Shown here: in pieces, positions 1 to 64,000 of the stretch
How positions within the stretch are numbered: position 1 is the first letter of the stretch
Layout of the letters: each line of letters starts with the position of its first letter
Assembly (NCBI GenBank): GCA_944324675.1
Contig: CALUXE010000007.1
Coordinates: 1-64,000 of the forward strand
DNA length: 64,000 nt
DNA from: an uncultured Elusimicrobiales bacterium
GTDB lineage: Bacteria > Elusimicrobiota > Elusimicrobia > Elusimicrobiales > Elusimicrobiaceae
Direction of reading: 5' to 3'
Notes under the pieces: model-generated
Database searches by the model: none
What the model was told of the DNA's origin: nothing
The model's input: only the letters and a program-made list of their open reading frames with translations
Translations under genes and position numbers: made by a program

Positions 1-188
1 AAGAAATCTCTTTTGCATAAAGCCGGCAGATATTTTGCCGTTTGAGCGCAGAGCGCGCGGACTTTATGGTCCTGTTTCCCAAAAGAATCGGCCAGGAAAG
101 AGCCCGTCGCGCCCGATGAAAAATTGGTAATAAATCTTACGCCGTCGATAGCTTCGGCCGTAGCGCCCAGCGTTAGCAGTATTTTCAT
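1..188 (-). CDS. coaB: Phosphopantothenate-cysteine ligase, N-terminal part (cut by window edge)
   Basis: Reverse-strand reading frame that begins at 188 and runs off the left edge of the window, so only about 62 residues are visible. The start (MKILLTLGATAEAIDGVRF) followed by ITNFSSGATG matches the nucleotide-binding opening of CoaB, which usually reads GGT.EPIDPVRFI.N.SSG. CoaB couples cysteine to 4'-phosphopantothenate in coenzyme A synthesis. Its ATG overlaps the coaC stop codon in an ATGA arrangement, which supports translational coupling. CoaB and CoaC are one fused protein in most bacteria, but here they are separate genes. Family assignment is confident; the C-terminal half cannot be judged. 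Confidence 0.85.
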   Translation of the reverse strand, partial: MKILLTLGATAEAIDGVRFITNFSSGATGSFLADSFGKQDHKVRALCAQTAKYLPALCKRDF

Positions 189-721
189 AATCGTTCTTGA
201 AGGAAGTGCAGTATATTTTCGGGCTCTTCCATTCTGCCTTCGTCGCAGTCGCCGCAAGCCAAGGGTCCTTTTTGGGGGCCTATAAAAATTACGCCTCTTT
301 CTTTAAGCGTTTGAATGCTTTTTAAAGTGGCGGGGTTGCGGTATAAATTAACATTCATCGCAGGGGCGATAAAGAACGGTTTTTTATAATCGTGCGCGGC
401 CAGCAAAGTGGAAACGAAATCGTCCGCTATTCCAGCGGCCGTTTTGTTTATGATATTGGCGCTTGCGGGGCAGAGAAGGGTAATGTCAGCCCATTTGTTA
501 AGCTCGATATGTTTAAGATAAGTATCGCTGTTGAACATATCGAAAAAAAGTTTTTTGTGGGTCAGCCCTTCAAGGGTGGCTTGGCCTATGAAATTGAGGG
601 CGTTTTTTGTGGCGCAGGGCTGCACCTGCGCTCCGTTTTTGACTAAAGCCGAGATCAGCGAGCAGGCTTTGAAGCAGGCTATGGAGCCGCTTAACGCAAA
701 GAGGATTTTTTTATCTTTCAT
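185..721 (-). CDS. coaC: Phosphopantothenoylcysteine decarboxylase
   Basis: Flavoprotein of 178 residues that decarboxylates 4'-phosphopantothenoylcysteine to 4'-phosphopantetheine in CoA biosynthesis. The family motifs are visible: a GSIACFK flavin-binding start, the catalytic-type histidine at residue 71 (KHIEL), PASAN at 85-89, PAMN at 120-123 and the ACGD substrate-clamp motif at 155-158. The length matches a stand-alone decarboxylase domain, so this is not the fused CoaBC type. It overlaps coaX upstream (718-721) and coaB downstream (185-188), both by ATGA, giving a tightly coupled coaX-coaC-coaB operon on the minus strand. Confidence 0.95.
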   Translation of the reverse strand: MKDKKILFALSGSIACFKACSLISALVKNGAQVQPCATKNALNFIGQATLEGLTHKKLFFDMFNSDTYLKHIELNKWADITLLCPASANIINKTAAGIADDFVSTLLAAHDYKKPFFIAPAMNVNLYRNPATLKSIQTLKERGVIFIGPQKGPLACGDCDEGRMEEPENILHFLQERL

Positions 722-1518
722 TTTGAGCCTCTTTTCTTTTTCTTTTCTTGCGCGCGGTTGACTTCCAGCGCGTATTTTATGCCTTCAAGCAGCAGATCAG
801 GGGCATAACAGTCGAAAACTCCGCTTTTCTCGAACATTCTGGCAAATCCGCCCGTAGCGACGACAAGGGTTTCTTCCCCGTTGAAACATTCTTTTTTAAA
901 GCGGAATATATATTCTTTAATCATACCCAAATGGCCGTAGTATAGGCCGGACTGGAGTTGGGTTTCCGTAGAGCAGCCGGCGGCTTTTCTGGGTTTAATG
1001 ATTTCCACGTTTGAGAGCAGGGCGGTATTGCTTGTAAGGGCGTTTAAAGAAGTGCCCACGCCTACGGTAATGGCGCCGCCTTTATATTCTTTATTTTTGG
1101 AAATGGCGTCAAAAGTGTTTGCCGTGCCGAAATCCACGACGATTAAATTCCTTCCTGGAAAACGCTTAACCGCGGCCATACAGTCGGCGACTCTGTCGGC
1201 GCCCAGCTTGTCGTAGGAGGCGGGTATTTTTATTCCCGTTTTTATTCCAATTTCGACTATAAAGGGCTTTATGCCGAAGTACTTGACGCAGCAGTTCGTG
1301 ACGGTTCTTAAAAGAGAGGGCACTACCGAGGAAATGGCGATATCTTTTATTTCCTTGGGGTTTATTTCGTGTTCTCTGAGTATGGCGGTAAGGAATATGC
1401 CCAGTTCGTCCGAGGTTATGGATCCTATCGAAGTTTTGCGGAAGCGGGCTTTAATGTCGTCTCCGTCAAATACGCCCGCGAATATTTGGGTATTGCCGAT
1501 GTCTATCGTAAGAATCAT
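718..1518 (-). CDS. coaX: Type III pantothenate kinase
   Basis: Protein of 266 residues, the usual CoaX length. It phosphorylates pantothenate in the first committed step of CoA synthesis. The ASKHA-fold phosphate motif DIGNT lies at residues 6-10, GADR at 106-109 and the second phosphate motif DFGTANT at 129-135. The start has a clear Shine-Dalgarno sequence (AAGGAG) upstream on the minus strand. It is the first gene of the three-gene CoA operon and its stop overlaps the coaC start. Type III enzymes are typically insensitive to CoA feedback, but nothing in the sequence tests that here. Confidence 0.95.
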   Translation of the reverse strand: MILTIDIGNTQIFAGVFDGDDIKARFRKTSIGSITSDELGIFLTAILREHEINPKEIKDIAISSVVPSLLRTVTNCCVKYFGIKPFIVEIGIKTGIKIPASYDKLGADRVADCMAAVKRFPGRNLIVVDFGTANTFDAISKNKEYKGGAITVGVGTSLNALTSNTALLSNVEIIKPRKAAGCSTETQLQSGLYYGHLGMIKEYIFRFKKECFNGEETLVVATGGFARMFEKSGVFDCYAPDLLLEGIKYALEVNRAQEKKKKRGSK

Positions 1519-1637
1519 ACTTCTCCTTGCTTTAGCCCCTGTTAAGGCGGCTTAGCTATAGTGTTTGTTTAATATCGCGGGCAACCGTAATAAAATCAGT
1601 TCCCGCGGGAATATTTTAACATTTTATCGGGCTGTTA

Positions 1638-1669
1638 AAAAAGAGCGGGGGGATAGATCCGCTCTTTTT
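1638..1669 (-). terminator. Rho-independent terminator of the SIS-domain gene
   Basis: An inverted repeat of AAAAAGAGCGG and CCGCTCTTTTT gives a stem with a T-tract on the minus strand. It lies about 40 bp downstream of the gene that ends at 1709 and between that gene and coaX. Confidence 0.8.
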
Positions 1670-1708
1670 GTCTGACGGTCAGATTGCGTTTGGATCGGGG
1701 GGATATTT

Positions 1709-2437
1709 TCAATTAAGATGCAGTATTCTGTTTTTGTATTTTTCGGCGAGCTTTGTATTAACTTTATCGCCGCCGTCGTTGCTGCTTAGGTAAAGCGGTA
1801 TTTTAAAGCCTTTTTTGGCAAGCTTTCTCGCCGCTTGATACATTACGGCGTTTATTATCGCCGCGCCCGCTATGGTTGATACGGGGGCGATGTCTTTGCC
1901 GTTTAGTTTCAAGGCGGTTTCTTGTTTGGTGCAGCAGTTGTCTATTAAAGCGTCGGCCAAGTCGCGCAGCATTTTTCCGCTTGAGTGCCTGGATTTTGTA
2001 TTTTTGTGCGCTTGTACGGCGGTTATAACTATGACTTTAAGGCCTTTTTCCTTGGCGAACAAGGCGGCGTCAATGCCGGCGGGGTTTCTGCCGGAATTTG
2101 AAATTATGATGATGCAGTCCTTTTTCCTTAGATTATGTCTTTTAAGCATAATGGGGGAAAGGCCTTCCAGTCTTTCCATATCGGTTGCGGCGTGCGCGGA
2201 AGGCATAAAGGCGAGCGAAGGATCAAGTATGGCGCTTACGCAGGCGGGGCAGCCGCTTCTGTGGAAATTCTCCACCGAGACGCTGTGGCTGTGTCCCGCG
2301 CCGAAGGTATAAATAATACCGTCGTTTTTAATAGCCGCCGCGAGTATATCCGCGGCTTTAGAGATGGCTTTATCCTGCGTTTTGTCTATTAAAGCCAAAA
2401 GTTCCGTTATTTTGCTAAAGTAAAGGTTTTTCATCAT
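1709..2437 (-). CDS. SIS-domain protein of the UPF0309 type
   Basis: Protein of 242 residues with a single sugar-isomerase (SIS) fold. The glycine-rich opening IYTFGAGHSHS (about 43-52) and the phosphosugar-binding segment IIIISNSGRNPAG (about 110-122) are characteristic. Similar proteins are annotated as UPF0309 or as phosphoheptose-isomerase-like, but their substrate is generally undefined, so I give no gene name. It is monocistronic with its own terminator downstream. A TATAAT box ends six bases before the first ATG and there is no Shine-Dalgarno sequence, which suggests a leaderless message. A second ATG immediately follows the first, so the start could shift by one codon. Confidence 0.8.
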   Translation of the reverse strand: MMKNLYFSKITELLALIDKTQDKAISKAADILAAAIKNDGIIYTFGAGHSHSVSVENFHRSGCPACVSAILDPSLAFMPSAHAATDMERLEGLSPIMLKRHNLRKKDCIIIISNSGRNPAGIDAALFAKEKGLKVIVITAVQAHKNTKSRHSSGKMLRDLADALIDNCCTKQETALKLNGKDIAPVSTIAGAAIINAVMYQAARKLAKKGFKIPLYLSSNDGGDKVNTKLAEKYKNRILHLN

Positions 2438-2443
2438 AATACA

Positions 2444-2449
2444 ATTATA
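2444..2449 (-). promoter_or_regulatory. -10 box directly upstream of the SIS-domain gene
   Basis: TATAAT on the minus strand, six bases before the ATG at 2437. At the usual start-site distance the transcript would begin at or next to the start codon. No convincing -35 hexamer was found. Confidence 0.5.
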
Positions 2450-2471
2450 ACTGTTTTTGATAAGATAATGG

Positions 2472-2477
2472 TATAAT
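2472..2477 (+). promoter_or_regulatory. -10 box for the RND efflux operon
   Basis: TATAAT on the plus strand in the 103-bp divergent spacer, leaving a leader of about 55 bases with a GAGGA ribosome-binding site before the ATG at 2541. The -35 region is weak. No repressor-type palindrome or regulator gene was found nearby. Confidence 0.4.
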
Positions 2478-2540
2478 TATCTTATCCGGCATCGGCTTTG
2501 CGGAAACTGTAATTTTTAATTTAAAAAAGAGGAATGTTTA

Positions 2541-3689
2541 ATGGAAAGAAAAATTAAGGCAAGTGTTTTTTCTTTGATATTTTTAGGTTTATGGCTTTGC
2601 GGCTGCGGGGAGGCGGCCTCAAGTTCCGAGCAAGAGATTCTTGTCAACGGTATAACCGTTACGCAGCAAGACGCCCCTTTAAATATAGAATATCCGGCGC
2701 AGATAGACGGCTCCCTTAATATAGATGTAAGGGGGCAGGTCGGCGGGATATTGAAGGAGCGTTTGTATACGGAAGGTTCCTATGTGGAGAAAGACACTCC
2801 TCTTTTTATCATAGATCCCCAGCCTTATCAGGTAGCTTTGGAGAAGGCGAAAGGTTCTTTGGCGCAGGCCCAAAGCGAGGTAAAGCGCACCAAACGCGAC
2901 TACGAAAGAATGGCGAAACTTATAAAAGAGAACGCCGTAAGCGCTAAAGAACACGACGACGCTCTATCCGCCTATGAAAGGGCGCAGGCAAACGAACAGG
3001 TGGCGAAAGCGGGTTTGGAAGAAGCCGAAATCAATTTGGGCTACACCACCGTAAAAGCGCCGATATCTGGTATAACGGGTAAGGAAGCACAGTCTGTGGG
3101 CAGTTTGATATCGCCTTCTTCGCCGTCCTCAAGCCTTTTGACGACTATGGTGCAAACCAATCCTCTTTACATTAATTTTTCGGTACCCAGCAGGGAATGG
3201 GACAATGCCCCCAAAATACGGAAAGCCGGGGACATAAATTTAGCCATGGAGGATGTCGGCGTTGAGGTTATATTGAACGACGGCAGCGTCTATCCCGAGC
3301 TTGGCCGTATATTCTTTGTGGACAGCTCTGAAAACACAAAAACTTCTTCCGTAGCCATAAGGGCGCAAATCCCCAATCCGGACAGGTCCGCTGTTTTAAT
3401 GCCGGGCAAATTCGTAAAAGTTCGCCTTACGAATATTTCTTACAAAAACGCCATACTGGTGCCTGTTTCGGCTTTGGTGCAGGGCGATAACGGCTATTCC
3501 GCTTATGTGGTAAGAAACGGCGTGGCGGAATCTGTCCCCGTAAAAGCGTCGGTATCGGGTTCCAGAGCTTTCATAAACGAGGGCTTGAAACCCGGCGAGG
3601 TTATCATTACCGAAGGTTTGGTAAAAATAAAACCGGGGCAAAAGGTAAGAGTCAATCTCATTCCCAATAATATATTGAGCGAAGAGTAA
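2541..3689 (+). CDS. RND efflux periplasmic adaptor lipoprotein (AcrA/MexA type)
   Basis: Membrane-fusion protein of 382 residues. The N-terminus is a lipoprotein signal with lipobox LCGC, which puts the acylated cysteine at residue 22. Then come a biotinyl-lipoyl-like half (DVRGQVGGILKERLYTEG), an alpha-helical hairpin rich in K, E and A (about 105-170), the second lipoyl half (TTVKAPISGITGK) and beta-barrel and membrane-proximal domains. Such adaptors bridge the inner-membrane pump and the outer-membrane channel. It is the first gene of a three-gene operon, 10 bp upstream of the pump gene. The cargo cannot be deduced from sequence. Confidence 0.93.
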   Translation: MERKIKASVFSLIFLGLWLCGCGEAASSSEQEILVNGITVTQQDAPLNIEYPAQIDGSLNIDVRGQVGGILKERLYTEGSYVEKDTPLFIIDPQPYQVALEKAKGSLAQAQSEVKRTKRDYERMAKLIKENAVSAKEHDDALSAYERAQANEQVAKAGLEEAEINLGYTTVKAPISGITGKEAQSVGSLISPSSPSSSLLTTMVQTNPLYINFSVPSREWDNAPKIRKAGDINLAMEDVGVEVILNDGSVYPELGRIFFVDSSENTKTSSVAIRAQIPNPDRSAVLMPGKFVKVRLTNISYKNAILVPVSALVQGDNGYSAYVVRNGVAESVPVKASVSGSRAFINEGLKPGEVIITEGLVKIKPGQKVRVNLIPNNILSEE

Positions 3690-3699
3690 GGGGTAAAAA

Positions 3700-6600
3700 A
3701 TGTTTTCCAAATTTTTTATAGAGCGTCCTATTTTCGCTACGGTAATATCGCTGTTTATATTGCTTGCGGGTATAGTGTCGATAACCAATTTGCCTATAGC
3801 GCAGTATCCCGAGCTTACCCCGCCTTCAATAGCGGTAAAGGCGCAGTATCCCGGCGCCTCGGCAGAGGTTATCGCCGAATCCGTCGCCGCGCCGCTGGAG
3901 CAGAAGATAAACGGCGTGGACAATATGATTTATATGAACTCCGTATCGTCCTCAAACGGGGATATGAACTTGACCGTTTACTTCAATATCGGCACGGACG
4001 CCGACCAGGCGATGATAAACGTAAACAACAGGGTTCAGTCGGCGCAGTCGTCCTTGCCGGAAGACGTAAGGAAATACGGCGTTACCGTAGACAAAAAATC
4101 CAGCTCCATTTTACAGATAATATCGATAACTTCGCCCAATTCCACCTATGACACCACCTATATGGGCAATTACGCTTTGGTAAACATCGTAGACGACTTA
4201 AAGCGTATTTCGGGCGTGGGCGACGCGCAGGTAATGACTGCCAACGATTATTCGATGAGGATTTGGCTCAAACCCGATGTAATGGCCAAGCTTGGCATAT
4301 CCACGAGCGAGGTAGCCGCCGCGATACAGGAGCAGAACGCCCAGAGAGCGGCGGGCAAAATCGGGCAGCCGCCTTTGGATATCAAGGTGGACAGGGTCTA
4401 TTCCATAGAGGTTGAAGGGCGTTTAAAAACCCCGCAGGAATTTGGAAACATAATACTAAGGGCTAATCCGGACGGTACCTCTTTAAGGCTCAAGGATATA
4501 GCGGATATAGAGTTAGGCTCTCAGACTTATGAATTCGTGGCTACCCAAAACGGGAAGCCGGCTGTGCCGATAGGGGTGTATTTGTCGCCTGGCGCGAACG
4601 CTGTGGCCACGGCCGAGGCGGTAGACGCGAAAATGGCGGAAATAGCGGCAAATTTCCCGCCCGATATGCAATATAATGTCCCTTACGATACGACGATATT
4701 CGTAAAAGTGTCCATAGAGGAAGTAATCCATACCCTTATTGAGGCAATGATATTGGTATTCGCGGTGGTGTTTTTATTCCTTAAAGACTGGCGCGCCACT
4801 TTAATACCGTGTTTGGCGGTGCCCGTATCGATAGTGGGCGCGTTCGCGGGTATGCTGCTTTTCGGTTTTTCGATAAATACTTTGACATTGTTCGGCTTGG
4901 TGCTGGCGATAGGCATAGTGGTTGACGACGCCATTATAGTAATAGAGAACGTGGAACGCTTAATGCACGAGCGTGGCCTTAGCGTAAAAGACGCCACTAT
5001 AGAGGCTATGAACGAAGTTTCCGGCCCGCTGGTGGCGATAGTATTGGTGCTGTCTGCGGTGTTTGTGCCGGTGTCGTTTATGGGCGGAATGACGGGGGCG
5101 ATGTATCAGCAGTTTGCCATAACGATAGCGGTATCGGTGGTTATATCGGGCCTTGTTGCTTTGACTTTGACGCCCGCTTTAACGGTATTGATATTCAGAA
5201 AGCCGGAGCATAAAGACAGCGGGTTCTTTGCTTGGTTTGACAGGAAATTTGAAGCTCTTACCGATAAATATGTAACCGGGGCTAAGTTTTTTGTCCAGCA
5301 CGGTACGGTGGCTTTATGCGCTTTTGCAGTTGTGCTGCTGCTGGCGGCGGGGCTGTTTAAAATTACGCCCACCTCTTTGGTGCCCGACGAGGACCAAGGT
5401 ATAATGATGACTTCTGTTATGTTGGACCCGGGTTCCTCTTTGGATAAGACGGAAAGCGTCGTTTCCAAGATGGGGCAGATAATCCAGCAGGAACCGCAGG
5501 TGGAAAACATCTTGGCCTTCAGCGGATTTGATTTGATATCCAGCTCCATGAAGAACAATTACGGCGCGTTTTTTATCACTCTTAAAGATTGGAAGGAGCG
5601 CGAAAGCCAAGATTTATCGGTCAGCGCGCTTATAAGGGCTATATACATAGCGGGTATGAGGGATATACCCAACGCTTTGATACTGCCGTTTAATATGCCG
5701 CCGATATCGGGTATGAGCACGACTGGCGGGCTGGAAGGGTATATCCAGAGCAGGGGCAGCAATGCCACCAGCGTGGATTTGGAGCAAAGCGTAAGCAAAT
5801 TTATAAGCGCGGCCCAGAAAGACCCTTCCGTACAATCGGTTACCACCACGTTCAGCGCGAGCGTGCCTCAGCTGAAGTTGATGGTGGATACGATAAAGGC
5901 CAAATCAATGGGGGTGTCGCTTAACAGCCTTTTCGCTACGCTGCAGGCGACATTCGGCACTTATTATATAAACGACTTTACCAAATTCGGCCGCAGCTTT
6001 AAGGTAATGATGCAGGCGCGCGGCGATTACAGGGCCCATAAGGAACAGATTAACGGCATATATGTCAAATCGGACAGCGGCGATATGGTTCCTTTGTCGG
6101 CTTTGGTGTATTTCACCGATATCAAAGGCGCGGACACCGTGGAACGCTTCAACCTGTTCAAGGCGGCGAAGGTATTGGTAACGCCCGCCAGCGGATATTC
6201 CACGGGCCAGGCTATGGCGGCGATGGAAAGAACGGCCAAGGAAGTATTGGGCACGGATTACAGCTTGGCTTGGACGGGTTCGGCCTATCAGGAGAAATTG
6301 ACGGGCAGTGCCTCCACAATGGCTTTGCTGCTGGGCTTGTTGGTTGTATTTTTGATACTTTCGGCGCAGTACGAAAAATGGTCTTTGCCGATAGCGGTAA
6401 TGATGGCGGTTCCGTTCGCCATATTCGGAGCCTTGGCCGGCGTCTATATAAGGGGCCTGCACTTCCTGCCGAGCGATTTGGCGCAGAAAATTTCGTATAT
6501 ATCTTCGGGCGCTTTTATATCGACGCTTAACAACGATATTTACTTTCAGATAGCCTTGGTGACGCTGGTGGGGTTGGCGGCCAAGAACGCCATATTGATA

Positions 6601-6912
6601 GTGGAATTTGCGGTAATGATAAAGCAAGAGGGCAAGAGCGCGGCGCAGGCCGCCATAGAAGCGGCTAAACTGAGATTCAGGCCGATAGTGATGACCTCTT
6701 TGGCTTTCATTTTGGGTTGTATGCCTTTGGCTTTGGCGGGCGGCGCGGGCGCGGCCAGCCGCCATTCGATAGGTACGGCGGTAGTGGCGGGAATGTTGGG
6801 TGCGACATTATTGGCGCCTTTATTCGTGCCGTACTTTTTCGTATTGACTTCGGGCAAGGAAAAGAGCCCGAAAACCGTTGAGGATAAAAAGGAAGGGGGC
6901 GAAAATGCGTAA
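3700..6912 (+). CDS. RND multidrug efflux pump, HAE1 (AcrB-like) family
   Basis: Inner-membrane pump of 1070 residues, close to the usual AcrB length, with the two-fold repeat of six membrane helices plus large periplasmic loops. The N-terminus (FFIERPIFATVISLFI) is diagnostic. The proton-relay aspartates are present as a DD pair at about 409-410 (GIVVDDAIIVIENVER), and the TM10 lysine is at about 962 (GLAAKNAILIVEFA). It exchanges protons for amphiphilic drugs or metabolites and works with the adaptor and channel encoded on either side. Its last codons overlap the start of the channel gene by eight bases, so translation is probably coupled. Confidence 0.95.
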   Translation: MFSKFFIERPIFATVISLFILLAGIVSITNLPIAQYPELTPPSIAVKAQYPGASAEVIAESVAAPLEQKINGVDNMIYMNSVSSSNGDMNLTVYFNIGTDADQAMINVNNRVQSAQSSLPEDVRKYGVTVDKKSSSILQIISITSPNSTYDTTYMGNYALVNIVDDLKRISGVGDAQVMTANDYSMRIWLKPDVMAKLGISTSEVAAAIQEQNAQRAAGKIGQPPLDIKVDRVYSIEVEGRLKTPQEFGNIILRANPDGTSLRLKDIADIELGSQTYEFVATQNGKPAVPIGVYLSPGANAVATAEAVDAKMAEIAANFPPDMQYNVPYDTTIFVKVSIEEVIHTLIEAMILVFAVVFLFLKDWRATLIPCLAVPVSIVGAFAGMLLFGFSINTLTLFGLVLAIGIVVDDAIIVIENVERLMHERGLSVKDATIEAMNEVSGPLVAIVLVLSAVFVPVSFMGGMTGAMYQQFAITIAVSVVISGLVALTLTPALTVLIFRKPEHKDSGFFAWFDRKFEALTDKYVTGAKFFVQHGTVALCAFAVVLLLAAGLFKITPTSLVPDEDQGIMMTSVMLDPGSSLDKTESVVSKMGQIIQQEPQVENILAFSGFDLISSSMKNNYGAFFITLKDWKERESQDLSVSALIRAIYIAGMRDIPNALILPFNMPPISGMSTTGGLEGYIQSRGSNATSVDLEQSVSKFISAAQKDPSVQSVTTTFSASVPQLKLMVDTIKAKSMGVSLNSLFATLQATFGTYYINDFTKFGRSFKVMMQARGDYRAHKEQINGIYVKSDSGDMVPLSALVYFTDIKGADTVERFNLFKAAKVLVTPASGYSTGQAMAAMERTAKEVLGTDYSLAWTGSAYQEKLTGSASTMALLLGLLVVFLILSAQYEKWSLPIAVMMAVPFAIFGALAGVYIRGLHFLPSDLAQKISYISSGAFISTLNNDIYFQIALVTLVGLAAKNAILIVEFAVMIKQEGKSAAQAAIEAAKLRFRPIVMTSLAFILGCMPLALAGGAGAASRHSIGTAVVAGMLGATLLAPLFVPYFFVLTSGKEKSPKTVEDKKEGGENA

Positions 6913-8284
6913 AGAATTGACGGTTTTAACGGTATTTTCTTTATTGTTTAGCGGCTGCCTTATGGGGCCGAACTACAAAAGGCCGGAGCTTTCTTTGCCT
7001 GCGGGGCAGGAAGAGGATTTGGGCGTATTTGTCAGCGATAAGTGGTGGGAGATGTTTAGCGATCCCGCTCTCAACGCCTTGGAGGAAGAAGCCCTTGCCA
7101 ACAATAAAGATTTGACCGTCGCTATGGCCAAAGTGGAGGAAGCCAGAGCGAAGTTGGGCTTGGCTTACGCCGATCAGCTGCCGACTTTAGACGCTACCGG
7201 CTATGCCCAAAGGACGGGTTTTTCGACGGGCCATCCGTGGGCGCAGTACAATATCGGCTTGACGGCGGCTTATCAGTTTGACTTCTGGGGCAGATACAGA
7301 AGGCTGAGCGAGGCGGCGCGTGCGGAGCTGTTAAGTACGGAATCGCAAAAGGACACCGTAAGGCTGACTTTAACGGCTGATGTGGCCAACTATTATTTTT
7401 CCTATATCACTTTAAAGGAGCAGGTGGAAATATCCAAACGCACTTTAGACTCCAGGAAAGAGAGCGTAAGGATATATTTGGTCAGATACAAAAACGGTTA
7501 CTCGACCGAGCTGGACCTAAAAAGGGTTGAAGCCGAAATGGCCTCGGTGGAGGCCTCTTTGGCGGAATTTGAAAGGCAGTTTGCTTTATCACAGACGGCA
7601 TTGTCAATGCTTTTAGGGCGCAGCCCCAAGGAAATAATAGAAGGCAAATTGCAAGGCACCGCTTTGCAGGAAGTTAAAGTTATGCCGGAAGTGCCTTCCG
7701 GGATACCTGCCGATTTGTTAAGGCGGCGTCCTGACGTAAGAGCGGCGGAGGGCTTGCTGATAGCGGCCAACGCAAATATAGGCGCGGCGCGTGCGGCTTA
7801 CTTCCCCAATATAGTATTGACGGCTTCTGGCGGATACGCCAGCGACCAGTTGGGGACGCTTGTCGCTCCTAAAACTTCTTTTTGGAACGCGGGCGCCGGT
7901 TTGATACTTCCTATCTTCCAAGGCGGCAAGATAAAAAGCCAAAATAAGCAGGCCGAGGCGGTATACAAGCAGATGTTGGCCTCATACGAGAAAGCGGCGC
8001 AAAACGCCTACCGGGATACTTACGACGCTTTGACGAACAATCAATTTTACCGCAAAATAGTCGTGGCAAATACGGCGCAGGTAAAAGCTTTGGCGCGCAG
8101 CTTGGATTTGGCTCAGAAACAGCAAGACGCCGGCCTTATAGACATCTTGGATTTGCTGGACGTGGAAAGGAATTTGTTAAGCGCGGAAACGAGCCTCGCG
8201 GCGGCGCGGCGCAATCAGCTTAGCGCTTTGGTGGCGATAGCGCAGGCTTTGGGCGGCGGCTGGCTGGAGGATACGCCCCGTTAA
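6905..8284 (+). CDS. RND efflux outer-membrane channel lipoprotein (OprM/NodT family)
   Basis: Outer-membrane factor of 459 residues from the ATG at 6905. I chose this start over an ATG at 6878 because a purine-rich GGAAGGGGG lies just upstream and because the protein then opens with a proper lipoprotein signal ending FSGC. The mature N-terminus carries the family signature GPNYKRP, followed by two tandem outer-membrane-efflux repeats with long helices (for example SESVRIYL.RYKNGYSTELDLKRVE). It forms the trimeric exit duct for the adaptor-pump pair upstream. The start overlaps the pump's stop by eight bases. A bidirectional terminator follows at 8331. Confidence 0.93.
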   Translation: MRKELTVLTVFSLLFSGCLMGPNYKRPELSLPAGQEEDLGVFVSDKWWEMFSDPALNALEEEALANNKDLTVAMAKVEEARAKLGLAYADQLPTLDATGYAQRTGFSTGHPWAQYNIGLTAAYQFDFWGRYRRLSEAARAELLSTESQKDTVRLTLTADVANYYFSYITLKEQVEISKRTLDSRKESVRIYLVRYKNGYSTELDLKRVEAEMASVEASLAEFERQFALSQTALSMLLGRSPKEIIEGKLQGTALQEVKVMPEVPSGIPADLLRRRPDVRAAEGLLIAANANIGAARAAYFPNIVLTASGGYASDQLGTLVAPKTSFWNAGAGLILPIFQGGKIKSQNKQAEAVYKQMLASYEKAAQNAYRDTYDALTNNQFYRKIVVANTAQVKALARSLDLAQKQQDAGLIDILDLLDVERNLLSAETSLAAARRNQLSALVAIAQALGGGWLEDTPR

Positions 8285-8330
8285 ATTGCTTCCTGGGCAG
8301 TTAAATTAAAGCGCCGTTTTTTAAGATAAT

Positions 8331-8366
8331 AAAAATCCCTCGTTTAAATTACTCGGGGGATTTTTA
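8331..8366. terminator. Terminator after the RND operon
   Basis: AAAAATCCC and GGGATTTTT arms flank a short AT loop with A and T tracts on either side. It can act on both strands and separates the efflux operon from the convergent gene ending at 8548. Confidence 0.75.
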
Positions 8367-8463
8367 TTTATGGAAACATTAAGAAAATTTATTTTCTTTA
8401 GGAAAAGATATTCCCCGGATAATAGATGCCTCCCTCATAAAAACTTTGTTTTTCCTCCGATGA

Positions 8464-8529
8464 GCGGCGCGCCCAAGAGATCCCTTTAAAACGCTCTGCG
8501 GCGCGTAAATCGGCTCTCTCGCTTGGGGC
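8464..8529. repeat. Imperfect inverted repeat of unknown role
   Basis: GCCCAAGAGA at 8471-8480 pairs with TCTCTcgcTTGGGGC at 8515-8529 with a three-base bulge. A direct copy of GCGGCGCG occurs at 8464 and 8498. It lies just downstream of the minus-strand gene ending at 8548 but has no T-tract. I cannot assign a function. Confidence 0.35.
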
Positions 8530-8547
8530 AAAATATACGGGATTTTA

Positions 8548-10332
8548 TTAATTATGGGGAGTTTGGGGGTCTTCTTTTTTCAGCACGCTGTATAATAAGC
8601 GTACAAGCGCTTTGTCTTCTTTATCGTTTGAGTTTAAAGGCACAAATTTTGTGCCCGAGGCGTTATGCACCGCTATATAATTGTCCTTGATATTAAACAC
8701 CGTACGGGAGATATCCTCAAAGATGCTTCGCCCGAACATCCCTCGCGGAGCGGGGATGCCCGCGAGAGCGAGTATTGTCGGCGCGATATCCTGCTGGGAT
8801 TTGAAAGGATCGGGCGAGATGTCTTCCAAAATGGGCTTTTTGGATACAAATATCATCGGCACCTCGTCAAAGACGGGGCGATAATCTTTAAACAGGCCGC
8901 CCGTATCTAAATTGGCGAAGAAAGGATGGTCGGCGGTGATGATTAAGATTGTTCTATCGTCAAAGAGGCCCGCGTCTTCCAAGGCCACTATAAAAAGGCT
9001 TAAATCGTAATTGTAATTGCCGAAGGCGCGCGGCATATTGGGGCGCTGATACAGCTCCCGCAAATCCTCGCTGTCTTGAGGCGTGGTTAAGGGGGGGTAT
9101 TCCTGCCCCAAGTAGTCGTTCCTGCCGGTAGGGACGTGGGTGTCTACCGTAAGAATGTCCATAAAGAGTTTTTCGTCCTTATGTTCTTTTAAATACTTTA
9201 CGGCATAATCAAAAAGCTGTCTGTCCGTCAGCCCCCACCAGGCGACATAGGGGGCGTATTCGGGAATGGTTTCAAAATATTTAGCGCCGTAAATCTCATC
9301 AAAACCCGCGGATTTTAAGATTATATGTTCGTCCATATACTCTTCATTCGCGCCGCGCAAAAATACAGTTCTGAAACCTTGTTCTTTTAATATCTTTGCC
9401 ACTGATAGCGGATAATCATTGTTAAAACTAAGTTCCGCGTTTGGGTGCCCGGAAAATATTACGCTTAGCCCATACAGCGTAGAGAGCGTTACCGATTTTA
9501 AAGAGGCGAAGGGATAATCTTTTATCAGCAAATCGAAGGTATCGCTAGCATCCGAGGGGATTTTCGGGTTAAACGTTTTGATGAATTTATTGGAAAATGC
9601 TTCCGTAGTCAAAAGTATTATTCTGTCGTAGGTGTTTTTATTGGTAAAATTAGTGGGTTTAAAGAGGTTGTATTTATCGGCCTCTTTTTGCAGATCTTCT
9701 GGGAGAATATCCATTTGCTTATACTGCGGTTTCTGCGTCAGCAATTCTTTTATTATTCCCGCGACGGTGGTATCCATAAGATGCTGGGAGAAGAATACGT
9801 CGTATCCTTTCATAAAATTAAGAGGAGTAAACAGCGCCAATACTACCAAAAGCACAGCCGAGAGCGCTATTTTCTTCGCGCTTGCGTGGCGGCCGGGTTT
9901 GTGCCACATATTTTTTATCGCAAAGAATGGGAAAAGGTAAAGGAATGCCAAATATAAAAGCATACGAATATCCAGCATAAACTGATATTGCGCTCCGCCC
10001 AAGGTCATAAGGTATTTTACGCCGAAGCGTTCCTTAAAATACACCAAAAGCACGATATCGGCCGAAATTGTTACATAGTACAGAAAAAATATAAAAGCGA
10101 AGAAACTCGCCCTCGTAAAGCCCATAACGTGCAGAAGGCTCACTATAAGCGATATGGTAAGGAACTCTGCGGCGAATTTGTTTAAAGCCCCCAAAGTGCA
10201 GGCCGTCAATGTCATGGCGTCGAGCTGATATAGTCCGACAAAATAGAATATAAGGCCCGGTAGTGAGAGTAAAGCATATAGAAAAAAATCCTGTTTTAAA
10301 AGGGAAAGATATTTTTTGATAAAAGAAATCAT
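8548..10332 (-). CDS. Sulfatase/LTA-synthase-like membrane phosphotransferase
   Basis: Polytopic protein of about 594 residues. Roughly five membrane helices fill the first 190 residues, followed by an alkaline-phosphatase/sulfatase-fold domain outside the membrane. Landmarks are RIILLTTEAFSNKF (first metal-site region), TLYGLSVIFSGHP (likely nucleophile region) and ITADHPFF (metal-binding Asp-His). Relatives include lipoteichoic-acid synthases, OpgB and phosphoethanolamine transferases. In a Gram-negative cell, transfer of a phospho-alcohol to glycan or lipid is the more likely job. An upstream extension to 10503 would overlap thrS, so I chose the ATG at 10332; an ATG at 10374 is an alternative. 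Confidence 0.75.
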   Translation of the reverse strand: MISFIKKYLSLLKQDFFLYALLSLPGLIFYFVGLYQLDAMTLTACTLGALNKFAAEFLTISLIVSLLHVMGFTRASFFAFIFFLYYVTISADIVLLVYFKERFGVKYLMTLGGAQYQFMLDIRMLLYLAFLYLFPFFAIKNMWHKPGRHASAKKIALSAVLLVVLALFTPLNFMKGYDVFFSQHLMDTTVAGIIKELLTQKPQYKQMDILPEDLQKEADKYNLFKPTNFTNKNTYDRIILLTTEAFSNKFIKTFNPKIPSDASDTFDLLIKDYPFASLKSVTLSTLYGLSVIFSGHPNAELSFNNDYPLSVAKILKEQGFRTVFLRGANEEYMDEHIILKSAGFDEIYGAKYFETIPEYAPYVAWWGLTDRQLFDYAVKYLKEHKDEKLFMDILTVDTHVPTGRNDYLGQEYPPLTTPQDSEDLRELYQRPNMPRAFGNYNYDLSLFIVALEDAGLFDDRTILIITADHPFFANLDTGGLFKDYRPVFDEVPMIFVSKKPILEDISPDPFKSQQDIAPTILALAGIPAPRGMFGRSIFEDISRTVFNIKDNYIAVHNASGTKFVPLNSNDKEDKALVRLLYSVLKKEDPQTPHN

Positions 10333-10426
10333 AAATAATCCATAATATAAAAAAATGATAAAATAATTATACATTTTAACCGCAGTGATATGAAAGCGGG
10401 GGACCATTCCCGCGGAGGTATAGTAC

Positions 10427-12172
10427 ATGGATAATATTGAGATGAAACGCCATTCCTGTTCGCACGTATTGGCGGCGGCGGTGCAGGAACTTTTCCCCGG
10501 CACAAAACTGGGAATAGGGCCGGCGATAGAAAACGGATTTTATTACGATTTTTTGTCGGATCATAAATTCACGCCCGAAGATTTGAAAACTATCGAAGAT
10601 AAGATGAAACAAATTGTCAAAAGCAAAGAGCCTTTCGTCCGCAAAGAAATAAGCAAAAGCGAGGCCGAAGCTTTATTTAAGAGCAAAGGCGAGGACTTTA
10701 AGGTAGAACTTATCTCCGAGCTTCCCGACGGCGAAATCAGTATATATACCAACGGTTCTTTTGTGGATTTGTGCCGCGGGCCGCACGTGGAGCATACGGG
10801 TATGCTCAATAATTTTAAACTTACCCATACCGCGGGGGCCTATTGGCGCGGCGACGAAAAACGCCCGCAAATGCAGCGCATATACGGCATAGCCTTTGAA
10901 ACGAAGGAAGAACTTAAAGAGTATATCAAACAGCAGGAAGAAGCCGCCAAACGCGACCACCGCAAATTGGGTGCTGAACTGCAGCTTTTCAATATCAATG
11001 ACGATGTCGGCCCCGGCCTCGTGCTTTGGATGCCTAAAGGCGGTATGCTCAGGAAGGTTTTGGAAGATTGGATTAAAGAGGAAAACCTTAAAAGGGGTTA
11101 CGGCCTTGTTACTACGCCGCATATCGCGCGCCTGCATTTGTGGGAGAAATCGGGCCACGCTAACTTTTATACCGACAGTATGTTCAAGCCGATAGAGGTT
11201 GACGAGCAGAAATATCAGCTTAAGCCGATGAACTGCCCGTTCCACATAGCGATATACAATACCGCTTTAAGAAGCTACCGCGATTTGCCTTTGCGCCTTT
11301 TTGAACTCGGCACCGTATACCGCTACGAAAGGTCTGGGGTAATGCACGGGCTTTTGAGGGTGAGGGGATTTACCCAAGACGACGGGCATATTTTCTGCGC
11401 GCCCGAACAGATAGAAAAAGAGGTGGAGGATTGTTTTAACTTCGCCATGCATATAATGAAGACTTTCGGCTTTGAGAAATTCAAAGTGGAACTTTCCACC
11501 TGGGATGAAAAACATCCCGAAAACTATACCGGCAAAGCCGAGGATTGGCATAGGGCGCAGGCCGCTTTGGAAGACGTGTTAAAGAGCAACAATATTCCCT
11601 ATACGGCGCACGCGGGCGAAGCTGCTTTTTATGGGCCGAAGATAGACATCAAATTGATAGACGCGATCGGCAGGCCGTGGCAGCTTTCCACTATACAGTT
11701 CGACTTCAATTTGCCCGAGCGTTTTGATATAAACTATGTCGCGGCGGAAGGGCGCAAACGCCCGCTGATGGTTCACCGGGCGATGTTGGGTTCGGTGGAG
11801 CGTTTTATAGGAATATTGATAGAGCATTACGCGGGCGTATTCCCGCTGTGGCTTGCCCCGGTGCAGGCGAAAGTGCTAACCTTGACAGACGCTCAGGCTC
11901 CTTACGCTAAAGAAGTATGCGAAAAGCTTACGGCGGCGGGATTGAGGCCCGAACTTGACGACAGGGGGGAGAAACTCGGCGCGAAAATCCGCCAAGCGCA
12001 CTTGGAGAAAGTTCCCTACACCGTAATAATCGGCGCCAAAGAGGTGCAGGATAGGACTGTAACCGTACGTTTAAGAAGCGGAAAGAACGTGGAAAACGTC
12101 AAATTGGAAGACTTTATTTCCAAACTTAAAGAAGAAAACGATAGCAGAAGTTTGGCTAATCTCTATAATTAG
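10427..12172 (+). CDS. thrS: Threonyl-tRNA synthetase lacking the TGS domain
   Basis: Class II synthetase of 581 residues that charges tRNA-Thr. The protein opens directly at the editing (SAD) domain: the HxxxH motif HSCSH is at residues 9-13. The catalytic core has the zinc-ligand segment MNCPFH (Cys at about 270), class II motif 2 around RYERSGVMHGLLRVRGFTQ and motif 3 around HRAMLGSVERFIGIL. A C-terminal anticodon-binding domain follows (APVQAKVLTLT). The usual enzyme is about 640 residues because of an N-terminal TGS domain, which is missing here. A GCGGAGG-type ribosome-binding site before 10427 supports this start. Editing and catalytic parts look intact. Confidence 0.96.
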   Translation: MDNIEMKRHSCSHVLAAAVQELFPGTKLGIGPAIENGFYYDFLSDHKFTPEDLKTIEDKMKQIVKSKEPFVRKEISKSEAEALFKSKGEDFKVELISELPDGEISIYTNGSFVDLCRGPHVEHTGMLNNFKLTHTAGAYWRGDEKRPQMQRIYGIAFETKEELKEYIKQQEEAAKRDHRKLGAELQLFNINDDVGPGLVLWMPKGGMLRKVLEDWIKEENLKRGYGLVTTPHIARLHLWEKSGHANFYTDSMFKPIEVDEQKYQLKPMNCPFHIAIYNTALRSYRDLPLRLFELGTVYRYERSGVMHGLLRVRGFTQDDGHIFCAPEQIEKEVEDCFNFAMHIMKTFGFEKFKVELSTWDEKHPENYTGKAEDWHRAQAALEDVLKSNNIPYTAHAGEAAFYGPKIDIKLIDAIGRPWQLSTIQFDFNLPERFDINYVAAEGRKRPLMVHRAMLGSVERFIGILIEHYAGVFPLWLAPVQAKVLTLTDAQAPYAKEVCEKLTAAGLRPELDDRGEKLGAKIRQAHLEKVPYTVIIGAKEVQDRTVTVRLRSGKNVENVKLEDFISKLKEENDSRSLANLYN

Positions 12173-12189
12173 GAATACCGAAAAGAGAA

Positions 12190-12220
12190 GGGCTCCTCGA
12201 TATCGAGGAGCCCTTTTTTT
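12190..12220 (+). terminator. Rho-independent terminator of thrS
   Basis: Perfect 12-bp palindromic stem GGGCTCCTCGAT/ATCGAGGAGCCC followed by seven T, 17 bp after the thrS stop. Confidence 0.9.
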
Positions 12221-12298
12221 ATTGCGGCGGCGAAGGAGTTTGACGGCAATTTAATTTTAGATTTTCTATTTGTCTAGATATATAGGCGGCGCCCTATC

Positions 12299-12368
12299 GG
12301 GGTCAAAAAGTCCTACGGGGAAAATAGGCCTAAATACTCTTGTGCTAATAATAATTATCTTCTAGGAT
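12299..12368 (+). promoter_or_regulatory. Shared-regulon promoter, relaxed copy (locus 1)
   Basis: A GGGGTCAAAAAGTCC left half and a GGCCTAAATACTC right half sit directly before the -35 TTGTGC at 12340-12345. A 17-bp spacer and -10 TAGGAT at 12363-12368 follow. The operator spans 41 bp instead of the 38 bp seen in the strict copies. The leader to the ATG at 12433 is about 58 bases. Confidence 0.7.
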
Positions 12369-12432
12369 TTATTTATCGGACCTCAAAAAGGTAATCGTTT
12401 TCACAAATGGAGTGTATATAAGGAGAAAAACC

Positions 12433-13563
12433 ATGCCTAAAAAAATTATATCCGCAATTTTGACTGTATTTATGATGATACAGGGCATATCCGCGCCTCT
12501 ATTTGCCCAGTCGGAAGGAGGCAATCAAAAAAGTGTAACCGTGGAGGATATTGAGCGGCTCCTCGCAAGCCAGGAAAAAGAATTTAACACGAAATTGTCC
12601 ATACGCACCTCCGCCGCGGCTATTACCGGCGCCGTTGTCATGGGCGGCGGGATATTTGCATATTATACCCATAAACGTATCACGGGTTTTCAGAATCAGA
12701 TCGCGCGGTTTCTGGGAGAGATCGCTGGGCTTCAAGACGAGATTGCGGGTTTGGATAAACAACTTGCATCGTTAGATAGCAGAAATTCACTATGGCTTAA
12801 CAAACTGCCAAAAATGGAAAAAACAATAGATGAGATAATAAAAACCTCTGTTACAATCAACGCTAAAGCCGCAGAAGCCTCCAAACTGGGAAAAACAAAT
12901 AGGGAATATTTAGAGCAATTGGCCATAAAAATGAATGAACTTATAGACCTGTTAAATTACCATGGCGACATGATAGATGATCTTAAAGAAGTATATCAAC
13001 GCATGAGCGGGGGAGCATCTGGCCAGGGCTCTTCCCCAAAGATAGGATTTTATGTGCGCGGAGCGGAAGAAAAGACTGTTAAGATGGAGAAGGATTTAGG
13101 CAAAAACTTAAAATCTCTCAAGAATATTGGCAAGAAAGCCGGGCTGCTTGGCCTTTTGGCCGCCGCCGTTATAACGACGCTCTATGTTTATAATAAATCA
13201 GAGGAACTAAGCAGCGCGCCCCTGGCTAACAAACGCGCAGAATATAAGCGATATTTGGACGATGCCTACAAAAATGACGAGGGTTTTTTCATCTTGGACG
13301 TATTGGCTTTGAGCTATGAGAATAGGAAAATGACGGCCTCGCTTTTGTACGAAAATATCGGAAAGGATAGGGATTATTACAAGCTTTTCCTGGAACAGCA
13401 TAAATTGGTCAAAGAGGCCGCTTATGAGGCAAAAGCCAAGGGAGAAATAAGGGGCCTAATTTCGGATGCCTTGAAGTCGCAAAATGGTAATTCTGAGGTA
13501 AAGATTCCTTTCATGTTGAAAGAATCTCCCATAAAGGATTATCTAAACAGTTTTGCAATATAG
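12433..13563 (+). CDS. Secreted/membrane protein of an unrecognised paralogue family (member 1)
   Basis: Protein of 376 residues with no known domain that I recognise. It starts with a Sec signal peptide (MPKKIISAILTVF to about 26, ending LFAQ). Next come a first membrane segment (about 48-65, AAAITGAVVMGGGIFAYY), a heptad-rich coiled coil (about 72-115 with repeated GLQDEIAGLDKQLASL) and a variable stretch. A second membrane segment follows (about 243-258, AGLLGLLAAAVITTLYV), then a C-terminal helical domain. That domain follows the spacing of the other four members (RaeYKRYL, ILDVLALSYENRK, LEQHKLVKEAA). The ATG at 12433 is chosen over 12412 because AAGGAG lies seven bases upstream. It is monocistronic and controlled by the shared promoter element. 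Confidence 0.7.
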   Translation: MPKKIISAILTVFMMIQGISAPLFAQSEGGNQKSVTVEDIERLLASQEKEFNTKLSIRTSAAAITGAVVMGGGIFAYYTHKRITGFQNQIARFLGEIAGLQDEIAGLDKQLASLDSRNSLWLNKLPKMEKTIDEIIKTSVTINAKAAEASKLGKTNREYLEQLAIKMNELIDLLNYHGDMIDDLKEVYQRMSGGASGQGSSPKIGFYVRGAEEKTVKMEKDLGKNLKSLKNIGKKAGLLGLLAAAVITTLYVYNKSEELSSAPLANKRAEYKRYLDDAYKNDEGFFILDVLALSYENRKMTASLLYENIGKDRDYYKLFLEQHKLVKEAAYEAKAKGEIRGLISDALKSQNGNSEVKIPFMLKESPIKDYLNSFAI

Positions 13564-13580
13564 CCGATATATGCTATAAT
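13553..13580 (+). promoter_or_regulatory. Promoter of tRNA-Leu
   Basis: TTGCAA at 13553-13558, a 16-bp spacer and TATAAT at 13575-13580, about 25 bp before the mature tRNA. The -35 lies inside the last codons of the preceding gene. Confidence 0.65.
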
Positions 13581-13605
13581 TTATATGTCAACAATTTGAG
13601 CGGTC

Positions 13606-13687
13606 GCGCAGGTGGCGGAATTGGTATACGCGTGCGTTTGAGGGGCGCATGCCTTACGGCTTGGGGGTTCGAGTCCCCCCCTGCGCA
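13606..13687 (+). tRNA. tRNA-Leu (GAG)
   Basis: An 82-nt cloverleaf. The acceptor stem is GCGCAGG/CCTGCGC with discriminator A. The anticodon loop TTGAGGG gives anticodon GAG. There is a short class II variable arm, and the T-arm is GGGGGTTCGAGTCCCCC. No CCA is encoded, so the 3' end needs the CCA-adding enzyme encoded at 33781. Confidence 0.95.
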
Positions 13688-13765
13688 AGAGTTTTAGACG
13701 ATAATGTAGTAAAAAATGTGGTAAATTTAAAAAATTCTGCTCAAAGGTGGCGCAAAAACGATTTA

Positions 13766-13797
13766 GGCCGGGTTTTCAGCCCGGCTTTTTTATTTTT
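13766..13797 (+). terminator. Terminator after tRNA-Leu
   Basis: GCCGGG and CCCGGC arms around a short loop, followed by TTTTTTATTTTTT. It lies about 80 bp downstream of the tRNA. Confidence 0.85.
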
Positions 13798-13805
13798 TAA
13801 AAGTT

Positions 13806-13927
13806 GCCGTCCAATATCCCGCGCCGCCGGCGGAGCGCCAAAGCGGTGTCGCCTGACCAGGCGAATGGCGAAACCAGGCCGCCGAGCGGCATGGCTGATA
13901 AAGCGCCGCGGCGGGATATTGGACGGC
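13806..13927. repeat. 122-bp GC-rich inverted-repeat element
   Basis: Perfect 17-bp inverted arms start GCCGTCCAATATCCCGC at 13806-13822 and end with the complement at 13911-13927. The roughly 90-bp interior is very GC-rich and holds further hairpins, such as TCGCC-TGACCA-GGCGA near 13849-13864. T-runs flank the right arm on the plus strand. There is no coding sense in either orientation. It could be a palindromic MITE-like repeat, a structured RNA or a compound terminator. No second copy was found in this window. Confidence 0.6.
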
Positions 13928-13975
13928 TTGTTTTTTTTGATGGCGTTTAAAATTCTATCTTTAAGCAATATTTAA

Positions 13976-13981
13976 TATAAT
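13976..13981 (+). promoter_or_regulatory. -10 box immediately upstream of the lol operon
   Basis: TATAAT ends seven bases before the ATG at 13989. There is no Shine-Dalgarno sequence between them, so the lolC/E-like message is probably leaderless. A poor -35 candidate (TTCTAT) lies 17 bp upstream. Confidence 0.5.
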
Positions 13982-13988
13982 TGTTAAT

Positions 13989-15191
13989 ATGAGGTTTGAA
14001 ACTTTCATCGCCATAAGATATCTGCTTTCCCGCAGCAAGGGAGTGTTTACCGTTATCACCACGATTATCGGCATTTTGGGGGTATGCGTCGGGGTGGCCG
14101 CGCTGGTAACTACGCTGGCGGTAATGAGCGGGTTTCAAAACGACATCAGAAATAAGGTAATAGGCGCGCAGGCGCATATAATGGTGCTGGGCTCAATGCC
14201 GCAGGGCAGATACGAGAAAGTGCAGGAAACCATATCTTCCGTTAAACATGTAAGGGCTACGGCGCCCAATATCTTTGGCCAGGCTATACTAAATTATTCC
14301 AATTATTCGCAGGGTGTGGTAATCCGCGGGCTTGACGCCGAACAGGAAAAGAATACCAGCGATTTGCCTTCCTCTTTGATAGAAGGCTCCTTTGAGCGGG
14401 AAGGGGTGGAGGCGCCTTTGGTTTTGGGGGCGGAACTCGCCAATAATATGGCTTTGGATATAGATGATGATGTCGTTTTAGTATCGCCTAGATCTTTGGC
14501 GGGCGGCCTGCCGAAGATGAAGCGTTTTAAGGTTACCGGTATTTTAAAGACGGGTTATTACGAGTTTGACAATACCATAGTTTATACGGATATAAAATCC
14601 GCCTCGGATTTTTTGGGGCTTAAGGGCGGGGTGACGGGGCTGTCTGTTAAGTTGGACAAACTGGACAACGCCGATGAAGCCGCCGCGCTTATAGCCGAGG
14701 CTACGGACGGCCAATACGCAATACGAACTTTTATGCAGCTAAACAGCACCTTATACGCCGCATTAAAATTGGAAAAGGTGATGATGTTCATAATACTGTC
14801 TTTGATAATATTGGTCGCCTCTTTGAATATAACTTCAAATTTGATTTTATTCGGCACCGAGAAACTTAAGGACATAGGTCTTATGAGGGCTATGGGCGCG
14901 AGCCCCGCGCGGATAAGGCGTATATTTATTTTGGAAGGTTTGTATATAGGCAGCGCGGGGGTGATATCGGGGATAATATTGGCGCTGATACTTTGCTGGG
15001 CTATAACGACTTTTGATATAGTGGAACTGCCTGGCGATATATATTATCTTACAAAAGTACCCGTAAGCCTGCAGTTGTGGGATATATTAAGCGTAGTGGC
15101 AGGCAGTTACTTTTTGTGCTTCCTTTCGGCGATATATCCCGCGTACAGGGCCTCCAAGGTTAATCCCGTGGACGCGATAAGATATGGATAA
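13989..15191 (+). CDS. Lipoprotein-releasing ABC transporter permease (LolC/LolE family)
   Basis: MacB/FtsX-type permease of 400 residues. An N-terminal helix (about 20-45, VITTIIGILGVCVGVAALVTT) is followed by a periplasmic MacB-like domain of about 220 residues and three C-terminal helices (about 262-385). The family start FIAIRYLLSRSKG is recognisable. It extracts mature lipoproteins from the inner membrane for transfer to LolA. The ATPase gene follows with an eight-base overlap. Only one permease gene is seen, so the complex may be a LolF-type homodimer; a partner elsewhere cannot be excluded. Confidence 0.88.
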   Translation: MRFETFIAIRYLLSRSKGVFTVITTIIGILGVCVGVAALVTTLAVMSGFQNDIRNKVIGAQAHIMVLGSMPQGRYEKVQETISSVKHVRATAPNIFGQAILNYSNYSQGVVIRGLDAEQEKNTSDLPSSLIEGSFEREGVEAPLVLGAELANNMALDIDDDVVLVSPRSLAGGLPKMKRFKVTGILKTGYYEFDNTIVYTDIKSASDFLGLKGGVTGLSVKLDKLDNADEAAALIAEATDGQYAIRTFMQLNSTLYAALKLEKVMMFIILSLIILVASLNITSNLILFGTEKLKDIGLMRAMGASPARIRRIFILEGLYIGSAGVISGIILALILCWAITTFDIVELPGDIYYLTKVPVSLQLWDILSVVAGSYFLCFLSAIYPAYRASKVNPVDAIRYG

Positions 15192-15849
15192 AATACTGGA
15201 AATAAAAAATTTAACCAAAATATACAACGACGCCGGCGGCCAAATAAAAGTGCTGGACGATATTTCTTTGGATATAGAGCGGGGCAAGTTTATGGTGTTT
15301 ATCGGGCCCAGCGGCAGCGGCAAAAGCACCTTTTTAAATCTTATCGGCCTTTTGGACAAAGCTACGGCCGGCTCCATATTTTTTGAAGGCAGGGATATTT
15401 TGAAGCTTAAAGAAGAAAAAAGAGCCAAGCTGCGTTTAAGCAAATTTGGTTTTGTATTCCAATTTGACAGTCTTATGCCGGATTTTACGGTGTTGGAAAA
15501 TGTCAATTTGCCGGCCTTGATAAAGGGTAAAAACAATTTCGCTTACGCGAGGAAGCTGCTGGCCAAGTTCGGGATAGAGGCTTTAGCCGAAAAGATGCCG
15601 CCGTCAATAAGCGGAGGGGAAAAGCAAAGAGTGGCGATAGCGCGCGCTTTGATAAACAGCCCCAAAATACTTTTGGCCGACGAGCCTACGGGCAATTTGG
15701 ACGGCGAGCGCAAGGAACAGATTTTTAAGGATTTCGCGCTTGCGGCATCCGAAGGGCTTACCGTGCTGATGGTAACGCACGACATAAAAGCGGCGGACTA
15801 CGCCGACGAATGCTATAAAATAGCGGACGGCAAAATAATCGGAATATAA
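15184..15849 (+). CDS. lolD: Lipoprotein-releasing ABC transporter ATPase
   Basis: ATP-binding subunit of 221 residues, typical for LolD/MacB-type ATPases. Walker A GPSGSGKST lies at 41-49, the ABC signature SGGEKQR at about 143-149 and Walker B ILLADEPTGNLD at about 160-171. A switch histidine follows in MVTHD. It powers the permease encoded just upstream, with which it overlaps by eight bases. The pairing with a LolC/E-like permease and the Gram-negative context favour lipoprotein release over a drug-export MacB role. Confidence 0.88.
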   Translation: MDKILEIKNLTKIYNDAGGQIKVLDDISLDIERGKFMVFIGPSGSGKSTFLNLIGLLDKATAGSIFFEGRDILKLKEEKRAKLRLSKFGFVFQFDSLMPDFTVLENVNLPALIKGKNNFAYARKLLAKFGIEALAEKMPPSISGGEKQRVAIARALINSPKILLADEPTGNLDGERKEQIFKDFALAASEGLTVLMVTHDIKAADYADECYKIADGKIIGI

Positions 15850-15863
15850 ATTTGACATATCAC

Positions 15864-15904
15864 AGCCCCGTATCTTTCAAATAAAGATACGGGGCTTATT
15901 TTTT
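15864..15904 (+). terminator. Terminator of the lol operon
   Basis: Perfect 14-bp stem AGCCCCGTATCTTT/AAAGATACGGGGCT with a five-base loop and TATTTTTT after it. Confidence 0.9.
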
Positions 15905-16080
15905 CGCGGGGAAATTATCGGCGGGCGGGGGAAAAAGGCCCTGTCGGAGGGGGCTGGCGCTTAAAGGCGTTTTATACCCGGCTTAATTCCGTTTTATATA
16001 TCCTAACCTCATCATAAAAGTCAGGCGGTGAAAAAGATTTCCCGTCCGCTTAAATTCTGTTTCTGTTTGAAAAGCCAAAT
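15905..16080. other. Intergenic stretch without a recognised feature
   Basis: Between the lol terminator and the PFOR terminator. A plus-strand ORF starting at 16028 is not credible because it runs antisense through the PFOR gene. I see no promoter or RNA structure here. Confidence 0.5.
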
Positions 16081-16147
16081 AAAAACCCCCGGCCGGCCGG
16101 GGGGCAATATACAAAAAACCCGCGCTTTAAAGCGCGGGTTTTTTTGC
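16081..16147 (-). terminator. Double hairpin terminator of the PFOR gene
   Basis: Two adjacent palindromes. One is GC-only (CCCCCGGCCGG/CCGGCCGGGGG class, 16081-16103). The other is AAAAAACCCGCGCTTT and its complement (16113-16144) with A/T tracts on both sides. They lie downstream of the minus-strand gene ending at 16160. Confidence 0.85.
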
Positions 16148-16159
16148 TTAAATAAGCTT

Positions 16160-19100
16160 TTATTTCTTGGCTTCTTCGCCATCGCCGGGCAGGGCGGCAA
16201 GCTCTTTATAGAGTTTGCGCCTGTAGGCGTATTCTTGCTCGGCTATCTTGAGCAAGCGCTCAGCCCTTTCGGGGTTGTTCTTCATCAGCGTTTTGAACCT
16301 ATTTTCGCCGGACATAAAGTCTTTAAGCGCGATTGTGGGTTCGCCGCTGTCGATTTTGAGCGGGTTGAGGCCTTGTTCTTTCAAAGCCGGGTTATAGCGG
16401 TAGAGTATCCATCTTCCGCTCTGTACGGCTTTTTTGGCTTCCAAGAGGCCTTTGCTCATATCGATACCGTGCGCTATACAGTGGGCGTAAGCTATTACCA
16501 AAGCGGGGCCGTCGTAAGCCTCGGCTTCGGCAAGGGCTTGCACCGCCTGGTTCATATTCGCGCCCAGGTTGATTTGCGCCACATAGATATTGCCGTAGGT
16601 CATGGCTATCATACCGAGGTCTTTCTTCGGCATAGATTTGCCCGCCGCGGCGAATAAGGCTACCGCGCCCATAGGCGTAGCTTTTGACATCTGTCCGCCG
16701 GTATTGGAATACACTTCGGTATCCATTACCAATATCTTTACGTTCTTACCGCTGGCCAATACATGGTCTAAGCCGCCGTAGCCGATATCGTAAGCCCAGC
16801 CGTCGCCGCCCAATATCCATACCGATTTCTTTACGAGGTAATCGGCCAAGGCGAGCATTCTCTCGTCTTTGGTGAGGGTTTTGAGTTTGGCTACTCTTTC
16901 TCTCTGCGCGTCAATTTCGGCTGTAGTGTTTTGCTTGGCGTTTAATATTTCGTCAACCAAAGCGTCATTGCCCAAGGTCGGTTTTAAAGCCGTAAGCTGG
17001 GCGGCCGCGTCGCTGTAAAGCTGGTCATAAGCCAAGCGGATACCCATACCGAATTCGGCGTTGTCCTCAAAGAGGGAGTTTGCCCAAGCGGGGCCTTTGC
17101 CGTCGTCGCGTTTGCAATACGGGGTAGTCGGCAAGTTGCCGCCGTAAATTGAGGAGCAGCCCGTAGCGTTGGCTATCGCCAAGTGATCGCCGTGGAGCTG
17201 GGTCAGCAATTTGACATAAGGCGTTTCGCCGCAGCCCGCGCACGCGCCGGAGAACTCAAACAAAGGTTTCTGCATTTGGGAACCTTTTACGCTTTCTTTC
17301 TTCGTCTTGACGTCGGCTTGTTTCAAAGCGAGGAAGTATTTGAAGTTTTCGCTTTCCGCCGTTCTTAAAGGAAGCTGCTCAACCATATTGATGGCTTTCT
17401 TGTTGGCGTCGGTCTTATTCTTGGCGGGGCAGTTTACAACGCAGGCTCCGCAGCCGGTGCAGTCTTCCACGGCCACCTGTACGGTGAATTTAAGGCCGGC
17501 CAAATCGGCTTTGCCGTCGGCGGATTTAAAGGTCGCGGGTGCGTCTTTCATATCCTCGGCTTTATAGGCCTTTATGCGGATAGCGGCGTGCGGGCAGACC
17601 AAGGAGCAGATACCGCACTGTATGCAGGTATCCGGGTCCCACGCGGGGCACATAATGGCGATATTGCGTTTCTCGTACTGGGTAGTGCCTGTAGGGAATA
17701 CTCCGCCTACCGGCATTTTTGAGGTCGGCAATTCGTCGCCGTTGTAAGAAATCATCTTGCCCAAGACATCTTTTACGAATTCCGGGGCGTCGGCCGGTAC
17801 CGGCGGCTTCATGCTTATTTTAGAGGTGACATGATCGGGGTATTTAATTTCGTGCAAACCGTCAAGGGCGGCGTCCACCGCGGCGTAGTTCTTGTTGACT
17901 ACTTCCTCGCCTTTCTTGGAGTAGGTCTTCTTGATGGCCTGTTTGATGGCGTCAATGGCGGAGTCTTTTTCTATTACGCCCGCTATGCCGAAGAACGCCG
18001 TCTGCATTATCGTGTTGGTTCTGGAGCCCATGCCCGTCTTTAAAGCGATGTGGGAAGCGTCAATAGAATAGAATTTAAGTTTCTTGTCTATTATCTGCTT
18101 CTGCACTTCTTTGGGGAGTTTATCCCAAACTTCTTCTTTGGAGTACGGGGCGTTCAAGAGGAAGGTCGCGCCTTCTTTGGCTTTGCCCAAAATGTCGTAT
18201 CTTTCCAAGAAAGAGAACATATGGCAGGCGATAAAATCCGCGTGCTCAATAAGGTAAGGCGCGCGGATGTATTTCTTGCCGAAGCGGATATGGGAAGTCG
18301 TCATAGAGCCAGATTTCTTGGAGTCGTAGACGAAGTAACCCTGCGCGAAGTTATCGGTCTTTTCGCTGATGATTTTCATCGTGTTTTTGTTCGCGCCCAC
18401 GGTACCGTCGGAGCCCAACCCGTAGAACAAAGCGTTGAAGGTCGCGCTTTCGGAATCGTCGCCCTTCAAAACCGGGGTCTTGAGGGATTTCCCGCCCAAA
18501 TCGTCTTCTATGCCGACGATAAAACCGGTTATAGGTTCTTTCGCGTCCAGGTTGTCAAAGGTGGCCTTTACCATGGCGGGGGTAAACTCTTTGGAGCCGA
18601 TACCGTATCTCCCGCCGATGATGAGGGGGGTGCTGGGGAATTTGGCTTTCGCTTCGTTGGTTAAGAAAGCGGAGCAAACGTCCTGGAACAAAGGCTCGCC
18701 GAGGGAACCGGGTTCTTTCGTTCTGTCAAACACCGCGATTTTCTTTACGGTCTTGGGGAACGCGTTGATGAAGTCCGCCGCGCTGAAAGGCCTAAAGAGT
18801 TTTACTTTAAGTACGCCCACTTTTTCGCCTTTCATGCGTTCTACGGCGGTTTGCGCCACATCCGCGCCCGAGGCCATAATAACGACTACTTTCTCCGCGT
18901 CTTCAGCGCCGATATATTCAAAAAGGTCGTATTTTCTGCCGGTAAGCTTGGCGAATTTGTCCATATACTTCTTTACTATGGCGGGGGTGTTCAAATAGAA
19001 TTTGTTTACGGCCTCCCTGCCCTGGAAGTAAACATCAGGGTTCTGGGCGGTGCCGCGGACGGTGGGGGATTCGGGGTTCATGGCGTTGGCGCGGTGTTTC

Positions 19101-19702
19101 GCCACGAGGTTATCGTCAATCATTTCCTTCATCGTCTCTTTGGAAAGGACATCCACCATATTAAGCTCGTGAGAAGTTCTAAACCCGTCAAAGAAATGCA
19201 GGAACGGCACTCTGGCTTCCAAAGTAGCCGCCTGGGATATTAAAGCGAAGTCCATCGCTTCCTGCGCGTTGGCGCTGGCGAGCATAGCCCAGCCGGTCTG
19301 GCGTACGGCCATGACATCGCTGTGGTCGCCGAAAATGGATAAGGCGTGGGTAGCCAAAGCTCTGGCGGAAACATGGAATACCGTAGGGGTAAGTTCGCCC
19401 GCTATTTTGAACATATTGGGGATCATAAGCAAGAGCCCCTGCGAAGCGGTGAAAGTCGTCGTAAGAGCGCCGGCCGCCAAAGCGCCGTGCACCGCGCCAG
19501 AGGCGCCGCCTTCGGACTGCATTTCGCTTACTACGGGTACATTGCCCCAAATATTTGTTTCGCCTTTTGCGGATTTGGCGTCGCAAATCTCGCCCATAGT
19601 GGAAGAAGGCGTAATAGGATAAATTGCTATTACTTCATTAGTCGCGTGGGCGACATGCGATACCGCTGTATTGCCGTCCATCGCCGTTAATTTCTTTGAC
19701 AT
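16160..19702 (-). CDS. nifJ: Pyruvate:ferredoxin (flavodoxin) oxidoreductase
   Basis: One-piece PFOR of 1180 residues, the full family length. It oxidises pyruvate to acetyl-CoA and CO2 and reduces ferredoxin or flavodoxin in anaerobes. The N-terminal domain starts with EVIAIYPITPSSTMGE. Two 4Fe-4S motifs follow at about 690-760 (CIQCGICSLVCP and CTGCGACVVNCP). The C-terminal thiamine-diphosphate domain has the extra cluster cysteines (ACAGCGETPY), ANATGCSSIYGG and GDGWAYDIGYGG. The start has an AGGAG site and a good promoter at 19764-19792. It is monocistronic. It is the strongest single indicator of fermentative, oxygen-sensitive metabolism in the window. Confidence 0.97.
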   Translation of the reverse strand: MSKKLTAMDGNTAVSHVAHATNEVIAIYPITPSSTMGEICDAKSAKGETNIWGNVPVVSEMQSEGGASGAVHGALAAGALTTTFTASQGLLLMIPNMFKIAGELTPTVFHVSARALATHALSIFGDHSDVMAVRQTGWAMLASANAQEAMDFALISQAATLEARVPFLHFFDGFRTSHELNMVDVLSKETMKEMIDDNLVAKHRANAMNPESPTVRGTAQNPDVYFQGREAVNKFYLNTPAIVKKYMDKFAKLTGRKYDLFEYIGAEDAEKVVVIMASGADVAQTAVERMKGEKVGVLKVKLFRPFSAADFINAFPKTVKKIAVFDRTKEPGSLGEPLFQDVCSAFLTNEAKAKFPSTPLIIGGRYGIGSKEFTPAMVKATFDNLDAKEPITGFIVGIEDDLGGKSLKTPVLKGDDSESATFNALFYGLGSDGTVGANKNTMKIISEKTDNFAQGYFVYDSKKSGSMTTSHIRFGKKYIRAPYLIEHADFIACHMFSFLERYDILGKAKEGATFLLNAPYSKEEVWDKLPKEVQKQIIDKKLKFYSIDASHIALKTGMGSRTNTIMQTAFFGIAGVIEKDSAIDAIKQAIKKTYSKKGEEVVNKNYAAVDAALDGLHEIKYPDHVTSKISMKPPVPADAPEFVKDVLGKMISYNGDELPTSKMPVGGVFPTGTTQYEKRNIAIMCPAWDPDTCIQCGICSLVCPHAAIRIKAYKAEDMKDAPATFKSADGKADLAGLKFTVQVAVEDCTGCGACVVNCPAKNKTDANKKAINMVEQLPLRTAESENFKYFLALKQADVKTKKESVKGSQMQKPLFEFSGACAGCGETPYVKLLTQLHGDHLAIANATGCSSIYGGNLPTTPYCKRDDGKGPAWANSLFEDNAEFGMGIRLAYDQLYSDAAAQLTALKPTLGNDALVDEILNAKQNTTAEIDAQRERVAKLKTLTKDERMLALADYLVKKSVWILGGDGWAYDIGYGGLDHVLASGKNVKILVMDTEVYSNTGGQMSKATPMGAVALFAAAGKSMPKKDLGMIAMTYGNIYVAQINLGANMNQAVQALAEAEAYDGPALVIAYAHCIAHGIDMSKGLLEAKKAVQSGRWILYRYNPALKEQGLNPLKIDSGEPTIALKDFMSGENRFKTLMKNNPERAERLLKIAEQEYAYRRKLYKELAALPGDGEEAKK

Positions 19703-19763
19703 TTATACTCTCCTAGGTTAAGTAAACGCGCGTATGCCTGCGCATATCCGCGCTGACTCTTAC

Positions 19764-19792
19764 ATTGTATAACTTTATTGAGGCCAGGGCAA
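19764..19792 (-). promoter_or_regulatory. Promoter of the PFOR gene
   Basis: On the minus strand TTGCCC (19787-19792), a 17-bp spacer and TACAAT (19764-19769). The leader before the ATG at 19702 is about 55 bases. Confidence 0.65.
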
Positions 19793-19866
19793 CAAAGAAT
19801 GGATTCGTTTCATCCGCGGAGACTCTTTCCCTTTCCTCTTGGAAAAATTTTTACTAAAATATATTT

Positions 19867-21084
19867 ATGACTATCAACCGTGAGCTTTGGAAATTCCGCC
19901 CCGTTTGCGCGGTTCAAGAAATGTTTAGATATTGCTGGCATAAAACATTGGGAACTTTTATGCACAGCCCTTACGCCGTATGGTATAGGTTTGATAAGCC
20001 TTGCCCGGCTTGCAAAAAGGAATATTTGCCCGTCAATAAAGATTGGCATAGACTGCCCCGCCCTTTATACCTGCACGAGCATGTCTTTTACAATATAGAC
20101 AATGCTTTGGCCGTTAATAAAAACATAAAGGGGCTCGCTTTGATATTTTTTATGGGCATAGGCGATTATTTGTATACCACTCCCATGCTGGCGGCTTTGA
20201 AAGAAAAATATCCGCAGCTGAAGTTTTACGGATATGTATCCAAACATTTTGACAGAAACAATTCCCCGATAGTGGGCACGCTTTTGCAGACCAATCCCTC
20301 TTTTGACAAAGTGTTTTATTTTGACGGCTACCGCAATCCTTTTATTTGGAAAAACTATAATTACGACGACGCTTTTAAAGATATCCCCGAAGATTTCTTG
20401 GTCTTGCCCGTTTATTACGAGTACGGGGTAAAAGTGCCGCATAGGGTAAACAGCTTGTTTAAAACTTTTCAGCTTCCTATGCCTTCCAAAAAAGAAACGC
20501 CGCGGCCGGTATTTTATTTCCCCGAGGAGCCTTCCGAAGAAGTTAAAAAATCTTTTGAGGAAATTTCTAAACTGGCCAAGAAAAGAAAGGCCATAGTTTT
20601 CCTTCAGCTTGATTCGCGCGGCTCGGCTTATAGCTATCCGTATCAAGACGATCTCATCCGCCGCCTGCTCAGGGACGAGTATTTGGTGCTTTCCGTAACT
20701 AAATCGGCCGTGGTGGACGAGTATTTTAAGATAATTGACATTAAAAAGTTTTCCTTCAACGAGTCCTGCCATTTGCTTTCCCTGCTCTCCAAGGAATATA
20801 AGATGTATATAATAGCGCTTAACTCAGTATTTTGGGCGGCTTCGGCGGGTTTGGATATCCCCAATTTGGGCTTGCAGCATTGGATAGATAAAAAAGTCCA
20901 TAATTTATGGTATCCCAATATAACGGTGGTGACCGATTACATATATAAGAAACTGCCGAAGAATAAAATGATAATGGCCGGCGACGCCGATTATTCTAGG
21001 CATAATAAAAAAATCATTGATTACAAGCCGGACTTTATTTATAAATGTTTCAATAAAATGCTGGCTAAACTTGAAAACAAATAG
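19867..21084 (+). CDS. Heptosyltransferase-like (GT9 family) glycosyltransferase
   Basis: Protein of 405 residues. The segment FFMGIGDYLYTTPMLAALKE (about 96-115) resembles the GIGDxLLTTPLLRALK signature that opens GT9 ADP-heptose transferases. A later region reads MYIIALNSVFWAASAGLDIP (about 316-335), at the place where GT9 enzymes have their donor-site motif. The first 90 residues form an extra region with a CPAC pair that could bind metal. It probably builds LPS core or another surface glycan in the cytoplasm. A TAAAAT box ends six bases before the ATG with no Shine-Dalgarno sequence, so it may be leaderless. It is divergent from the PFOR gene. Confidence 0.65.
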   Translation: MTINRELWKFRPVCAVQEMFRYCWHKTLGTFMHSPYAVWYRFDKPCPACKKEYLPVNKDWHRLPRPLYLHEHVFYNIDNALAVNKNIKGLALIFFMGIGDYLYTTPMLAALKEKYPQLKFYGYVSKHFDRNNSPIVGTLLQTNPSFDKVFYFDGYRNPFIWKNYNYDDAFKDIPEDFLVLPVYYEYGVKVPHRVNSLFKTFQLPMPSKKETPRPVFYFPEEPSEEVKKSFEEISKLAKKRKAIVFLQLDSRGSAYSYPYQDDLIRRLLRDEYLVLSVTKSAVVDEYFKIIDIKKFSFNESCHLLSLLSKEYKMYIIALNSVFWAASAGLDIPNLGLQHWIDKKVHNLWYPNITVVTDYIYKKLPKNKMIMAGDADYSRHNKKIIDYKPDFIYKCFNKMLAKLENK

Positions 21085-21108
21085 AACTGAAATTCGCTTA
21101 AATTTAAC

Positions 21109-21137
21109 GGCCGCCCTCAAAACAGGGCGGCAGTTTT
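21109..21137 (+). terminator. Terminator of the GT9-like gene
   Basis: GCCGCCCT and AGGGCGGC arms around CAAAAC, followed by a T-run. It sits between convergent genes. Confidence 0.85.
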
Positions 21138-21154
21138 TTAACGCTCTGAAGAAA

Positions 21155-21700
21155 TCAATATTTATTATAGGACAAAATATCTTCCAGCGGCTTTCTCGGC
21201 CTGGGGGCGGGGGATTCGTCGGGGTAGCCGATTAGGAGGAGTATTTCGCATTTGACGTCGAAGGGCAGTTTAAGAAATTTTTTTGCCTTTTTTGGATTAA
21301 ACCAACCCACCCAGCAGGAACCGAGGCCCAAATCCTGCGCTTTTAAAACGAAATGTTCCGCCGCTATGCCTTGGTCTACCAGATAATATTTCGTGCCGCT
21401 TACCATTTGCCCCATTCTGGTTGTTATGCTTCCGCCAGCTTTTGCACATACGGCGACGATGGCGGGTGCTTTAAGGGCCATATCTCGGCAAGTGGCATAT
21501 ACCCCGGTAAATACGGAATTGCAAAAATCTTCTTTAATTTTTTTATCGTCGATGACGATGTATTTGCACGGTTGGCTGTTGCAAGCGCTGGGGGCCAGGC
21601 GGGCGGCTTGTGCGCATTGCTGCAAAAGTTCTCTGGGAACTGGGGAGTCTTTAAATTTCCGTATGCTTCTTCTGTTTTGTATTATTTCGTCCAAAGTCAT
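21155..21700 (-). CDS. Nitroreductase-family flavoprotein
   Basis: Protein of 181 residues, typical for small FMN-dependent nitroreductases. The opening RRSIRKFKDSPVP and the FMN-contact segment APSACNSQPCKYIV (about 37-50) are characteristic. GLGSCWVGWFNP (about 124-135) and LIGYPDESP near the C-terminus also fit. These enzymes reduce nitro compounds, quinones or flavins with NAD(P)H; the natural substrate here is unknown. It is monocistronic with an AGAGG site upstream of the ATG, and convergent with the GT9-like gene. Confidence 0.88.
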   Translation of the reverse strand: MTLDEIIQNRRSIRKFKDSPVPRELLQQCAQAARLAPSACNSQPCKYIVIDDKKIKEDFCNSVFTGVYATCRDMALKAPAIVAVCAKAGGSITTRMGQMVSGTKYYLVDQGIAAEHFVLKAQDLGLGSCWVGWFNPKKAKKFLKLPFDVKCEILLLIGYPDESPAPRPRKPLEDILSYNKY

Positions 21701-21747
21701 AAAACCTCTGTATTATCGGCAGTAAATTCGCGGCATATAGCGCCGTG

Positions 21748-21777
21748 TTTACTTTATTTTAACAAAATTAGTACAAT
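21748..21777 (+). promoter_or_regulatory. Probable promoter of the aldolase gene
   Basis: TTTACT at 21748-21753, an 18-bp spacer and TACAAT at 21772-21777. The -35 is weak. Confidence 0.4.
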
Positions 21778-21810
21778 GGAATTGAAATAAAACTTATGGA
21801 GGCAATTTTT

Positions 21811-22785
21811 ATGACGGTTTCTTATAAAGAACTGGGCTTCGTGAACACGAAAGAAATGTTCGCTAAAGCCATGAAAGAAGGTTATGCCGTACCCGCTTAC
21901 AACTTTAACAATATGGAGCAGCTTCAGGCGATAATCACGGCCTGCACGGAATCGCGCTCGCCGGTAATTTTACAGGTATCCAAAGGCGCCAGAAGCTATG
22001 CCGACGCCACTTTGCTGCGCTGGATGGGACGCGGCGCTATTGAAATGATGAAGAAGATGGGCAAGCCGGTGCCTGTAGCCCTCCATTTGGACCACGGCGA
22101 CACCTTTGAGCTGTGCAAAGACTGCATTGATTCCGGTTTCTCGTCCGTTATGATAGACGGATCCCACCTCCCTTACGAGGAAAATATCGCCTTAACCAAG
22201 AAAGTGGTGGATTACGCCCATCAGTTTGATGTGACGGTGGAAGGCGAACTTGGCGTATTGGCCGGTATAGAAGATGAAGTTTCCGCCGAAAAACACACTT
22301 ACACCGATCCCGCCCAGGTAGAGGACTTCGTAAAGAGAACGGGTGTTGATTCCTTGGCTATATCAATCGGCACGAGCCACGGCGCTTATAAATTTAAAGT
22401 GAAACCCGGCGAGAGCGTACCTCCTTTGAGATTTGATATCTTGGCGGAAGTGGAAAAACGCCTGCCCGGCTTCCCGATAGTGTTGCACGGCGCTTCCAGC
22501 GTAGACCAAAAAGCTGTCGCCACGATAAACAAATACGGCGGCAAACTGGAAAACGCCGTAGGCGTACCGGAAGAGCAGCTTAGAAAGGCGGCCAAGAGCG
22601 CGGTTTGCAAAATCAACGTCGATTCCGACGGCAGATTGGTAATGACGGCCGCTATCAGGAAAGTCTTTGCCGAAAAGCCCGCGGAATTTGATCCGCGCAA
22701 ATACCTCGGCCCCGCCAGAACCGACCTCATCGCTATGTATAAGGAAAAGAACGAGCATGTCTTAGGTTCCGCCGGCAGGTATTAA
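21811..22785 (+). CDS. fba: Class II fructose-bisphosphate aldolase
   Basis: Zinc-dependent aldolase of 324 residues that interconverts fructose 1,6-bisphosphate with the two triose phosphates. The metal and catalytic region LHLDHGD is at about 91-97, with His92 and His95 and the catalytic-type Asp94. DSGFSSVMIDGSH follows. Downstream are GTSHGAYKF and VLHGASS, which carry the other zinc histidines and phosphate contacts. I start at 21811 because TGGAGG lies eight bases upstream; the in-frame ATG at 21796 overlaps this site. It is monocistronic between a promoter and a strong terminator. It links upper glycolysis to the gapA-pgk genes 2.4 kb downstream. Confidence 0.95.
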   Translation: MTVSYKELGFVNTKEMFAKAMKEGYAVPAYNFNNMEQLQAIITACTESRSPVILQVSKGARSYADATLLRWMGRGAIEMMKKMGKPVPVALHLDHGDTFELCKDCIDSGFSSVMIDGSHLPYEENIALTKKVVDYAHQFDVTVEGELGVLAGIEDEVSAEKHTYTDPAQVEDFVKRTGVDSLAISIGTSHGAYKFKVKPGESVPPLRFDILAEVEKRLPGFPIVLHGASSVDQKAVATINKYGGKLENAVGVPEEQLRKAAKSAVCKINVDSDGRLVMTAAIRKVFAEKPAEFDPRKYLGPARTDLIAMYKEKNEHVLGSAGRY

Positions 22786-22803
22786 TACTTTAATTGCCGA
22801 TAA

Positions 22804-22837
22804 GAGCCGCGCCGTTTTGGGCGCGGCTCTTTTTTTG
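22804..22837 (+). terminator. Terminator of the aldolase gene
   Basis: AGAGCCGCGCC and GGCGCGGCTCT around a short loop, followed by a T7 run. Confidence 0.9.
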
Positions 22838-22883
22838 GCTATTTTTTCGGAGCATACTCTGATGTTATTAGAGCGGTAAGGAT

Positions 22884-22950
22884 AGGCCTAAGGGCCTATG
22901 ATAGGGTGGGGCCAAAGTCTCTTGTAGATAGGATAATGGTTTGTTAGGAT
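22884..22950 (+). promoter_or_regulatory. Shared-regulon promoter, strict copy (locus 2)
   Basis: The 38-bp operator has left half AGGCCTAAGGGCC and right half GGGGCCAAAGTCTC. It abuts -35 TTGTAG at 22922-22927, followed by 17 bp and -10 TAGGAT at 22945-22950. The operator interior is identical to the copy at 29165 over about 20 bases. The gene starts at 22986. Confidence 0.8.
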
Positions 22951-22985
22951 TGATACAAAGAAGTTAAAATTTAACGGAGGGCACA

Positions 22986-23735
22986 ATGTTGAAAAAGCTT
23001 TTAGTCGCGATAATTTCAATGAATATCTGCTTTTCGGGTTTGGCGTACGCGCAGTATCAGCCGCAGGGAGAGTTGACCGCCGAAGAAGTGGAAGAGTATA
23101 TGAAGGGTATAGAAAATAAAGGAAAAGAGATACCGAGCTGGGTTACCGTATTGCCCGTAGTCACCAGCGCAGGGGTTTTGCTTGCTTTAAGATATGCCAA
23201 TACTCTGAACAGGTCAGAAAAGATAGCCGCGGTCGAGTGGAAAGCGAGAATGGCAAAAGACGGAAAGTTTTTGAGAAAGGCCAAGATCAATATTAAGAAA
23301 TTATTGTTAAAAGCAAAGAAAAACCGCGGTAAATTGGCAATACTGACGATAGCTGCGATTTTAGTTTATTCCTATTTTGATGAGAATAATAGAGAAGAAA
23401 CCGCGATATTCAACAATCGCGCGCTCTTGGATAGGAAAATCAAAGAGCTGATGGAAAATGATATAGACAGCCTTGCTCTCTACGTGTATAGTTTGTCTGA
23501 CGAACAAAAAAAGGTGGCTTACAGCATTTTAGCCGACAACCCCGAAATTTTTGAAATTATAAAACAGCAGGTAGAGGAGGCTTTTTCGGAGGGAAATATA
23601 AAGGCCGCCGAAGAAGTTTATAACGCTTTGGAGTCGGAGCAAGAGGAAGAGCTGCTGCAGAAGAAGAACGAGTTGATTGACAGCTTGCGTCAAAGCGAAG
23701 AAAATTTCACGCCCGCTTGGAGTTTCGGCGAGTAG
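22986..23735 (+). CDS. Secreted/membrane protein of the paralogue family (member 2)
   Basis: Protein of 249 residues, function unknown. A Sec signal peptide begins MLKKLLVAIISMNICFSG and ends AYA before Gln23. A short acidic stretch, a first membrane segment (about 54-71, VTVLPVVTSAGVLLALRY), a basic K/R-rich linker and a second membrane segment (about 115-128, LAILTIAAILVYSYF) follow. The C-terminal helical domain has SLALYVYSLSDEQKKVAYSI, NPEIFEIIKQQVEEA and the tail DSLRQSEENFTPAWSFGE. With a cleaved signal and two membrane spans, the C-domain would lie in the periplasm. An ACGGAGGG site precedes the ATG. The terminator and spacer after it are copied at sister loci. Confidence 0.75.
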   Translation: MLKKLLVAIISMNICFSGLAYAQYQPQGELTAEEVEEYMKGIENKGKEIPSWVTVLPVVTSAGVLLALRYANTLNRSEKIAAVEWKARMAKDGKFLRKAKINIKKLLLKAKKNRGKLAILTIAAILVYSYFDENNREETAIFNNRALLDRKIKELMENDIDSLALYVYSLSDEQKKVAYSILADNPEIFEIIKQQVEEAFSEGNIKAAEEVYNALESEQEEELLQKKNELIDSLRQSEENFTPAWSFGE

Positions 23736-23762
23736 GAAAGGGAATATTTAAATAATTTAAGC

Positions 23763-23796
23763 AAAGAGGCGGGATCTAAAAAGCCCGCCTCTTTTG
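23763..23796 (+). terminator. Terminator of family member 2
   Basis: AAAGAGGCGGG/CCCGCCTCTTT stem with a ten-base loop and T-tract. Near-identical hairpins end members 3, 4 and 5. Confidence 0.9.
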
Positions 23797-23835
23797 TAAA
23801 AGGACGAATATCTATTTATTGGCGTCGCTTTTTTC

Positions 23836-23900
23836 TGTGAAAGGGATTACTTCTATTTTTAGTTGGCTTTACTTTAAACGAACGCATGGGTCTAAGGGCC
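23836..23900 (+). repeat. Duplicated spacer, copy 1
   Basis: About 65 bp running into the operator closely match 29112-29178. Both contain a GAAAGGGATTACTT or GGAAGGGATTACTT start, then TTTAGTTG, TTTAAA and GCATGGGTCTAAGG. The match continues into the regulon operator, so promoter and spacer were copied as one unit. Confidence 0.7.
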
Positions 23901-23954
23901 TAATTGCGGAAGGGCCCTTTTTCTCTTGTAATCCGGGGGAAGAATAACTATAAT
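23888..23954 (+). promoter_or_regulatory. Shared-regulon promoter, strict copy (locus 3)
   Basis: A 38-bp operator with left half GGGTCTAAGGGCC and right half GGGCCCTTTTTCTC precedes -35 TTGTAA at 23926-23931. A 17-bp spacer and a consensus -10 TATAAT at 23949-23954 follow. The gene starts at 23982. Confidence 0.78.
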
Positions 23955-23981
23955 CTATATATACTGGCAAGGAGATATATA

Positions 23982-24980
23982 ATGTCAACAAAGAAATTAC
24001 TGGTATTTATATTTTTATTCGGAATCGGCAGCGCGGCTTATAGCGCCGATTTCTCCTCATTTAAGGATAGTGAGGAAGCAAAAGACTTGCTGCAAACTAA
24101 AATAGAAAACCTCTTAGAGGGGAAAACTTACAGATATAATTATGATCCGATAGTTTTTACAATGGTTACTACTTTCGAGAGAGATCTGTTCGTGGAGGAT
24201 TATGACGTAGACGGACGTCCCTTTAAGATAAAGATGAACTATTTGCAACAAGGCCTTTCCGATGAAGGAATGGGTATTTTTGAATTCTATTGCTATGCCA
24301 CGCTTATAAATCAGGATTATATCCTTACCCATACCAGATGCTTGTACGTGCCTACGCAGGAATATAAGAGTGGAAAGTTGGAGGGTGTATCTGGGGACTT
24401 TACCCCCATTTCCGTGGCGATAAGAAAGGACGGAAGGGAGTTGATTTTTAACCCCAGAAAGCTAAATACGGTTTTCTTCGACAATAAAAGCGGAATCGCT
24501 TTGATAAAAATAAGCGATTTGTGTTTGCAGGAAAAGCCCACTAAAGCCAGCAACGTTTGCGTAAGATTGTGGGAGTGGGCGGTAGGTTCCGAAGATGTCT
24601 TTTTCAAAATAGAGGACAAATACAATACGATGATTTTATCCAATATGGATCCTCAGGACGATGTGGAAGAATCTTTCCTAAGGAGATCGTTTTTCTCTCC
24701 TGTTTCCGGCAAAAAAACGATAAAATCCGTTAAGGACGGATATATAACCGTGGACGGAGAGGAAGATAAGAGCTATTTGGGGGAACCTTTATTCCACCGC
24801 GTTTCCTGGGATAAAAATATACTGGTCGGCATAAAGACTTCCGACTCGTTGTGCAGGAAAGCTACATATAGCGGCAAATACTCTTTATTTTCTTCGGAAT
24901 TTACCGATACGGTAAAAGAAAAAATAAAGAAAGGCGGCGTCAAGCTGACCAAAGACTTAAACGGCAATACTTCTTTATAA
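23982..24980 (+). CDS. Secreted chymotrypsin-fold protein with a degenerate catalytic triad
   Basis: Protein of 332 residues with a Sec signal peptide ending AYSA (about residue 21). The body has the layout of an S1 serine protease. CYATLINQDYILTHTRCL corresponds to the trypsin segment usually ending LTAAHC, but the histidine position is Arg. NKSGIALIKI corresponds to the NDIALLKL segment, with the catalytic Asp replaced. SYLGEPLFH corresponds to GDSGGPL, with the serine position Leu. So it is probably a non-catalytic protease-like protein; binding or scaffolding is inference. The ATG at 23982 is chosen because AAGGAG lies eight bases upstream; an earlier frame-start at 23904 would overlap the promoter. 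Its promoter belongs to the shared regulon. Confidence 0.62.
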   Translation: MSTKKLLVFIFLFGIGSAAYSADFSSFKDSEEAKDLLQTKIENLLEGKTYRYNYDPIVFTMVTTFERDLFVEDYDVDGRPFKIKMNYLQQGLSDEGMGIFEFYCYATLINQDYILTHTRCLYVPTQEYKSGKLEGVSGDFTPISVAIRKDGRELIFNPRKLNTVFFDNKSGIALIKISDLCLQEKPTKASNVCVRLWEWAVGSEDVFFKIEDKYNTMILSNMDPQDDVEESFLRRSFFSPVSGKKTIKSVKDGYITVDGEEDKSYLGEPLFHRVSWDKNILVGIKTSDSLCRKATYSGKYSLFSSEFTDTVKEKIKKGGVKLTKDLNGNTSL

Positions 24981-24995
24981 TTTGCAAACATATCC

Positions 24996-25030
24996 AAAAC
25001 CCCGGCGAAATAGGCCGGGGTTTTCTTTTG
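24996..25030 (+). terminator. Terminator of the protease-like gene
   Basis: AAAACCCCGGC/GCCGGGGTTTT stem with a seven-base loop and T-rich tail. Confidence 0.9.
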
Positions 25031-25185
25031 GATAAGAAAGATTGTCGGAAAATTGAAGCTTCCAGATAAACAAATTAATTATTAAAACCAACGGCAAGGA
25101 GAAATATGGGCAAAAAATAGGCTTTGAGCGAGGCGGAGCGATATTTCAAAAGGTGTAAAAAAATAGTATCATATATATGAAATAA

Positions 25186-26226
<1,041 letters not shown>

Positions 26227-26238
26227 GTTTGTAAAAAA

Positions 26239-26269
26239 GGGCGGGGCCGCATAGCAGCGGTTCCGCCCG
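26239..26269 (+). other. Stable intra-operon hairpin between gapA and pgk
   Basis: GGGCGG-GG-CCGC and GCGG-TT-CCGCCC form a strong stem-loop but no T-tract follows. It is more likely an mRNA-stability or processing element than a terminator. Confidence 0.55.
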
Positions 26270-26310
26270 TCAGATTTGAATAATATTTAAATAAATCCGG
26301 GGAAACGAAA

Positions 26311-27513
26311 ATGAACCTTAATGATATCGTAAAAATACAGGACGTAAATTTAGATAATAAAACCGTTGTCGTCAGAGTGGATTACAATGTCCCTTTAAAA
26401 GACGGGAAAGTAGATAATCCCAAACGCATTACGGCTACGGAAAAAACGATAAAATATCTTTTAGGGAAAGGCTGCAAACTGGTATTGATAGCCCACTTGG
26501 GCAGGCCGAAGGGAAAGGTGGCGCCCGAGTTTTCTTTGGCGCCGGTAGCCCCGGAAGTTGAAAAAATTATGGGCGTGAAAGTGCATTTCGCCTCCGACTG
26601 CGTCGGCGAAGTAGCCGAAGAAGCGGTAAAGAACGCCAAGAACGGCGAGATCGTACTGCTTGAAAACCTCCGCTTCCACCCCGAAGAGGAAAAGAACGAT
26701 AAGGAATTCGCCAAGAAGTTAGCTAAACTCGGCGATTACTTCGTGCAAGAGGCTTTCGGCACCGTACACCGCGCGCATGCCTCCACCAGCGCCATAACCG
26801 AGTTTCTGCCCAGCGCGGCCGGTTTTCTGATACAGAAAGAAGTTGAATTTTTAGGCGGCGCCTTGGAAAATCCCGCCCGCCCGTTCGCCGCGATAATCGG
26901 CGGGGCGAAAGTTTCCGATAAGATAATGGTGCTCAACAATTTGCTGGATAAAGTTGATGTCTTGATAGTGGGCGGAGGTATGGCTTATACTTTCAATACC
27001 GCTTTAGGGTATAAAGTATCCAATTCCTTGCTTGAGGCCGATAAAATAGAAGAAGCCAAGAGCATTATGGCCAAAGCGAAAGAAAAGGGAGTGAAACTTT
27101 TGCTGCCCATCGATAATATCGCCGCCAAGGAATTTGCCGAGGGTGTAGAAACGGTAGTAACCGACAGCCCGAATATCCCCGAGGGTTTTATGGGTTTGGA
27201 CATCGGCCCCAAGACCATTAAACTTTTTGAAGACGCTTTAAGCGAATGCAAAACGATATTCTGGAACGGCCCCGTCGGCGTATTTGAAATGCCGACATAC
27301 GCCAAAGGCAGCTTTGCGATAGCGGAAACTCTGGTAAAATTGACGGAGAAAGGCGCGATCACGATAATCGGCGGCGGAGACAGCTTGAACGTATTAAAGA
27401 AGGCCAAGATATCTTCTTCCAAAGTATCGCACGCGTCTACGGGCGGCGGCGCGAGTATGGAATTTGTGGAAGGCAAGGAATTGCCCGGCCTTACGGCATT
27501 GCTTAAAAAATAA
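26311..27513 (+). CDS. pgk: Phosphoglycerate kinase
   Basis: Full-length PGK of 400 residues. The N-terminal substrate signature VVVRVDYNVPLKDG is at about 20-33, and LIAHLGRPKGK follows. The nucleotide domain includes GGAKVSDKI, GGGMAYTF, FWNGPVGVFE and the C-terminal GGGDSLNVL and STGGGASMEF. It transfers the acyl phosphate of 1,3-bisphosphoglycerate to ADP. It lies 84 bp after gapA, separated by the hairpin at 26239, and 19 bp before secG. GGGGAAA lies before the ATG as the ribosome-binding site. Confidence 0.97.
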   Translation: MNLNDIVKIQDVNLDNKTVVVRVDYNVPLKDGKVDNPKRITATEKTIKYLLGKGCKLVLIAHLGRPKGKVAPEFSLAPVAPEVEKIMGVKVHFASDCVGEVAEEAVKNAKNGEIVLLENLRFHPEEEKNDKEFAKKLAKLGDYFVQEAFGTVHRAHASTSAITEFLPSAAGFLIQKEVEFLGGALENPARPFAAIIGGAKVSDKIMVLNNLLDKVDVLIVGGGMAYTFNTALGYKVSNSLLEADKIEEAKSIMAKAKEKGVKLLLPIDNIAAKEFAEGVETVVTDSPNIPEGFMGLDIGPKTIKLFEDALSECKTIFWNGPVGVFEMPTYAKGSFAIAETLVKLTEKGAITIIGGGDSLNVLKKAKISSSKVSHASTGGGASMEFVEGKELPGLTALLKK

Positions 27514-27532
27514 TTAGGAGAGAAGAGATAAC

Positions 27533-27841
27533 ATGTACACAATAGCTTTAGTATTGCAGTGGGTAGCGTGCATATTGCTTATAATGCTGATATTGATGCA
27601 AAGCGGGAAGGGTTCCGCGGCCGGGATATTCGGCAGCTCAAACAGCGACAGCGTATTTGCGGGCCCTACGGCTACGACCTTTATAACAAAACTTACCGCC
27701 GCGGTTGCGTTGGTGATAATGATTACTTCGATATTTCTGACGGTTAATGTATCCAAACGCGGTATGAGTTCGGTCGTGGACAGCGTACAGATACCGGCAA
27801 GCGCCCCTGCGGCACCAGCCGATACGGCTCAAACCAAATAA
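27533..27841 (+). CDS. secG: Preprotein translocase subunit SecG
   Basis: Small membrane protein of 102 residues with two helices (about 3-21 and 54-76). The conserved cytoplasmic loop MQSGKGSAAGIFGSSNSDSVFAG marks it as SecG. It assists SecYEG in protein export. The placement after pgk is the conserved gap-pgk-tpi-secG arrangement of many bacteria, but tpiA is absent here. A terminator follows directly. Confidence 0.93.
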   Translation: MYTIALVLQWVACILLIMLILMQSGKGSAAGIFGSSNSDSVFAGPTATTFITKLTAAVALVIMITSIFLTVNVSKRGMSSVVDSVQIPASAPAAPADTAQTK

Positions 27842-27846
27842 GCTTT

Positions 27847-27873
27847 AAGCCCCGTCTTAAGACGGGGCTTTTT
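27847..27873 (+). terminator. Terminator of gapA-pgk-secG
   Basis: AAGCCCCGTC-TTAA-GACGGGGCTT followed by TTT, six bases after the secG stop. Confidence 0.9.
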
Positions 27874-27878
27874 ACTAT

Positions 27879-27945
27879 AGGACTAAAGACCCATTGTCGT
27901 TTGGGGCCAAAGTCTCTTGCAGGTAAACGGATAGTTTTTTAAAAT
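27879..27945 (+). promoter_or_regulatory. Shared-regulon promoter, strict copy (locus 4)
   Basis: A 38-bp operator with left half AGGACTAAAGACC and right half GGGGCCAAAGTCTC precedes -35 TTGCAG at 27917-27922. A 17-bp spacer and -10 TAAAAT at 27940-27945 follow. The operator begins only six bases after the secG terminator. Confidence 0.8.
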
Positions 27946-27979
27946 TTATATAAGGAAGTTAAATTTTACGGAGGAAACA

Positions 27980-28996
27980 ATGTTGAAAAAGCTTTTAGTC
28001 GCAATAATTTCAATGAATATCTGCTTTTCGGGTTTGGCGTACGCGCAGTATCAGCCACAAGAAGGATTGACCGAAGAAGCAGCGGAAATCTATATGAAGA
28101 CTATAGAAAAGAGAGAGGAAGGCTTGCCGGAATGGGTCGCTATAGGAGGCGGCGTAGGGGTTTTGCTTGCTTTAAGATATTCTGTTAAGAAAATAGCAGC
28201 CAATCCGGAGTTATCCCAGCGTTTTTTTGCTTCTATCGTTTCGTTTGACCCCCAAAACCCTGAAAGGACGTATAAGGCTTATCAGACTATTATGGAAGCG
28301 GCGGAAAAGAAAGCCGCTACCGAGTCGCAAAAAGCGGCAATAAGAGAGGCCGCCGCCAAAGAGGCTCAAGCCATGGCCAGATGGAAAGCGGCGATGCGTC
28401 ATAGCGGAAGGATAAAAGCCATTAGAAGAGCAAATTATTGGAAAGCTGTTATATCAAGAGTATTTGACGGATCTAGCAGCGTCAAGGAAGCTGTTTCTCA
28501 AATGAAAAGGGCCGAAAGTCTTTTGGCGGAACCGGTTACGAGCAATACCAACAAATTAGTCTCAAGAGTAAAGAAAGCCCGCGGCAAATTGGCAATACTG
28601 ACTATAGTGGGGGTTTTTATTTATTCGTATTTCCATGACAATAATAAAGAAGAAGCCGCGATAATCAATAATCGCGCGCCCTTGGAGAGGAAAATCAAAG
28701 AGTTGATGGAAAAGGATATAGACAGCCTTGCCCTTTACGTGTATAGTTTGACCGAAGAACAAAAAAGAGTGGCTTACAGCGTTTTGGCCCTCGACAACCC
28801 TGAAATTTTCGAAATTGTAAAACAGCAGGTAGACGAGGCTTTGTCGAAGGCTAATATAGAGCTTGCCAAAAAACTTTATGAGATTTCGGAAGACTATGAT
28901 AAAGAAGAGGACTTGCTGCAGAAGAAGAACGAGTTGATTGACAGCTTGCGCCAAAGCGAAGAAAACTTCGCGCCCGCCTGGAGTTTCGGCGAGTAG
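27980..28996 (+). CDS. Secreted/membrane protein of the paralogue family (member 3)
   Basis: Protein of 338 residues, the longest of the three close paralogues, function unknown. The first 24 residues are identical to member 2, including the signal peptide and AYAQYQPQ. A first membrane segment (about 52-68, WVAIGGGVGVLLALRYS) is followed by a roughly 120-residue insert rich in Ala, Lys and Glu (KAATESQKAAIREAAAKEA) that member 2 lacks and that is probably a long helix. The second membrane segment is near 202-216 (LAILTIVGVFIYSYF). The C-terminal domain repeats SLALYVYSLTEEQKRVAYSV, NPEIFEIVKQQVDEA and ends in DSLRQSEENFAPAWSFGE. It is monocistronic, with the shared promoter and shared terminator type. 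Confidence 0.75.
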   Translation: MLKKLLVAIISMNICFSGLAYAQYQPQEGLTEEAAEIYMKTIEKREEGLPEWVAIGGGVGVLLALRYSVKKIAANPELSQRFFASIVSFDPQNPERTYKAYQTIMEAAEKKAATESQKAAIREAAAKEAQAMARWKAAMRHSGRIKAIRRANYWKAVISRVFDGSSSVKEAVSQMKRAESLLAEPVTSNTNKLVSRVKKARGKLAILTIVGVFIYSYFHDNNKEEAAIINNRAPLERKIKELMEKDIDSLALYVYSLTEEQKRVAYSVLALDNPEIFEIVKQQVDEALSKANIELAKKLYEISEDYDKEEDLLQKKNELIDSLRQSEENFAPAWSFGE

Positions 28997-29023
28997 GAAA
29001 GGGAATATTAAAATAATTTAAGC

Positions 29024-29060
29024 AAAGAGGCGGGCGCGGAAAAGGCGCCCGCCTCTTTAT
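29024..29060 (+). terminator. Terminator of family member 3
   Basis: AAAGAGGCGGGCGC/GCGCCCGCCTCTTT stem of 14 bp. The outer arm is the same as at the terminators of members 2, 4 and 5. Confidence 0.9.
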
Positions 29061-29111
29061 TGTAAAGAGATGGACGTGGGATGAGCATCAGTTGGTTGTA
29101 GGAGGTTTTTT

Positions 29112-29178
29112 GTATGGAAGGGATTACTTTTATCTTTAGTTGCTTTCGGTTTAAATGAGTGCATGGGTCTAAGGCCCT
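29112..29178 (+). repeat. Duplicated spacer, copy 2
   Basis: Matches 23836-23900 with scattered substitutions and runs into the operator of the next regulon promoter. It marks a past segmental duplication or recombination between the paralogue loci. Confidence 0.7.
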
Positions 29179-29231
29179 ATGATAGGGTGGGGCCAAAGAC
29201 TCTTGCGGGTAAAAGGATACTTTCTTAGAAT
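29165..29231 (+). promoter_or_regulatory. Shared-regulon promoter, strict copy (locus 5)
   Basis: The most symmetrical operator: left half GGGTCTAAGGCCC and right half GGGGCCAAAGACTC, whose complement reads GAGTCTTTGGCCCC. The -35 is TTGCGG at 29203-29208, then 17 bp and -10 TAGAAT at 29226-29231. The gene starts at 29267. Confidence 0.82.
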
Positions 29232-29266
29232 TTATATAAGGAAGTTTAGCCGCAACGGAGGAAACA

Positions 29267-29980
29267 ATGTTTAAAAAATTGATAGTCGCGATAATTTCAC
29301 TGAATATCTGCTTTTCGGGTTTGGCGTACGCGCAGCACCATCCGCAAGAAGATTTGACTGTTGAGGAAGTGGAAGAATATATAAATAGTGCAGAGAATAG
29401 AGAAAAAGCCTTGCCGAAGGAGTTTGCTATTGGCGGCACTTTGGCGGTTTTGCTCGCTTTAGACCTTTCTGTAAAAAAAATGCTAGCCAATCCGGGATTG
29501 GGCAGAGTTTACCTTGAGTTGTTTATGAATCCCGAAGAAAGAAAAACGGGGGCTAAGATGTTAGGGGATCTGAGAAAAGAAATAATGATGTTGCTGAAGT
29601 GGACGTCTATACTGAAGGACCATTATCGGAGCAAAAAAGCAATAGAGATAAACAACAATCGTGTTTTTTGGGAGCACGAAATTAAGGAAATGATTAAAAA
29701 GAATAAAGATGTACTGGCCCTATACGTGTACGGTTTGCCTCGGGAAGAAAGGAAAGTGGCTTACAGCATTTTGGCCGGCCAGCCCGAAATTTTTGAAATT
29801 ATAAAGCAGCAGGTAGAGGCGGCTTTATCAGAGGATAATATAGAGCTTGCCAAAAAAGTTTATGAGATTTCAGAAGACTCGGAGAAAGAGGAAGATCTGC
29901 TGCAGAAGAAGAACGAGTTGATTGACAGCTTGCGCCAAAGCGAAGAAAACTTCGCGCCCGCCTGGAGTTTCGGCGAGTAG
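29267..29980 (+). CDS. Secreted/membrane protein of the paralogue family (member 4), second membrane span lost
   Basis: Protein of 237 residues, function unknown. The signal peptide is nearly identical to members 2 and 3 (LIVAIISLNICFSGLAYAQ). A first membrane segment follows (about 46-62, FAIGGTLAVLLALDLSV). The second membrane segment of its sisters is replaced by a polar, helical stretch (LRKEIMMLLKWTSILKDHYR). The C-terminal domain is retained: VLALYVYGLPREERKVAYSI, QPEIFEIIKQQVEAA, tail ending FAPAWSFGE. If the single span inserts after signal cleavage, its C-domain would face the cytoplasm, opposite to members 2 and 3. That topology is inference. Confidence 0.73.
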   Translation: MFKKLIVAIISLNICFSGLAYAQHHPQEDLTVEEVEEYINSAENREKALPKEFAIGGTLAVLLALDLSVKKMLANPGLGRVYLELFMNPEERKTGAKMLGDLRKEIMMLLKWTSILKDHYRSKKAIEINNNRVFWEHEIKEMIKKNKDVLALYVYGLPREERKVAYSILAGQPEIFEIIKQQVEAALSEDNIELAKKVYEISEDSEKEEDLLQKKNELIDSLRQSEENFAPAWSFGE

Positions 29981-30007
29981 GAAAGGAAGTATTTAAATAA
30001 TTTAAGC

Positions 30008-30040
30008 AAAGAGGCGGGCTTTAAAAAGCCCGCCTCCTAG
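30008..30040 (+). terminator. Terminator of family member 4
   Basis: AAAGAGGCGGGCTTT/AAAGCCCGCCTC stem. The T-tract is decayed (CTAG) compared with the sister copies, so read-through is possible. Confidence 0.75.
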
Positions 30041-30119
30041 TTGGGAAGGGTATATTTGTTGATATTTTCCAGAAGGATTTTCGCTATAAGGATTAAATCC
30101 GAGTTGCTTTAATTGGAGT

Positions 30120-30186
30120 ATATGGCGTGGATGCAAAGACTTATGGGGGATGGCTCTTTGGTTTGAAGGGTTTTCTTCCGTAGGAT
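30120..30186 (+). promoter_or_regulatory. Shared-regulon promoter, degenerate copy (locus 6)
   Basis: The core is retained as TTGGTT at 30158-30163, a 17-bp spacer and TAGGAT at 30181-30186, in the same position as at sister genes. The operator is eroded to fragments such as CAAAGACTTATGGGG and GGCTC, so regulation may be lost. Confidence 0.5.
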
Positions 30187-30217
30187 AAAAGATTGGCGAA
30201 AGCACAGAGGAGTTGCC

Positions 30218-31081
30218 ATGTTGAAGAGGGTAGTGTCATTATTTATTGTGCTAAATATAATTTGGGTATCGTTTTCGGCGGAGTTGTTTGCTCAAGAACG
30301 GACAATTAGCGAAGTTGACGTGGATATGTTATTTGCCCAGCTGCCTGACAATTTGCAAACTGAAAAAGACTCGCCTATTGGAATCACGGCCGCGGGTTTG
30401 CTTATAGGCGGATATTTGTACTTGGTAGCGGACGGCTATATATGTGAGAAGCAAATGCTCAAGAAAGAGGACGATATCATAAAATGGATGACACACAAAA
30501 TGTCCGATGAAGAATGGTATCATTTCCTCAACACCCATTTTTCAGATATTAGGAAGTATATAATCTATAGAAGCCAGCCGAAAGAAACAAGACTTGCTTT
30601 TGCTGATAAAATAATAGGGCTACGTTGCGCTAAAAGGGGAGCGGTCATCTTATTGCTTATAGCAGCAGTGATAGGGGTGGAATACCTTCTAACGTCTCAA
30701 GATAAAAACACATGCGAATTATTGCCCCTGTCGTCCGATAGGGTTGAAATAAAACGTATTTTGATAACTACCGCGCGCGAACATCCGGAAGCTTTCGCTT
30801 TGTCGGCTTATTTAATTCCTAATAGGAGACTTGTTTGTTCTATAATATCGGAAGACGAAGAATTATACGACTTGCTTAAATCCCAGGTGGAATTTGCGTT
30901 ATCTAAAGAGAACAAGGAATTCACCTATTATCTTTTGAAAGCCACGCAAGAAGGTGGGGAAAAGCGAAAAGAAGACTTGTTAAAACAAGATTTGAAGTTA
31001 GATGCTCAATGGTTTAAGAATAATTGGAAAAGCAAGTATGATCTATCCAATTCTCTAAGCGATTCACTATACTGGAAATGA
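30218..31081 (+). CDS. Secreted/membrane protein, divergent relative of the paralogue family (member 5)
   Basis: Protein of 287 residues, function unknown. The signal peptide (MLKRVVSLFIVLNIIWVSF to LFAQ, about 27) is followed by a first membrane segment (about 51-68, PIGITAAGLLIGGYLYLVA), a soluble stretch and a second span (about 140-154, AVILLLIAAVIGVEYLL). The C-terminal domain keeps the family layout with changed residues: AFALSAYLIPNRRLVCSI, DEELYDLLKSQVEFALSKEN. The tail differs from the FAPAWSFGE ending. Shared layout, adjacent position, -10/-35 core and terminator type support common ancestry. Overall sequence identity is low, so homology should be tested by profile search. Confidence 0.62.
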   Translation: MLKRVVSLFIVLNIIWVSFSAELFAQERTISEVDVDMLFAQLPDNLQTEKDSPIGITAAGLLIGGYLYLVADGYICEKQMLKKEDDIIKWMTHKMSDEEWYHFLNTHFSDIRKYIIYRSQPKETRLAFADKIIGLRCAKRGAVILLLIAAVIGVEYLLTSQDKNTCELLPLSSDRVEIKRILITTAREHPEAFALSAYLIPNRRLVCSIISEDEELYDLLKSQVEFALSKENKEFTYYLLKATQEGGEKRKEDLLKQDLKLDAQWFKNNWKSKYDLSNSLSDSLYWK

Positions 31082-31099
31082 GGGGCGAGAAATTTAAGC

Positions 31100-31135
31100 A
31101 AAGAGGCGGGCGCGGAAAAGGCGCCCGCTTCTTTA
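31100..31135 (+). terminator. Terminator of family member 5
   Basis: AAGAGGCGGGCGC/GCGCCCGCTTCTT stem preceded by AATTTAAGCA, as at members 2-4, although the coding sequence upstream is divergent. Confidence 0.85.
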
Positions 31136-31176
31136 ATTTGAAATCTTCAGCTGAGCGGTCGAAAAAATTTGTTTTG

Positions 31177-32040
31177 TTAAAATTCCAAGTCTACTATCGG
31201 ATAATTCTTGGCGTTTTTGTAATTAAAGTGCCACCATTCTTTGCGTATGGTGGTAAAGCCGGCTTTTCTCATTACTTTTTGCAGGGCGGAACGGTTTCTT
31301 ATAGCCTCTGGGGATATCCCCTCTTTAGCGTAGGCGTAGGCGTTTTCGGAGAAGTCGTCAAAAGGGGTGGGGGTTGGCAAGGGGTAGCCCTGTTGATCGC
31401 AAGGGCCCAAGTCTACGGCGGTACCCCTGTTATGGTTAGATCCGGTTTTGGGATTGGCGACTTGCCCGGGTACTGGGTGAATATCCCACAGAGCCTGCTG
31501 GGCCGAAAGCGGTCTGTAACAATCATATAAGCAGAGGTAGAAAGGAGTTTCTTCCTGCGTGGCGTATTGAGCGGCTTTGGTTAAAGCGTCTGCGGTGTCT
31601 TTTTGGAGATAGCATTTGTCAGATGTATACAATTTTTTGCCGGCGAAGTTGTTTTCCGTAGCGTAACGGATATCCAAAAAGAGTTTTACCGGCAAAGATT
31701 CCACATTTACAAGGCCTTTTTCCTTAAAAATTTTGTCTCTTTTCTCTTGTTCCAGTCTGATTTGTTCCGCCTTAGCGCGGGCTTGTTCTTGGGCGAGGCG
31801 TTCTTGCTCCTGTTTTATTTTGAGTTTTTCTTCCTCTTGGGGCGATATTTGTTTGGTGGCGATTTGGGTAAGCTGCTTTAAATTTGGGGCATACCTCTCA
31901 AGTTTCAGCTCGGCGAAGAAATCCGACAGGCGGGCTGGGGCAGAGCCTGTCGGTTTAATATTAGTGTATTCTTGGGTCAGATACAAGCCGACGATGAAAA
32001 CCGCTATAAAAAGCACAAGATAAACGCTATACTTGCTCAT
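31177..32040 (-). CDS. Membrane-anchored D-Ala-D-Ala dipeptidase (VanX/DdpX, peptidase M15D)
   Basis: Protein of 287 residues. An N-terminal membrane anchor (about 4-22) is followed by a charged coiled coil (about 70-108, repeats of EQERLAQEQARAKAEQ) and then a VanX-type zinc peptidase domain. The metal-binding motif SNHNRGTAVDLG and the EWWHF motif with catalytic Glu and zinc His are both present, along with FLDIRYATENNFAGKKLY and CYRPLSAQQALW. It likely cleaves D-Ala-D-Ala or related dipeptides in the periplasm for peptidoglycan recycling. No vanA, vanH or regulator genes are nearby, so it is not a resistance cluster. It converges on family member 5. Confidence 0.88.
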   Translation of the reverse strand: MSKYSVYLVLFIAVFIVGLYLTQEYTNIKPTGSAPARLSDFFAELKLERYAPNLKQLTQIATKQISPQEEEKLKIKQEQERLAQEQARAKAEQIRLEQEKRDKIFKEKGLVNVESLPVKLFLDIRYATENNFAGKKLYTSDKCYLQKDTADALTKAAQYATQEETPFYLCLYDCYRPLSAQQALWDIHPVPGQVANPKTGSNHNRGTAVDLGPCDQQGYPLPTPTPFDDFSENAYAYAKEGISPEAIRNRSALQKVMRKAGFTTIRKEWWHFNYKNAKNYPIVDLEF

Positions 32041-32120
32041 AATTACATAAATGATAATATTTTTATTATTTCAAGACAAGGTTTTTACTTGCCGTCGTTA
32101 AAATTAAGGTCTGGGCAAAT

Positions 32121-32149
32121 TTGTAAGAAACGCTCGTAAATAGTAAAAT
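32121..32149 (+). promoter_or_regulatory. Promoter of the acyl-CoA synthetase gene, probably leaderless
   Basis: TTGTAA at 32121-32126, a 17-bp spacer and TAAAAT at 32144-32149. The ATG at 32156 is six bases after the -10 and there is no Shine-Dalgarno sequence. Transcription would start at the start codon. Confidence 0.65.
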
Positions 32150-32155
32150 ATATAT

Positions 32156-33784
32156 ATGCAAATCAATTCAACAGATCTGTATACCGCGCTTACTTCAAGC
32201 GCGTACAAAAGGCCTGAGGCTACCGCTATAGTATATAACGGCAAGCATTGGTCTTACCACGAGCTCCTCATGAAGGTAGACCGTACTGCCGATATGTTTT
32301 GGGAACACGGCATAAGAAAGAACGATAAAGTAGCCGTAGCGATGCGCAACTCGGTGGAAGTGGTAATTACCAATTACGCGCTTTTCAAAATAGGCGCGGT
32401 AAGCGTACCGATAAACTTTATGGTTTCCAAGGCGGAAGAGTTGAAGTTTATCTTGTCGGACTCGCGTGCAAAGGCGGTGGTTACGCAGGCGGAATTTCTG
32501 CGGCATTATGCCCCGATAAAGAAGGATATCCCCGAACTTAAATATATATTTTCTGTTGATGAGATTCAGTCAAGCGTAGCCAAACTTGAAGATAAAGACA
32601 TAAAACTTTTTTGGCCGGCGGTGGAAAGCAGCCAGTTTAATCCCCAAACATTAAACGTGCGTCCGTTTTATGAAGATTTGGCGATGATTTTATATACATC
32701 GGGCACGACGGGCCTGCCCAAAGGCGTTATGCTTACGCATAAGAATATAATGTCGGACGTGTATTCTACGGTACTCTCGTTTAAAATAACGGAAGACGAT
32801 GTTTTCTTATGTATTTTGCCCCTTTTCCATACTTTGGCTTGGACGGCGAATATAGTCCTGCCTATTACTTTGGGGCTCAAGGTGGTGGTGATGGCCAATA
32901 TTACGCCCGCTTCCGCGTGGCTGCATCTTATGGGCAAAGAACGCGTGACTTTAATGATAGCCGTTCCGCAGCTTTACAGCGTTTTGGCCAAGGAGGCCAA
33001 GGGCTTGAAAAAGCTCTATTTGCAATATTGGGCCTTTAGAAAAGTACGCTTTTGCATATCGGGGGCGGCGCCTCTTAACAAAGAGACTCAGGCCCATTTC
33101 GAAAAGCAGCTCGACCTGCCGATACTGGAAGGCTACGGCTTGACGGAAACCAGCCCTATAGTCAGCGTAAACACCGAACAGAACAGAAAGGCGGGCTCCG
33201 TCGGAATCAATCTGCCTTACGTAAAGATTAGAATAACCGATGACGACGGCAACGAATTGCCCAGAAATACAGAAGGCGAGATATGCGTAAAGGGCGATAA
33301 TGTTTTCCACGGATATTACAACAATCCGCAAGCATCGGCCGACGCTTTTGATAAAGACGGCTGGTTTAAGACGGGCGATATCGGCGTGATAGACAATGAA
33401 GGATTCTTGTTTATACGCGATAGAAAGAAAGACATGATAATTATCAAAGGGCTGAAGGTGTTTTCCGCGCAGGTTGAACACGTGATAAACGAATATCCCG
33501 GCATAGAGGAATGCGCGGTTGTCGGCGTACCTGACGGACACGGCGGGGAATTTATCAAACTGTACGCGGTTAAAAAGACGGGTGTGGACTTTAACGAGGC
33601 TGATTTTAGGAAATTCCTAAGAAACAGCTTGGATAACTATAAACGCCCAAGAGACGTTGAATTTATGGACGAACTGCCCAAGAACTCGCTTAGAAAGATA
33701 TTGAAGAAAGACCTCCGCCGTATGGCCGTTGAGAAGTTAAAACAACAGGAAGAGGCCGCTCGTTCGTCCGCGGGCATAGAATGA
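32156..33784 (+). CDS. AMP-dependent fatty acyl-CoA synthetase
   Basis: ANL-superfamily enzyme of 542 residues. The phosphate-binding loop LYTSGTTGLPKGVML is at about 179-193. GYGLTETSP is near 327 and the hinge GWFKTGDIGVIDNEGFLFI near 401. The C-terminal catalytic-lysine region KNSLRKILKKDLR closes the domain. It activates a carboxylic acid, probably a long-chain fatty acid, to its acyl-AMP and CoA thioester for membrane lipid synthesis. Chain length cannot be told from sequence. It overlaps the following CCA-adding enzyme gene by four bases (ATGA), and both are read from the promoter at 32121. Confidence 0.85.
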   Translation: MQINSTDLYTALTSSAYKRPEATAIVYNGKHWSYHELLMKVDRTADMFWEHGIRKNDKVAVAMRNSVEVVITNYALFKIGAVSVPINFMVSKAEELKFILSDSRAKAVVTQAEFLRHYAPIKKDIPELKYIFSVDEIQSSVAKLEDKDIKLFWPAVESSQFNPQTLNVRPFYEDLAMILYTSGTTGLPKGVMLTHKNIMSDVYSTVLSFKITEDDVFLCILPLFHTLAWTANIVLPITLGLKVVVMANITPASAWLHLMGKERVTLMIAVPQLYSVLAKEAKGLKKLYLQYWAFRKVRFCISGAAPLNKETQAHFEKQLDLPILEGYGLTETSPIVSVNTEQNRKAGSVGINLPYVKIRITDDDGNELPRNTEGEICVKGDNVFHGYYNNPQASADAFDKDGWFKTGDIGVIDNEGFLFIRDRKKDMIIIKGLKVFSAQVEHVINEYPGIEECAVVGVPDGHGGEFIKLYAVKKTGVDFNEADFRKFLRNSLDNYKRPRDVEFMDELPKNSLRKILKKDLRRMAVEKLKQQEEAARSSAGIE

Positions 33785-35286
33785 GTAATTTAGGCAAAAT
33801 TATAAGGGAAAGCGTCCCCGACGGTTATTATGTCGGGGGCGTTCTTCGTGACGCTTTAATGCGCCGATATTCCGGGGACATAGATTTGGCTATGCCCAGG
33901 GAAGAAGTAAAATCCTGCGCTTTGAAACTGGCTTCCAAATTAAAAGCCGCCGCTTTTGAAATGGACAAGGAGTTTGGCGTTTGGCGCGTAAGCGGCAAAA
34001 GCGGCCTTCAGATAGATTTATGCGCGTTTGTCGGCAAAGACATTAAAACGGATTTAAAACGCCGCGATTTTACCGTAAACGCGCTGGCTTATCCGGTAAG
34101 CTCTCCGGTAAAGATAACCGAAAAGAAGGAAGGGAAAAAGATTTTCCTAAAACTTTGTTCCCTGAAGAAAGACGATATTATAGATTTAAACGGCGGCATT
34201 GCAGATATCAAGAATAAAATTATTCGGACCAACGGGCCGAAGATATTTCAAGAGGATCCTCTAAGATTATTAAGAGCTTTCAGAACGGCTTGCGAGTTAA
34301 ATTTTAAAATAGAAGACAAAACTTTTTCCCTGATAAAGAAAAATTGCTCTTTGGCGTTTAAACCCGCCGGCGAGCGGATACAGGAAGAACTGCGCCGCAT
34401 ATTTCTGGCCGCGAATACAGCATCGGTTCTACGCGAAATGGATAAAAGCGGAGTATTATGCTCTTTGATAGCCGAGCTTGCGAAGCAAAAGAATTGCGCT
34501 CTGTGCTATTACGGAGAGGGGGGAGTTTTTACCCATACGATGAAGGTGGTGGAGCGCATTGAGTTCCTGCTTAACAATTTAAAAAGGGCTTTCCCTAAAT
34601 ACCACGCTAAATTAAAGCCCTATACAGCGGATATTTCTATCTATAAAATGGCGGCTTTGCTTCACGATATAGCCAAGCCCGCGACCGCCAAGGAGATTAA
34701 CGGCAGGCTGAGATTTTTTCATCACGAAGAGCGGGGCAGCGAAATGGCGGGAAAATTTCTTAAGAAATTGAAGTTTTCTTCCGACTCCCAAAGGCTTATA
34801 TGCAAGATGATATATTATCATTTGCGGCCGAGCAATCTCGCCAGCAACGAAATAGTAACGGATAAAGGGATATATAAATTTTTTAAGGAATTGGGCCCCG
34901 CCGGCGTGCCGATGCTTTTATTATGCTGGGCGGATTATACAAGTTATGTAAAGCCGCGCCAGCTTTCTTCCTTAATGAGGAAATCCATTCTTCCCGTAAT
35001 GACTATGGAGGAAGCTAAGAAAACGGAAAATGTCGGCAAAACTTTGCGGCATATGCAGATGCTCAATTTCCTTTTCGGCAAATATTTTAACAAGGGGAAA
35101 CGCTACACCGCTCCTGCCAAAATCATAGACGGGCGTGATATCATGCGTGTATTAGGCATACCCCCCGGTCCGAAAGTCGGCGAGATTTTGGAACAGGTGA
35201 TATTGGAGCAGGTTGAAGGCAAAATAAAGACTAGGGAAGAGGCTCTGCGATTTATTCTTGAAAATAAGAGCAAGCTTCTCGGATAG
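33781..35286 (+). CDS. cca: tRNA nucleotidyltransferase / poly(A) polymerase family with HD domain
   Basis: Class II nucleotidyltransferase of 501 residues. The head domain has YVGGVLRDALM with the GG/RD motif at about 19-24 and the two metal aspartates at 33 and 35 (SGDIDLAM). RRDFTVNALAY and EDPLRLLRAFRTA (neck region) follow. An HD phosphohydrolase-type domain (FTHTMKVVERIEFL, LLHDIAKPATA) lies in the C-terminal half. It probably adds or repairs the 3' CCA of tRNAs. None of the three tRNA genes in this window encodes CCA, so such an enzyme is required. A poly(A) polymerase role cannot be excluded from sequence alone. Confidence 0.87.
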   Translation: MSNLGKIIRESVPDGYYVGGVLRDALMRRYSGDIDLAMPREEVKSCALKLASKLKAAAFEMDKEFGVWRVSGKSGLQIDLCAFVGKDIKTDLKRRDFTVNALAYPVSSPVKITEKKEGKKIFLKLCSLKKDDIIDLNGGIADIKNKIIRTNGPKIFQEDPLRLLRAFRTACELNFKIEDKTFSLIKKNCSLAFKPAGERIQEELRRIFLAANTASVLREMDKSGVLCSLIAELAKQKNCALCYYGEGGVFTHTMKVVERIEFLLNNLKRAFPKYHAKLKPYTADISIYKMAALLHDIAKPATAKEINGRLRFFHHEERGSEMAGKFLKKLKFSSDSQRLICKMIYYHLRPSNLASNEIVTDKGIYKFFKELGPAGVPMLLLCWADYTSYVKPRQLSSLMRKSILPVMTMEEAKKTENVGKTLRHMQMLNFLFGKYFNKGKRYTAPAKIIDGRDIMRVLGIPPGPKVGEILEQVILEQVEGKIKTREEALRFILENKSKLLG

Positions 35287-35299
35287 CGGTACAATAAAG

Positions 35300-35329
35300 T
35301 TGCCGAAAGGCATTTTATTTTAGTAAAAT
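35300..35329 (+). promoter_or_regulatory. Promoter of tRNA-Gly
   Basis: TTGCCG at 35300-35305, an 18-bp spacer and TAAAAT at 35324-35329, 17 bp before the mature tRNA. Confidence 0.55.
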
Positions 35330-35346
35330 AAAAGTGTTGAGTTTGT

Positions 35347-35417
35347 GCGGGCGTGGTTCAATGGTAGAACGGAAGCTTCCCAAGCTTTAGACGAGGGTTC
35401 GATTCCCTTCGCCCGCT
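35347..35417 (+). tRNA. tRNA-Gly (CCC)
   Basis: A 71-nt cloverleaf. The acceptor stem is GCGGGCG/CGCCCGC, the anticodon loop TTCCCAA gives anticodon CCC, and the T-arm is GAGGGTTCGATTCCCTTC. CCA is not encoded. The next gene starts 14 bp downstream, so the two may be co-transcribed. Confidence 0.95.
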
Positions 35418-35431
35418 TTTAAGAGGTCCAT

Positions 35432-36037
35432 ATGCCCGAAGAAATTCAAGAGAACAGCAAAAAAACTTCAAAAGAAATTTGGTTGTTTTTAATATTTGTA
35501 GATATAGTGGCTTTATGCGTTTTCGGCTTTTTCGTATACAGAGCTTTTTTTAACGGTTTTGACTTCGCTTCCTTAATGCCGCAAAGTTCCTCCCAGGAAG
35601 AGGAAATACTTTCAGAAGAAACTCTTGCGGAGGATATCTCCGTAGAAGATATAAATATCCCGGAAGAAGAACCCCTTCCCTCCGAAGCGGAACAAACCCC
35701 GAAAGAGGCGCCTAGCGTTAAGGAAGAAATATCTCCGGCGCAAGAGTCTTCTTCCGCTATTCAAGCCGAGCCTAAACGGCAAAGCGTATTTATATCCGGC
35801 AGCGGGAAAACAAGAAAAGTGACTTTTAAATATTACGGCGACGCCGATAAGGTTTCCATAGTATCCGGGTTCACTATGCGTAAACCTATAGCTCTTAAAA
35901 AGAGCGGCGGGATATGGTCGACGACATTGGTAATATACCCCGGCGAATACAGATATCTGTATATCGTTGACGGCAAAGAAATACCCGATCCTAACGCCGA
36001 ACAGGAAGACGGCCGTTCCATATTGGTAGTCAAGTAA
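35432..36037 (+). CDS. Membrane-anchored protein with a CBM48/AMPK-type glycogen-binding domain
   Basis: Protein of 201 residues. One membrane helix (about 16-36, IWLFLIFVDIVALCVFGFF) is followed by a long acidic, Pro-rich linker (about 45-112). The C-terminal E-set domain (about 117-201) has the pattern of AMPK beta/isoamylase-N glycogen-binding modules: VTFKYYGDADKVSIVSGF, GGIWSTTLVIYPGEYRYLYI and VDGKEIPDPNAEQED. The usual tryptophan after the G-F segment is absent, so carbohydrate binding is uncertain. The signal-anchor topology would place the domain outside the cytoplasm. The start follows AAGAGG. It probably shares transcription with tRNA-Gly. Confidence 0.7.
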   Translation: MPEEIQENSKKTSKEIWLFLIFVDIVALCVFGFFVYRAFFNGFDFASLMPQSSSQEEEILSEETLAEDISVEDINIPEEEPLPSEAEQTPKEAPSVKEEISPAQESSSAIQAEPKRQSVFISGSGKTRKVTFKYYGDADKVSIVSGFTMRKPIALKKSGGIWSTTLVIYPGEYRYLYIVDGKEIPDPNAEQEDGRSILVVK

Positions 36038-36057
36038 AAGCCGTATAATAATATTTC

Positions 36058-36091
36058 AAATCCGCGTATATTTTTTATACGCGGATTTTTC
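36058..36091 (+). terminator. Terminator of the CBM48-like gene
   Basis: AAATCCGCGTATA/TATACGCGGATTT stem with a T5 loop and T-tract. The next 215 bp to 36307 hold no feature I can support. Confidence 0.88.
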
Positions 36092-36307
36092 TGTCTTTAG
36101 AAAAGGGCGGCTAGGCCGGGGGATTTTCATTTTTATTCTTCCCTCAGAGGAAAGCAGCCCTGGAAAATATTCATTATTTTTTGTTTTTTCTTTGCTGTTG
36201 GGCAAGCGCGCGGGGATTATATTCTGCGGCGCGGTTAAAAACAATAAGCGCTTGCCTGTTTTTTTGATAAAATTCTTTTGCGTTCAAGATCTCGCAGAGG
36301 GGATAAT

Positions 36308-36789
36308 ATGCTAAAAAACAAAGGTTTTACTCTTATAGAATTGCTGGTAGCGGTCTAATTATAGTAATACTGGCGGCCATAGCTTTTCCTAGATATAATT
36401 TAGCGGCGGAAAAAGCCCGTTTTGTGCAGGCCATAACTATCGTTAAAGCCATAGTTGAAGCGGAAAAGGTGTATTATTTGGCTACCGGTTCTTATACGAC
36501 GACTTTGGACGATTTGGATGTAACTTTTCCTCAAGAAAGTTTTAACGGGTTTGGGGAGTTGATCATTCATACCAGCCCAATATTACATGTCCAAATAGGG
36601 AGAAAAATAGAAAATAAATGGGTTTGGGTAGCCTCTTATTTAAGAGAAAACAAAACTATAGAAGTAGGCTGCACGACTTATATCTCATATCCATCTTTCT
36701 CTATGCCGGTTAAGCTTTGCGAGTCGCTTTCAAACAACGCTACTCCGCAGATTATTGAAAGCGGGTATTATTTTTGCCCTATAAGATAA
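36308..36789 (+). pseudogene. Type IV pilin-like prepilin with a frameshift
   Basis: The ATG at 36308 opens MLKNKGFTLIELLVAV, a class III prepilin signal with the cleavage site after Gly6 and the conserved Phe and Glu. The frame then hits TAA at about 36356. Shifting by one base restores LIIVILAAIAFPRYNLAAE and continues open to 36789. One lost base, for example a C in GTCCTA, explains the break. Restored length would be 160 residues, normal for a pilin or pseudopilin. Downstream it has paired cysteines typical of the D-region. It may be a true pseudogene, a phase-variable site or an assembly error. An AGAGGGG site precedes the ATG. Confidence 0.8.
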
Positions 36790-37010
36790 GGCTGATACTA
36801 TTTTGTTTTATATCTTTAAGCGAAAAAAACAATTTATAAATATCAAAAAACGAAAGCGGAAAATTAAATTTTTAAAATTAATTTAAATTCTTTGGGAATA
36901 TGGAAAATATTCTTTAAAAAGCTGCTTTTTCAGACGGAGAACAACAGATTTGTATAGGCAAAAAGCCACTTGATTTTTTTAAAAATTTTTATCTAATTTT
37001 TATAAAAAAG
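36790..37010. other. AT-rich intergenic region
   Basis: Strongly AT-rich spacer with many A and T runs between the broken pilin gene and the histone-like gene. No gene, terminator or operator is recognisable. It could act as an UP-type or curved DNA region for the strong promoter at 37011. Confidence 0.4.
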
Positions 37011-37039
37011 TTGAAAAAGTTTTTCTTTTGTAGTATTAT
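37011..37039 (+). promoter_or_regulatory. Promoter of the histone-like gene
   Basis: TTGAAA at 37011-37016, a 17-bp spacer and TATTAT at 37034-37039, preceded by A/T tracts. CAGGAG precedes the ATG at 37079. Confidence 0.65.
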
Positions 37040-37078
37040 TTCATTGAAGTTATATCCTTATATTCAGGAGAAATAAAA

Positions 37079-37312
37079 ATGCCTGTAAAGAAAAAAGTAG
37101 CAGCCAAAAAACCGGCTAAGAAAGTAGCCGTAAAGAAAGCCGCTGTAAAGAAACCGGCTAAGAAAGCTTGCGCCAAGAAAGCTTGCTGCGGCAAGAAAGC
37201 TTGCGCCAAGAAGCCGGCAGCCAAAAAAGTTGCCGTAAAGAAAGCGGCGGCGAAAAAAACCGCCGTTAAGAAATGCGCAAAAAAGACGGTTAAAAAGGCT
37301 TCCAAGAAATAA
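37079..37312 (+). CDS. Lysine-rich histone H1-like DNA-binding protein with central cysteines
   Basis: Protein of 77 residues made almost entirely of Lys, Ala, Val and Pro in KKPAKKVAVKKAA-type repeats, like the C-terminal tails of histone H1, chlamydial Hc1/Hc2 and AlgP. Such proteins bind DNA by charge and compact chromosomes. The centre (about 46-63) is unusual because it contains five of the six cysteines (AKKACAKKACCGKKACAKK), and a sixth is at about residue 65-70. They could form disulphides or bind metal and make condensation redox-sensitive; this is inference. It has its own strong promoter and terminator, implying high and independent expression. Confidence 0.8.
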   Translation: MPVKKKVAAKKPAKKVAVKKAAVKKPAKKACAKKACCGKKACAKKPAAKKVAVKKAAAKKTAVKKCAKKTVKKASKK

Positions 37313-37328
37313 CTTTTTAACGGTTTTG

Positions 37329-37361
37329 AAAGGCGCGCTCTAAAAGGGCGCGCCTTTTTTT
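37329..37361 (+). terminator. Terminator of the histone-like gene
   Basis: AAAGGCGCGC/GCGCGCCTTT-type stem followed by T7. The next 195 bp to the rplS terminator show no supported feature. Confidence 0.9.
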
Positions 37362-37558
37362 GTTGAAGGATTTTTAGAATAAACTTTAGGCGTAAAGCTG
37401 AGGGGCTTTTTTTATTTTTCTTGTTTTACAATTATCTTTGCCGAAAGCTCGTAATGATAAGTTCTTCGCTATAAGCCCGCCGCCCGTGGATAGGAGTTCT
37501 TCCTTTAGCTCCGCTTTTGGCGGTGAGAAAGCCGTCGCAAAGCGTTGGGGCGCAAATA

Positions 37559-37594
37559 AAAATCCCCCGCTCTTTAAAAGGAGCGGGGGATTTT
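37559..37594 (-). terminator. Terminator of the rplS operon
   Basis: AAAATCCCCCGCTC and GAGCGGGGGATTTT form a strong stem. On the minus strand it is followed by TTTTTATTTG, 15 bp after the rplS stop. Confidence 0.9.
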
Positions 37595-37608
37595 GTTTTT
37601 TAAATATT

Positions 37609-38040
37609 TTACTTCGTTTCGGGGGCCGTTTCTTCGGTCTGAGCCGGGGCCACATTTTCTTCCGTTACGGTTTCTTGCACCGTTTGGGAGCCGGGCACCG
37701 CTTTGGCTTTTTCCTGCAGTCTGGCCGCTTTGCCGGAAAGTTTCTTTAAGTAATTGAGTTTCGCTCTTCTTACTTTGCCGACTTTCAATACTTCTATCTT
37801 TTCAATTCTCGGGGAATGCAAGGGGAAAATGCGCTCCACCCCTACGCCGAAGGATACTTTCCTTACCGTGAAGCTTTCGCTTATCCCTTTGCCTCTTCTG
37901 GCTATTACTACGCCGTCAAAAAGCTGAATTCTTTCGTTATCGCCTTCTACTACTTTTACCGATACTCTTACCGTATCGCCCGCTTTGAAGGAAGGCAGGT
38001 CTTTTTTTAATTGCGCTGCAGCAATTTCATTCATGTTCAT
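37609..38040 (-). CDS. rplS: 50S ribosomal protein L19 with an acidic C-terminal tail
   Basis: L19 of 143 residues from the ATG at 38040, preceded by AGAGGAG on the minus strand. The core matches L19: [53 protein letters not shown] and [20 protein letters not shown]. Typical L19 is about 115 residues, and here some 28 extra residues rich in Thr, Glu and Pro form a disordered tail. L19 sits at the interface of the ribosomal subunits. It is the last gene of rpsP-khpA-trmD-rplS. An in-frame upstream extension to 38106 overlaps trmD and lacks L19 similarity, so I excluded it. Confidence 0.95.
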
Positions 38041-38044
38041 ACTT

Positions 38045-38782
38045 CTATTTTCTCCTCTTGAGTCTTTTTTTCTTTTCTTCGCTTGTTTTGAGAGGTCTAT
38101 TATCAAGCAAGTCGGGCCTTAATTTCTTCGTGATTTTTAAAGCCTCGTTTAACTTCCATTCTTCAATCTCTTTATGGTTCCCGCTTAACAATACGGCGGG
38201 CACCTTTCTTCTTCGCCATACTTCCGGCCTGGTGTACTGCGGCGCTTCAAGGAGGTTATCCTCAAAACTTTCCTTCGCGGTTACATCTTTTTTAGCGAAG
38301 GTGCCCGGCTGAAGCCTGGCTATGGCGTCTATCATCGCGCAAGCGGCCAATTCGCCGCCGGTAAGGATAAAATCGCCCAAAGAGATTTCCAAGTCTATCT
38401 CGGGGTAGATCCTCGCGTCTACGCCTTCGTAATGCCCGCATAAGAATATCAGGTGCTTCTCTTTCGCCAGTTTTTTGGCCAGCTTCTGATTAAACACTTT
38501 ACCGCGCGGGCTTGTCATAACAACTAAAGGCTTTTTCCCTTTCAAAGGGGATTGCTTCTTTAATTGTTTTACGGCCTGATAGAGCGGTTCGGCTTTCATT
38601 AACATTCCGGCCCCGCCGCCGTACGGCCTGTCATCAACAGTTTTATGTTTATCTTTTGTGAAGACTCTCGGGTTTAAATACCCTATTTCAATTATGCCCT
38701 TGCCCCTTGTTCTGCCCATTATACTGCTTGTCAGATACGGTTCCATAACTTCGGGGAACAAGGTTATAATATCAATCTTCAT
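38045..38782 (-). CDS. trmD: tRNA (guanine-N1)-methyltransferase
   Basis: SPOUT-class enzyme of 245 residues that makes m1G37 in tRNAs and prevents frameshifting. The opening [17 protein letters not shown] and [18 protein letters not shown] are diagnostic. The trefoil-knot SAM site [12 protein letters not shown], then [16 protein letters not shown], follows. A basic C-terminal tail (KKKRLKRRK) extends past the normal end. The gene overlaps the khpA stop by one base (TGATG), so translation is coupled. In many bacteria rimM lies directly before trmD, but here it is absent. Confidence 0.96.
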
Positions 38783-39012
38783 CAGTCTTCCAGTTTTAGG
38801 GATACTTTCTTATTGGCTTTGGCCGCCGCGGCGCTGAGCACCGTCCTCACCGCTTTGATTATACAGCCGTCTTTCCCTATCACTTTGCCCTTGTCGCAAG
38901 GGTCAACTTTCGCCGTAAGATAAACACTATTTTGTTCTTCTTTGGCTTCCACTACGACGCTGTCTTTCTTCGTCGCCAGTGAAGTCAGCAGGAATATTGC
39001 CATTTCTTTCAT
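38782..39012 (-). CDS. khpA: KH-domain RNA-binding protein (KhpA/YlqC family)
   Basis: Small protein of 76 residues, nearly all a single KH domain. The GxxG loop appears as GKVIGKDGCIIKAVR (about 42-56). KhpA-type proteins bind RNA, often with KhpB, and influence cell division and envelope synthesis in other bacteria. The position between rpsP and trmD is the conserved place for this family. It is 26 bp from rpsP and overlaps trmD by one base. Confidence 0.9.
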   Translation of the reverse strand: MKEMAIFLLTSLATKKDSVVVEAKEEQNSVYLTAKVDPCDKGKVIGKDGCIIKAVRTVLSAAAAKANKKVSLKLED

Positions 39013-39038
39013 AAGAACACCTTTTTAAAGGCAGGCAA

Positions 39039-39281
39039 TTATTTGCTTGCTTTTTTGATTAAAGAGGCCACAGTCTTAGACGGTATCGCTCCGACTTTTA
39101 CCCAATGGTTTACTCTTTCAAGGTCAAGCTTAATCTGCTCTGTTTCTTTTACGCAGGGATTATAAGTCCCGAGTACTTCTTTAGCCTGAGAACCCACCGC
39201 GCTTCTTTTTTCCGCGGCTACAATTCTGTATTGCGGCTGAGTGCGTTTGCCGGTTCTCTGGAGTCTGATTACTACTGCCAT
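39039..39281 (-). CDS. rpsP: 30S ribosomal protein S16
   Basis: S16 of 80 residues, normal length. The opening VVIRLQRTGKRTQPQYRIVA is characteristic, followed by LGTYNPCVKE and VNHWVKVGAIPSKTVASLIKK. It is needed for 30S assembly. It heads the rpsP-khpA-trmD-rplS operon on the minus strand, with an AGGAGAA site before the ATG. Confidence 0.96.
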   Translation of the reverse strand: MAVVIRLQRTGKRTQPQYRIVAAEKRSAVGSQAKEVLGTYNPCVKETEQIKLDLERVNHWVKVGAIPSKTVASLIKKASK

Positions 39282-39296
39282 TTTCTTCTCCTTTTA

Positions 39297-39325
39297 TTTG
39301 CCTTTGCCGTTATGGGCAAGGCAAA
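39297..39325 (-). other. Hairpin between rpe and rpsP
   Basis: TTTGCCTTTGCC and GGGCAAGGCAAA form a 12-bp stem with a five-base loop, just upstream of the rpsP ribosome-binding site on the minus strand. It has no good T-tract, so it may be a weak terminator, an attenuator or an autoregulatory leader for the ribosomal operon. Confidence 0.45.
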
Positions 39326-39345
39326 TGTGGTTTTGTTTAAAATCT

Positions 39346-40044
39346 TTATTTAATTTCCGCCGCTTGGCGTATTTGCGCGATGGCCTCTTTTATATCGCTT
39401 TGCCCGAATACCGCGTTGCCCGCCACCAAGGCGTCCGCGCCCGCTTCTACCGCTTTAGCGGCGGTATCTTTGTTTATTCCGCCGTCAACTTCCAGCCAAA
39501 TGGCGCGCCCGCCGGCTTTTATCATATCCCGTATATCGGATATTTGTTTCAGGCTTGAGGGCAAAAAAGCCTGCCCGCCAAAGCCGGGATATACGCTCAT
39601 TACCAGTATCAAATCTATCAGATCGATATAAGGTGCTATATCGCAAGGCTTGGTATCGGGTTTTATTGAAATGCCGCAGGATAATCCTTGGGCTTTTATC
39701 CCTTTAAGCAATTGCTTTATGTCGCCTTTGCTTTCTATATGCAAAGTCAAAGAACTCGCGCCCGCTTTTATGAACGGGGCTATAAAATCCGCCGGCTTTT
39801 CTACCATTAGGTGGACATCCTGCGCCAGAGCCGTAAAACCGTCTATAGCTTTCACCGTAGCGGGGCCGAAACTCAAATTCGGCACGAAATGCCCGTCCAT
39901 TATGTCTATGTGGAGCCAATCGGCTCCGCCCTGCTGCGCCTGCTTTATTTGTTCGCCCAAAACAAGCTGATCGGCCGACAATATTGAAGGCGCGATAACG
40001 GTTTTATCTTTAGGCCAAGCGGCGCATGCGGGCAGATTTATCAT
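39346..40044 (-). CDS. rpe: Ribulose-phosphate 3-epimerase
   Basis: TIM-barrel enzyme of 232 residues that interconverts ribulose 5-phosphate and xylulose 5-phosphate. Family motifs are IAPSILSADQL, WLHIDIMDGHFVPNLSFGP, DVHLMVEKP, LVMSVYPGFGGQAF and EVDGGINKDT, with the metal-binding His and Asp residues kept. A short N-terminal extension (MINLPACAAWPKDK) precedes the normal start. It overlaps the PASTA gene by ATGA and closes a fmt-PASTA-rpe operon. Confidence 0.96.
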   Translation of the reverse strand: MINLPACAAWPKDKTVIAPSILSADQLVLGEQIKQAQQGGADWLHIDIMDGHFVPNLSFGPATVKAIDGFTALAQDVHLMVEKPADFIAPFIKAGASSLTLHIESKGDIKQLLKGIKAQGLSCGISIKPDTKPCDIAPYIDLIDLILVMSVYPGFGGQAFLPSSLKQISDIRDMIKAGGRAIWLEVDGGINKDTAAKAVEAGADALVAGNAVFGQSDIKEAIAQIRQAAEIK

Positions 40045-41060
40045 TTCATTTCCTTTTCTCTTACGAGAACCCCGTCAACATAAATTCTAAATTTCGCGTC
40101 GCCGCCGTAAGGCACCGTCAAGTCTATCTTGGAGCCGGGCTGTTTATATTCGTTTAATACTTCCCGCTCGCCGATGGAGTCTATCAAAACTATCTTTACC
40201 CTGTTCTGATTTTTGCCCTGCGGCAATTCATAATAGATGCGGTGCGTCTTTTCGTCGTCGGATACGGGGCGCGTGCTTACCGTTATTTCTATTGACGATT
40301 TGGGCGCTATTTCCGTATCGGGGGCGGGGGTCTGCTTGATTATCGTGCTGTTGGGGAACATGGAGTTCTTGTCCTCGGTAAGTATAATCTCTATATTGTT
40401 TTCCGAGGCCCAGCGATTGGCTTCCTGCAGTTTCTTCTGTCTGAAATCGGGCATTAAAATCTGTGAGGACAGCGGCTTTCCGCTTGATATTACCAAGTCT
40501 ATCGGCTGGCCCTTGCTTACCAATTCGCCCGCTAAAGGCGTTTGGCTTACCACATAGCCTTTCTCTACCGTCAAGGAAGATGCCGTCTGTTTAAGCCCTA
40601 CGGCAAGATGGCTTTGCCTTAACATAAGTTCGGCGTTTCTCTGTAAGACGCCCGCGACATCCGGCACTTCTATATTTTCGCTGCCTTGGCTGAGCCATAC
40701 TCTTACCACTTTGCCTTCCCGCACTATCGTTCCGGCGGGGGGGAGCTGCCTTATTACGGAGCCTGAGGGTATTTCAGGCTGGAATTCTTCCCCGGCTTTA
40801 AATATCGCCAAATTCGCGTTGGCTAAAATGTCTATGGCCGTATCTACTGGTTTTTTTGATAAATCGGGAACGGTGGTTTCTTCCCTGCTGTGCACTATCG
40901 CTGAAAAAGCCCAGTCAAACGAGAAAAACCCCACCACCGCCAAAAATACGCCTATTATGCACAGCACCGCCAAAGCCTTGAAAACGGAAGCGAACACTAT
41001 AGGTTTATCGTCTAAAAAATCATCTCTTAATTCATTGTCTTTTTTCATAAGTTTACTCAA
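40041..41060 (-). CDS. Stand-alone PASTA-domain membrane protein
   Basis: Protein of 339 residues with a cytoplasmic N-terminus, one membrane helix (about 29-51, ALAVLCIIGVFLAVVGFF) and at least three PASTA domains outside. Repeats include TTVPDLSKKPVDTAIDIL, IEVPDVAGVLQRNAELML and a third around LMPDFRQKKLQEANRWA. A C-terminal beta-rich segment follows. PASTA domains bind peptidoglycan fragments in kinases such as PrkC and in penicillin-binding proteins, but no kinase or transpeptidase domain is present. In other bacteria the PASTA kinase gene lies between fmt/rsmB and rpe, and this gene occupies the same place. It may be a kinase remnant or a wall-sensing adaptor. Confidence 0.88.
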   Translation of the reverse strand: MSKLMKKDNELRDDFLDDKPIVFASVFKALAVLCIIGVFLAVVGFFSFDWAFSAIVHSREETTVPDLSKKPVDTAIDILANANLAIFKAGEEFQPEIPSGSVIRQLPPAGTIVREGKVVRVWLSQGSENIEVPDVAGVLQRNAELMLRQSHLAVGLKQTASSLTVEKGYVVSQTPLAGELVSKGQPIDLVISSGKPLSSQILMPDFRQKKLQEANRWASENNIEIILTEDKNSMFPNSTIIKQTPAPDTEIAPKSSIEITVSTRPVSDDEKTHRIYYELPQGKNQNRVKIVLIDSIGEREVLNEYKQPGSKIDLTVPYGGDAKFRIYVDGVLVREKEMK

Positions 41061-41989
41061 AAGAAATCCCCGGCAGCCATCTTTCTGCCGTTTATATAAG
41101 CCCCTGCCGCCATAATGTTCTTGCCGGCCGGGCGCAGCGTTTTTATCATTATAACGCCCTCTCTACATTTTACAAAAAAGCCTTTGTTCCTTTCAATTAA
41201 AGTTATCTGCCCGCAGGCCATGGCGGATTTTTGATCGGAAAGTTCGGTTTCTATCAGTTGGATAATTTGTCCGTCTTTGCTTACCGCTTTTGCGTAGGCC
41301 GGCACAGCCGAGGCCAAACCGCGGACGATATTATGTATTTCCTCGGCCGTCATATCTTTAAAGGAAACGACGGTTTTGCTTTTATCTATGGACGGAGCCA
41401 AAGAAATATCACCTTGCTGGGGAATTTTCTTGATCTCGCCTTTTTCTATATCCGCTATGACTTGCGCCAAAGCCGTTTCGCCAAGCTCTATAAGCTTGGG
41501 AAACAGGGTTTTTGCGTCGTCTGTCGGCAGTATTTCGCAAGGCAAAGCCGCGGCTAAAGGACCGCTGTCCAAGCCTTCTTCTATCCAAAAGGCGCTTACG
41601 CCCGTTTTCTTTTCCCCGTTGAATAAGGCATATTGCACGGGCGCGGCTCCGCGGTAGGCCGGCAAAAGCGAAAAGTGTATGTTCAGCAAGCCAAGCTTTG
41701 TAGATTCCAAGGTCGGTTTTCGGAATATTTTGCCGTAGGCGACCACTATGCCTATATCGGCCCCCATAGACTTTATATACTCTACATTATCTTTGAGCTT
41801 CTCCGGCGATATGACATTAAGCCCCAAAGAGAGAGCCTTTTCTTTTACAGGGCAAGGTTTTAATTTTAATCCTCTGCCAAAAGGCCTGTCGGGCTGAGTT
41901 ACGACCAAGACGACCTCCGTCTTTTCGTTTAATAATTCCAAAAAAGGTACGGCGACGTCCGGCGTGCCGAAAAATATCGTTTTCAACAT
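41057..41989 (-). CDS. fmt: Methionyl-tRNA formyltransferase
   Basis: Enzyme of 310 residues that formylates initiator Met-tRNA. The N-terminal domain opens MLKTIFFGTPDVAVPFLELL. The 10-formyl-THF motif is in LLNIHFSLLPAYRGAAPVQ, then GVSAFWIEEGLDSGP. The C-terminal OB-type domain is seen near EIHNIVRGLASAVPAYA. I prefer the ATG at 41989, where TAAAAT ends eight bases upstream with no Shine-Dalgarno sequence, suggesting a leaderless transcript. An ATG at 42007 with AGGA just before it is the alternative and would add six residues. It overlaps the PASTA gene by ATGA. Confidence 0.94.
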   Translation of the reverse strand: MLKTIFFGTPDVAVPFLELLNEKTEVVLVVTQPDRPFGRGLKLKPCPVKEKALSLGLNVISPEKLKDNVEYIKSMGADIGIVVAYGKIFRKPTLESTKLGLLNIHFSLLPAYRGAAPVQYALFNGEKKTGVSAFWIEEGLDSGPLAAALPCEILPTDDAKTLFPKLIELGETALAQVIADIEKGEIKKIPQQGDISLAPSIDKSKTVVSFKDMTAEEIHNIVRGLASAVPAYAKAVSKDGQIIQLIETELSDQKSAMACGQITLIERNKGFFVKCREGVIMIKTLRPAGKNIMAAGAYINGRKMAAGDFF

Positions 41990-42121
41990 ATATATATATT
42001 TTAACATTTTCCTAAAGGGTATTCAGCAAACTGTTCGCTGCCGGCCCCGCTTTCGCGGAGGGGGAAATACTCTTCAAAAAGGGGATAATTCTGAGGGCGG
42101 GTTTCCTTTAAAAGCGAAAAG

Positions 42122-42146
42122 AACAGGCCCTCTTTTAGAGGGCCTG
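42122..42146 (-). terminator. Probable terminator of the flavin reductase gene
   Basis: CAGGCCCTC-TTTTA-GAGGGCCTG stem, 15 bp after the stop at 42161 on the minus strand, followed by a modest T-rich stretch. Confidence 0.65.
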
Positions 42147-42160
42147 CCGTTCTTTCATAT

Positions 42161-42649
42161 TTATTTTTCGCTGGAATTGACTATTTCCGCGAAGTATACG
42201 GTATGGAAGTCATTGTCGCCGTACCAGCGCTCTTTTGTAAGTTCGTCCAACTCCGAAGGCTTCATATCGGTTTTATAAAGCACCATACACTCATAATGCG
42301 TGCCTTTGCACTCCAGCGTGGGGGTGTTGATTTTCAAGCTTGGCCTCATTTTTAAGCCCAAAGTTTCTATTTTGTCCATTTCCCGCCCCGACTTGGTGCC
42401 GCACAGCGCCAAAGCGTCGGCCATATCCTCGTGCGGGATAGTTACGGTAAACTCGTTGGAATTGTTTATAAGTTCTCTGGTAAAGCGGGTTTTTCTCACT
42501 AGAGCTATAAACACGGGTTTGCCCCAAATATTGCCTATAGCGCCCCAGCCGATGGTCATAATATTTGTCTGCCCCGCGTCTTGCGACACTAAAAAAGCGC
42601 CTTTTGTCAAGGCGGTAAGATCGTTTTTTGCGTTATCGTTATATTTCAT
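42161..42649 (-). CDS. Flavin reductase-like FMN-binding split-barrel protein
   Basis: Protein of 162 residues with the flavin-reductase-like split barrel. The N-terminal segment ALTKGAFLVSQDAG and NIMTIGWGAIGNIWGKPVFI binds FMN in this family. RFTRELINNSNEFTVTIPH and CGTKSGREMDKIE follow. The family uses FMN to reduce flavins or small substrates; the actual electron acceptor is unknown. It has a strong AGGAGAAC site before the ATG and stands alone between the fmt operon and the divergent SDR gene. Confidence 0.87.
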   Translation of the reverse strand: MKYNDNAKNDLTALTKGAFLVSQDAGQTNIMTIGWGAIGNIWGKPVFIALVRKTRFTRELINNSNEFTVTIPHEDMADALALCGTKSGREMDKIETLGLKMRPSLKINTPTLECKGTHYECMVLYKTDMKPSELDELTKERWYGDNDFHTVYFAEIVNSSEK

Positions 42650-42716
42650 AAAGTTCTCCTGTATTAAATTATAACAATAATGCCGTTTTTTTAAAGTCGT
42701 GTTCGGAAAAATAAAT

Positions 42717-42722
42717 TATAAT
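42717..42722 (+). promoter_or_regulatory. -10 box directly upstream of the SDR gene
   Basis: TATAAT ends seven bases before the ATG at 42730. No Shine-Dalgarno sequence lies between. The -35 is not convincing. Consistent with a leaderless message. Confidence 0.5.
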
Positions 42723-42729
42723 AAATGCT

Positions 42730-43476
42730 ATGAGCGGGAAAAATATTCTTATAATAGGCGGGACTTCCGGCATCGGCAGAGCCTTGGCGGAATGTTATTT
42801 GACTTTGGGTTGTGTTGTCGGGGTAAGCGGGCGGCGTCAAGCTCTTTTAGACGAGCTTAAACGGGGAAATCCTCAAAGGGTTTTTACTTACGCCGCCGAT
42901 ATAACCGCTCTTTCCTGCGCCGATACTATAAACCGCGCGCACGAAGATATGGGCAAAATAGACATAATAATAATTTGCAGCGGAATAGGCGAGATAAACT
43001 CGTCTTTACAACCTGCCCCCGAACTTGATACCGTAAAAACTAATGTTTTGGGTTTTACCGACGCCGCCGTCGTGGCGTACAATTATTTTGAAAAGAATTT
43101 GCCCCAGCGCGGCGGGCAAGGCGCGCTTGTCGGGATATCCAGCATCGCCTCTTTCAGGGGGTCGGATTTGGCACCATCTTATTATGCCAGCAAGGCTTAT
43201 GTAAGTAACTATCTTGAGGGGCTTAGGAAGAAAGCCCTTAAGAACAAACTTAATTTGAAAGTCTGCACAATAATACCGGGTTTTGTCGATACGGCCATGG
43301 CCAAAGGCGTCGGCGGCAAGGAGGGGTTGTTTTGGGTCGCCCCTACGGACAAGGCGGCGCGGCAAATAGCCCGCGCCATAGAGAAAGGCAAACCCGTCGC
43401 CTATATAACAAAGCGTTGGCGGCTGATAGCGTGGATTTTAAAGATATTGCCCGATTTCGTTTACAATAAAATATAA
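42730..43476 (+). CDS. Short-chain dehydrogenase/reductase
   Basis: Classical SDR of 248 residues. The cofactor motif GGTSGIG is at about 9-15, the CSGIGEIN segment near 84 corresponds to the NAG-type motif, and the catalytic serine region is GISSIASF. The YxxxK pair is Tyr151 and Lys155 (SYYASKAYV). The C-terminus (RWRLIAWILKILPDFVYNKI) resembles SDRs that act on membrane lipids. The substrate is unknown. The gene looks leaderless and is followed after 91 bp by a membrane protein gene. Confidence 0.88.
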   Translation: MSGKNILIIGGTSGIGRALAECYLTLGCVVGVSGRRQALLDELKRGNPQRVFTYAADITALSCADTINRAHEDMGKIDIIIICSGIGEINSSLQPAPELDTVKTNVLGFTDAAVVAYNYFEKNLPQRGGQGALVGISSIASFRGSDLAPSYYASKAYVSNYLEGLRKKALKNKLNLKVCTIIPGFVDTAMAKGVGGKEGLFWVAPTDKAARQIARAIEKGKPVAYITKRWRLIAWILKILPDFVYNKI

Positions 43477-43567
43477 GGAAGCGCCCGCGCGGATATTTAC
43501 CCGCTTTAGCCAGATGGCGTATGGCGATATAATATCAACGGGAGCCATAAATATAGGGATACGGGAA

Positions 43568-44113
43568 ATGGATAAAATCGGAGCGGTTAAAGAATTTAAA
43601 ATACACTATACGAAAAAGACTTTAATTCTTATCTTTTTTGGCATTCTTTTTTTTACTTGTGCTGGTCTGTTTTTTATTTTTAACGCGGAGATTTTAGCCT
43701 CGGATCCCAATCCGGGCCTATACCATTATAATAATCCGCTTTTGTATAAAATTTTGGGTTGGGTTTCCCTGTGCTTTTTTACGCTGCTCGGTTCTTTGGC
43801 TTTTTTAAAATTTTTCAAAAATCCTTTAATACTGACGGTAAATAAAGATGGCGTAATTATCCCCGAAGGCTTTGTTGAATGGCTGGATATTAAAAATATT
43901 TATTTGGATAAGATTAAGGGAAAGGTATTTTTAAGGCTGGAATTGAAAGAGGATCGCGCCAACGCTGTAAGAGGGGGATATAATATGTTTCAAAAGATTT
44001 TGTCTTCCTTGCAGAAAGGGAACACTTTGTCTTATCCATTGTCGGGGACGGATGTCAATATAGACGCATTACATAGCTTCATAAAGCGGCGCATAAAAGA
44101 GAAATCCTCGTAG
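43568..44113 (+). CDS. Small membrane protein of the STM3941 type
   Basis: Protein of 181 residues from the ATG at 43568, preceded by GGGATACGGG. Two membrane helices (about 18-38 and 58-78) sit in the N-terminal half. A cytoplasmic PH-like beta domain follows (LTVNKDGVIIPEGFVEWLDIKNIYLDKI). This layout matches proteins annotated as STM3941 family, for which no function is established. An upstream in-frame ATG at 43514 lacks a ribosome-binding site. It is possibly co-transcribed with the SDR gene. Local sequence is more AT-rich than the SDR gene. Confidence 0.65.
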   Translation: MDKIGAVKEFKIHYTKKTLILIFFGILFFTCAGLFFIFNAEILASDPNPGLYHYNNPLLYKILGWVSLCFFTLLGSLAFLKFFKNPLILTVNKDGVIIPEGFVEWLDIKNIYLDKIKGKVFLRLELKEDRANAVRGGYNMFQKILSSLQKGNTLSYPLSGTDVNIDALHSFIKRRIKEKSS

Positions 44114-44212
44114 AAGGTGGATAAATGACTTTGGCGTTTTGCCGCTTCCCTTCCGCTATAGCGGATAAATTTTATTTGTATTTGAATCTAAAGGCAAAAA
44201 GGCAATAAAAAA

Positions 44213-44297
44213 CGGAGAGGGAGGGATTCGAACCCTCGATACCTTGCGGTACACAGGTTTTCGAGACCTGCTGTTTCAACCACTCACACACCTCTCC
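44213..44297 (-). tRNA. tRNA-Ser (CGA)
   Basis: An 85-nt class II tRNA on the minus strand. The acceptor stem is GGAGAGG/CCTCTCC with discriminator G. The anticodon loop CTCGAAA gives CGA, the long variable arm contains TACCGCAAGGTA, and the T-arm is GAGGGTTCGAATCCCTC. CCA is not encoded. Confidence 0.95.
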
Positions 44298-44357
44298 AGT
44301 TCCGATATATTATATAAAATTAGCGCGCTGTTAAGAAGGAAATATTTGTCTTTCCCG

Positions 44358-44996
44358 TCAGAAGCTTAATATTTCGTCAAAATTCTTAAAGCGATAAAAC
44401 ACATTATGCGCGCAATCGTTTAAAGTTTTATACTTTCCGCGGAAATATTCTTTTTGCCTGTCGGGGGAGAATATTTTATCCTTCTCGGCGATAATTGCTT
44501 TGTCAAATTCCATTACGGGATAATTATTTGCGGCAAGTTTTTGCAGATTGTCGAGTTCCTCAAAACAGCTTTCGAAAGTCCTCATAGAAGAGTTTTTGTT
44601 GAAATCTTCCAATTCCTCCTCGCTCGCCACAAGATAATCGCGTCTGAAGGCCATATAATTTGAAAGATTAAGCCCTTTGAAAACTTTTATAACGTCTTTG
44701 GGTATGCCGTAATAATCGTCAAACATCAGCGGGTTGCCGTTGACGGCTATTTTTTGTTTCAGCCGGGGCAGTTTGTCTTTTATGAGCCCTGCGGCGAAGA
44801 CCCCCGCCGAATAAGCCAGCAGATGAACATTCTTGTAGCTGGAAGCGTCAAAATCAAAGCTGATGTCGGAATAGTCCCAGCAGAGAAAAACATTTTTTTC
44901 GCTGTGCATATTTTTGAATTGGTTATCGTCGCAGCCCCAGCCGCTTAAGAAAATTATTAAATCGTCACTTGTTTTTTTTATAAGTTTTGATTTCAT
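44358..44996 (-). CDS. BioG-like alpha/beta hydrolase (DUF452, pimeloyl-ACP methyl esterase type)
   Basis: Protein of 212 residues with a BioG/DUF452 fold. LIIFLSGWGCDDNQF, the CWDYSD segment, and the nucleophile elbow LLAYSAGVFAAGL with serine at about 70 match the family, as does the histidine near the end in DCAHNVFY. BioG enzymes free pimeloyl-ACP from its methyl ester in biotin synthesis. No other bio genes are in the window, so the pathway role is unproven. The start at 44996 is chosen because AGGA lies seven bases upstream; a longer frame to 45050 has no site. Confidence 0.8.
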   Translation of the reverse strand: MKSKLIKKTSDDLIIFLSGWGCDDNQFKNMHSEKNVFLCWDYSDISFDFDASSYKNVHLLAYSAGVFAAGLIKDKLPRLKQKIAVNGNPLMFDDYYGIPKDVIKVFKGLNLSNYMAFRRDYLVASEEELEDFNKNSSMRTFESCFEELDNLQKLAANNYPVMEFDKAIIAEKDKIFSPDRQKEYFRGKYKTLNDCAHNVFYRFKNFDEILSF

Positions 44997-45095
44997 TGTT
45001 AATCCTATAAATAAAATTTCTTCAGTAGAGATTATACATATAAAATACATTTTTTGTATACTTAAACAAATAAATGACGGTATTTTGGAGCGTTT

Positions 45096-46394
45096 ATGAA
45101 TTTTAAGAATATTTCCCCTTGGGTGTATATACCGACGGCCTATTTTATGGAGGGTGTTCCCTATGCCGTAATAAACATACTTTCCGCGGTTATATATTCC
45201 AAGCTGGGTGTTCCCAACGACGTATTTATCTTTTGGACTAGCTGGCTGTACCTGCCATGGGCTTTAAAGATGTTCTGGTCGCCTTTGGTTGAGGGCAACG
45301 CGACGAAGCGTTTTTGGATACTTGCCACGCAGTACGCTTTGGCCTTGGTGTTTTTGTTTTTGGCGCTGTGTTTGAAGTGGGATAATTTCTTTACTTTTTC
45401 GATAATCGGTTTTTTTGCGGGCGCGGCGATATCGGCGACGCACGACATCGCGCTTGACGGCTACTATATGATAGCGCTTGACGATAAAAAACAGAGTGCT
45501 TTCGTAGGCTGGCGAACGGTGTTTTACAGGTTCGCGATGATATTTATCAGCGGGCCTTTGGTGGTATTGGCGGGCAAGGCACGGGCCTTGGGCGACAGTG
45601 AGGCCGCGGCGTGGAGTATGGTCTTATGCGCCTTGGCCGCGTTTACTTTTTTGATGACGACTTATCATAAATTTATATTGCCTCGCCCGCAGGGCGATAA
45701 GGCGGCGGTATCGGAGAAAGGATATCTGTTTGCTGATGTGTTTAAAAGTTATTTCAAGCAGGAAAACATAGTATATATTCTTCTTTTCATACTGTTATAT
45801 CGTTTCGGCGACGCGTGTCTGGAAAAGGTGGTGGTGCCGTTTCTTCTAAAGCCTGAGGCGGAAGGGGCTTTGGCCTTGAGCACCGAGGCTTTCGGTTACA
45901 TCAAAGGCACCTTGGGTCTTTTGGCGGTGATAGCGGGCAATATATTGGGCGGGTACATATTATCAAAATTCGGATTTAGGCGGTGCATATGGTACTTCGC
46001 GTTGATACTCGTCCTGCCCAATTTCTTCTACGCTTATATGGCGTATTTTCGGCCGGGTCTGTGGGTTATAGGGACCTTGCTTCTCTTGGAAAACTTCGGC
46101 AACGGCCTTGCGATGATGGCCTTTACGGTATTTGTGATGTTTGTATCTAGGGGAAAATATAAGACATCTTTTTACGCCATCTCTACGGGCATAATGGCTT
46201 TTGGAATGATGATACCCAATATGATAAGCGGGAAATTGCAGGTGGCTTTGGGGTATAAGGAATTTTTCCTGCTTGTCAGCGTGATGAGCCTTATCTCATT
46301 TGCGGTGATACCGCTTTGTTATAAAATCAAACAGCTTCGGGAGGCCGATTCCTACATAGCATCGGCCGATAAAACGGAATTTTTGGATCAATAA
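45096..46394 (+). CDS. Major facilitator transporter, AmpG-like
   Basis: Membrane protein of 432 residues with about 12 helices. The N-terminal half reads PTAYFMEGVPYAVIN and WLYLPWALKMFWSPLVEG, followed by ATHDIALDGYYMIAL. These features are typical of AmpG and acetyl-CoA-transporter-like MFS proteins that take up muropeptides or related solutes across the inner membrane. The substrate is unproven. A TTTGGAG site precedes the ATG. The last seven bases overlap the convergent DUF5131 gene. Confidence 0.8.
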   Translation: MNFKNISPWVYIPTAYFMEGVPYAVINILSAVIYSKLGVPNDVFIFWTSWLYLPWALKMFWSPLVEGNATKRFWILATQYALALVFLFLALCLKWDNFFTFSIIGFFAGAAISATHDIALDGYYMIALDDKKQSAFVGWRTVFYRFAMIFISGPLVVLAGKARALGDSEAAAWSMVLCALAAFTFLMTTYHKFILPRPQGDKAAVSEKGYLFADVFKSYFKQENIVYILLFILLYRFGDACLEKVVVPFLLKPEAEGALALSTEAFGYIKGTLGLLAVIAGNILGGYILSKFGFRRCIWYFALILVLPNFFYAYMAYFRPGLWVIGTLLLLENFGNGLAMMAFTVFVMFVSRGKYKTSFYAISTGIMAFGMMIPNMISGKLQVALGYKEFFLLVSVMSLISFAVIPLCYKIKQLREADSYIASADKTEFLDQ

Positions 46395-47098
46395 AAATCT
46401 ATATTTGCTTTTTGCGCTTGTATATGCTGAAGGCGGCGGGGGATTTTATAGAGTTTGCCGTCCTTGATGAAGTTAGCGCCCGTCTGCTTGAATTTGAAGG
46501 GCACTTTCGCTTTTTTGCATTGGGCGCTTAAATTAAGGAACCACTCAAAGCGGGCGGGGCGGGCGCGGGGGCCGGATTCACCGCCTGCGACGACTTCAAG
46601 TATCTGCGGTGTTAGGTAGGGCGCCAAATCAAGTTCCGTAAGGAGCGGTTCGCAAATAAGAATTTTATTTTTTATCGGTAATTTTAGGTAAACGGGCAGG
46701 CGTTCGTCGGCCCGTTTTTGATTTTCCACGGTGCAGGCTATGGTGACATTGGGATAGCCGTCTTGCCAATCCGGGGGGAACATATCCGGCAGGCGCAGAA
46801 TTCTTTTTGTGGTCATAAAGAAGTGCAGGTCCGGTCTTAATTTAATCATACGCCAGGCGTCGGGGCGCCATGGGTCGGCCTCTTGGAGAAAGAAGTCCGA
46901 GCTGAAGCAGGTATAAACGGTTTCGCCCGAAGGTATTTTGAATGAGCCGGCGCGGTTCTTTTTGAGAGGCAAATCAAAGTCCCTGTTTTTGACGATTAAA
47001 GAACTGTCTTTACCGTGTTTGGAGTCAATGCGGTAGACATAGCAGTTAAGGCAGCCTTCGGAATATTTGCGGCAGCCGTGCCAGGGATTCCATTTCAT
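46388..47098 (-). CDS. DUF5131 family protein (phage Gp37/Gp68-like) with a cysteine cluster
   Basis: Protein of 236 residues that opens MKWNPWHGCRKYSEGCLNCY, the diagnostic start of DUF5131. The CX(6)CX(2)C cysteines look like a 4Fe-4S site, and relatives are thought to be radical-SAM-like, but no reaction is established. Later motifs include MTTKRILRLPDMFP, ACTVENQKRADERLP, and VVAGGESGPRARP. A TATAAT box ends six bases before the ATG at 47098, which supports this start and a leaderless message; a longer frame to 47167 has no site. The family is common in phages and mobile DNA, but I see no phage genes nearby. Confidence 0.8.
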   Translation of the reverse strand: MKWNPWHGCRKYSEGCLNCYVYRIDSKHGKDSSLIVKNRDFDLPLKKNRAGSFKIPSGETVYTCFSSDFFLQEADPWRPDAWRMIKLRPDLHFFMTTKRILRLPDMFPPDWQDGYPNVTIACTVENQKRADERLPVYLKLPIKNKILICEPLLTELDLAPYLTPQILEVVAGGESGPRARPARFEWFLNLSAQCKKAKVPFKFKQTGANFIKDGKLYKIPRRLQHIQAQKANIDFY

Positions 47099-47104
47099 AA
47101 AACA

Positions 47105-47110
47105 ATTATA
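47105..47110 (-). promoter_or_regulatory. -10 box directly upstream of DUF5131
   Basis: TATAAT on the minus strand ends six bases before the ATG at 47098. No -35 match was found at 16-18 bp. Confidence 0.45.
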
Positions 47111-47247
47111 TATATTTGTCGGGATAAAGGGGGTAATCCTGCGGAAAAAAGAGATTTTACCCGACAAAACGGATATTTTTGCCGTTTTAGGGCTTTTGTG
47201 TTAAAAAGGGCCGGCAATAAAGGTATAATGTAATAAGAGAGGAATAT

Positions 47248-48453
47248 ATGAAACTTAGCAATTTATCTTCAGTGATAGGCGATTCGCCTACTTTAAAATT
47301 AAACGCGAAAACGGCCGCTTTAAAAAAGGAAGGGCTCCCCGTTGTCCATTTGGGGGGCGGCGAGCCGGAAATCCCCGCGCCTTTAAGCGCGGTTGAGGCA
47401 ATAATCACAAAAGCCCAAAGCCGTAAGATAAAGTATTCGCCGACCACCGGCAGCCCGGAGTTAAAAGCCGCCGTCGCCCGCTATACCAAAGAACATTACG
47501 GTATAGAGGTGGATAATAAGAATATTATTATTTCCTCAGGCGCGAAACAGGCGATATATAATTTTCTCTTAAGCGTTGTAAACAAAGGCGACGAGGTCGT
47601 CTTTCCCGTTCCTTATTGGGTCAGCTACCCCGATATGATCAAGCTTGTCGGCGGCGTTCCCGTTGCGGTAAAGCCCAAAGAGGGGATAGAAATATCTTTT
47701 GAGGAGCTTGAAAACGCCGTCACGGATAAGACCAAAGCGATAATGCTCAACAGCCCCAGCAATCCCGCGGGCGTGTTGTTCGGGGAAGATTTCATCAAAA
47801 AGACGGTGGAGTTGTGCCGCCGCAAAAACATTTGGCTGATGACGGACGATATATATCATCAGTTGGTGTTTGACGGCGCGAAAGCGCCCAGCCCTTTCGC
47901 CTATGCGGATAATACCGATAATATAGTGGCGGTAAACGGTGTTTCCAAAGTTTACGGGCTTACCGGCCTTAGAATAGGATGGGCTGTATCCACAAATAAG
48001 GAAGTTATCGCGGCGATGGGGCGCATGCAGGCTCAGACGACTTCTTGCAACAGCGCGCTGTCGGAGGCGGGCGCCCTGGGCGCTTTGGAGGGCCCGCAAG
48101 AGGTGATAGCGGATCTGCGTCATATTTTGGAGAGCAACAGGAATGTATTGTTAAGCGAGTTGTCAAAGATAGAAGGGGTGAAAGTACATTCGCCCAAAGG
48201 CACATTTTATTGCTTTGCTGATTTCAGCCGCTATAATAAAGACTCTTTGGCTTTATCGGCGTTTTTGCTGGATAAGGTGATGGTAGCGACGGTGCCCGGG
48301 GTGTCGTTCGGGCTGGACGGATATTTGAGAATAAGCTACTGCGCGGCCAGGGAGAATATTATAGAAGGTTTAAGAAGGATAAGGTGGGCTTTGGACAAAA
48401 ACGCGCCCGCCGAGATAAAAATCGGAGATAAAATCGTAAGAAAGGATTGGTAA
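47248..48453 (+). CDS. aspC: Aspartate aminotransferase-type PLP enzyme (class I/II)
   Basis: Fold-type I aminotransferase of 401 residues. The substrate-binding opening LGGGEPEIPAP, the tyrosine region KYSPTTGSPELKAAVARY, and SSGAKQAIYNF are conserved. The PLP lysine is at about 234 (NGVSKVYGLTGLRIGW), and the carboxylate-binding arginine is in GYLRISYCA. It most likely interconverts aspartate and oxaloacetate. The next gene, two bases downstream, is PEP carboxykinase, which also uses oxaloacetate, so the pair may feed C4 carbon from aspartate into PEP or the reverse. AGAGAGG precedes the ATG. Confidence 0.92.
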   Translation: MKLSNLSSVIGDSPTLKLNAKTAALKKEGLPVVHLGGGEPEIPAPLSAVEAIITKAQSRKIKYSPTTGSPELKAAVARYTKEHYGIEVDNKNIIISSGAKQAIYNFLLSVVNKGDEVVFPVPYWVSYPDMIKLVGGVPVAVKPKEGIEISFEELENAVTDKTKAIMLNSPSNPAGVLFGEDFIKKTVELCRRKNIWLMTDDIYHQLVFDGAKAPSPFAYADNTDNIVAVNGVSKVYGLTGLRIGWAVSTNKEVIAAMGRMQAQTTSCNSALSEAGALGALEGPQEVIADLRHILESNRNVLLSELSKIEGVKVHSPKGTFYCFADFSRYNKDSLALSAFLLDKVMVATVPGVSFGLDGYLRISYCAARENIIEGLRRIRWALDKNAPAEIKIGDKIVRKDW

Positions 48454-48454
48454 A

Positions 48455-50077
48455 ATGAAAAAAATAAACCCTACAGCTTATCAGAGTGAATACGGTCTTG
48501 ATAAATTGGGAATAAAGACAAATAAAACCGTATATTGGAACCTCACAGTGGAAGAGCTATATGAAAAGGCTCTTGAAAAGGGAGAAGGAAACATAACCGA
48601 AGGCGGCGCCTTGACGGTGACCACGGGTAAACTTACCGGCCGCGCCCCCAACGACAGATTCTTCGTGGAAACGGAAGATGTTAAAAATACGCTTTGGTGG
48701 CATAAAGGCAATAAAGGCATAAGCGAAGAACATTTTGAAAGCCTTTTCAACAAAGCGTTGAAATATATGGAAGGCATAGATTTGTTCGTACGCGACGCTT
48801 ATGTAGGCAGCGCGGAAGCCTCCAGAATGCCTATCAGGGTAATCAACGAATGCGCTTGGCACAATATTTTCGCCAAGAATATGTTCATAGAGCCTAAAGC
48901 GGAAGAAAGGACGAAGATAATACCGCAGTTTACGGTAGTCTTTCTGCCCGGCCTTAAAGCCGATCCCGCCACTGACGGTACGGCTTCCGAGACGGCGATA
49001 CTCATCAACTTCAAAAAGAGAGTGGTGTTGATAGCGGGTTCGGCCTATGCCGGCGAGTCAAAGAAATCCGTATTTACGGTAATGAACTATATGCTTCCTT
49101 TAAAGAACATTATGACTATGCACTGTTCGGCCAATGTCGGCGCCAACGGCGACAGCGCTTTGTTCTTCGGCCTTTCCGGCACCGGAAAAACGACGCTTTC
49201 GGCCGATCCTAAACGCGGGCTTATCGGCGATGACGAGCACGGCTGGGACAATGACGGCGTATTCAACTTTGAAGGCGGCTGCTATGCGAAGGTAATAAAA
49301 CTCTCCAAAGAAGCCGAACCTCAGATATTCTCCACGACGCATCGCTTCGGCACGATTTTGGAGAATGTCGTATTTGACGACAATACCAGAAAACTGGATT
49401 TGGACAGCGCCGAAATAACGGAAAACACCCGCGCTTCCTATCCTTTAACCTTCATTGACAATGCCGTACCCAGCGAACGCGGACCCCACCCGAAGAACAT
49501 CATCTTCCTTACCTATGATGCTTTCGGTGTATTGCCGCCGATTTCAAGGCTTTCCAAGGAACAGGCGATGTATCAGTTTATGAGCGGCTACACCGCCAAA
49601 GTCGCGGGAACCGAAAAAGGCGTAAAGGAACCTCAGCCGACGTTCAGCACCTGCTTCGGCGGGCCGTTTATGGCTTTGCATCCTTCCAAATATGCCGAAC
49701 TCTTGAAAGAGAAGATGGAAAAACACAATGCCAAATGCTGGTTGGTAAACACCGGTTTGGTCGGCGGGCCTTACGGCGTCGGCAGCAGAATCAGCATCAA
49801 GCATACCAGAGCTTTGCTTAACGCGGCTTTGGACGGCAAACTTAATGACGTCAAATTCGTAAAAGACGACGTATTCGGCTTTGAAATTCCGACCGAGTGC
49901 GAAGGCGTACCTTCTGAGATATTGCAGCCTTCGGCCGCTTGGTCAGATAAGAACGAGTACTATAAGAAGTACAGAGAACTCGCCGCGGCTTTCGTCAAGA
50001 ACTTTGAAAAGTTCAAAGACGGATGCAGCGAAGAAATTTTAAACGCGGCTCCCAAAGTGGAAGAGCTTGTAAAATAA
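48455..50077 (+). CDS. pckA: Phosphoenolpyruvate carboxykinase (ATP)
   Basis: Protein of 540 residues, full length for the ATP-type enzyme. The P-loop GLSGTGKTTLSAD is at about 241-253, the metal segment DDEHGWDNDGVFNFEGGCY follows, and RISIKHTRALL lies in the C-terminal part. The N-terminal oxaloacetate site TGRAPNDRFFVE is also clear. It interconverts oxaloacetate and PEP with ATP. In succinate- or propionate-forming anaerobes it often runs toward oxaloacetate. It lies one base after aspC and 16 bp before a SWIB gene. Confidence 0.97.
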   Translation: MKKINPTAYQSEYGLDKLGIKTNKTVYWNLTVEELYEKALEKGEGNITEGGALTVTTGKLTGRAPNDRFFVETEDVKNTLWWHKGNKGISEEHFESLFNKALKYMEGIDLFVRDAYVGSAEASRMPIRVINECAWHNIFAKNMFIEPKAEERTKIIPQFTVVFLPGLKADPATDGTASETAILINFKKRVVLIAGSAYAGESKKSVFTVMNYMLPLKNIMTMHCSANVGANGDSALFFGLSGTGKTTLSADPKRGLIGDDEHGWDNDGVFNFEGGCYAKVIKLSKEAEPQIFSTTHRFGTILENVVFDDNTRKLDLDSAEITENTRASYPLTFIDNAVPSERGPHPKNIIFLTYDAFGVLPPISRLSKEQAMYQFMSGYTAKVAGTEKGVKEPQPTFSTCFGGPFMALHPSKYAELLKEKMEKHNAKCWLVNTGLVGGPYGVGSRISIKHTRALLNAALDGKLNDVKFVKDDVFGFEIPTECEGVPSEILQPSAAWSDKNEYYKKYRELAAAFVKNFEKFKDGCSEEILNAAPKVEELVK

Positions 50078-50093
50078 TATAGGAGAAATAACA

Positions 50094-50348
50094 ATGGCAA
50101 AAGCAAACGCTAAATTTATGGCGCCTTTAACCCCGAGCGCAGATCTTGCTAAGGTAACAGGAGCGGCTCCGCTTCCCAGGACCGAAGTAGTCAAGAAACT
50201 TTGGGACTATATTAAGAAGAATAACCTTCAGGATAAGGCCAACAAGAGAATGATAAATGCCGATGACGTATTGAAGCCGATATTCGGCGGCAAAACGCAG
50301 ATCAGCATGTTCGAGATGGCCGGTTTGGTAGGCAAACATCTTAAATAG
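50094..50348 (+). CDS. SWIB/MDM2-domain protein
   Basis: Protein of 84 residues consisting of one SWIB domain: APLPRTEVVKKLWDYIKKNN, NKRMINADDVLKPIFGGK and ISMFEMAGLVGKHLK. In eukaryotes SWIB belongs to chromatin-remodelling complexes. Bacterial stand-alone forms are known in chlamydiae and related groups, with a suspected but unproven role in DNA organisation. It could act together with the histone-like protein at 37079. An AGGAGAAA site precedes the ATG, and it shares the aspC-pckA transcript ending at the terminator at 50370. Confidence 0.92.
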   Translation: MAKANAKFMAPLTPSADLAKVTGAAPLPRTEVVKKLWDYIKKNNLQDKANKRMINADDVLKPIFGGKTQISMFEMAGLVGKHLK

Positions 50349-50369
50349 ACAAAGAGCGTTAAAGTATTT

Positions 50370-50400
50370 AAGCCCCGCGTTAAAATGCGGGGCTTTTTTT
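50370..50400 (+). terminator. Terminator of aspC-pckA-SWIB
   Basis: AAGCCCCGC/GCGGGGCTT stem with an eight-base loop and a T7 tract. Confidence 0.92.
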
Positions 50401-50601
50401 GCAGAACACCTTTTAGGTTTAAAAGGGATTGGGGGATATTTTTTGAAACGTTTTTTATACTTATGGGCATATGGGCAGAGCGCGAAGTTAAAGCAAGGAA
50501 TTTGCATCGGAGCATTGATTTTTGCAGAGTCGTTTCATCAATAGGAGTTTGCCGGCGGATGATTATTAAGCTGTTTGGTAAATAATTGCGGCTATATGGA
50601 G
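50401..50601. other. Intergenic stretch without a recognised feature
   Basis: Between two terminators. A plus-strand frame at 50385-50585 overlaps the terminator, has no ribosome-binding site and shows no protein-like features. I see nothing supported here. Confidence 0.5.
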
Positions 50602-50631
50602 AATAAAAAACGGCTCTCAGAGGAGAGCCGT
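50602..50631 (-). terminator. Terminator of the small lipoprotein gene
   Basis: ACGGCTCTC-AGA-GGAGAGCCGT palindrome with TTTTTTATTC following on the minus strand. Confidence 0.88.
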
Positions 50632-50651
50632 TCTCATTGCGCTAAAAAGAG

Positions 50652-50981
50652 TTAATTGGAGAGGGTTTCCTTCCAAGCTTTCTTTTCGTCTTCAATCTGT
50701 TGTTTTACGGAGTCTATTTTCTCCTGTGCGGCCGCTTTGGCGGCGTCTAAAGTGGAAGATGATGCGTTTGTCGCTTTATCGGCTTCTTTGGCGGTATTGT
50801 AAGCCTCTTTAATGTCACTGATTTTCTGTCTTGTTTCAGCCGATTTTTGTAAGGCCTCGTCCAAAGTCATAGTATTTGTTTTGGCCGCAGTCGTTTGCGA
50901 GGCGGCACAACCGGCAAATGCGAAAGCGCAAATTACCGCCGACAGCGTGAGTATAAACAGGAACGGTGTTGTCTTTTTCAT
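50652..50981 (-). CDS. Small coiled-coil lipoprotein
   Basis: Protein of 109 residues with a lipoprotein signal (MKKTTPFLFILTLSAVICAF to FAGC, acylated Cys at about 25). The mature part is a helical rod rich in Ala, Lys, Glu and Asp with no proline (about 38-107), like small Lpp-type outer-membrane lipoproteins. It could tether envelope layers, and would be cargo for the Lol system. There is no C-terminal lysine of the kind Lpp uses for peptidoglycan attachment. AGGAGC precedes the ATG, and it is monocistronic. Confidence 0.8.
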   Translation of the reverse strand: MKKTTPFLFILTLSAVICAFAFAGCAASQTTAAKTNTMTLDEALQKSAETRQKISDIKEAYNTAKEADKATNASSSTLDAAKAAAQEKIDSVKQQIEDEKKAWKETLSN

Positions 50982-51138
50982 ATTTTTTGCTCCTTTATAA
51001 TTTAACCTTTTTTATATTCTATAAAATTTTGCCCCAAACCATGCAAGAGCATTGTTCCGCTAAAGAGGGGGAGGCTTTTGCCATTCTATTAACAAAAAAT
51101 ATTTTGGCCTGCGGGGATCCTCCTCCCCACTCTTGCTT

Positions 51139-51167
51139 TTGCGCGGGAAAAGATAATAACATATAAT
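51139..51167 (+). promoter_or_regulatory. Promoter of the structured RNA / glycosyltransferase transcript
   Basis: TTGCGC at 51139-51144, exactly 17 bp, and consensus TATAAT at 51162-51167. The predicted start near 51174 gives a leader of about 237 bases before the ATG at 51411. Confidence 0.7.
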
Positions 51168-51173
51168 ATTTTA

Positions 51174-51366
51174 AGAAGTACAATTTAAGATTATTTTATG
51201 GGAGCATACCAAACGGGTATGCTGAGCCGAAGTAAGATTCGGCACACGCTAAACCAGAAAATAATCGTTTGCTTTTCCCTGTTTTTTAATTAAAACAGGG
51301 GGGCGACGGTTATATGGGTTATTAGCGTGGCTCAAACTAACTGTTCGCCTTTTTTAGTTTAAGCCG
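51174..51366 (+). ncRNA. Structured RNA leader or small RNA of unknown class
   Basis: No coding sense, but dense pairing. Hairpin 1: AGCATACC (51203) with GGTATGCT (51216). Hairpin 2: GCCGAA (51226) with TTCGGC (51238). A long arm stacks CACGCTAA (51245) with TTAGCGTG (51322), ATAATCGT (51261) with ACGGTTAT (51306), and CCCTGTTTT (51277) with AAAACAGGG (51292). Hairpin 3: GGCTCAAACTAA (51329) with TTAGTTTAAGCC (51354), one mismatch. GAGCC at 51224 could instead pair with GGCTC at 51329, which would exclude hairpin 2 and offer a switch. It does not match tmRNA, RNase P, SRP or the ops/JUMPstart motif as I know them. It may be a cis-regulator of the next gene or a stand-alone RNA. Confidence 0.6.
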
Positions 51367-51410
51367 CGTTTAACGACCTTAGGTTTTCCGTGCCCTCCAA
51401 AGGAGAGCAA

Positions 51411-52364
51411 ATGTCGGAAAATACCATAAACATAGCTTTGGCCGCGGATGATAACTATGCGGTTTGTATGGGAATTACCATACTATCTGTCCTAAAAAGC
51501 GCTTCCAAAGAGGATAAACTCGCTTTTTATATTTTGGAAAATCAAATCAGCGCTAAGCGCAAAGCCGAAATAGAAAGCCTTAAAAAGTTTAGGGAATTTG
51601 ATATCTTTTGGATTCCTTTAAATCCTTCCGATTTTAAACAATGCAAGGTTACCCAGAGGGGACTTACCCTTACCACCTATGCCCGTTTTCTGATATCCGA
51701 TACAATCCCCTGTTCAAAGGTTTTGTATTTGGACTGCGATATTTTGGCGCGCGCCTCTCTTTCCCCATTATTCAATACCGATTTGGGCGACAAACTGGTC
51801 GGCGGGGTTATAGATATAAATATCGGCCCCAAATATTACAAAAAGCATTTGGGGGAAAGGGTGAATCATTATCTTAACGCGGGCGTCCTGCTGATAAACA
51901 ATGATTTATGGCGGAAATATTCCATAAGGGAATGGCTTTTTGACTATTCCGGAGATAATTCCTCCCGTCTGAAATATAATGATCAAGATGCCATAAACTA
52001 TGTTTGCGCGGGGCGCAAACACATACTTCCTTATGAGTGGAATGTTATGGATACTTTTTATTACCCGGATTTGATAGAGAGGGGCTCTTCGCGGGAAGAT
52101 ATTATCCGCGCCGCTTTGGCCCCCAAAATTAGGCATTGCAAACCTTTCAAGAAAAACTATTTCGGCCCCAATAAGGAAGAATATCGCCTGCTTATGGCGG
52201 AAAGCCCCTGGAAAGATCTTATCCCCCAAGACGACAGCGGGATAAAGCTGTATATGCTCTGCCTTTGGAATTATTTTAAGGTGCATAATTTTTTCTTTTT
52301 TAAGAAGAAGTTTTGGCGTCGGGTGAAAAGCATGGGTTTTTTGCCTCTTATAAGCAACAGGTAG
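51411..52364 (+). CDS. Glycosyltransferase family 8 protein
   Basis: Protein of 317 residues with the GT8 (LPS galactosyl/glucosyltransferase, RfaJ-like) fold. The start NIALAADDNYAVCMGITILSVL and the DxD metal site at about 108-110 (VLYLDCDILA) are diagnostic. LNAGVLLINNDLWRKY and NDQDAINYVC follow, and HCKPFKK is near the end. It retains donor configuration and probably extends LPS or another surface glycan. AAAGGAG six bases before 51411 fixes the start, and an earlier frame-start at 51390 is unlikely. It is the first gene after the structured leader and is seven bases from the next gene. Confidence 0.88.
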   Translation: MSENTINIALAADDNYAVCMGITILSVLKSASKEDKLAFYILENQISAKRKAEIESLKKFREFDIFWIPLNPSDFKQCKVTQRGLTLTTYARFLISDTIPCSKVLYLDCDILARASLSPLFNTDLGDKLVGGVIDINIGPKYYKKHLGERVNHYLNAGVLLINNDLWRKYSIREWLFDYSGDNSSRLKYNDQDAINYVCAGRKHILPYEWNVMDTFYYPDLIERGSSREDIIRAALAPKIRHCKPFKKNYFGPNKEEYRLLMAESPWKDLIPQDDSGIKLYMLCLWNYFKVHNFFFFKKKFWRRVKSMGFLPLISNR

Positions 52365-52371
52365 GTGGAAT

Positions 52372-52821
52372 ATGGAAATAACGAATATCGCTTTTGAAGT
52401 AAATTCGGAGAGTTTTGTTTCCGTTTTTGAAAAGTGCTTGACGCTTGAAAGAGAAGGGCGGGCTCGTAAAATATATTTATTGTCCTATTTTATGCCGCTT
52501 GCTATAGAGAAAAAGATTATCCTTTCAAAGGGGATATTAAATATTAGCCGCATAAATGTGGGGGAGGTGATGGCCTACGAGCTTTTGCGCGGCGCGCCCT
52601 TTATTTCGCCTTCGGATATGACTTATATTTTGCTTGAGGATTATTTGCCCGAGGACGCTACTCTTTATTGGCGAGGTTTTCGGAGCGGTACGGATAAAGA
52701 TTTTGAGTTCATAAATTTGAAGCGGCGGCGGGATATTGATTTTTCCGGGCGGTGTTTGGAATATATAAAGCGTAATCCTAGGGCTTCTTTAAAAGATGTC
52801 CTGGCGGATATAAAACGGTAA
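52372..52821 (+). CDS. Hypothetical protein in the glycosyltransferase locus
   Basis: Protein of 149 residues that I do not recognise. There is no signal peptide or clear membrane helix, and the sequence is mixed alpha/beta. Visible segments are KIYLLSYFMPLAIEKKIILS, SRINVGEVMAYELLRGAPF, and a charged C-terminus. A GGTGG site precedes the ATG. Its position seven bases after the GT8 gene suggests co-transcription and a role in glycan synthesis or its control, but this is inference from context only. Confidence 0.55.
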   Translation: MEITNIAFEVNSESFVSVFEKCLTLEREGRARKIYLLSYFMPLAIEKKIILSKGILNISRINVGEVMAYELLRGAPFISPSDMTYILLEDYLPEDATLYWRGFRSGTDKDFEFINLKRRRDIDFSGRCLEYIKRNPRASLKDVLADIKR

Positions 52822-52853
52822 AATTATCCGTATTAAAAAAGGATGGTAATATT

Positions 52854-52955
52854 ATGAGTTTGATTGAAATATGTTTTTCTGCCGATGCCAATTATGCTCC
52901 TTATATGGGTGTTGGGATATATTCCATATTAAGGAATTCCGCCAGCAATAGATAA
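52854..52955 (+). pseudogene. GT8 glycosyltransferase N-terminal remnant
   Basis: A 33-codon frame, MSLIEICFSADANYAPYMGV then GIYSILRNSASNR and stop. It aligns end to end with the first 30 residues of the intact GT8 enzyme at 51411 (NIALAADDNYAVCMG, ITILSVLKSAS). A ribosome-binding site (AAGGATGG) is retained. The remaining 280 residues are missing and another gene begins two bases after the stop. It is therefore a truncated copy, which indicates deletion or recombination that brought in the following gene. Confidence 0.75.
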
Positions 52956-52968
52956 TATGGGAGGACTT

Positions 52969-54096
52969 ATGAAGAAAATCTTTAATATTAAAAATGAAGA
53001 AAACTTTAAAATAATTACGCTGTTAGGCAAAAAAATCTATTTTTTAAGAGATAGGGTTTACTTAAAATTTATTGACAGACAAAATGATGTCTTATTTGCT
53101 CTTTTTAATATGGGCATAGCCAAGCCATCAGAACTAAAAGAATATTTTGAAGAATATCTGTTGTTTGATTATAAATATCTGGATCTGACTAAAAAAGATT
53201 TAAATATAAATCTTGGCGATTATGTCCAAACTTTGGCAACCCAAAGGGTATTAAAGCAAATTCTGCCTCAAAAGGCTTATTCTTTTACGGACCGGGATAA
53301 TCTTTCAAATTATAGCGGTCAGTCAGCTTTTTGTATTATGCAAGGATTTTTTGCTCATGGGGCAACATTTTTGCCTAATAATAGAATATATCCCATATGG
53401 GTCGGTACACATTTTGCTAAAAGCAGTCAAGAGGATATTTTAAGATTTTTGAAATTTAATCCTGATTATTTTTCTAATCAAGAAATCGGCTGCCGAGATA
53501 CTTTCACTAAGGATTTCTTAAGCAAAATAGGGGTGAAAGCCTATTTAAGCCGCTGTTTAACTTTAACCTTTCCTCTGCGTGAAAAGCAAGAAACACAAAC
53601 AAAGGTTTTTATCGTTAATGTTCCTAAAAAGTATTTAAAGTATATTCCTAAGGATATTTTAAAGAAGGCCGTTTTTGTTAATCAACGATATATCCCCATA
53701 AATAATAGACTTGATTGCTATAATAGGGATTTTTATCTTTCCCAAACGGAAAAATTGCTAAATAAATATAAGAAAGAATCTAAATTGATTATAACTACGG
53801 CTTTACATTGCGCCAGCCCTTGTACCGCTATGGGCATACCTGTTGTACTAATTAATGATGAACACCAAAATACCAGATTTGATTTTCTAAAAGGTATTTT
53901 AAAGATTTATAACTATGCTGATTTCAAAGGGAAAAAGGTAAATTTTAATCCTAAAGCCCCCAATATAGAAAAGTTGAAAGAATATATGATAAAAAATTTA
54001 GAAATATCTATTAAACTGGCGCAAAAGGAGGATATAAATATGGAAGAACTAAAGGCAGTCAGAGAAAAAATAGAAGGATTTACCGTTAAAATTTAG
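52969..54096 (+). CDS. Polysaccharide pyruvyl transferase family protein
   Basis: Protein of 375 residues. Motifs of the family (PF04230-like) are NINLGDYVQTLATQRVL (about 80-96), EIGCRDTFTKDFLSKIGVKA (about 178-197), and a later LIITTALHCASPCTAMGIPV (about 278-297), where the His of the active-site region lies. The N-terminal 40 residues (KKIFNIKNEENFKIITLLGK) are a segment often found on cell-surface glycan enzymes. It may add pyruvyl groups to a surface polysaccharide. The coding sequence is visibly more AT-rich than its neighbours and follows a GT8 remnant, which suggests acquisition by transfer. I start at the second ATG (52969) because GGGAGG precedes it. Confidence 0.78.
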   Translation: MKKIFNIKNEENFKIITLLGKKIYFLRDRVYLKFIDRQNDVLFALFNMGIAKPSELKEYFEEYLLFDYKYLDLTKKDLNINLGDYVQTLATQRVLKQILPQKAYSFTDRDNLSNYSGQSAFCIMQGFFAHGATFLPNNRIYPIWVGTHFAKSSQEDILRFLKFNPDYFSNQEIGCRDTFTKDFLSKIGVKAYLSRCLTLTFPLREKQETQTKVFIVNVPKKYLKYIPKDILKKAVFVNQRYIPINNRLDCYNRDFYLSQTEKLLNKYKKESKLIITTALHCASPCTAMGIPVVLINDEHQNTRFDFLKGILKIYNYADFKGKKVNFNPKAPNIEKLKEYMIKNLEISIKLAQKEDINMEELKAVREKIEGFTVKI

Positions 54097-54207
54097 TTTT
54101 TAATTTTTGCGGCAGCTTAAAGAGATAAATTAGTTTCAAAATAGATAAAGCGAGTTCAATTATTGTAAAATATATAGGTAATAGAAATTTTTTATACGGA
54201 GATAACA

Positions 54208-54909
54208 ATGAGCTGCGAAAAATGCACCCCTCACGTTGAAAATATGTGCAGCGTATGCAAAGGCGCTAAACATAATCCGGCCCCTATCCCTGAAGAAGGA
54301 AAATGGGTCAATTCCAAGCAAATTACAGATATCAGCGGTCTTACGCACGGTGTGGGTTGGTGCGCACCCCAGCAGGGCGCGTGCAAACTTACGTTAAACG
54401 TAAAGAACGGCATAATAAAGGAAGCCTTGGTGGAAACTTTGGGCTGCTCCGGTATGACGCACTCTGCGGCGATGGCTGCGGAAATTTTGCCGGGCAAAAC
54501 CATTCTTGAAGCTTTAAATTCCGATTTGGTCTGCGACGCCATCAACACGGCGATGAGAGAATTATTCCTCCAGATAGTATACGGCAGGACGCAGAGCGCG
54601 TTCTCCGAAGACGGTTTGCCGATAGGCGCCGGTATGGAGGATTTGGGCAAAGGTTTGCGCTCACAAGTTGGCACGATGTACAGCACCGAAGCCAAAGGCC
54701 CCCGCTACCTGGAAATGGCGGAAGGCTATGTCCTTGAGATCGGCCTTGACAAAAATAATGAAGTCATCGGATACAAATTCGTCAATTTGGGCAAAATGAT
54801 GGACGCCATAAAGAAAGGCGAAGATCCGAAAACCGCCTATGAGAAAAACATCAATTCTTACGGGCGCTTCAACGAAGCCGTCAAGAAGATAGATCCGCGC
54901 AAAGAGTAA
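54208..54909 (+). CDS. NifU-like iron-sulfur cluster scaffold protein
   Basis: Protein of 233 residues. An N-terminal extension with cysteine pairs (CEKC at about 3-6 and CSVC near 14-17) precedes an IscU/NifU-N-type domain, seen in VETLGCSGMTHSAAMAAEIL and the following GKTILEALNSDLVCDAINT. Conserved cysteines are at about 58, 79 and 108. It likely assembles or carries Fe-S clusters, which PFOR and ferredoxins in this organism need in quantity. The GGGtGRT gene follows after 20 bp. The pairing of these two genes is known from other anaerobes, though the partner's function is not established. Confidence 0.8.
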   Translation: MSCEKCTPHVENMCSVCKGAKHNPAPIPEEGKWVNSKQITDISGLTHGVGWCAPQQGACKLTLNVKNGIIKEALVETLGCSGMTHSAAMAAEILPGKTILEALNSDLVCDAINTAMRELFLQIVYGRTQSAFSEDGLPIGAGMEDLGKGLRSQVGTMYSTEAKGPRYLEMAEGYVLEIGLDKNNEVIGYKFVNLGKMMDAIKKGEDPKTAYEKNINSYGRFNEAVKKIDPRKE

Positions 54910-54929
54910 CCGGGGAGGAATATAACACT

Positions 54930-55928
54930 ATGATTACATTTGAAGGTTATGAAAGAAGAATAGACAAAATAAACGCCGCCTTGAAAGAGAACGGCATTGC
55001 CTCCTTGGAAGACGCAAAAAAGATCTGCGACGATAAAGGCATAGACGTAGAAAAGATAGTAAAAGGCATACAGCCCATCGCTTTTGAAAACGCCGTCTGG
55101 GCCTATACGGTAGGCGCGGCGATAGCGATAAAGAGCGGGGTAAAAACCGCGGCTGAAGCGGCCGAAAAAATCGGCGTAGGATTGCAGAGCTTCTGCGTAC
55201 CCGGCTCCGTAGCCGATCAGCGCGAAGTAGGCCTTGGCCACGGCAATTTGGCAGCCATGCTGTTGCGCGAAAACACGAAATGCTTCTGCTTCTTGGCGGG
55301 GCATGAATCTTTCGCTGCGGCGGAAGGCGCAATCGGTATTGCCAGAACGGCCAATAAAGTAAGAAAAGAACCTCTTAAAGTTATTTTGAACGGGCTTGGC
55401 AAAGACGCGGCTTATATTATATCCCGCATCAACGGTTTTACCTATGTTGAGACCGCTTACGATTACTATACCGGCAAACTCAATATAGTAAGCGAGAAGG
55501 CGTTTTCCGACGGAGATAAAGCCAAAGTCAAATGCTATGGCGCCGACGACGTAAACGAAGGCGTCGCCATAATGAGGCACGAGGACGTGGACGTTTCCAT
55601 TACCGGCAACTCCACCAACCCGACACGCTTCCAGCACCCGGTAGCCGGCACCTATAAGAAATGGGCGACCGAACACGGCAAGAAATATTTCTCCGTGGCT
55701 TCCGGCGGCGGTACCGGCAGAACGTTGCACCCCGACAATATGGCCGCCGGCCCCGCTTCCTACGGTATGACCGATACCATGGGCCGCATGCACGGCGACG
55801 CGCAGTTCGCGGGTTCTTCTTCGGTTCCCGCCCATGTGGAAATGATGGGCCTCATCGGTATGGGCAACAACCCGATGGTAGGCGCAAGCGTCGCGGTAGC
55901 GGTAGCGATAGAAGAAGCCTCAAAATAA
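54930..55928 (+). CDS. GGGtGRT protein
   Basis: Protein of 332 residues that contains the family-defining GGGTGRT motif (about 250-256) followed by LHPDNMAAGPASYGMTDTMG and GSSSVPAHVEMMGLIGMGN. Other segments are CVPGSVADQREVGLGHGN and CFCFLAGHESFAAAEGAIG. The biochemical role is unknown to me. Regular occurrence beside a NifU-like scaffold suggests a link to Fe-S or sulfur chemistry. A GGGGAGGA site precedes the ATG, and it is co-transcribed with the scaffold gene up to the terminator at 55941. Confidence 0.88.
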   Translation: MITFEGYERRIDKINAALKENGIASLEDAKKICDDKGIDVEKIVKGIQPIAFENAVWAYTVGAAIAIKSGVKTAAEAAEKIGVGLQSFCVPGSVADQREVGLGHGNLAAMLLRENTKCFCFLAGHESFAAAEGAIGIARTANKVRKEPLKVILNGLGKDAAYIISRINGFTYVETAYDYYTGKLNIVSEKAFSDGDKAKVKCYGADDVNEGVAIMRHEDVDVSITGNSTNPTRFQHPVAGTYKKWATEHGKKYFSVASGGGTGRTLHPDNMAAGPASYGMTDTMGRMHGDAQFAGSSSVPAHVEMMGLIGMGNNPMVGASVAVAVAIEEASK

Positions 55929-55940
55929 AGAAGCAAATTT

Positions 55941-55966
55941 AAAGCCCCGGGTAACCGGGGCTTTTT
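55941..55966 (+). terminator. Terminator of the NifU-like/GGGtGRT operon
   Basis: AAAGCCCCGG-GTAA-CCGGGGCTTT followed by TT, 12 bases after the stop. Confidence 0.9.
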
Positions 55967-56090
55967 AATGAGCTATATTTTTGCGAGACCCTGTTTTAAT
56001 CTTTTTGCATTTTTGACAAAAATCTAAAATATCGCAAAATTAATAAAACGCCTTTCTATAGGTGAAACATCAACCGTGAAAACTTTTATT

Positions 56091-56158
56091 GGGCCTTAAG
56101 ACCCAGTTAAGAATGGGCCTAAAATCCGCTTGAAGGGCCACTTGGAAAAAAATAAAAT
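56091..56158 (+). promoter_or_regulatory. Shared-regulon promoter, relaxed copy (locus 7)
   Basis: Left half GGGCCTTAAGACCC and right half GGGCCTAAAATCCGC precede -35 TTGAAG at 56130-56135. A 17-bp spacer and -10 TAAAAT at 56153-56158 follow. The right half ends two bases further from its GGCC than in the strict copies. It drives the short transcript ending near 56419. Confidence 0.65.
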
Positions 56159-56220
56159 TTAAATATAAGAAGTTGGCAGAAGCGGTAATTTGTACATTTT
56201 AGCAATAAAGGAATGCCAAG

Positions 56221-56397
56221 ATGTTTATGAAATATTTAATAAACGGAAGCGAAGGAGGCGCCCGGGCTTGCGAAAGCAGGGCCCGCTTTAAGCGTTTGGT
56301 ATTCCACGCGCATTTCCCCAGCGGAAGTGCCGTCGGCGGCAATGGGGAGGAATATTGCCGCATAAGAACAAAGTGTATTTTCGGAAAAGGTGTCTAA
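56221..56397 (+). CDS. Possible 58-residue peptide inside a short terminated transcript
   Basis: An open frame of 58 codons starting MFMKYLINGSEGG and ending KCIFGKGV, preceded by AAAGGA about nine bases upstream. It contains three cysteines, has no signal peptide and resembles no family I know. Its stop codon lies inside the left arm of the terminator at 56385. It could be a leader peptide that couples translation to read-through into the giant gene, a short protein, or chance coding in a small RNA. A minus-strand frame over the same bases is also open, so coding status is uncertain. Confidence 0.35.
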   Translation: MFMKYLINGSEGGARACESRARFKRLVFHAHFPSGSAVGGNGEEYCRIRTKCIFGKGV

Positions 56398-56419
56398 AAA
56401 TTTTAGGCACCTTTTTTTT
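56385..56419 (+). terminator. Terminator/attenuator between the regulon promoter and the giant gene
   Basis: AAAAGGTGTCTAAAA and TTTTAGGCACCTTTT form a long stem followed by T8. The stop codon of the upstream short frame is inside the stem. The giant gene starts 72 bp later. Confidence 0.85.
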
Positions 56420-56490
56420 GGTCTTGAAAAAAACAAAGGCAAAGGTAAAAGATTTTTGAGGCCAACGATAATTAAACGGTAAATAATACA

Positions 56491-59400
56491 ATGAAAAAGA
56501 TTCTTTCTTCTCTAGGCGTAAAAATCGTTTCGATAGTTCTCTCTTTTACTATTCTTTTTGAATGTAATACGGCGGCTTTCGCGGGAATTGATTTCTCAAA
56601 AGGGGAGGTTGTTTTCTCTTATGACAGTTTTAACGCGGCCGATTTATCGGAATTTGACGCCAAATTGGAGGATTTGTTCTTAAAAGGGGAAGAAGGAAAC
56701 GTCTATGAAGCTTATCTTAACAGGGAAACGGCTTTAATTCTAAAAACTTTGCAAGACGATAAAAGACGGGCACGAATCGCCTCGTTAAAAAAAGAAGGGG
56801 AAGCGAAATACGGCGATATGGCGCCGATGTACGTAAAGAGGGTGGCTGCAAAGGATATAAAATCCTTGGAAGAAGATTTGATGTCGTATTTGGCGGCTTA
56901 TTTTCTAACGCCTAGGGTAATATCTTTAAAGGAATATGAGGAGTTTTACAACTCCATTATATTGGAAAACGCCAATGAATATGTGAAACACAATCCATCC
57001 CAAAGCTCCGTCCCCTATGCCAACCCTTTAGAAGCCGCGCTCGCTAAACTAAAGAAGTATTATCCTCTTAAAGAATGCTACGCCGCATACCAAAAAGAGG
57101 CTGAAGAAGAAATAGCCTGGCGCGCGGCAAATAAAACCAAAGTAGATGACGCCGCCTATAAAGTTCTGCGCGGTTATATCGAAGCCGCGGGGGCGGAGAA
57201 TTTATCCTCAACCGTTTTGCAGTACCTTATAAATCTTGAAATCGGCGGCAAAGCGCTTATAACCGCCGAGGAAAGGGAAAACATATATAATTACGCGGTG
57301 TCGCGTTTGGAAAAACAAAATCTGAAATCCTTGGAGCTTGACATAACCAGTGGAAAAACAGAGAAGCAAGTCGCCGCCCTCCTATTGGTCGATATTATAG
57401 ATACGATAATAATCGGATCTTATTTTTCCGCTGAAGACGACGGACGTTACTCCGAGGCCGTTAAACGCTTAGTATATGCGTCCGAGAAAGGGGTAGGCTT
57501 CGGGCAAATACTGAGCAACGGATTTTCCGCCCTGTTGGCTGTGGGGGATTATTTTTCCTTAAGAGAAATTCTCTCCCGCTACAGTTCAATGGATAAGCAA
57601 AAAGCTCGTTTCGGCGAATATTTAAGTTTGACTTTATATTCTTCCAAAGCCCGTACGGCCGGCGGCAGATTTTTGGGCAAGGCTTCTTCCCTGACGCAAT
57701 ACAGCGGCAATTATTTTTACGGCAATGCCTTTACCGACATGGCTCTTTTATTGGCCGAAGACGGCGGGAATGAGGCCTTGGCGATACTTAAGGAATACGG
57801 CGCGGATAAGGGTTTGGACGGTTCCATAAAACCGTTTTTGGCGGGCGCTTTGATAAGCGGAAAATCGGGTTTGTCTGAAGATGGCGCCAGGAATATGGCG
57901 GCTGATTTGGCCAATTTGACTTTGGGCGACATAACCGCTTTGCAGGAATACGATATAGACAGGGATTTATTGTCGAGATATCCCGACATAAAGGAAAAAC
58001 TTGATTCCGGCGCGGTGATAACGCGGGAGCAGCTTGAGGCAAGAAGGGCGCGCAACAAGCGTTTTGACTTTTTGGACAATGCCGCTTTCGCTGGCGATAT
58101 ATTGCTTCTTATATGGGGTGTGGCGGGGCTTGCCAAACTGGGGGGCAAGGCTTTGGCTTTAAGCGAGTCCACTTATACGGCGGTAAAGGCGGGGCACATA
58201 GCCGATAAAGCCAAGAAAATAGCTTATATCAGAGCCAATTACGCTAAGTTGGACAAATATATATCCGCGCGCAACAATATGCTGCTTTTTGGCGGAAGAA
58301 TAAAAAGATCGTTTTTGCGCTTTAAAGGGGTAAATGCCGTCTTGGGGGCAAATGATAGCCGCCAGGCGATAAAACTGGCGAATTATTTTAATAAAAAACA
58401 GCTGGCCTCTTTATATGAAGCCCGCAAGAAAGCGGTAATGGCGGTCAGAAACACCAGCAATCCCACTCAAAGGCAAGCGGCTAAAGCAAAATTGGCCACA
58501 GCCGAATATAAGGCAAAGCAGGCGCAGATAAGTTTGCTTAAAAAAGCCAGATTATACGGTTCATCGGTGGAAGCCAAAAACGCTTCTTATTTGCAGAAAG
58601 TCAAGGACTATAATTCGGCCGTAAGTCTGTATAATTCAAAAATGTCCAAGCTAGGCGCGCTCAAAGCCGATGGCGCTTCATTTACGGAAATGGAGCTTTT
58701 GGGCAAGGAAATAAAGACTATGGCTTCCGGCTTGGAAAGGGCGCCCTCTGCGCCTTTGTATACTGCCGGCGAAATGGAATACTTAAAGGCGGGCAAGCTG
58801 TTTTCTTCAAGATTGGGTAAATTGCAAATTGCCAAAGCCGATTATAAAGCCGCCGGGTGGTGGAATAGAAATATAGCCAGGCCGTGGCAGAAATTTAGCG
58901 CTTCTTCGGGCGACGGCAGTTTGGGGCTGTGGAAACTTGAAACCGGGAAAGGCGTAACCATATCCGAGGCTTTGGGTATAAAACGTCCGTATAATATAGA
59001 CTATACCAAAAGCTTTAAGCTTTTTGGCGGCGCTTCGGATAAAACTCCCGTAAACAAGTTTTACGCTTTTCTTACCGCGCACAAAATGAAGCCCGTGGCG
59101 GATTTCTTTAAGTTTGTTAACAACAGGGCGACGGTATTTGGCATGGCGCTTATGTTTAATTACAATATAGCGACGACCGTGCCGCAAGTCGGGGCTTTGA
59201 GCAAAAATTTAACTACCGCGACGGAATTGGTGCTGAATGCGGAGAAAGGCTTAAATTTAGGAAAGACTATTAGCTTGGGCGCCAGGGCGACTAGTATGCC
59301 TCTTATGCCATCCCTGCCGAAAATTCAACCGGTAAACCTAATAGATCCCAAGATATTTAAATCTTACGGCGGGGTTCCCCTGCCGGGCGGGAATTTTATA

Positions 59401-62400
59401 AACAATTTCAGCCTAAGAGGCTTGTTGGGCGGGTTTTTCAAGGCGGGTTACGCAGTGGCCGGCACGGCCGGAATGGGGCTTATGTTTACTAAAGATTTAT
59501 ACGCCCATTTTGACGGGAAATTGCTGAACACCGCCACAACCCCGGGGCAATATTTGGGAGGCAAGCTTTTTGACAATCTGAACGCTGGCGAGTTTAAGGT
59601 TTACGGAGAGAGTCATTTGGCCGGAGAATTGAACGGGCAAACAGCCGGTCTTGCCTCTTGGGGTTTCGCCTGGCCGAGCGGATATGGCGCTATAGCCCGC
59701 TCTTTCGGAGTGGAAAAAGCGAATAAATACGCATACGAGATACCCGCCGTGCCGCATTTGGCCTCCTCGTCATCTTCATATAGGACGCGTCCTTATTATG
59801 CCGCGGATCAGGAAATACGGGCGGCCGCCGCGCGGCAGAAAATAAGCGAAGAGAAAGCCCTTTCCGCCGCCTGGGACGAGGTGTCTGCCAATCTTGAGGG
59901 GGAGCCCTCGCAAGTAATGGCCGAGATGAAAGTTGGCGCAATAACCTTTAAAGTCTTGCGCGGGCACATCGCTACGAATAATGAGGGCGGCCCTGCGAAG
60001 ACCAAAATAATCAGGGGGTTCTTTTCCGACTTCGGGCTTGCCAAGATAATATATAAAAATTCCGAGAACAGAATAAAAGACTCCAGCAACCATAGCGATG
60101 AAAAATATATAAGCAAAGCGGATTTTATCCGTCTGTCTTCCATATTGCGGGAATACGCTCCGGTATCGCAGGTCGACGGTTTCCCCAAGAAGCTTACCTA
60201 CCGCATAAAAGTCGGCGACGGACAGAAATTGGTGGCGGTATTTAACGCTTTGGGGGATAGTGACGAATATTCCTTAGCGTCTATGTCCTACCGCAAAATA
60301 GACGATAACGACGTTTATTTTTCCGAGAAGTTAGAATCGGGGCTAAAAGAGTATCTTTCCTTAAATCAAGGTTTTAATTTCTCGTATGGCAACAATATAG
60401 TTTCTTTAGAAGAAGACGGGCTTGTGGCGGCGTCCGGCCAGCGCCCTTTTGATCCTTCCTTTGAGAATAGAAATTATACCGTAAGCGTTATAAACAACAA
60501 GGGCGACGAGCTCATTTTGCCGGTGGCGCTTTCCTTCAATGAAGATTTTGATACAAACGGATATACGAATATCGTTATAAACAATCATACCGCCGAGCTT
60601 AGGGAATTTGGCAAGAGACCCAGGACGATGTCCAACTTCTATTTGAGGCTTAAGACGGAAAATAAGAGCCTTGTAAAATTTGTAAAAGCTCTTAAAGACG
60701 CAAAAGAGAATATTACGATAAAATTATGGCAGCACGGAATAGAACCCTCCAAGCTGGTTACCGTTCCTCTTTATAATGCCCTCGGGCGGGAAGAACTGCC
60801 CATAAAAGTGATAACGGACGCCAATTTCTTCAAGCAAGGCGGGAAATTGGTTTTAATGCCTTCGGGCAAAATCGGGTTGCTTTCGGACAGATCGGCGATG
60901 CCGACGCCTTTGGGTCCTTCCGTGTTGATAAGAATCCCCAAAAATCAGTGCGACACTTTATTAAGAGTTCTGGCGCAGACCAAAGACGTGTTGCCCATAG
61001 AAGTCATGCGGAGCTACAATAAAGCCGATGTTATAGTCAATGAGGGGTTTTACATAAATCTCAGCTTGGGCAAGACTATGGGGCCGGTCTTGCCGGAATC
61101 TTTGGGCGTCAGCGAGGCTTTCGCGACCAACTTGATGTATGTGGTAAATTATTTGCCGGGTTTGCTTTCGCCGATGCTAAATCCTTTGGTAAAGAAATAC
61201 GGCGAAGTGGCGATGTTTAAAGTGTCTATTGTAATATCCATGCTGGCGGCGCTTATACCGTCGTTCTTCGGTTTTTACGGATATTCTTACGAAATGGAAC
61301 CGACCTCGCTTAGGACCATATCGCTTATCTTGTCGTTATTTGCTTTGGCTTTCTCTATAAACATAAGAGGTGTAGTGGGCAACTCCCTGATGAATATGAA
61401 CAGAGGGACGGCGCCGATATCAAAAGATAAGAAAAATGGAGAGCAAAACTTTGCCGAAGCGCTTAAAATTACGAGCGATATTTTAATGGAAAAATTCAAG
61501 AAGCTGTTTTCAAGCAGCAGCAACTTTTCCATGGGAGATATTTTATTCTACAACCGCAGTTTTATCAACAAAAATATCGGCACGATGACGTTTTTGGTGG
61601 CGCCTTCGGCGTTAAACTATGCGGGGCGGGCTCTTGGTATGGACTTTAATTTCGGTTGGGACGTATCTTTGCCTTTGTACGCGGCCTACAGCGCTTACGC
61701 GGGTTATAAGGTTCACCGTACGAATTTGAGGGACAAAAAAATAATAGATCACATCAAGAGTGAGGTATATCAAATGGCGCCCGCAACGGATGAAACGGAA
61801 CTCGCGGCGATAGCCATGGAAAGTGCTAATCAGAAACGCCAAAAGAGTTATTTGAAAGACATAAAAGAAGTGTTTGACATTATGTTCCATAAAGAGGGGG
61901 TTATGAGCATAGTGGTCGGAATGTCTTTGGCGACTGCGCACCAACTTTCCGTGTCCAGCGCGTTTTCCTCTGCTCTTTACCAGATAATACCCGACGGCGA
62001 TATGGCGACGTTAATGGTAATAGGGGTATTATACGGCGCTTTAATATTCGGCAGATTACTGGGATATATAACTACAACTAGGATGTCTACGGCTACATCA
62101 TATTTGGCCTATTCTTCGCTTTCCGGTTTGGGTACGGTAGGGATATTGATAGGCATAATGGCCGATATTCCCTCTCTGATAGTATCGAGCGGCGTGATAG
62201 CGAGCATCGGCATGGGTAACTTTTATTCACAAATGTTCGCTTATATCATAAGGAAACATCCCGAGCTGCAGAGCCAAATATCTCAAGCTTTAAACTTTAC
62301 GATGCCTATAGCGGTCGGGTTATCCATGCCGATAACGTATTTGAACGATTGGTTAAATGTTCCTTACGCGAGGGTGATGGCGTCGCTGGCTATGTTGGCG

Positions 62401-62580
62401 GCAAGTATGATAGTAACAAGTAAGATGCTGGATAATTCCACTTTATACAAATTTATCAAGCAGGAGTTTAAAGAGGCTTCGGACTATGTGGTGGGATTAT
62501 ACAAGGACAAGATAAAGGGGAATAAGGACAAAGGGGGAGAGCCTCCCAGCACGGATTTGAACAATCCGCTTCCCAACTAA
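56491..62580 (+). CDS. Giant secreted/membrane protein with a C-terminal MFS-like module
   Basis: Protein of 2029 residues. A signal peptide (about 1-31, ending AFA) is followed by a long helical region (about 35-520) and a hydrophobic segment (about 533-555, AGDILLLIWGVAGLAKLGG). An Ala/Lys-rich coiled coil (about 640-755) and a mixed region with several hydrophobic stretches (about 870-1040) come next. A beta-rich soluble part occupies about 1150-1500. The last 500 residues (about 1530-1990) look like a major-facilitator fold of roughly 10-12 helices with two polar inserts, including GVLYGALIFGRLLGYITTTR. Fusion of an exported region this size to a transporter-like module is unusual. The role is unknown; surface structure, secretion or large-substrate uptake are guesses. 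No clear ribosome-binding site precedes the ATG. Confidence 0.72.
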   Translation: MKKILSSLGVKIVSIVLSFTILFECNTAAFAGIDFSKGEVVFSYDSFNAADLSEFDAKLEDLFLKGEEGNVYEAYLNRETALILKTLQDDKRRARIASLKKEGEAKYGDMAPMYVKRVAAKDIKSLEEDLMSYLAAYFLTPRVISLKEYEEFYNSIILENANEYVKHNPSQSSVPYANPLEAALAKLKKYYPLKECYAAYQKEAEEEIAWRAANKTKVDDAAYKVLRGYIEAAGAENLSSTVLQYLINLEIGGKALITAEERENIYNYAVSRLEKQNLKSLELDITSGKTEKQVAALLLVDIIDTIIIGSYFSAEDDGRYSEAVKRLVYASEKGVGFGQILSNGFSALLAVGDYFSLREILSRYSSMDKQKARFGEYLSLTLYSSKARTAGGRFLGKASSLTQYSGNYFYGNAFTDMALLLAEDGGNEALAILKEYGADKGLDGSIKPFLAGALISGKSGLSEDGARNMAADLANLTLGDITALQEYDIDRDLLSRYPDIKEKLDSGAVITREQLEARRARNKRFDFLDNAAFAGDILLLIWGVAGLAKLGGKALALSESTYTAVKAGHIADKAKKIAYIRANYAKLDKYISARNNMLLFGGRIKRSFLRFKGVNAVLGANDSRQAIKLANYFNKKQLASLYEARKKAVMAVRNTSNPTQRQAAKAKLATAEYKAKQAQISLLKKARLYGSSVEAKNASYLQKVKDYNSAVSLYNSKMSKLGALKADGASFTEMELLGKEIKTMASGLERAPSAPLYTAGEMEYLKAGKLFSSRLGKLQIAKADYKAAGWWNRNIARPWQKFSASSGDGSLGLWKLETGKGVTISEALGIKRPYNIDYTKSFKLFGGASDKTPVNKFYAFLTAHKMKPVADFFKFVNNRATVFGMALMFNYNIATTVPQVGALSKNLTTATELVLNAEKGLNLGKTISLGARATSMPLMPSLPKIQPVNLIDPKIFKSYGGVPLPGGNFINNFSLRGLLGGFFKAGYAVAGTAGMGLMFTKDLYAHFDGKLLNTATTPGQYLGGKLFDNLNAGEFKVYGESHLAGELNGQTAGLASWGFAWPSGYGAIARSFGVEKANKYAYEIPAVPHLASSSSSYRTRPYYAADQEIRAAAARQKISEEKALSAAWDEVSANLEGEPSQVMAEMKVGAITFKVLRGHIATNNEGGPAKTKIIRGFFSDFGLAKIIYKNSENRIKDSSNHSDEKYISKADFIRLSSILREYAPVSQVDGFPKKLTYRIKVGDGQKLVAVFNALGDSDEYSLASMSYRKIDDNDVYFSEKLESGLKEYLSLNQGFNFSYGNNIVSLEEDGLVAASGQRPFDPSFENRNYTVSVINNKGDELILPVALSFNEDFDTNGYTNIVINNHTAELREFGKRPRTMSNFYLRLKTENKSLVKFVKALKDAKENITIKLWQHGIEPSKLVTVPLYNALGREELPIKVITDANFFKQGGKLVLMPSGKIGLLSDRSAMPTPLGPSVLIRIPKNQCDTLLRVLAQTKDVLPIEVMRSYNKADVIVNEGFYINLSLGKTMGPVLPESLGVSEAFATNLMYVVNYLPGLLSPMLNPLVKKYGEVAMFKVSIVISMLAALIPSFFGFYGYSYEMEPTSLRTISLILSLFALAFSINIRGVVGNSLMNMNRGTAPISKDKKNGEQNFAEALKITSDILMEKFKKLFSSSSNFSMGDILFYNRSFINKNIGTMTFLVAPSALNYAGRALGMDFNFGWDVSLPLYAAYSAYAGYKVHRTNLRDKKIIDHIKSEVYQMAPATDETELAAIAMESANQKRQKSYLKDIKEVFDIMFHKEGVMSIVVGMSLATAHQLSVSSAFSSALYQIIPDGDMATLMVIGVLYGALIFGRLLGYITTTRMSTATSYLAYSSLSGLGTVGILIGIMADIPSLIVSSGVIASIGMGNFYSQMFAYIIRKHPELQSQISQALNFTMPIAVGLSMPITYLNDWLNVPYARVMASLAMLAASMIVTSKMLDNSTLYKFIKQEFKEASDYVVGLYKDKIKGNKDKGGEPPSTDLNNPLPN

Positions 62581-62600
62581 GCGGCAAGGAATTTATCATA

Positions 62601-62637
62601 AAAGCGGCGGGCTAGGATAAAAAGCCCGCCGTTTTTG
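62601..62637 (+). terminator. Terminator of the giant gene
   Basis: CGGCGGGCT/AGCCCGCCG stem with a nine-base loop followed by TTTTTGT. Confidence 0.9.
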
Positions 62638-62663
62638 TATGTTTTCCAGAGGGAAAAATTAAC

Positions 62664-62692
62664 TTTACAAGGTAAGACATAAATGTTACATT
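62664..62692 (+). promoter_or_regulatory. Promoter of the sodium:solute symporter gene
   Basis: TTTACA at 62664-62669, a 17-bp spacer and TACATT at 62687-62692. The leader is about 37 bases with a GACGGAGG site before the ATG at 62736. Confidence 0.6.
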
Positions 62693-62735
62693 TGAGATGT
62701 AGGGGTAGTCATTTCATTTTTAGACGGAGGTCTTG

Positions 62736-64000
62736 ATGTTGCTTACGGTCTTGTCTTTTTTGGCATTTACATTGTTGGTCTACGGCATTTCTTATTACAA
62801 AACCAGAAATGTGAACACCCATACCGAAACGGGCTATTTTTTGGCGGGCAGGGGCTTGACGGGCTGGGTAATAGCGGCGTCGTTGATGCTTACCAATTTA
62901 TCTACGGAGCAAATGGTAGGTTTAAACGGGCAAGGCTATACGGACAATATGTCGGTAATGGGCTGGGAAGTGGGGGCGTCGCTGGCTTTGATAATAGTGG
63001 CGTTTTTCTTTTTGCCGAGATATTTGAAAAAGGGGTATGCCACTATACCGGATTTTATCGGGGAAAGATACGACAATGTCACCAAGCAGGTGGTAAACTG
63101 GTTTTTCCTTTTCGGATACGTACTGATATTCGTGCCGATAGTTTTGTATTCGGGGGCGATAGGATTAAGCGGCATTTTTGATTTGGAAGGCACGTTCGGG
63201 ATAACCAAGATGCAGGGTATTTATATCGTGGTATGGTCTATCGGCATACTGGGTATAATTTACACATTAAGCGGCGGCTTGAGGATTATGGCTATAGCCG
63301 ATACTATAAACGGCATAGGCTTGTTGATAGGCGGGTTTATGATACCGCTTTTCGGCTTGATGTATATCGGCGGGGGCAACCCGATTGAAGGGTTAAATGT
63401 ATTGGTAACATCGGTGCCTGAAAAATTTAACTCCATAGGCAGCAGCAGTGATCCCGTACCGTTTGCGACGATGTTTACCGGAATGTTTTTGGTGAACTTG
63501 TTTTATTGGGGTACAAACCAAACGATAATACAGCGCGCTTTGGCGGCGAAGGATTTAAAAGAAGGCCAAAAAGGCATATTATTCGCGGCGATACTTAAAT
63601 TATTCGGGCCGATATTTTTGGTCTTGCCCGGGATAATAGCGTTTAAGATATTCGGGCCGGGCTTGGAAATGAGCGACTTTGCCTATCCTATGTTGGTCAA
63701 GGCGGTATTGCCGTGGTTCCTGGTGGGTTTTTTCGCGGCGGTTCTGTTCGGGGCGATATTAAGCTCTTTTAATGCGGGATTAAACTCGACTTCCACATTA
63801 TTTACGCTTAACATTTATAAGGAGTACGTCAACCCCAAAGCCAGCGAGAAGGAGCTGGTCCGCAAGGGGAAGATAGCGGCGGCGATATTGGCGATATTTT
63901 CTATGATAGTGGCGCCGATGATAGCCAATGCGCCAAACGGCCTTTTTGACTATCTGCAGACGGTAAACGGTTTTTACAATGTACCGATACTTACCTTAAT
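62736..64000 (+). CDS. Sodium:solute symporter (SSS/SLC5 family), cut by window edge
   Basis: The frame is open from the ATG at 62736 to the window end, giving 421 residues without a stop. The start MLLTVLSFLAFTLLVYGISY is the first helix. TGYFLAGRGLTGWVIAASLM and LTNLSTEQMVGLNGQGY match the sodium-binding first core helices of SLC5 transporters. ATIPDFIGERYDNVT and VLFGAILSSFNAGLNS (sodium-site serine region) follow. It likely imports a sugar or another small organic solute with sodium. The substrate cannot be assigned. The C-terminal helices lie outside the window. Confidence 0.88.
   Translation, partial: MLLTVLSFLAFTLLVYGISYYKTRNVNTHTETGYFLAGRGLTGWVIAASLMLTNLSTEQMVGLNGQGYTDNMSVMGWEVGASLALIIVAFFFLPRYLKKGYATIPDFIGERYDNVTKQVVNWFFLFGYVLIFVPIVLYSGAIGLSGIFDLEGTFGITKMQGIYIVVWSIGILGIIYTLSGGLRIMAIADTINGIGLLIGGFMIPLFGLMYIGGGNPIEGLNVLVTSVPEKFNSIGSSSDPVPFATMFTGMFLVNLFYWGTNQTIIQRALAAKDLKEGQKGILFAAILKLFGPIFLVLPGIIAFKIFGPGLEMSDFAYPMLVKAVLPWFLVGFFAAVLFGAILSSFNAGLNSTSTLFTLNIYKEYVNPKASEKELVRKGKIAAAILAIFSMIVAPMIANAPNGLFDYLQTVNGFYNVPILTL

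Follow-up and report, generated by a model that had tools for sequence, protein, structure and literature searches.

Gene, product and relatives

What does a secreted, trypsin-like protein do when its catalytic positions are occupied by other residues? The question is raised by one gene in a stretch of 64,000 nucleotides (contig CALUXE010000007.1, positions 1 to 64,000; hereafter the window) from the 1.4 Mb, 17-contig genome of an uncultured Elusimicrobiales bacterium, possibly a gut inhabitant. We refer to the gene and its product as the pseudo-trypsin, and its basic features are as follows.

23982..24980, + strand: pseudo-trypsin gene, 332 aa, intact open reading frame from ATG (23982) to TAA (24980)
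23982..24047, + strand: N-terminal signal peptide (MSTKKLLVFIFLFGIGSAAYSA-DF), judged by eye, no predictor
24996..25024, + strand: terminator-like hairpin 3' of the gene

Upstream lie a fructose-bisphosphate aldolase-like gene and a secreted-type paralogue, and the downstream neighbour is a GAPDH-like gene (names from sequence). Elsewhere in the window, a pilin-like gene at about 36300-36789 looks broken because its N-terminal GFTLIELL part and its body lie in different frames.

Protein search across the 18 genomes (species) of the genus recovered five orthologous sequences in four of them: the window protein, one each in genomes G015 and G017, and two copies in G006. The window protein and its G015 orthologue share 60% identity, and both G015 and G017 preserve the gene order aldolase, pseudo-trypsin, GAPDH. 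All five sequences have a hydrophobic leader, and the orthologues share a conserved C-terminal tail, LTKDLxxxT. A profile built from the five found a diverged pair in a fifth species, G009 (E = 4.4e-4 and 0.07; 21-22% identity to the window protein); the five and this pair are referred to below as the seven. The same type of protein search in the remaining 72 genomes of the family gave three weak matches (E = 0.015-0.19), all in other genera. L006 and L007 were rejected as relatives for want of a plausible long gene, and L008, with two stops inside, was not accepted. Among viral contigs there were 18 pattern matches and no relative.

Fold assignment from sequence profiles

At E ≤ 10, Pfam recognised none of the five orthologous sequences, and none exceeds the 20.6 bits required for PF00089 (Trypsin); the two G009 relatives scored 26.1 bits (above this cut-off) and 12.4 bits (below it) against the same family. 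Two sequence searches of the PDB gave nothing significant (best E = 1.3 and 0.26); their four sub-threshold matches, one from the first and three from the second, bear the names of trypsin, elastase and similar zymogens. Profile-profile comparison was performed with hhalign against motif-picked sets of trypsin-like sequences from the genus (22, 7 and all 29 sequences), with 40 column shuffles per set (120 in total) and reversed sets as decoys. The profile of the five mature sequences scored 30.6, 28.9 and 30.0 against the sets of 22, 7 and 29, respectively, compared with shuffle maxima of 24.4, 18.3 and 22.8 and reversed scores of 15.4, 17.6 and 15.9. Because hhalign's own probabilities for this profile are low (10-16%), the decoys carry the argument. 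Adding the G009 pair to the profile raised the three scores to 37.3, 36.4 and 44.7; here the highest shuffles reached 22.7, 20.2 and 19.5, and the reversed sets gave 12.2, 21.0 and 16.6. By this comparison of sequences, the likeness of the pseudo-trypsins to trypsins exceeds chance.

When the seven-sequence profile was searched over 149 genomes of the order, 24 further matches were obtained at E ≤ 0.05. A locus was available for 23, and by our own motif count 15 of these encode intact [TS]AxHC, Asp and GxSG; the others comprise one cut trypsin-like frame that lacks the Ser part, one degenerate pair, and six matches that are other things or unclear, four of which match at the signal-peptide end only. 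The degenerate pair (L102 / L125, G085:C1, about 102700) consists of trypsin-like proteins from another genus that read LTRKSC and LTRSSC at the His57 site. A tree of 49 sequences groups the seven together (support 99/97) and, separately, the two G085 proteins (99/98). The pair possibly lost the triad independently; the same tree fits one origin of the degenerate groups or two, and the G085 branches are flagged as long.

PF00089 matches at E ≤ 0.01 occur in 90 of 90 genomes of the family and also in 12 of 14 control genomes, so their presence in all 90 alone says little. Tandem pairs occur in several genomes of the genus; their secreted-type products are about 330 aa long and have intact motifs.

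Fold assignment from predicted structures

A first model, led by the window protein with an alignment of 5 rows, reached a pLDDT of 50. Foldseek found nothing for it below E = 0.015 and ranked unrelated proteins first; a second look with VIA gave mostly chymotrypsin-like proteases over residues ~50-202 only, at Z 5.3-8.0, values that the tool warns may reflect merely a common arrangement. Because this result was weak, a second model was computed for the mature region with the G015 orthologue first. This AlphaFold2 model has a pLDDT of 64.4 and a pTM of 0.67, with blocks around the Ser195 loop at a mean pLDDT below 60. Foldseek against the PDB gave 81 matches at E ≤ 0.001, and the best 50 of these are all, by title, chymotrypsin-like proteases, their homologues or complexes containing one (TM-scores 0.17-0.51). 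With VIA-align, Z reached 11.9, and 988 of 998 chains had Z ≥ 8; the best 50 matches (Z 10.3-11.9 over 164-194 residues) are all chymotrypsin-like by title. The VIA-align matches include 3h7o, an inactivated protease paralogue of the scabies mite, and Umb1 (Z 10.4). The model thus matches chymotrypsin-like structures over nearly its full length.

The trypsin-like fold proposed in the preliminary description is therefore supported by the profiles, the tree and the model of the G015 orthologue, which together indicate that the family has the chymotrypsin/trypsin (PA-clan) double beta-barrel fold. Structure prediction, which that description had proposed as a check, upheld it in part: the G015 model is predicted to be chymotrypsin-like, whereas the window-led model was poor and matched in its N-terminal half only.

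Residues at the catalytic positions

The three S1 landmark segments said to be alignable (ILTHTRCL, SGIALIKI and YLGEPLFH) are all present in the window protein and align with 40 trypsin-like sequences that are intact by motif only. The alignment comprises 49 sequences, namely these 40 (29 motif-picked from the genus and 11 chosen from the order-wide profile matches) and 9 degenerate ones. It places other residues at all three triad positions of the window protein, as had been described.

24336..24338, + strand: codon of R119, His57 position (LTHTRC vs LTAAHC in the alignment)
24492..24494, + strand: codon of G171, Asp102 position (SGIALIKI vs YDIALIxF in the alignment)
24777..24779, + strand: codon of L266, Ser195 position (SYLGEPLF vs GxSGxxxx in the alignment)

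The Cys42-Cys58 pair is retained. The oxyanion-hole Gly193 position is S264 in the window protein and is non-glycine in all seven: the five orthologous proteins carry S or T there, and the G009 copies I or F. E268, at the Gly197 position, is invariant in the seven.

A different hhalign register, which set FNPRKL against the residues after Asp102, was rejected because the 49-sequence alignment sets SG-IALIKI against YD-IALIxF and because the resulting spacing from the His site, 52 residues, is near the 51 of an intact relative (hand count). The Asp102-site register is also similar to what we take to be the HtrA pattern, DGR...DxxxDIALLKI.

In the order window protein, G015, G017 and the two G006 copies, the residues are R, K, K, H and N at the His57 site and G, A, A, A and A at the Asp102 site. 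The preliminary description had suggested looking for the same substitutions in orthologues: loss of the whole triad recurs in that four of the five orthologous sequences lack it, and it does not extend to one G006 copy, which keeps His. Across the seven, the Ser195 site reads L, F, F, L, V, P and P, so that Ser195 is lost in all; Asp102 is lost in five and retained in the G009 pair; and His57 is lost in five and retained in one G006 and one G009 copy. This distribution among relatives suggests that the loss of Ser195 came first.

A protein altered in this way could conceivably still be a hydrolase that uses displaced or different catalytic residues, for example around H117, D167 and S170 or E268. 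All seven keep E268 and also H117, which lies two residues ahead of the His57 site; the five orthologous proteins all have D167 and S170. The latter two vary, however, once the G009 pair is included, the S or T at 264 becomes I or F in that pair, the Gly193 position is never glycine, and no Ser, Thr or Cys at or beside the Ser195 site is invariant in the seven. We consider continued catalysis quite improbable.

Upstream element and co-regulated genes

The description had further placed the gene in a regulon with a shared promoter, and this was borne out: a pattern scan located a 40-bp element that has four exact sites in the window and none in the control.

23889..23928, + strand: shared 40-bp element, GGNCNWARGNCCYA-N9-GGRNCY-N5-CTCTTG, pattern scan
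23926..23954, + strand: promoter-like TTGTAA-17-TATAAT overlapping the element end, 10/12 matches, pattern only (5 sites of this type found in the region; shuffles mean 4.1)

By eye, the element consists of three half-sites (GGNCYWA-like) at a fixed distance from the -35-like CTCTTG. At gathering thresholds, Rfam identified three tRNAs only in the window and no known RNA at the upstream element. The element lies upstream of all seven pseudo-trypsin genes, with 0 mismatches in the five orthologous ones, where its distance to the start codon is nearly equal, and with 2 and 3 mismatches in the G009 pair. As the pattern was written from the five orthologue sites and three neighbouring sites in the window, the zero mismatches at these eight are partly by construction, and the independent test of the pattern is the remaining sites, including those of the G009 pair. 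The genome of the window contains 5 sites at 0 mismatches (window 22885-22924, 23889-23928, 27880-27919 and 29166-29205, and G000:C5:84705-84744) and 13 at ≤3, with 0 in the control. In 2000 random 300-base pieces of the window, 15 held a site with 0 mismatches, presumably the known ones, and all others had at least 4.

A genus-wide scan allowing ≤1 mismatch gave 45 sites, of which 37 lay outside the pattern-building set, spread over 11 of 18 genomes (control 0). The 11 are exactly those passing the completeness filter; the seven that fail it have no such site. We inspected 33 loci downstream of sites, two of which repeated a neighbour's site; the downstream genes of the resulting 31 of 45 sites all encode a hydrophobic, signal-like leader as judged by eye (31/31).

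In the window the element also precedes the secreted-type paralogues at 22986, 27980 and 29267, which have near-identical leaders and C-terminal ends and middles of different length; the genes at 30218 and 12412 are distant members of this group, and none of the five proteins matches a Pfam family below E 0.02. A special partnership between the pseudo-trypsin and this paralogue family, which the description had thought probable, was unsupported. Matches covering nearly all of the 27980 protein occur in G000, G015, G017 and G001, so it is present in G001, where the pseudo-trypsin is absent, and it has no match at E ≤ 0.001 in G006, where there are two pseudo-trypsins; the paralogue is thus not an obligate partner. 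The regulon itself extends beyond the 22986/27980/29267 family and includes large signal-leader proteins in several species.

Two very large secreted-type proteins, encoded at window 56491-62580 and G000:C1:58500-64500 (L030), have N-terminal parts that appear related by eye. The latter contains two embedded trypsin-like domains with intact-looking motifs. The former gave no match to a profile of these domains and shows only a faint MFS-like resemblance towards its C-terminus (E = 0.07).

One possibility is that the pseudo-trypsin belongs as a subunit to a secreted particle, or to the large modular secreted proteins of the regulon, and holds an extended peptide in its old cleft as UmbA does with UmbB. 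Six proteins of Streptomyces coelicolor, UmbA1-UmbA6, have considerable homology to trypsin and none has a complete triad; no activity was detected for the purified trypsin-like domains of two of them, and UmbA proteins bind the extended N-terminus of UmbB without cleaving it (PMC11062931). The element is common to the pseudo-trypsins and the large signal-leader proteins, and Umb1 is among the fold matches. Against this, Pfam names no lectin or other domain in the pseudo-trypsin, and the neighbouring paralogue family does not strictly co-occur with it. We regard such a role as possible, if somewhat doubtful when taken singly.

Alternatively, the protein may stand to an active, secreted trypsin-like protease of its own cell as MamO stands to MamE, acting as an inactive partner (activator, inhibitor or decoy). 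In magnetotactic bacteria, active and inactive proteases have become paired repeatedly in evolution (PMC4794232), and all four genomes with orthologues have PF00089 matches, but so do 12-13 of the 14 control genomes. The PF00089 matches (E ≤ 1) of these four genomes are all remote from the pseudo-trypsin gene, on other contigs or, in G017, about 450 kb away. Nor is the element found at ≤3 mismatches upstream of any of 28 intact trypsin-like genes (those of the 29 with enough upstream sequence). Three of the 28 have a degenerate element, with 4-5 mismatches at the right distance, so the element is not exclusive to the dead members; the genes of the G085 pair have 8 and 10 mismatches to it. An inactive partner likewise remains a tentative reading, to be held with some doubt.

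Selection on the gene

Substitution rates were obtained with our own Nei-Gojobori-type count. The closest pair, G015/G017, gave dN 0.128 and dS 0.955 (dN/dS ~0.13), the window gene against G015 gave 0.321 and 1.093 (~0.29), and the two G006 copies gave 0.365 and 0.982 (~0.37); for the other seven pairs dS was ≥1.7 or not computable. The gene is maintained under purifying selection. A decaying gene on its way to loss could account for triad sites that differ among orthologues and for presence in only 4 of 18 species, but the frame is open in all five sequences, dN/dS is low in each of the pairs with dS near 1, and the promoter element is without mismatch in all five. We find decay very hard to credit.

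Proposed function

The pseudo-trypsin is probably a secreted, dead S1-fold pseudoprotease that derives from the trypsin-like secreted proteins of its lineage and serves as a binding module. Its predicted fold, the selection on its gene and the precedents lead us to infer a role in binding. After export, the former substrate cleft or a conserved surface would hold a peptide or protein. Within the co-regulated secretome, the folded domain would be a subunit for binding or assembly, or else would act alongside active proteases as their cofactor or decoy. We favour a binding/assembly subunit or a protease cofactor, and do not rank these two.

A more specific and rather speculative version, which we think unlikely, is that the pseudo-trypsins are a dedicated, co-regulated subunit of an undescribed secreted assembly of Elusimicrobiales, formed with the large modular proteins that share the element, in which the dead cleft would hold a peptide of another subunit. 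If true, such an assembly would be an independent parallel to the Streptomyces umbrella particles. The sharply defined promoter element ties the pseudo-trypsin to a set of secreted-type proteins, which makes the search for a partner concrete, and it is the part of this work that might lead further.

Comparison with known systems

With peptidase family S1 (PF00089), the pseudo-trypsins share the fold in the model, the order of the landmarks, Cys42-Cys58 and the C-terminal helix. They differ in the absence of His57 (4/5), Asp102, Ser195 and Gly193, in the lack of a Pfam match, and in an extra N-terminal stretch and the conserved tail. The window protein accordingly has what an active S1 peptidase has in fold, as judged from the G015 model, and neither its triad nor its oxyanion-hole glycine. 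A homologous fold, as predicted, together with lost catalytic residues and a maintained gene marks the family as probable S1-fold pseudoproteases.

None of the papers searched links Elusimicrobi- with pseudoprotease, and the papers on Elusimicrobium and trypsin, judged by title and the start of the abstract, include none on a pseudo-trypsin. Bacterial trypsin-fold pseudoproteases with a known role seem few, and MamO and UmbA are examples. UmbA shares with the present family a secreted bacterial trypsin fold with an incomplete triad, and the use in binding that we suggest is UmbA's (PMC11062931). UmbA proteins differ in that they carry lectin domains and bind UmbB, whereas Pfam names no lectin here; the hallmark of that family is a trypsin-like domain fused to a lectin domain and encoded with UmbB and UmbC. 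MamO is likewise a bacterial trypsin-like pseudoprotease with a degenerate triad and a non-glycine residue at 193 (PMC4794232), but it belongs to the magnetosome and has a di-histidine metal site on its surface, and its family is the MamO clade of the trypsin-2 tree. The scabies mite SMIPP-S proteins share the S1 fold, 3h7o being called inactivated in its PDB title; they come from a mite, and the likeness here is by fold only.

Trypsin-fold pseudoproteases are thus a known kind, of which the Elusimicrobiales family is a new and diverged representative that Pfam misses. It adds a further such family from a little-studied lineage, one in which intermediate relatives keep Asp102 or His57 while Ser195 is lost throughout.

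What the first reader, a model, noticed from the sequence alone, without database searches (positions are those of the whole stretch)
51139..51410. Densely structured RNA in front of a surface-glycan operon
A consensus promoter (TTGCGC-N17-TATAAT) precedes about 190 nt with six helices of 6-12 bp, including a long arm of stacked helices between 51245 and 51329. Two mutually exclusive pairings involve GAGCC at 51224: local hairpin 2, or long-range pairing with GGCTC at 51329. GGCTC is also part of hairpin 3. This resembles a switch or an antitermination leader. I do not recognise the class.
Basis: seen in the sequence. Interest (0 to 1): 0.75.

Follow-up and report, generated by a model that had tools for sequence, protein, structure and literature searches.

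The report
Unlisted switch-like RNA before surface genes
The stretch is one copy of an RNA family absent from Rfam, with about 300 copies in gut-type Elusimicrobiota genomes, that sits just in front of pilus, surface-sugar and DNA-methylation genes and looks built to let transcription stop or continue depending on which of two shapes it folds into.

Summary
Window 51189-51355 (+) folds far better than shuffled sequence (z = -7.2) and matches no Rfam family. It is also one member of a large unlisted family: about 255 matches in 72 of 90 genomes of the window's family and 43 in 13 genomes of another class of the same phylum, up to 17 per genome. The structure is supported by abundant compensating changes.

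All members share one logic. A 5' domain (P1, P2, P3 and a pseudoknot strand) comes first. A middle strand can pair back (P1) or forward (antiterminator). The forward partner can instead pair onward into an intrinsic terminator ending in a U-run. P1 then antiterminator is the predicted folding order in 97 of 109 members, against 3 of 340 shuffles. A gene on the same strand usually starts 20-120 nt later: most often a type IV pilin-like protein, otherwise glycosyltransferases, outer-membrane proteins or DNA methylases.

Best reading: a cis-acting transcription attenuator of riboswitch type, trigger unknown. c-di-AMP is excluded for the window's family and c-di-GMP is unlikely, because two genomes with 8-9 copies each show no GGDEF domain.

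The parts
51162..51167 (+). -10 element TATAAT; the weak -35-like TTGCGC is at 51139-51144
   Evidence: read from the sequence; TATAAT conserved in G008, G001 and G017; homology with the syntenic relatives resumes at 51153
51187..51355 (+). whole RNA element, aptamer-like 5' domain through terminator U-run
   Evidence: R1 188 bits, R2 162 bits; the window sequence is among those both models were built from; fold z = -7.2
51189..51201 (+). P1 5' strand GATTATTTT plus TGG (51199-51201)
   Evidence: pairs with 51258-51266 and 51254-51256; 93.6% of cells paired in 35 sequences, 4 of 12 pairs with double changes
51203..51223 (+). P2 hairpin
   Evidence: 8 of 8 pairs with double changes, 94.1% paired
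51226..51243 (+). P3 hairpin; 51224-51228 GAGCC can instead pair with 51329-51333
   Evidence: 6 of 6 pairs with double changes
51245..51252 (+). pseudoknot helix B, 5' strand CACGCTAA
   Evidence: pairs with 51322-51329; 8 of 8 pairs with double changes, 98.6% paired
51258..51269 (+). switch strand X: P1 3' strand (51258-51266) or antiterminator 5' strand (51261-51269)
   Evidence: antiterminator 98% of cells paired; P1 and antiterminator energies far below shuffles in 115 copies
51277..51300 (+). P4 hairpin inside the antiterminator
   Evidence: 9 of 9 pairs with double changes
51302..51318 (+). switch strand Y: terminator 5' arm GGCGA/CGGTTA (51302-51312), antiterminator 3' strand (51305-51313), inner terminator GGG (51316-51318)
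51322..51329 (+). pseudoknot helix B, 3' strand TTAGCGTG, lying in the terminator loop
51331..51349 (+). terminator 3' arm: inner CTC 51331-51333, TAACTG 51338-51343, TCGCC 51345-51349
51350..51355 (+). terminator U-run TTTTTT
   Evidence: read from the sequence; U-run criterion met in 108 of 115 copies
51329..51366 (+). extra hairpin GGCTcAAACTAA...TTAGTTTaAGCC that reaches past the terminator and excludes it
   Evidence: seen in the window and close relatives only; compensating changes against G001 read by eye, not counted formally
51400..51405 (+). ribosome binding site AAGGAG of the downstream gene
   Evidence: read from the sequence
51411..52364 (+). regulated gene: glycosyltransferase family 8
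   Evidence: PF01501 E = 2.9e-36
52972..54096 (+). polysaccharide pyruvyl transferase, second recognisable glycan gene of the operon
   Evidence: PF04230 E = 1.4e-14; operon membership inferred from orientation

Best explanation
A cis-acting, two-state transcription attenuator of riboswitch type, one copy of a family not in Rfam. As the leader is transcribed, P1 forms first around P2, P3 and the pseudoknot strand. When strand Y (51305-51313) and the pseudoknot 3' strand appear, unstabilised P1 is displaced and strand X joins Y in the antiterminator, so polymerase reads on into the surface-glycan genes. If something stabilises the P1-P2-P3 core, X stays occupied, Y pairs with 51338-51349, the terminator forms and transcription stops at the U-run. 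Shown by computation: the helices, their compensating changes, their mutual exclusion, the folding order in energy minima, and the gene context. Inferred: that the terminator works in the cell, that the trigger stabilises P1 (an OFF switch), and that the trigger is a small molecule rather than a protein. The trigger is not identified.
For: Fold z = -7.2. Covariation in 35 copies: terminator-plus-pseudoknot state 92% paired with 42 of 57 pairs doubly changed; antiterminator state 95.4% with 37 of 42; no shuffle reaches either in 500, and slid versions pair at 36-44%. 25 copies from another class, aligned without a structure model, give 82.7% and 81.4%, again with no shuffle of 500 reaching the paired-cell percentage or covariation score. 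In 109 copies truncated as if being transcribed, P1 is in the minimum before Y exists in 99, the antiterminator before the terminator arm exists in 107, and the terminator at full length in 83; shuffles give 37, 12 and 30 of 340. U-run in 108 of 115. Of 113 copies, 98 have a gene with a ribosome site on the same strand within 450 nt, median 57.5 nt; in 45 it starts within 50 nt, leaving little or no room for another promoter. In G000 and G001 a tandem second copy without terminator ends directly at the start codon of a GT9 gene.
Against: No expression, termination or probing data. P1 itself is mostly conserved in sequence rather than covarying, especially in the second class. For 15 of 113 copies no downstream gene was found within 450 nt by the simple rule used. 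The partners are functionally mixed, which is unusual for a metabolite riboswitch. The minimum-energy folds ignore the pseudoknot and kinetics.
Confidence: 0.76

Rival explanations
1. The leader is bound by a protein (or responds to ribosome or polymerase state) rather than by a small molecule; the same P1/antiterminator/terminator logic is driven by an RNA-binding regulator.
For: Mixed surface and DNA-modification partners and many copies per genome suit a global regulator. A Shine-Dalgarno-like AGGAG without a start codon is concentrated 40-59 nt upstream of P1 in about a quarter to a third of the copies of the window's family, so 30S binding could take part.
Against: The conserved parts form a compact, pseudoknotted, multi-helix core of the kind small-molecule aptamers have. 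No regulator gene was sought or found.
Confidence: 0.3
2. A free-standing small RNA with its own promoter and terminator that acts in trans; the downstream gene is unrelated.
For: A good -10 just upstream and a strong terminator with U-run; 15 of 113 copies without a nearby gene by the rule used.
Against: Same-strand gene starts within 50 nt of the U-run in 45 copies; a mutually exclusive antiterminator is conserved in almost all, which a plain small RNA would not need; a terminator-less tandem copy ends at a start codon.
Confidence: 0.12
3. A DNA-level element, such as an integron-type recombination site or a mobile cassette end, that folds as single-stranded DNA and only resembles a leader RNA.
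For: It accompanies variable accessory genes such as pilins, methylases and adhesin-like proteins.
Against: Copies are scattered on many contigs rather than in arrays. The GT8 copy is syntenic in close relatives. Terminator, U-run and orientation to the gene are constant. No copy in 26 viral contigs picked by a shared 18-mer.
Confidence: 0.03

Closest known systems
c-di-GMP-II riboswitch upstream of pilA1 in Clostridioides difficile (Cdi-2-4) and the c-di-GMP-I class
   Same: Leader RNA with alternative terminator, in front of type IV pilin and other surface genes, many copies per genome (PMC6366702).
   Different: No match to any Rfam model at gathering or relaxed thresholds. Two genomes of one genus with 8 and 9 copies have no GGDEF match.
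Orphan riboswitch candidates (structured leaders with conserved core and unknown ligand)
   Same: Covarying multi-helix core, intrinsic terminator and antiterminator, many genomic copies.
   Different: Confined, as far as searched, to one phylum; partners are surface and DNA-modification genes rather than one pathway; the pseudoknot 3' strand lies in the terminator loop and its helix is kept in both states.
T-box and leader-peptide attenuators
   Same: Terminator/antiterminator choice in an mRNA leader.
   Different: No Rfam T-box match; an SD-preceded leader ORF of 6-60 codons is found in only 12 of 113 copies, with no common peptide.

Membership tests
Any Rfam 15 family, including all listed riboswitch classes | covariance-model match at the family's gathering score | tested here: not met
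   whole window and 19 other loci: tRNA only; relaxed scans of four members: only chance-level hits below gathering scores
c-di-GMP-I / c-di-GMP-II riboswitch | ligand-producing GGDEF enzyme present in carriers | tested here: inconclusive
   present in most carriers, absent in G173 (8 copies, 90% complete), G229 (9 copies, 63% complete) and G114 (one weak copy, 99% complete); genomes without detected copies also have it
c-di-AMP (ydaO) riboswitch | diadenylate cyclase present in carriers | tested here: not met
   PF02457 in 0 of 12 genomes of the window's family, found in all 5 tested of the other class
transcription attenuator with terminator/antiterminator | two mutually exclusive pairings, one an intrinsic terminator with U-run | tested here: met
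transcription attenuator with terminator/antiterminator | same-strand gene directly downstream | tested here: met
   98 of 113 copies by a simple rule, median 57.5 nt
riboswitch | direct binding of a small molecule that changes gene expression | not testable with these tools
   no ligand identified; needs probing and reporter assays
leader-peptide attenuator | conserved translated leader ORF | tested here: not met
   12 of 113 copies, no common peptide

The most novel reading that the evidence does not exclude
A new riboswitch class, widespread in host-associated Elusimicrobiota, that senses an unidentified signalling molecule and sets the expression of pili, surface glycans, outer-membrane proteins and DNA methylases together, i.e. 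a surface-identity regulon run by up to 17 copies of one RNA per genome.
Probability: 0.4. Interest if true: 0.85.

Novelty: new variant of a known kind. Interest (0 to 1): 0.74.

Why it matters
About 300 copies of an RNA family absent from Rfam sit in a little-studied phylum. The regulon suggests how these bacteria set their surface: pilin-like genes number 18 to 150 or more per genome in the window's family, and this RNA stands before a subset of them. The spread over two classes of the phylum, the clear two-state design and the exclusion of c-di-AMP make the missing signal a concrete target. The one-contig genome G018, whose size matches cultured Elusimicrobium minutum (from memory), carries a copy, so the question may be open to experiment.

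Tried and rejected
Known class: no Rfam hit in 20 sources at gathering scores or four members at relaxed thresholds. tmRNA/tRNA: ARAGORN finds only three tRNAs. c-di-AMP: cyclase absent from the window's family. c-di-GMP: unlikely. Leader peptide: no conserved ORF. Viral origin: an 18-mer scan gave 26 contigs, none with the RNA. attC-like DNA element: rejected from layout. Papers on Elusimicrobia with riboswitches or pilins: nothing on this RNA. A strand-by-strand complementarity tally was too permissive (shuffles also score) and is not used. A constrained-energy comparison gave impossible energies because the constraint was set wrongly and is discarded; only its distance counts and truncation series are used.

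Full report
OBSERVATION. 51170-51410 has a predicted fold of -86 kcal/mol; 200 dinucleotide shuffles average -56.2 with s.d. 4.1, z = -7.2. TATAAT stands at 51162-51167 and is kept in three relatives; the -35 is weak and the scanner did not list it.

A FAMILY, NOT A SINGLETON. DNA search found clear copies in five other genomes of the genus, one of them with two. Some weaker matches had the same layout and lay in front of type IV pilin-like genes. A covariance model from 11 copies found about 90 matches in 30 of 60 relatives (my count of the listed rows). A second model from 35 copies found matches in 72 of 90 genomes of the window's family, about 255 in all by my sum of the table, up to 17 in one genome. 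Across the phylum, 79 of 295 genomes match at E <= 1e-4; outside the window's family they are nearly all in one family of another class (f15), with scores up to 138.7 bits, plus a few weak singletons. A closer look gives 43 matches in 13 f15 genomes. The model was trained on the window's family only, so the f15 hits are independent.

I read f15 as probably Endomicrobia, which is inference. G018 is one contig of 1,643,562 bases, which I recall as the size of Elusimicrobium minutum Pei191; that rests on memory.

STRUCTURE AND COVARIATION. Two alternatives were counted on 35 copies. State 1 (P1, P2, P3, P4, pseudoknot B, terminator): 92.0% of cells paired, 42 of 57 pairs with double changes, covariation score 0.618 against 0.211 shuffled, none of 500 shuffles as high, slid versions 37-44% paired. 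State 2 (P2, P3, B, antiterminator, P4): 95.4%, 37 of 42, 0.770 against 0.245, none of 500. Helix B has double changes in all 8 pairs and 98.6% of cells paired. That alignment was fitted to state 2, so it leans towards state 2. As a check, 25 f15 copies were aligned by MAFFT alone: 82.7% for state 1 and 81.4% for state 2, with no shuffle of 500 reaching either percentage or covariation score. P1 is mostly sequence-conserved there; its compensating changes come from the window's family. A longer subtype (about 210 nt, CTGTTTTTGG.../...CCAAAAACAG) keeps the same scheme with different letters in the switch strands (read by eye).

SWITCH LOGIC. Strand X (51258-51269) pairs with 51189-51197 (P1) or with strand Y (51305-51313, antiterminator). 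Y pairs with X or with 51338-51349 (terminator, U-run 51350-51355). Folding growing transcripts of the window gives P1 up to 51316, the antiterminator at 51330-51345, the terminator at 51350 (truncation series only). Full-length energies are -65.4 (terminator) and -61.6 (antiterminator), pseudoknot not counted. Over 109 copies: P1 in 99, antiterminator in 107, terminator at full length in 83, P1 followed by antiterminator in 97, all three in order in 76. Dinucleotide shuffles: P1 37, antiterminator 12, terminator 30, P1 and antiterminator 3 of 340. Duplex energies agree: P1 -7.5 against -2.8 shuffled, antiterminator -9.7 against -3.8, terminator -15.3 against -6.5, pseudoknot -8.8 against -1.6; U-run in 108 of 115.

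GENE CONTEXT. Of 113 copies examined, 98 have a same-strand gene with a ribosome site within 450 nt, median 57.5 nt, 45 within 50 nt. In the window's family 37 of 84 copies precede a pilin-like gene by a strict motif, and at least one further copy (L166) does on inspection. Others: GT8, GT9, TibC-type glycosyltransferase, outer-membrane beta-barrel, sulfatase, TM2 protein. In f15: DNA methylases including EcoRI-type, GT61, PD-(D/E)XK endonuclease, TM2, radical SAM, long secreted proteins. Pilin-like genes number 18 to at least 150 in the genomes of the window's family tested, 39 in the window's own, so most lack the RNA. The GT8 copy is in the same place in G001 and G008 (PEP carboxykinase, small lipoprotein, RNA, GT8); those two carry a transketolase-like gene between lipoprotein and RNA that the window lacks, and homology resumes at 51153, just before the -10.

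A TERMINATOR-LESS TANDEM COPY. In G000, G001 and G017 a GT9 gene is preceded by a normal copy; in G000 and G001 the model also finds a second copy right after it that keeps P1, P2, P3 and helix B but has no U-run and ends at the start codon. This suggests a translational version of the same core; that is inference.

WHICH TRIGGER? c-di-GMP is the obvious guess, since a c-di-GMP-II riboswitch controls pilA1 in C. difficile (PMC6366702). GGDEF domains are in most carriers, but both genomes of genus g81 carry 8 and 9 copies and no GGDEF match; G114, nearly complete, carries one weak copy and none. Two of these genomes are incomplete, so this is strong doubt, not proof. Diadenylate cyclase is absent from all 12 genomes tested of the window's family. 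I do not name a ligand.

NOVELTY. No Rfam family matches; paper searches found nothing on it. The working principle is known; the RNA family, its architecture and its regulon are not in the sources searched. Subscription journals and preprints are not held, so an earlier description elsewhere cannot be excluded.

Noticed in passing
about 40-59 nt upstream of P1 in many related copies, e.g. L070, L035, L088, L104, L122: A Shine-Dalgarno-like AGGAG or GGAGG with no evident start codon is sharply concentrated at this distance (20 matches in one 10-nt bin against 0-1 per bin further away). It could be an mRNA stabiliser of the STAB-SD type or a standby site. The window copy lacks it.
   Followed up: partly
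L093 and L094 (G000:C3 and G001:C1), L096 (G017:C7), L098 (G007:C6): Tandem copies. Before the GT9 gene in G000 and G001 the second copy has lost the terminator and ends at the start codon; in L098 both copies keep terminators.
   Followed up: partly
longer subtype, e.g. L111, L113, L112, L119, L121: P4 is replaced by two hairpins; the first has a recurrent loop (CTGATCCC, CTAATTACCC, AAGTCATGAGC, ATTGCAGACC in place of each other), which may be a module of its own.
   Followed up: no
genomes G000, G009, G014, G026, G106: Very many type IV pilin-like genes: 39, 112, 108, at least 150 and 146 N_methyl matches in genomes of 1.1-1.5 Mb; only a small part have the RNA.
   Followed up: no
window 51026-51153: Relatives G001 and G008 have a transketolase-like gene of about 1.8 kb here; the window lacks it, which brings the lipoprotein gene next to the RNA promoter and probably explains the poor -35.
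   Followed up: partly
window 52822-54150: The gene after the 149-aa ORF differs between relatives (polysaccharide pyruvyl transferase here, a glycosyltransferase-like protein in G001, none in G008): a variable slot in the glycan operon.
   Followed up: no
L118 (G021), 43 bits: A weak, possibly degenerate copy precedes the ribosomal protein L31 gene.
   Followed up: no

What the first reader, a model, noticed from the sequence alone, without database searches (positions are those of the whole stretch)
56491..62580. 2029-residue exported protein fused to a transporter-like module
A signal peptide, about 1500 residues of helical and beta-rich sequence, then an MFS-like membrane domain with long polar inserts. 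I know no characterised protein with this order. Its size makes it a large investment, and it lies next to a regulon promoter.
Basis: partly seen in the sequence, partly recalled or inferred. Interest (0 to 1): 0.6.

Follow-up and report, generated by a model that had tools for sequence, protein, structure and literature searches.

The report
Giant exported arm on MFS transporter
A gut bacterium of the Elusimicrobia makes a 2029-residue protein whose first three quarters appear to be exported from the cell interior and whose last quarter is a membrane transporter fold; this build is conserved in its bacterial family, but what it carries is unknown.

Summary
One intact ORF (56491-62580, +, 2029 aa) begins with a signal peptide and ends in a Major Facilitator Superfamily (MFS) fold, supported by AlphaFold2 plus structure comparison (Z 31-35) and by Pfam MFS_1 hits in 25 of 33 relatives. 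It is not a chance fusion: full-length orthologues occur in three other species, a fourth lacks one middle domain, and dN/dS is about 0.16. The C-terminal module (two repeated beta domains plus MFS) occurs in 72 of 340 phylum genomes, 71 in one family of gut Elusimicrobia. The N-module is shared with giant paralogues that carry trypsin-like or zeta-toxin/AAA domains instead. New here: loop charges give the MFS its usual C-inside orientation, which with an exported N-terminus demands an odd number of crossings. The first transmembrane slot is polar with an invariant lysine (LGKTMGP; hydrophobic in only 2 of 49 relatives), so the best model is an 11-crossing MFS with a periplasmic arm. Conserved polar residues in the helices suggest a working secondary transporter. 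Substrate, true topology and the function of the arm are untested. The 'regulon promoter' was not confirmed.

The parts
56491..56583 (+). signal peptide, residues 1-31
   Evidence: sequence; hydrophobic 19-mer 2.13; equivalent in 28 of 31 relatives with an ORF start
56584..58083 (+). N-module, helical, residues 32-531; shared with giant paralogues
   Evidence: profile A2 matches in 27 of 100 relatives, all in the same family; helical, solenoid-like low-confidence model
58084..58140 (+). conserved hydrophobic segment 532-550 (possible transmembrane helix) followed by a K/R-rich stretch
   Evidence: hydropathy and charge of 14 family members; strong K/R excess after it in 13 of 14
58141..59085 (+). 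basic region 551-865 (pI about 10) with a coiled coil at about 624-790
59086..59877 (+). linker 866-1129, with a weakly hydrophobic segment 866-885; among the least conserved parts
   Evidence: very low pLDDT
59878..60330 (+). middle alpha+beta domain 1130-1280, faint candidate for a BECR-type nuclease-like fold; absent from the G017 orthologue
   Evidence: alignment A7; 8 of 100 relatives, all in one family; one relative matches Pfam PBECR1 only at E 0.1
60469..61011 (+). two repeated beta-rich domains, residues 1327-1507
   Evidence: model; repeat relation by profile-profile comparison, probability 96.6%, E 6e-10
61012..61113 (+). TM1 slot 1508-1541: polar, with the invariant K1528 in LGKTMGP
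   Evidence: lies where the solved MFS chains start (TM1) in the structure comparison
61114..62430 (+). MFS helices TM2-TM12, residues 1542-1980
62431..62577 (+). C-terminal tail 1981-2029, basic, predicted cytoplasmic
   Evidence: C-terminal region after TM12: mean net charge +3.7 over 49 relatives
62603..62637 (+). terminator-like hairpin between this gene and the sugar symporter gene
   Evidence: sequence; hairpin with T tract present in 4 of 4 aligned loci

Best explanation
An inner-membrane MFS secondary transporter whose N-terminal three quarters are a Sec-exported, multi-domain periplasmic arm. Steps: (1) a cleavable signal peptide starts export (inferred); (2) the arm (helical N-module, basic coiled coil, middle domain, two beta domains) folds outside the cytoplasmic membrane (inferred); (3) the MFS inserts with its usual inside/outside polarity and a cytoplasmic C-terminus (supported by loop charges), which an exported N-terminus permits only with an odd number of crossings, met by the polar TM1 slot not spanning (11 crossings); (4) the beta pair sits at the outer mouth and presents or gates a small polar, perhaps anionic, solute that uses the conserved helix residues K1528, N1553, K1694-N1695, H1817, R1855, N1910 and Q1914 (inferred from conservation only); (5) the rest of the arm is a variable scaffold.
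For: MFS fold: AF2 model of 1297-2029 from 49 sequences, pLDDT 73.6, pTM 0.66; Foldseek E 4.9e-8, target TM up to 0.77; Z 30.7-34.7 over the 50 rows listed, model range about 212-687 against whole MFS chains; MFS_1 in 25 of 33 relatives at E<=0.01, best 2.2e-12. Orientation: loops 2-3, 4-5, 6-7, 8-9, 10-11 and the C-tail are net positive (+1.5 to +3.7), loops 3-4, 5-6, 7-8, 9-10, 11-12 net -0.1 to -1.1, over 49 relatives. TM1 slot: best 19-mer mean 0.51, at least 1.0 in 2 of 49; other helices mean 0.93-1.71. Signal peptide in 28 of 31; 22 relatives of 1146-1301 aa have a best upstream 19-mer of only 0.95-1.57. Invariant or near-invariant polar residues in the helices. Purifying selection: dN/dS 0.16 whole gene, 0.085-0.106 in the MFS, against two orthologues.
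Against: No experiment and no dedicated topology or signal predictor was available. True MFS helices here average as low as 0.93 by the same crude hydropathy, so upstream segments (up to 1.57 in short relatives, 1.56-2.23 in long ones) cannot be excluded as spanning. A conserved hydrophobic segment at 532-550 followed by strong positive charge looks like a transmembrane helix with the next part inside (13 of 14 members); for this protein the model then needs a second crossing, for which 866-885 is only a weak candidate. In the related 1570-1870 aa proteins TM1 is hydrophobic (18 of 23), so the homologous beta domains could sit on the other side there. At 1818 this protein has Q where 48 of 49 rows have E, so its own activity may differ. 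The beta domains and the arm have no identified fold or ligand.
Confidence: 0.48

Rival explanations
1. The MFS fold is only a membrane anchor: a degenerate transporter that holds a large periplasmic structural or surface-interaction arm.
For: The window's MFS scores below Pfam's cut-off (12.4-18.7 against 33.4 bits); TM1 is polar; the arm is far larger than a binding domain needs; Q replaces a conserved E at 1818.
Against: The MFS is the most constrained large part of the protein (dN/dS 0.085-0.106 against 0.16 for the whole) and keeps invariant polar residues inside the helices, unusual for a mere anchor.
Confidence: 0.2
2. A transporter-like sensor: signal peptide, periplasmic N-module, a true transmembrane helix at 532-550, cytoplasmic basic/coiled-coil/middle/beta domains, then a 12-helix MFS (13 crossings).
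For: Conserved hydrophobic segment followed by a K/R-rich stretch in 13 of 14 family members; hydrophobic TM1 in 18 of 23 of the related 1570-1870 aa proteins; one paralogue ends in a zeta-toxin/AAA domain that would need ATP (the ATP need is recalled).
Against: Short relatives (1146-1301 aa) have no clear upstream segment; TM1 is polar in 47 of 49 of this group; paralogues with the same N-module carry trypsin-like domains, which are usually exported (recalled).
Confidence: 0.15
3. A polymorphic effector or toxin system: the N-module is a trafficking chassis and the middle domain a nuclease; the MFS serves delivery or docking.
For: The same N-module precedes trypsin-like and zeta-toxin/AAA C-termini; the middle domain has a faint PBECR1 match in one relative (E 0.1) and comes and goes between orthologues.
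Against: The C-terminus here is the MFS, not a toxin domain; the adjacent downstream gene is a sugar symporter, not an immunity gene; the window's middle domain has N where three orthologues have an H; no hit in a defence-system library.
Confidence: 0.1
4. Chance fusion, assembly error or misread frame.
For: 17 of 49 related contigs end inside this gene, so the region assembles poorly in other genomes.
Against: Five genomes hold the join: the window's and three others at full length (75, 73 and 50% identity) and G017 without the middle domain, with purifying selection on both sides of the join.
Confidence: 0.02

Closest known systems
Major Facilitator Superfamily (Pfam MFS_1; SotB, NorA, MdfA, FLVCR1/2 structures)
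   Same: Fold, two six-helix halves, motif-A-like loop 2-3 (motif recalled), loop polarity, cytoplasmic C-terminus.
   Different: About 1500 residues with a signal peptide in front, polar TM1 slot, long loops 4-5 and 6-7, score below Pfam's cut-off for the window copy.
EmrAB-TolC type MFS exporters with a periplasmic coiled-coil adaptor
   Same: An MFS combined with a coiled coil that may lie in the periplasm; an EmrAB-TolC entry appears at Z 7.0, rank 48.
   Different: One chain instead of two; the match is tied with many unrelated coiled coils and is not evidence of kinship.
Polymorphic toxin systems
   Same: Shared N-terminal module with exchangeable C-terminal modules, a toxin-associated family among them (Zeta_toxin).
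   Different: No C-terminal toxin and no immunity gene here; in the review PMC3482391 (passages only) elusimicrobia appear twice, in the phylum lists for Ntox36 and Imm-Barstar.
Giant paralogues of the same genome (L033, 1556 aa; L034, 1580 aa)
   Same: Signal peptide and N-module; L034 also matches the C-module profile.
   Different: L033 seems to hold two trypsin-like stretches and no MFS (by eye; no Pfam run on it); L034's group has a hydrophobic TM1.

Membership tests
Major Facilitator Superfamily | MFS fold of two related helical bundles | tested here: met
   top Z 34.7, rmsd 3.1, 378 residues aligned
Major Facilitator Superfamily | curated sequence score of Pfam MFS_1 (33.4 bits) | tested here: not met
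   window 12.4 bits whole protein, 18.7 bits module; 25 of 33 relatives reach E<=0.01, best 2.2e-12. So it is filed by fold, not by the curated score
Major Facilitator Superfamily | twelve membrane-spanning helices with both ends cytoplasmic | tested here: inconclusive
   C-terminus inside by loop charges; TM1 slot hydrophobic in only 2 of 49
Major Facilitator Superfamily | solute transport | not testable with these tools
   needs an assay
Polymorphic toxin system | constant N-terminal module with variable C-terminal modules | tested here: met
Polymorphic toxin system | toxin domain at the C-terminus | tested here: not met
   the C-terminus is the MFS module
Polymorphic toxin system | immunity gene directly downstream | tested here: not met
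   the next gene is the same symporter cluster (c22) in window, L053, L054 and L055; L053's copy is a sodium/solute symporter
BECR nuclease fold (PBECR), for the middle domain | profile or fold match | tested here: inconclusive
   no Pfam match for the window's own domain at E<=5; a relative at E 0.1 to PBECR1; PDB profile search nothing below E 0.4
EmrA-type adaptor, for the coiled coil | adaptor fold | tested here: inconclusive
   Z 7.0 among many coiled coils
Known anti-phage defence protein | PADLOC model match | tested here: not met
   0 families for P0001 at E<=0.01

The most novel reading that the evidence does not exclude
A lineage-specific, one-chain trans-periplasmic transporter: an MFS that has given up its first spanning helix so that a very long exported arm can be built onto its outer face, the arm being an interchangeable chassis that in sister proteins of the same cells carries proteases and toxin-type enzymes instead. 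This would be both an odd-crossing MFS class and a new modular giant-protein system in gut Elusimicrobia.
Probability: 0.2. Interest if true: 0.75.

Novelty: new variant of a known kind. Interest (0 to 1): 0.5.

Why it matters
It would add an exported-N-terminus, probably 11-crossing architecture to a very widely studied transporter superfamily and show how an even-crossing fold can be joined to a secreted domain. It also points to two families of giant, apparently uncharacterised proteins conserved in host-associated Elusimicrobia with small genomes, where several genes of 5-12 kb are a notable cost.

Tried and rejected
Chance fusion: rejected. Identifying the arm by sequence: Pfam, NCBIfam and PDB sequence searches of the whole protein gave nothing beyond a weak MFS_1; the PDB profile search with the C-module gave 0 hits at E<=0.1. 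Second structure job (residues 103-1297, only 5 sequences): pLDDT 46, pTM 0.29, no Foldseek match at E<=0.001; helical-solenoid, coiled-coil and colicin-like matches at Z 7-9 are in the range that the tool calls a common arrangement, so I draw no kinship from them. N-termini of the short relatives (23 proteins given) are not detectably related to the N-module (hhalign probability 0.1%); one long relative pair is weakly related (61.5%, E 8e-5). A N-module scan of viral contigs found none. A search for a second copy of the near-palindrome at 62681 found none in the window, and the upstream element is single-copy in the genome. An Rfam match to MIR8008 at the downstream hairpin (E 0.39, below the gathering score) is taken as chance. 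Middle domain in PHROGs: only E 0.1-0.15. ART-like, kinase-like, receiver-like and HNH-like stretches that I saw by eye in paralogues were not supported by the searches that I ran and are not claimed. Literature: six searches, of which I saw the listings only, plus passages of PMC3482391 and PMC3710099, showed no description of these proteins; the main Elusimicrobium minutum genome paper is not held, so absence in print is not established.
Full report
What is there. The window lies at contig C7, 1-64000, of a 1.40 Mb genome (99.7% complete, 17 contigs). ORF 56491-62580 (+) is intact, 2029 aa. Its first 31 residues look like a signal peptide (my reading of the cleavage site). Pfam and NCBIfam give nothing above threshold, only a weak MFS_1 match at 1787-1943 (E 0.07).

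Relatives. With the whole protein as query, 48 of 100 related genomes match. Full-length orthologues are present in G001 (75%), G008 (73%) and G005 (50%); G017 has an 1843-aa version that lacks the middle domain. Codon comparison with two close orthologues gives dN/dS 0.16 for the gene and 0.085-0.106 for the MFS, so both sides of the join are under purifying selection. The C-terminal module alone (profile A3) occurs in 72 of 340 genomes of the phylum: 71 in the same family and one weak match elsewhere (G234, E 1.5e-4). A scan of named genomes gave 49 loci; titles that name a group say Elusimicrobia, Elusimicrobiales, Elusimicrobiaceae, Elusimicrobium or Avelusimicrobium, and the rest say 'uncultured bacterium'. 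G018, a single contig of 1,643,562 bases, has the size that I recall for Elusimicrobium minutum Pei191 (recalled, not tested).

The membrane domain. An AlphaFold2 model of 1297-2029 from 49 sequences has pLDDT 73.6 and pTM 0.66. Foldseek finds MFS proteins (FLVCR1, MdfA; best E 4.9e-8, target TM up to 0.77). VIA-align gives Z 34.7 (FLVCR2, rmsd 3.1, 378 aligned), 33.8 (SotB, rmsd 2.9, 357 aligned) and 32.3 (NorA, rmsd 4.5, 355 aligned), with model residues about 212-687 covering whole MFS chains. By sequence 25 of 33 relatives match MFS_1 at E<=0.01, best 2.2e-12; the window's own module is at 9e-4 and below the curated cut-off.

Topology. Over 49 relatives the loops TM2-3, 4-5, 6-7, 8-9, 10-11 and the C-tail carry mean net charges +1.8, +3.6, +2.0, +1.5, +2.0 and +3.7, and the loops TM3-4, 5-6, 7-8, 9-10 and 11-12 carry -0.8, -1.1, -0.1, -0.3 and -0.6. 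By the positive-inside rule (established knowledge) the domain has normal MFS polarity with a cytoplasmic C-terminus. A signal peptide puts the N-terminus outside. These two facts need an odd number of crossings between them, whereas a normal MFS has twelve. The slot of TM1 (1508-1541) is polar: its best 19-mer averages 0.51 and reaches 1.0 in 2 of 49 relatives, against means of 0.93-1.71 for TM2-TM12; it holds an invariant lysine in LGKTMGP. In 22 relatives of 1146-1301 aa the best hydrophobic 19-mer between signal peptide and TM1 is only 0.95-1.57. So I favour eleven crossings. Against it, residues 532-550 form a conserved hydrophobic segment followed by a strongly basic stretch in 13 of 14 family members, and in the related 1570-1870 aa group TM1 is hydrophobic in 18 of 23, which would suit a spanning helix at the 532-550 position there. 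In this protein a second candidate at 866-885 could restore the parity, but it is weak. The measure is crude, since genuine helices TM2 and TM6 average only 1.11 and 0.93.

Function of the domain. Polar residues that are invariant or nearly so lie in or next to the helices: K1528 (49 of 49), N1553 (47), N1631 (47), N1637 (49), K1694 (49), N1695 (48), H1817 (45), R1855 (49), N1910 (49), Q1914 (48). This fits a working transporter of a polar, perhaps anionic, solute (inference). At 1818 the window protein has Q where the other 48 have E, a caution about its own activity.

The arm. Two beta-rich domains (1327-1507) are internal repeats (hhalign probability 96.6%, E 6e-10). The middle domain (1130-1280) occurs in 8 of 100 relatives, in frames of 1459-4512 aa; its only hint is PBECR1 at E 0.1 in one relative. 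Residues 624-790 model as a coiled coil, and the N-module (32-531) models as helices at low confidence. The N-module profile is found in 27 of 100 related genomes, all in this family, with up to 7 matches per genome. Three proteins of the window's genome carry it. Paralogues with it hold trypsin-like domains (L036, PF13365 E 4.8e-21, two stretches) or a zeta-toxin/AAA domain (L035, PF06414 E 2.4e-8). So the arm is a shared chassis and the MFS one of several partners.

Neighbourhood. Downstream, behind a terminator-like hairpin, lies a sodium/solute symporter gene, conserved in G001, G008 and G017; in G001 it is followed by galactokinase, an epimerase and galactose-1-phosphate uridylyltransferase. 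In the other large genus the C-module gene has a different, also conserved place between coaD and a PHP-domain phosphatase gene, near secA and lnt. So no neighbour is constant and the galactose link is probably positional.

Verdict. Novel in architecture as far as my limited searches show, known in its membrane fold, unknown in substrate.

Noticed in passing
window 56080-56425: Conserved upstream block, most clearly a structured RNA candidate (56200-56420) that ends in a terminator: fold z-score -4.8; 8 of 61 consensus pairs with changes on both sides in 4 sequences; the 346-base block matches in 5 of 60 genomes (own included), all in the same genus, the best match of each lying just before this gene; no Rfam match there at E<=1. 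It can also be read as a 58-aa ORF, single copy in the genome.
   Followed up: partly
L033, L034, L035, L036, L039, L043, L044, L046: A set of giant multi-domain frames (1556-4510 aa) in these small genomes, several with the same exported N-module; Pfam names trypsin-like, zeta-toxin and ankyrin parts in some.
   Followed up: partly
17 of the 49 loci L053-L101: 17 of 49 related contigs, including ones of 376 and 699 kb, end inside this gene, mostly 50-350 residues before the first beta domain. No internal repeat of 18 bases or more explains it in the complete copies but one; the arm may vary between strains.
   Followed up: partly
L037, L108, L110: The related N-module plus MFS proteins of about 1570-1620 aa occur as adjacent pairs in three genomes.
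   Followed up: no
L046:6-5954; L044:766-12663: Each frame appears to hold two MFS-like membrane domains in tandem (hydropathy and reading by eye).
   Followed up: no
L058, L065, L075, L078: Relatives whose frames run about 550 residues past the MFS end (1388-1475 aa, N-terminus cut off), so some have a further C-terminal part.
   Followed up: no
window 54208-55928: GGGtGRT family gene (PF14057, E 3e-197) with a 233-aa partner directly before the giant gene; the pair is also there in G001, G008 and G005.
   Followed up: partly
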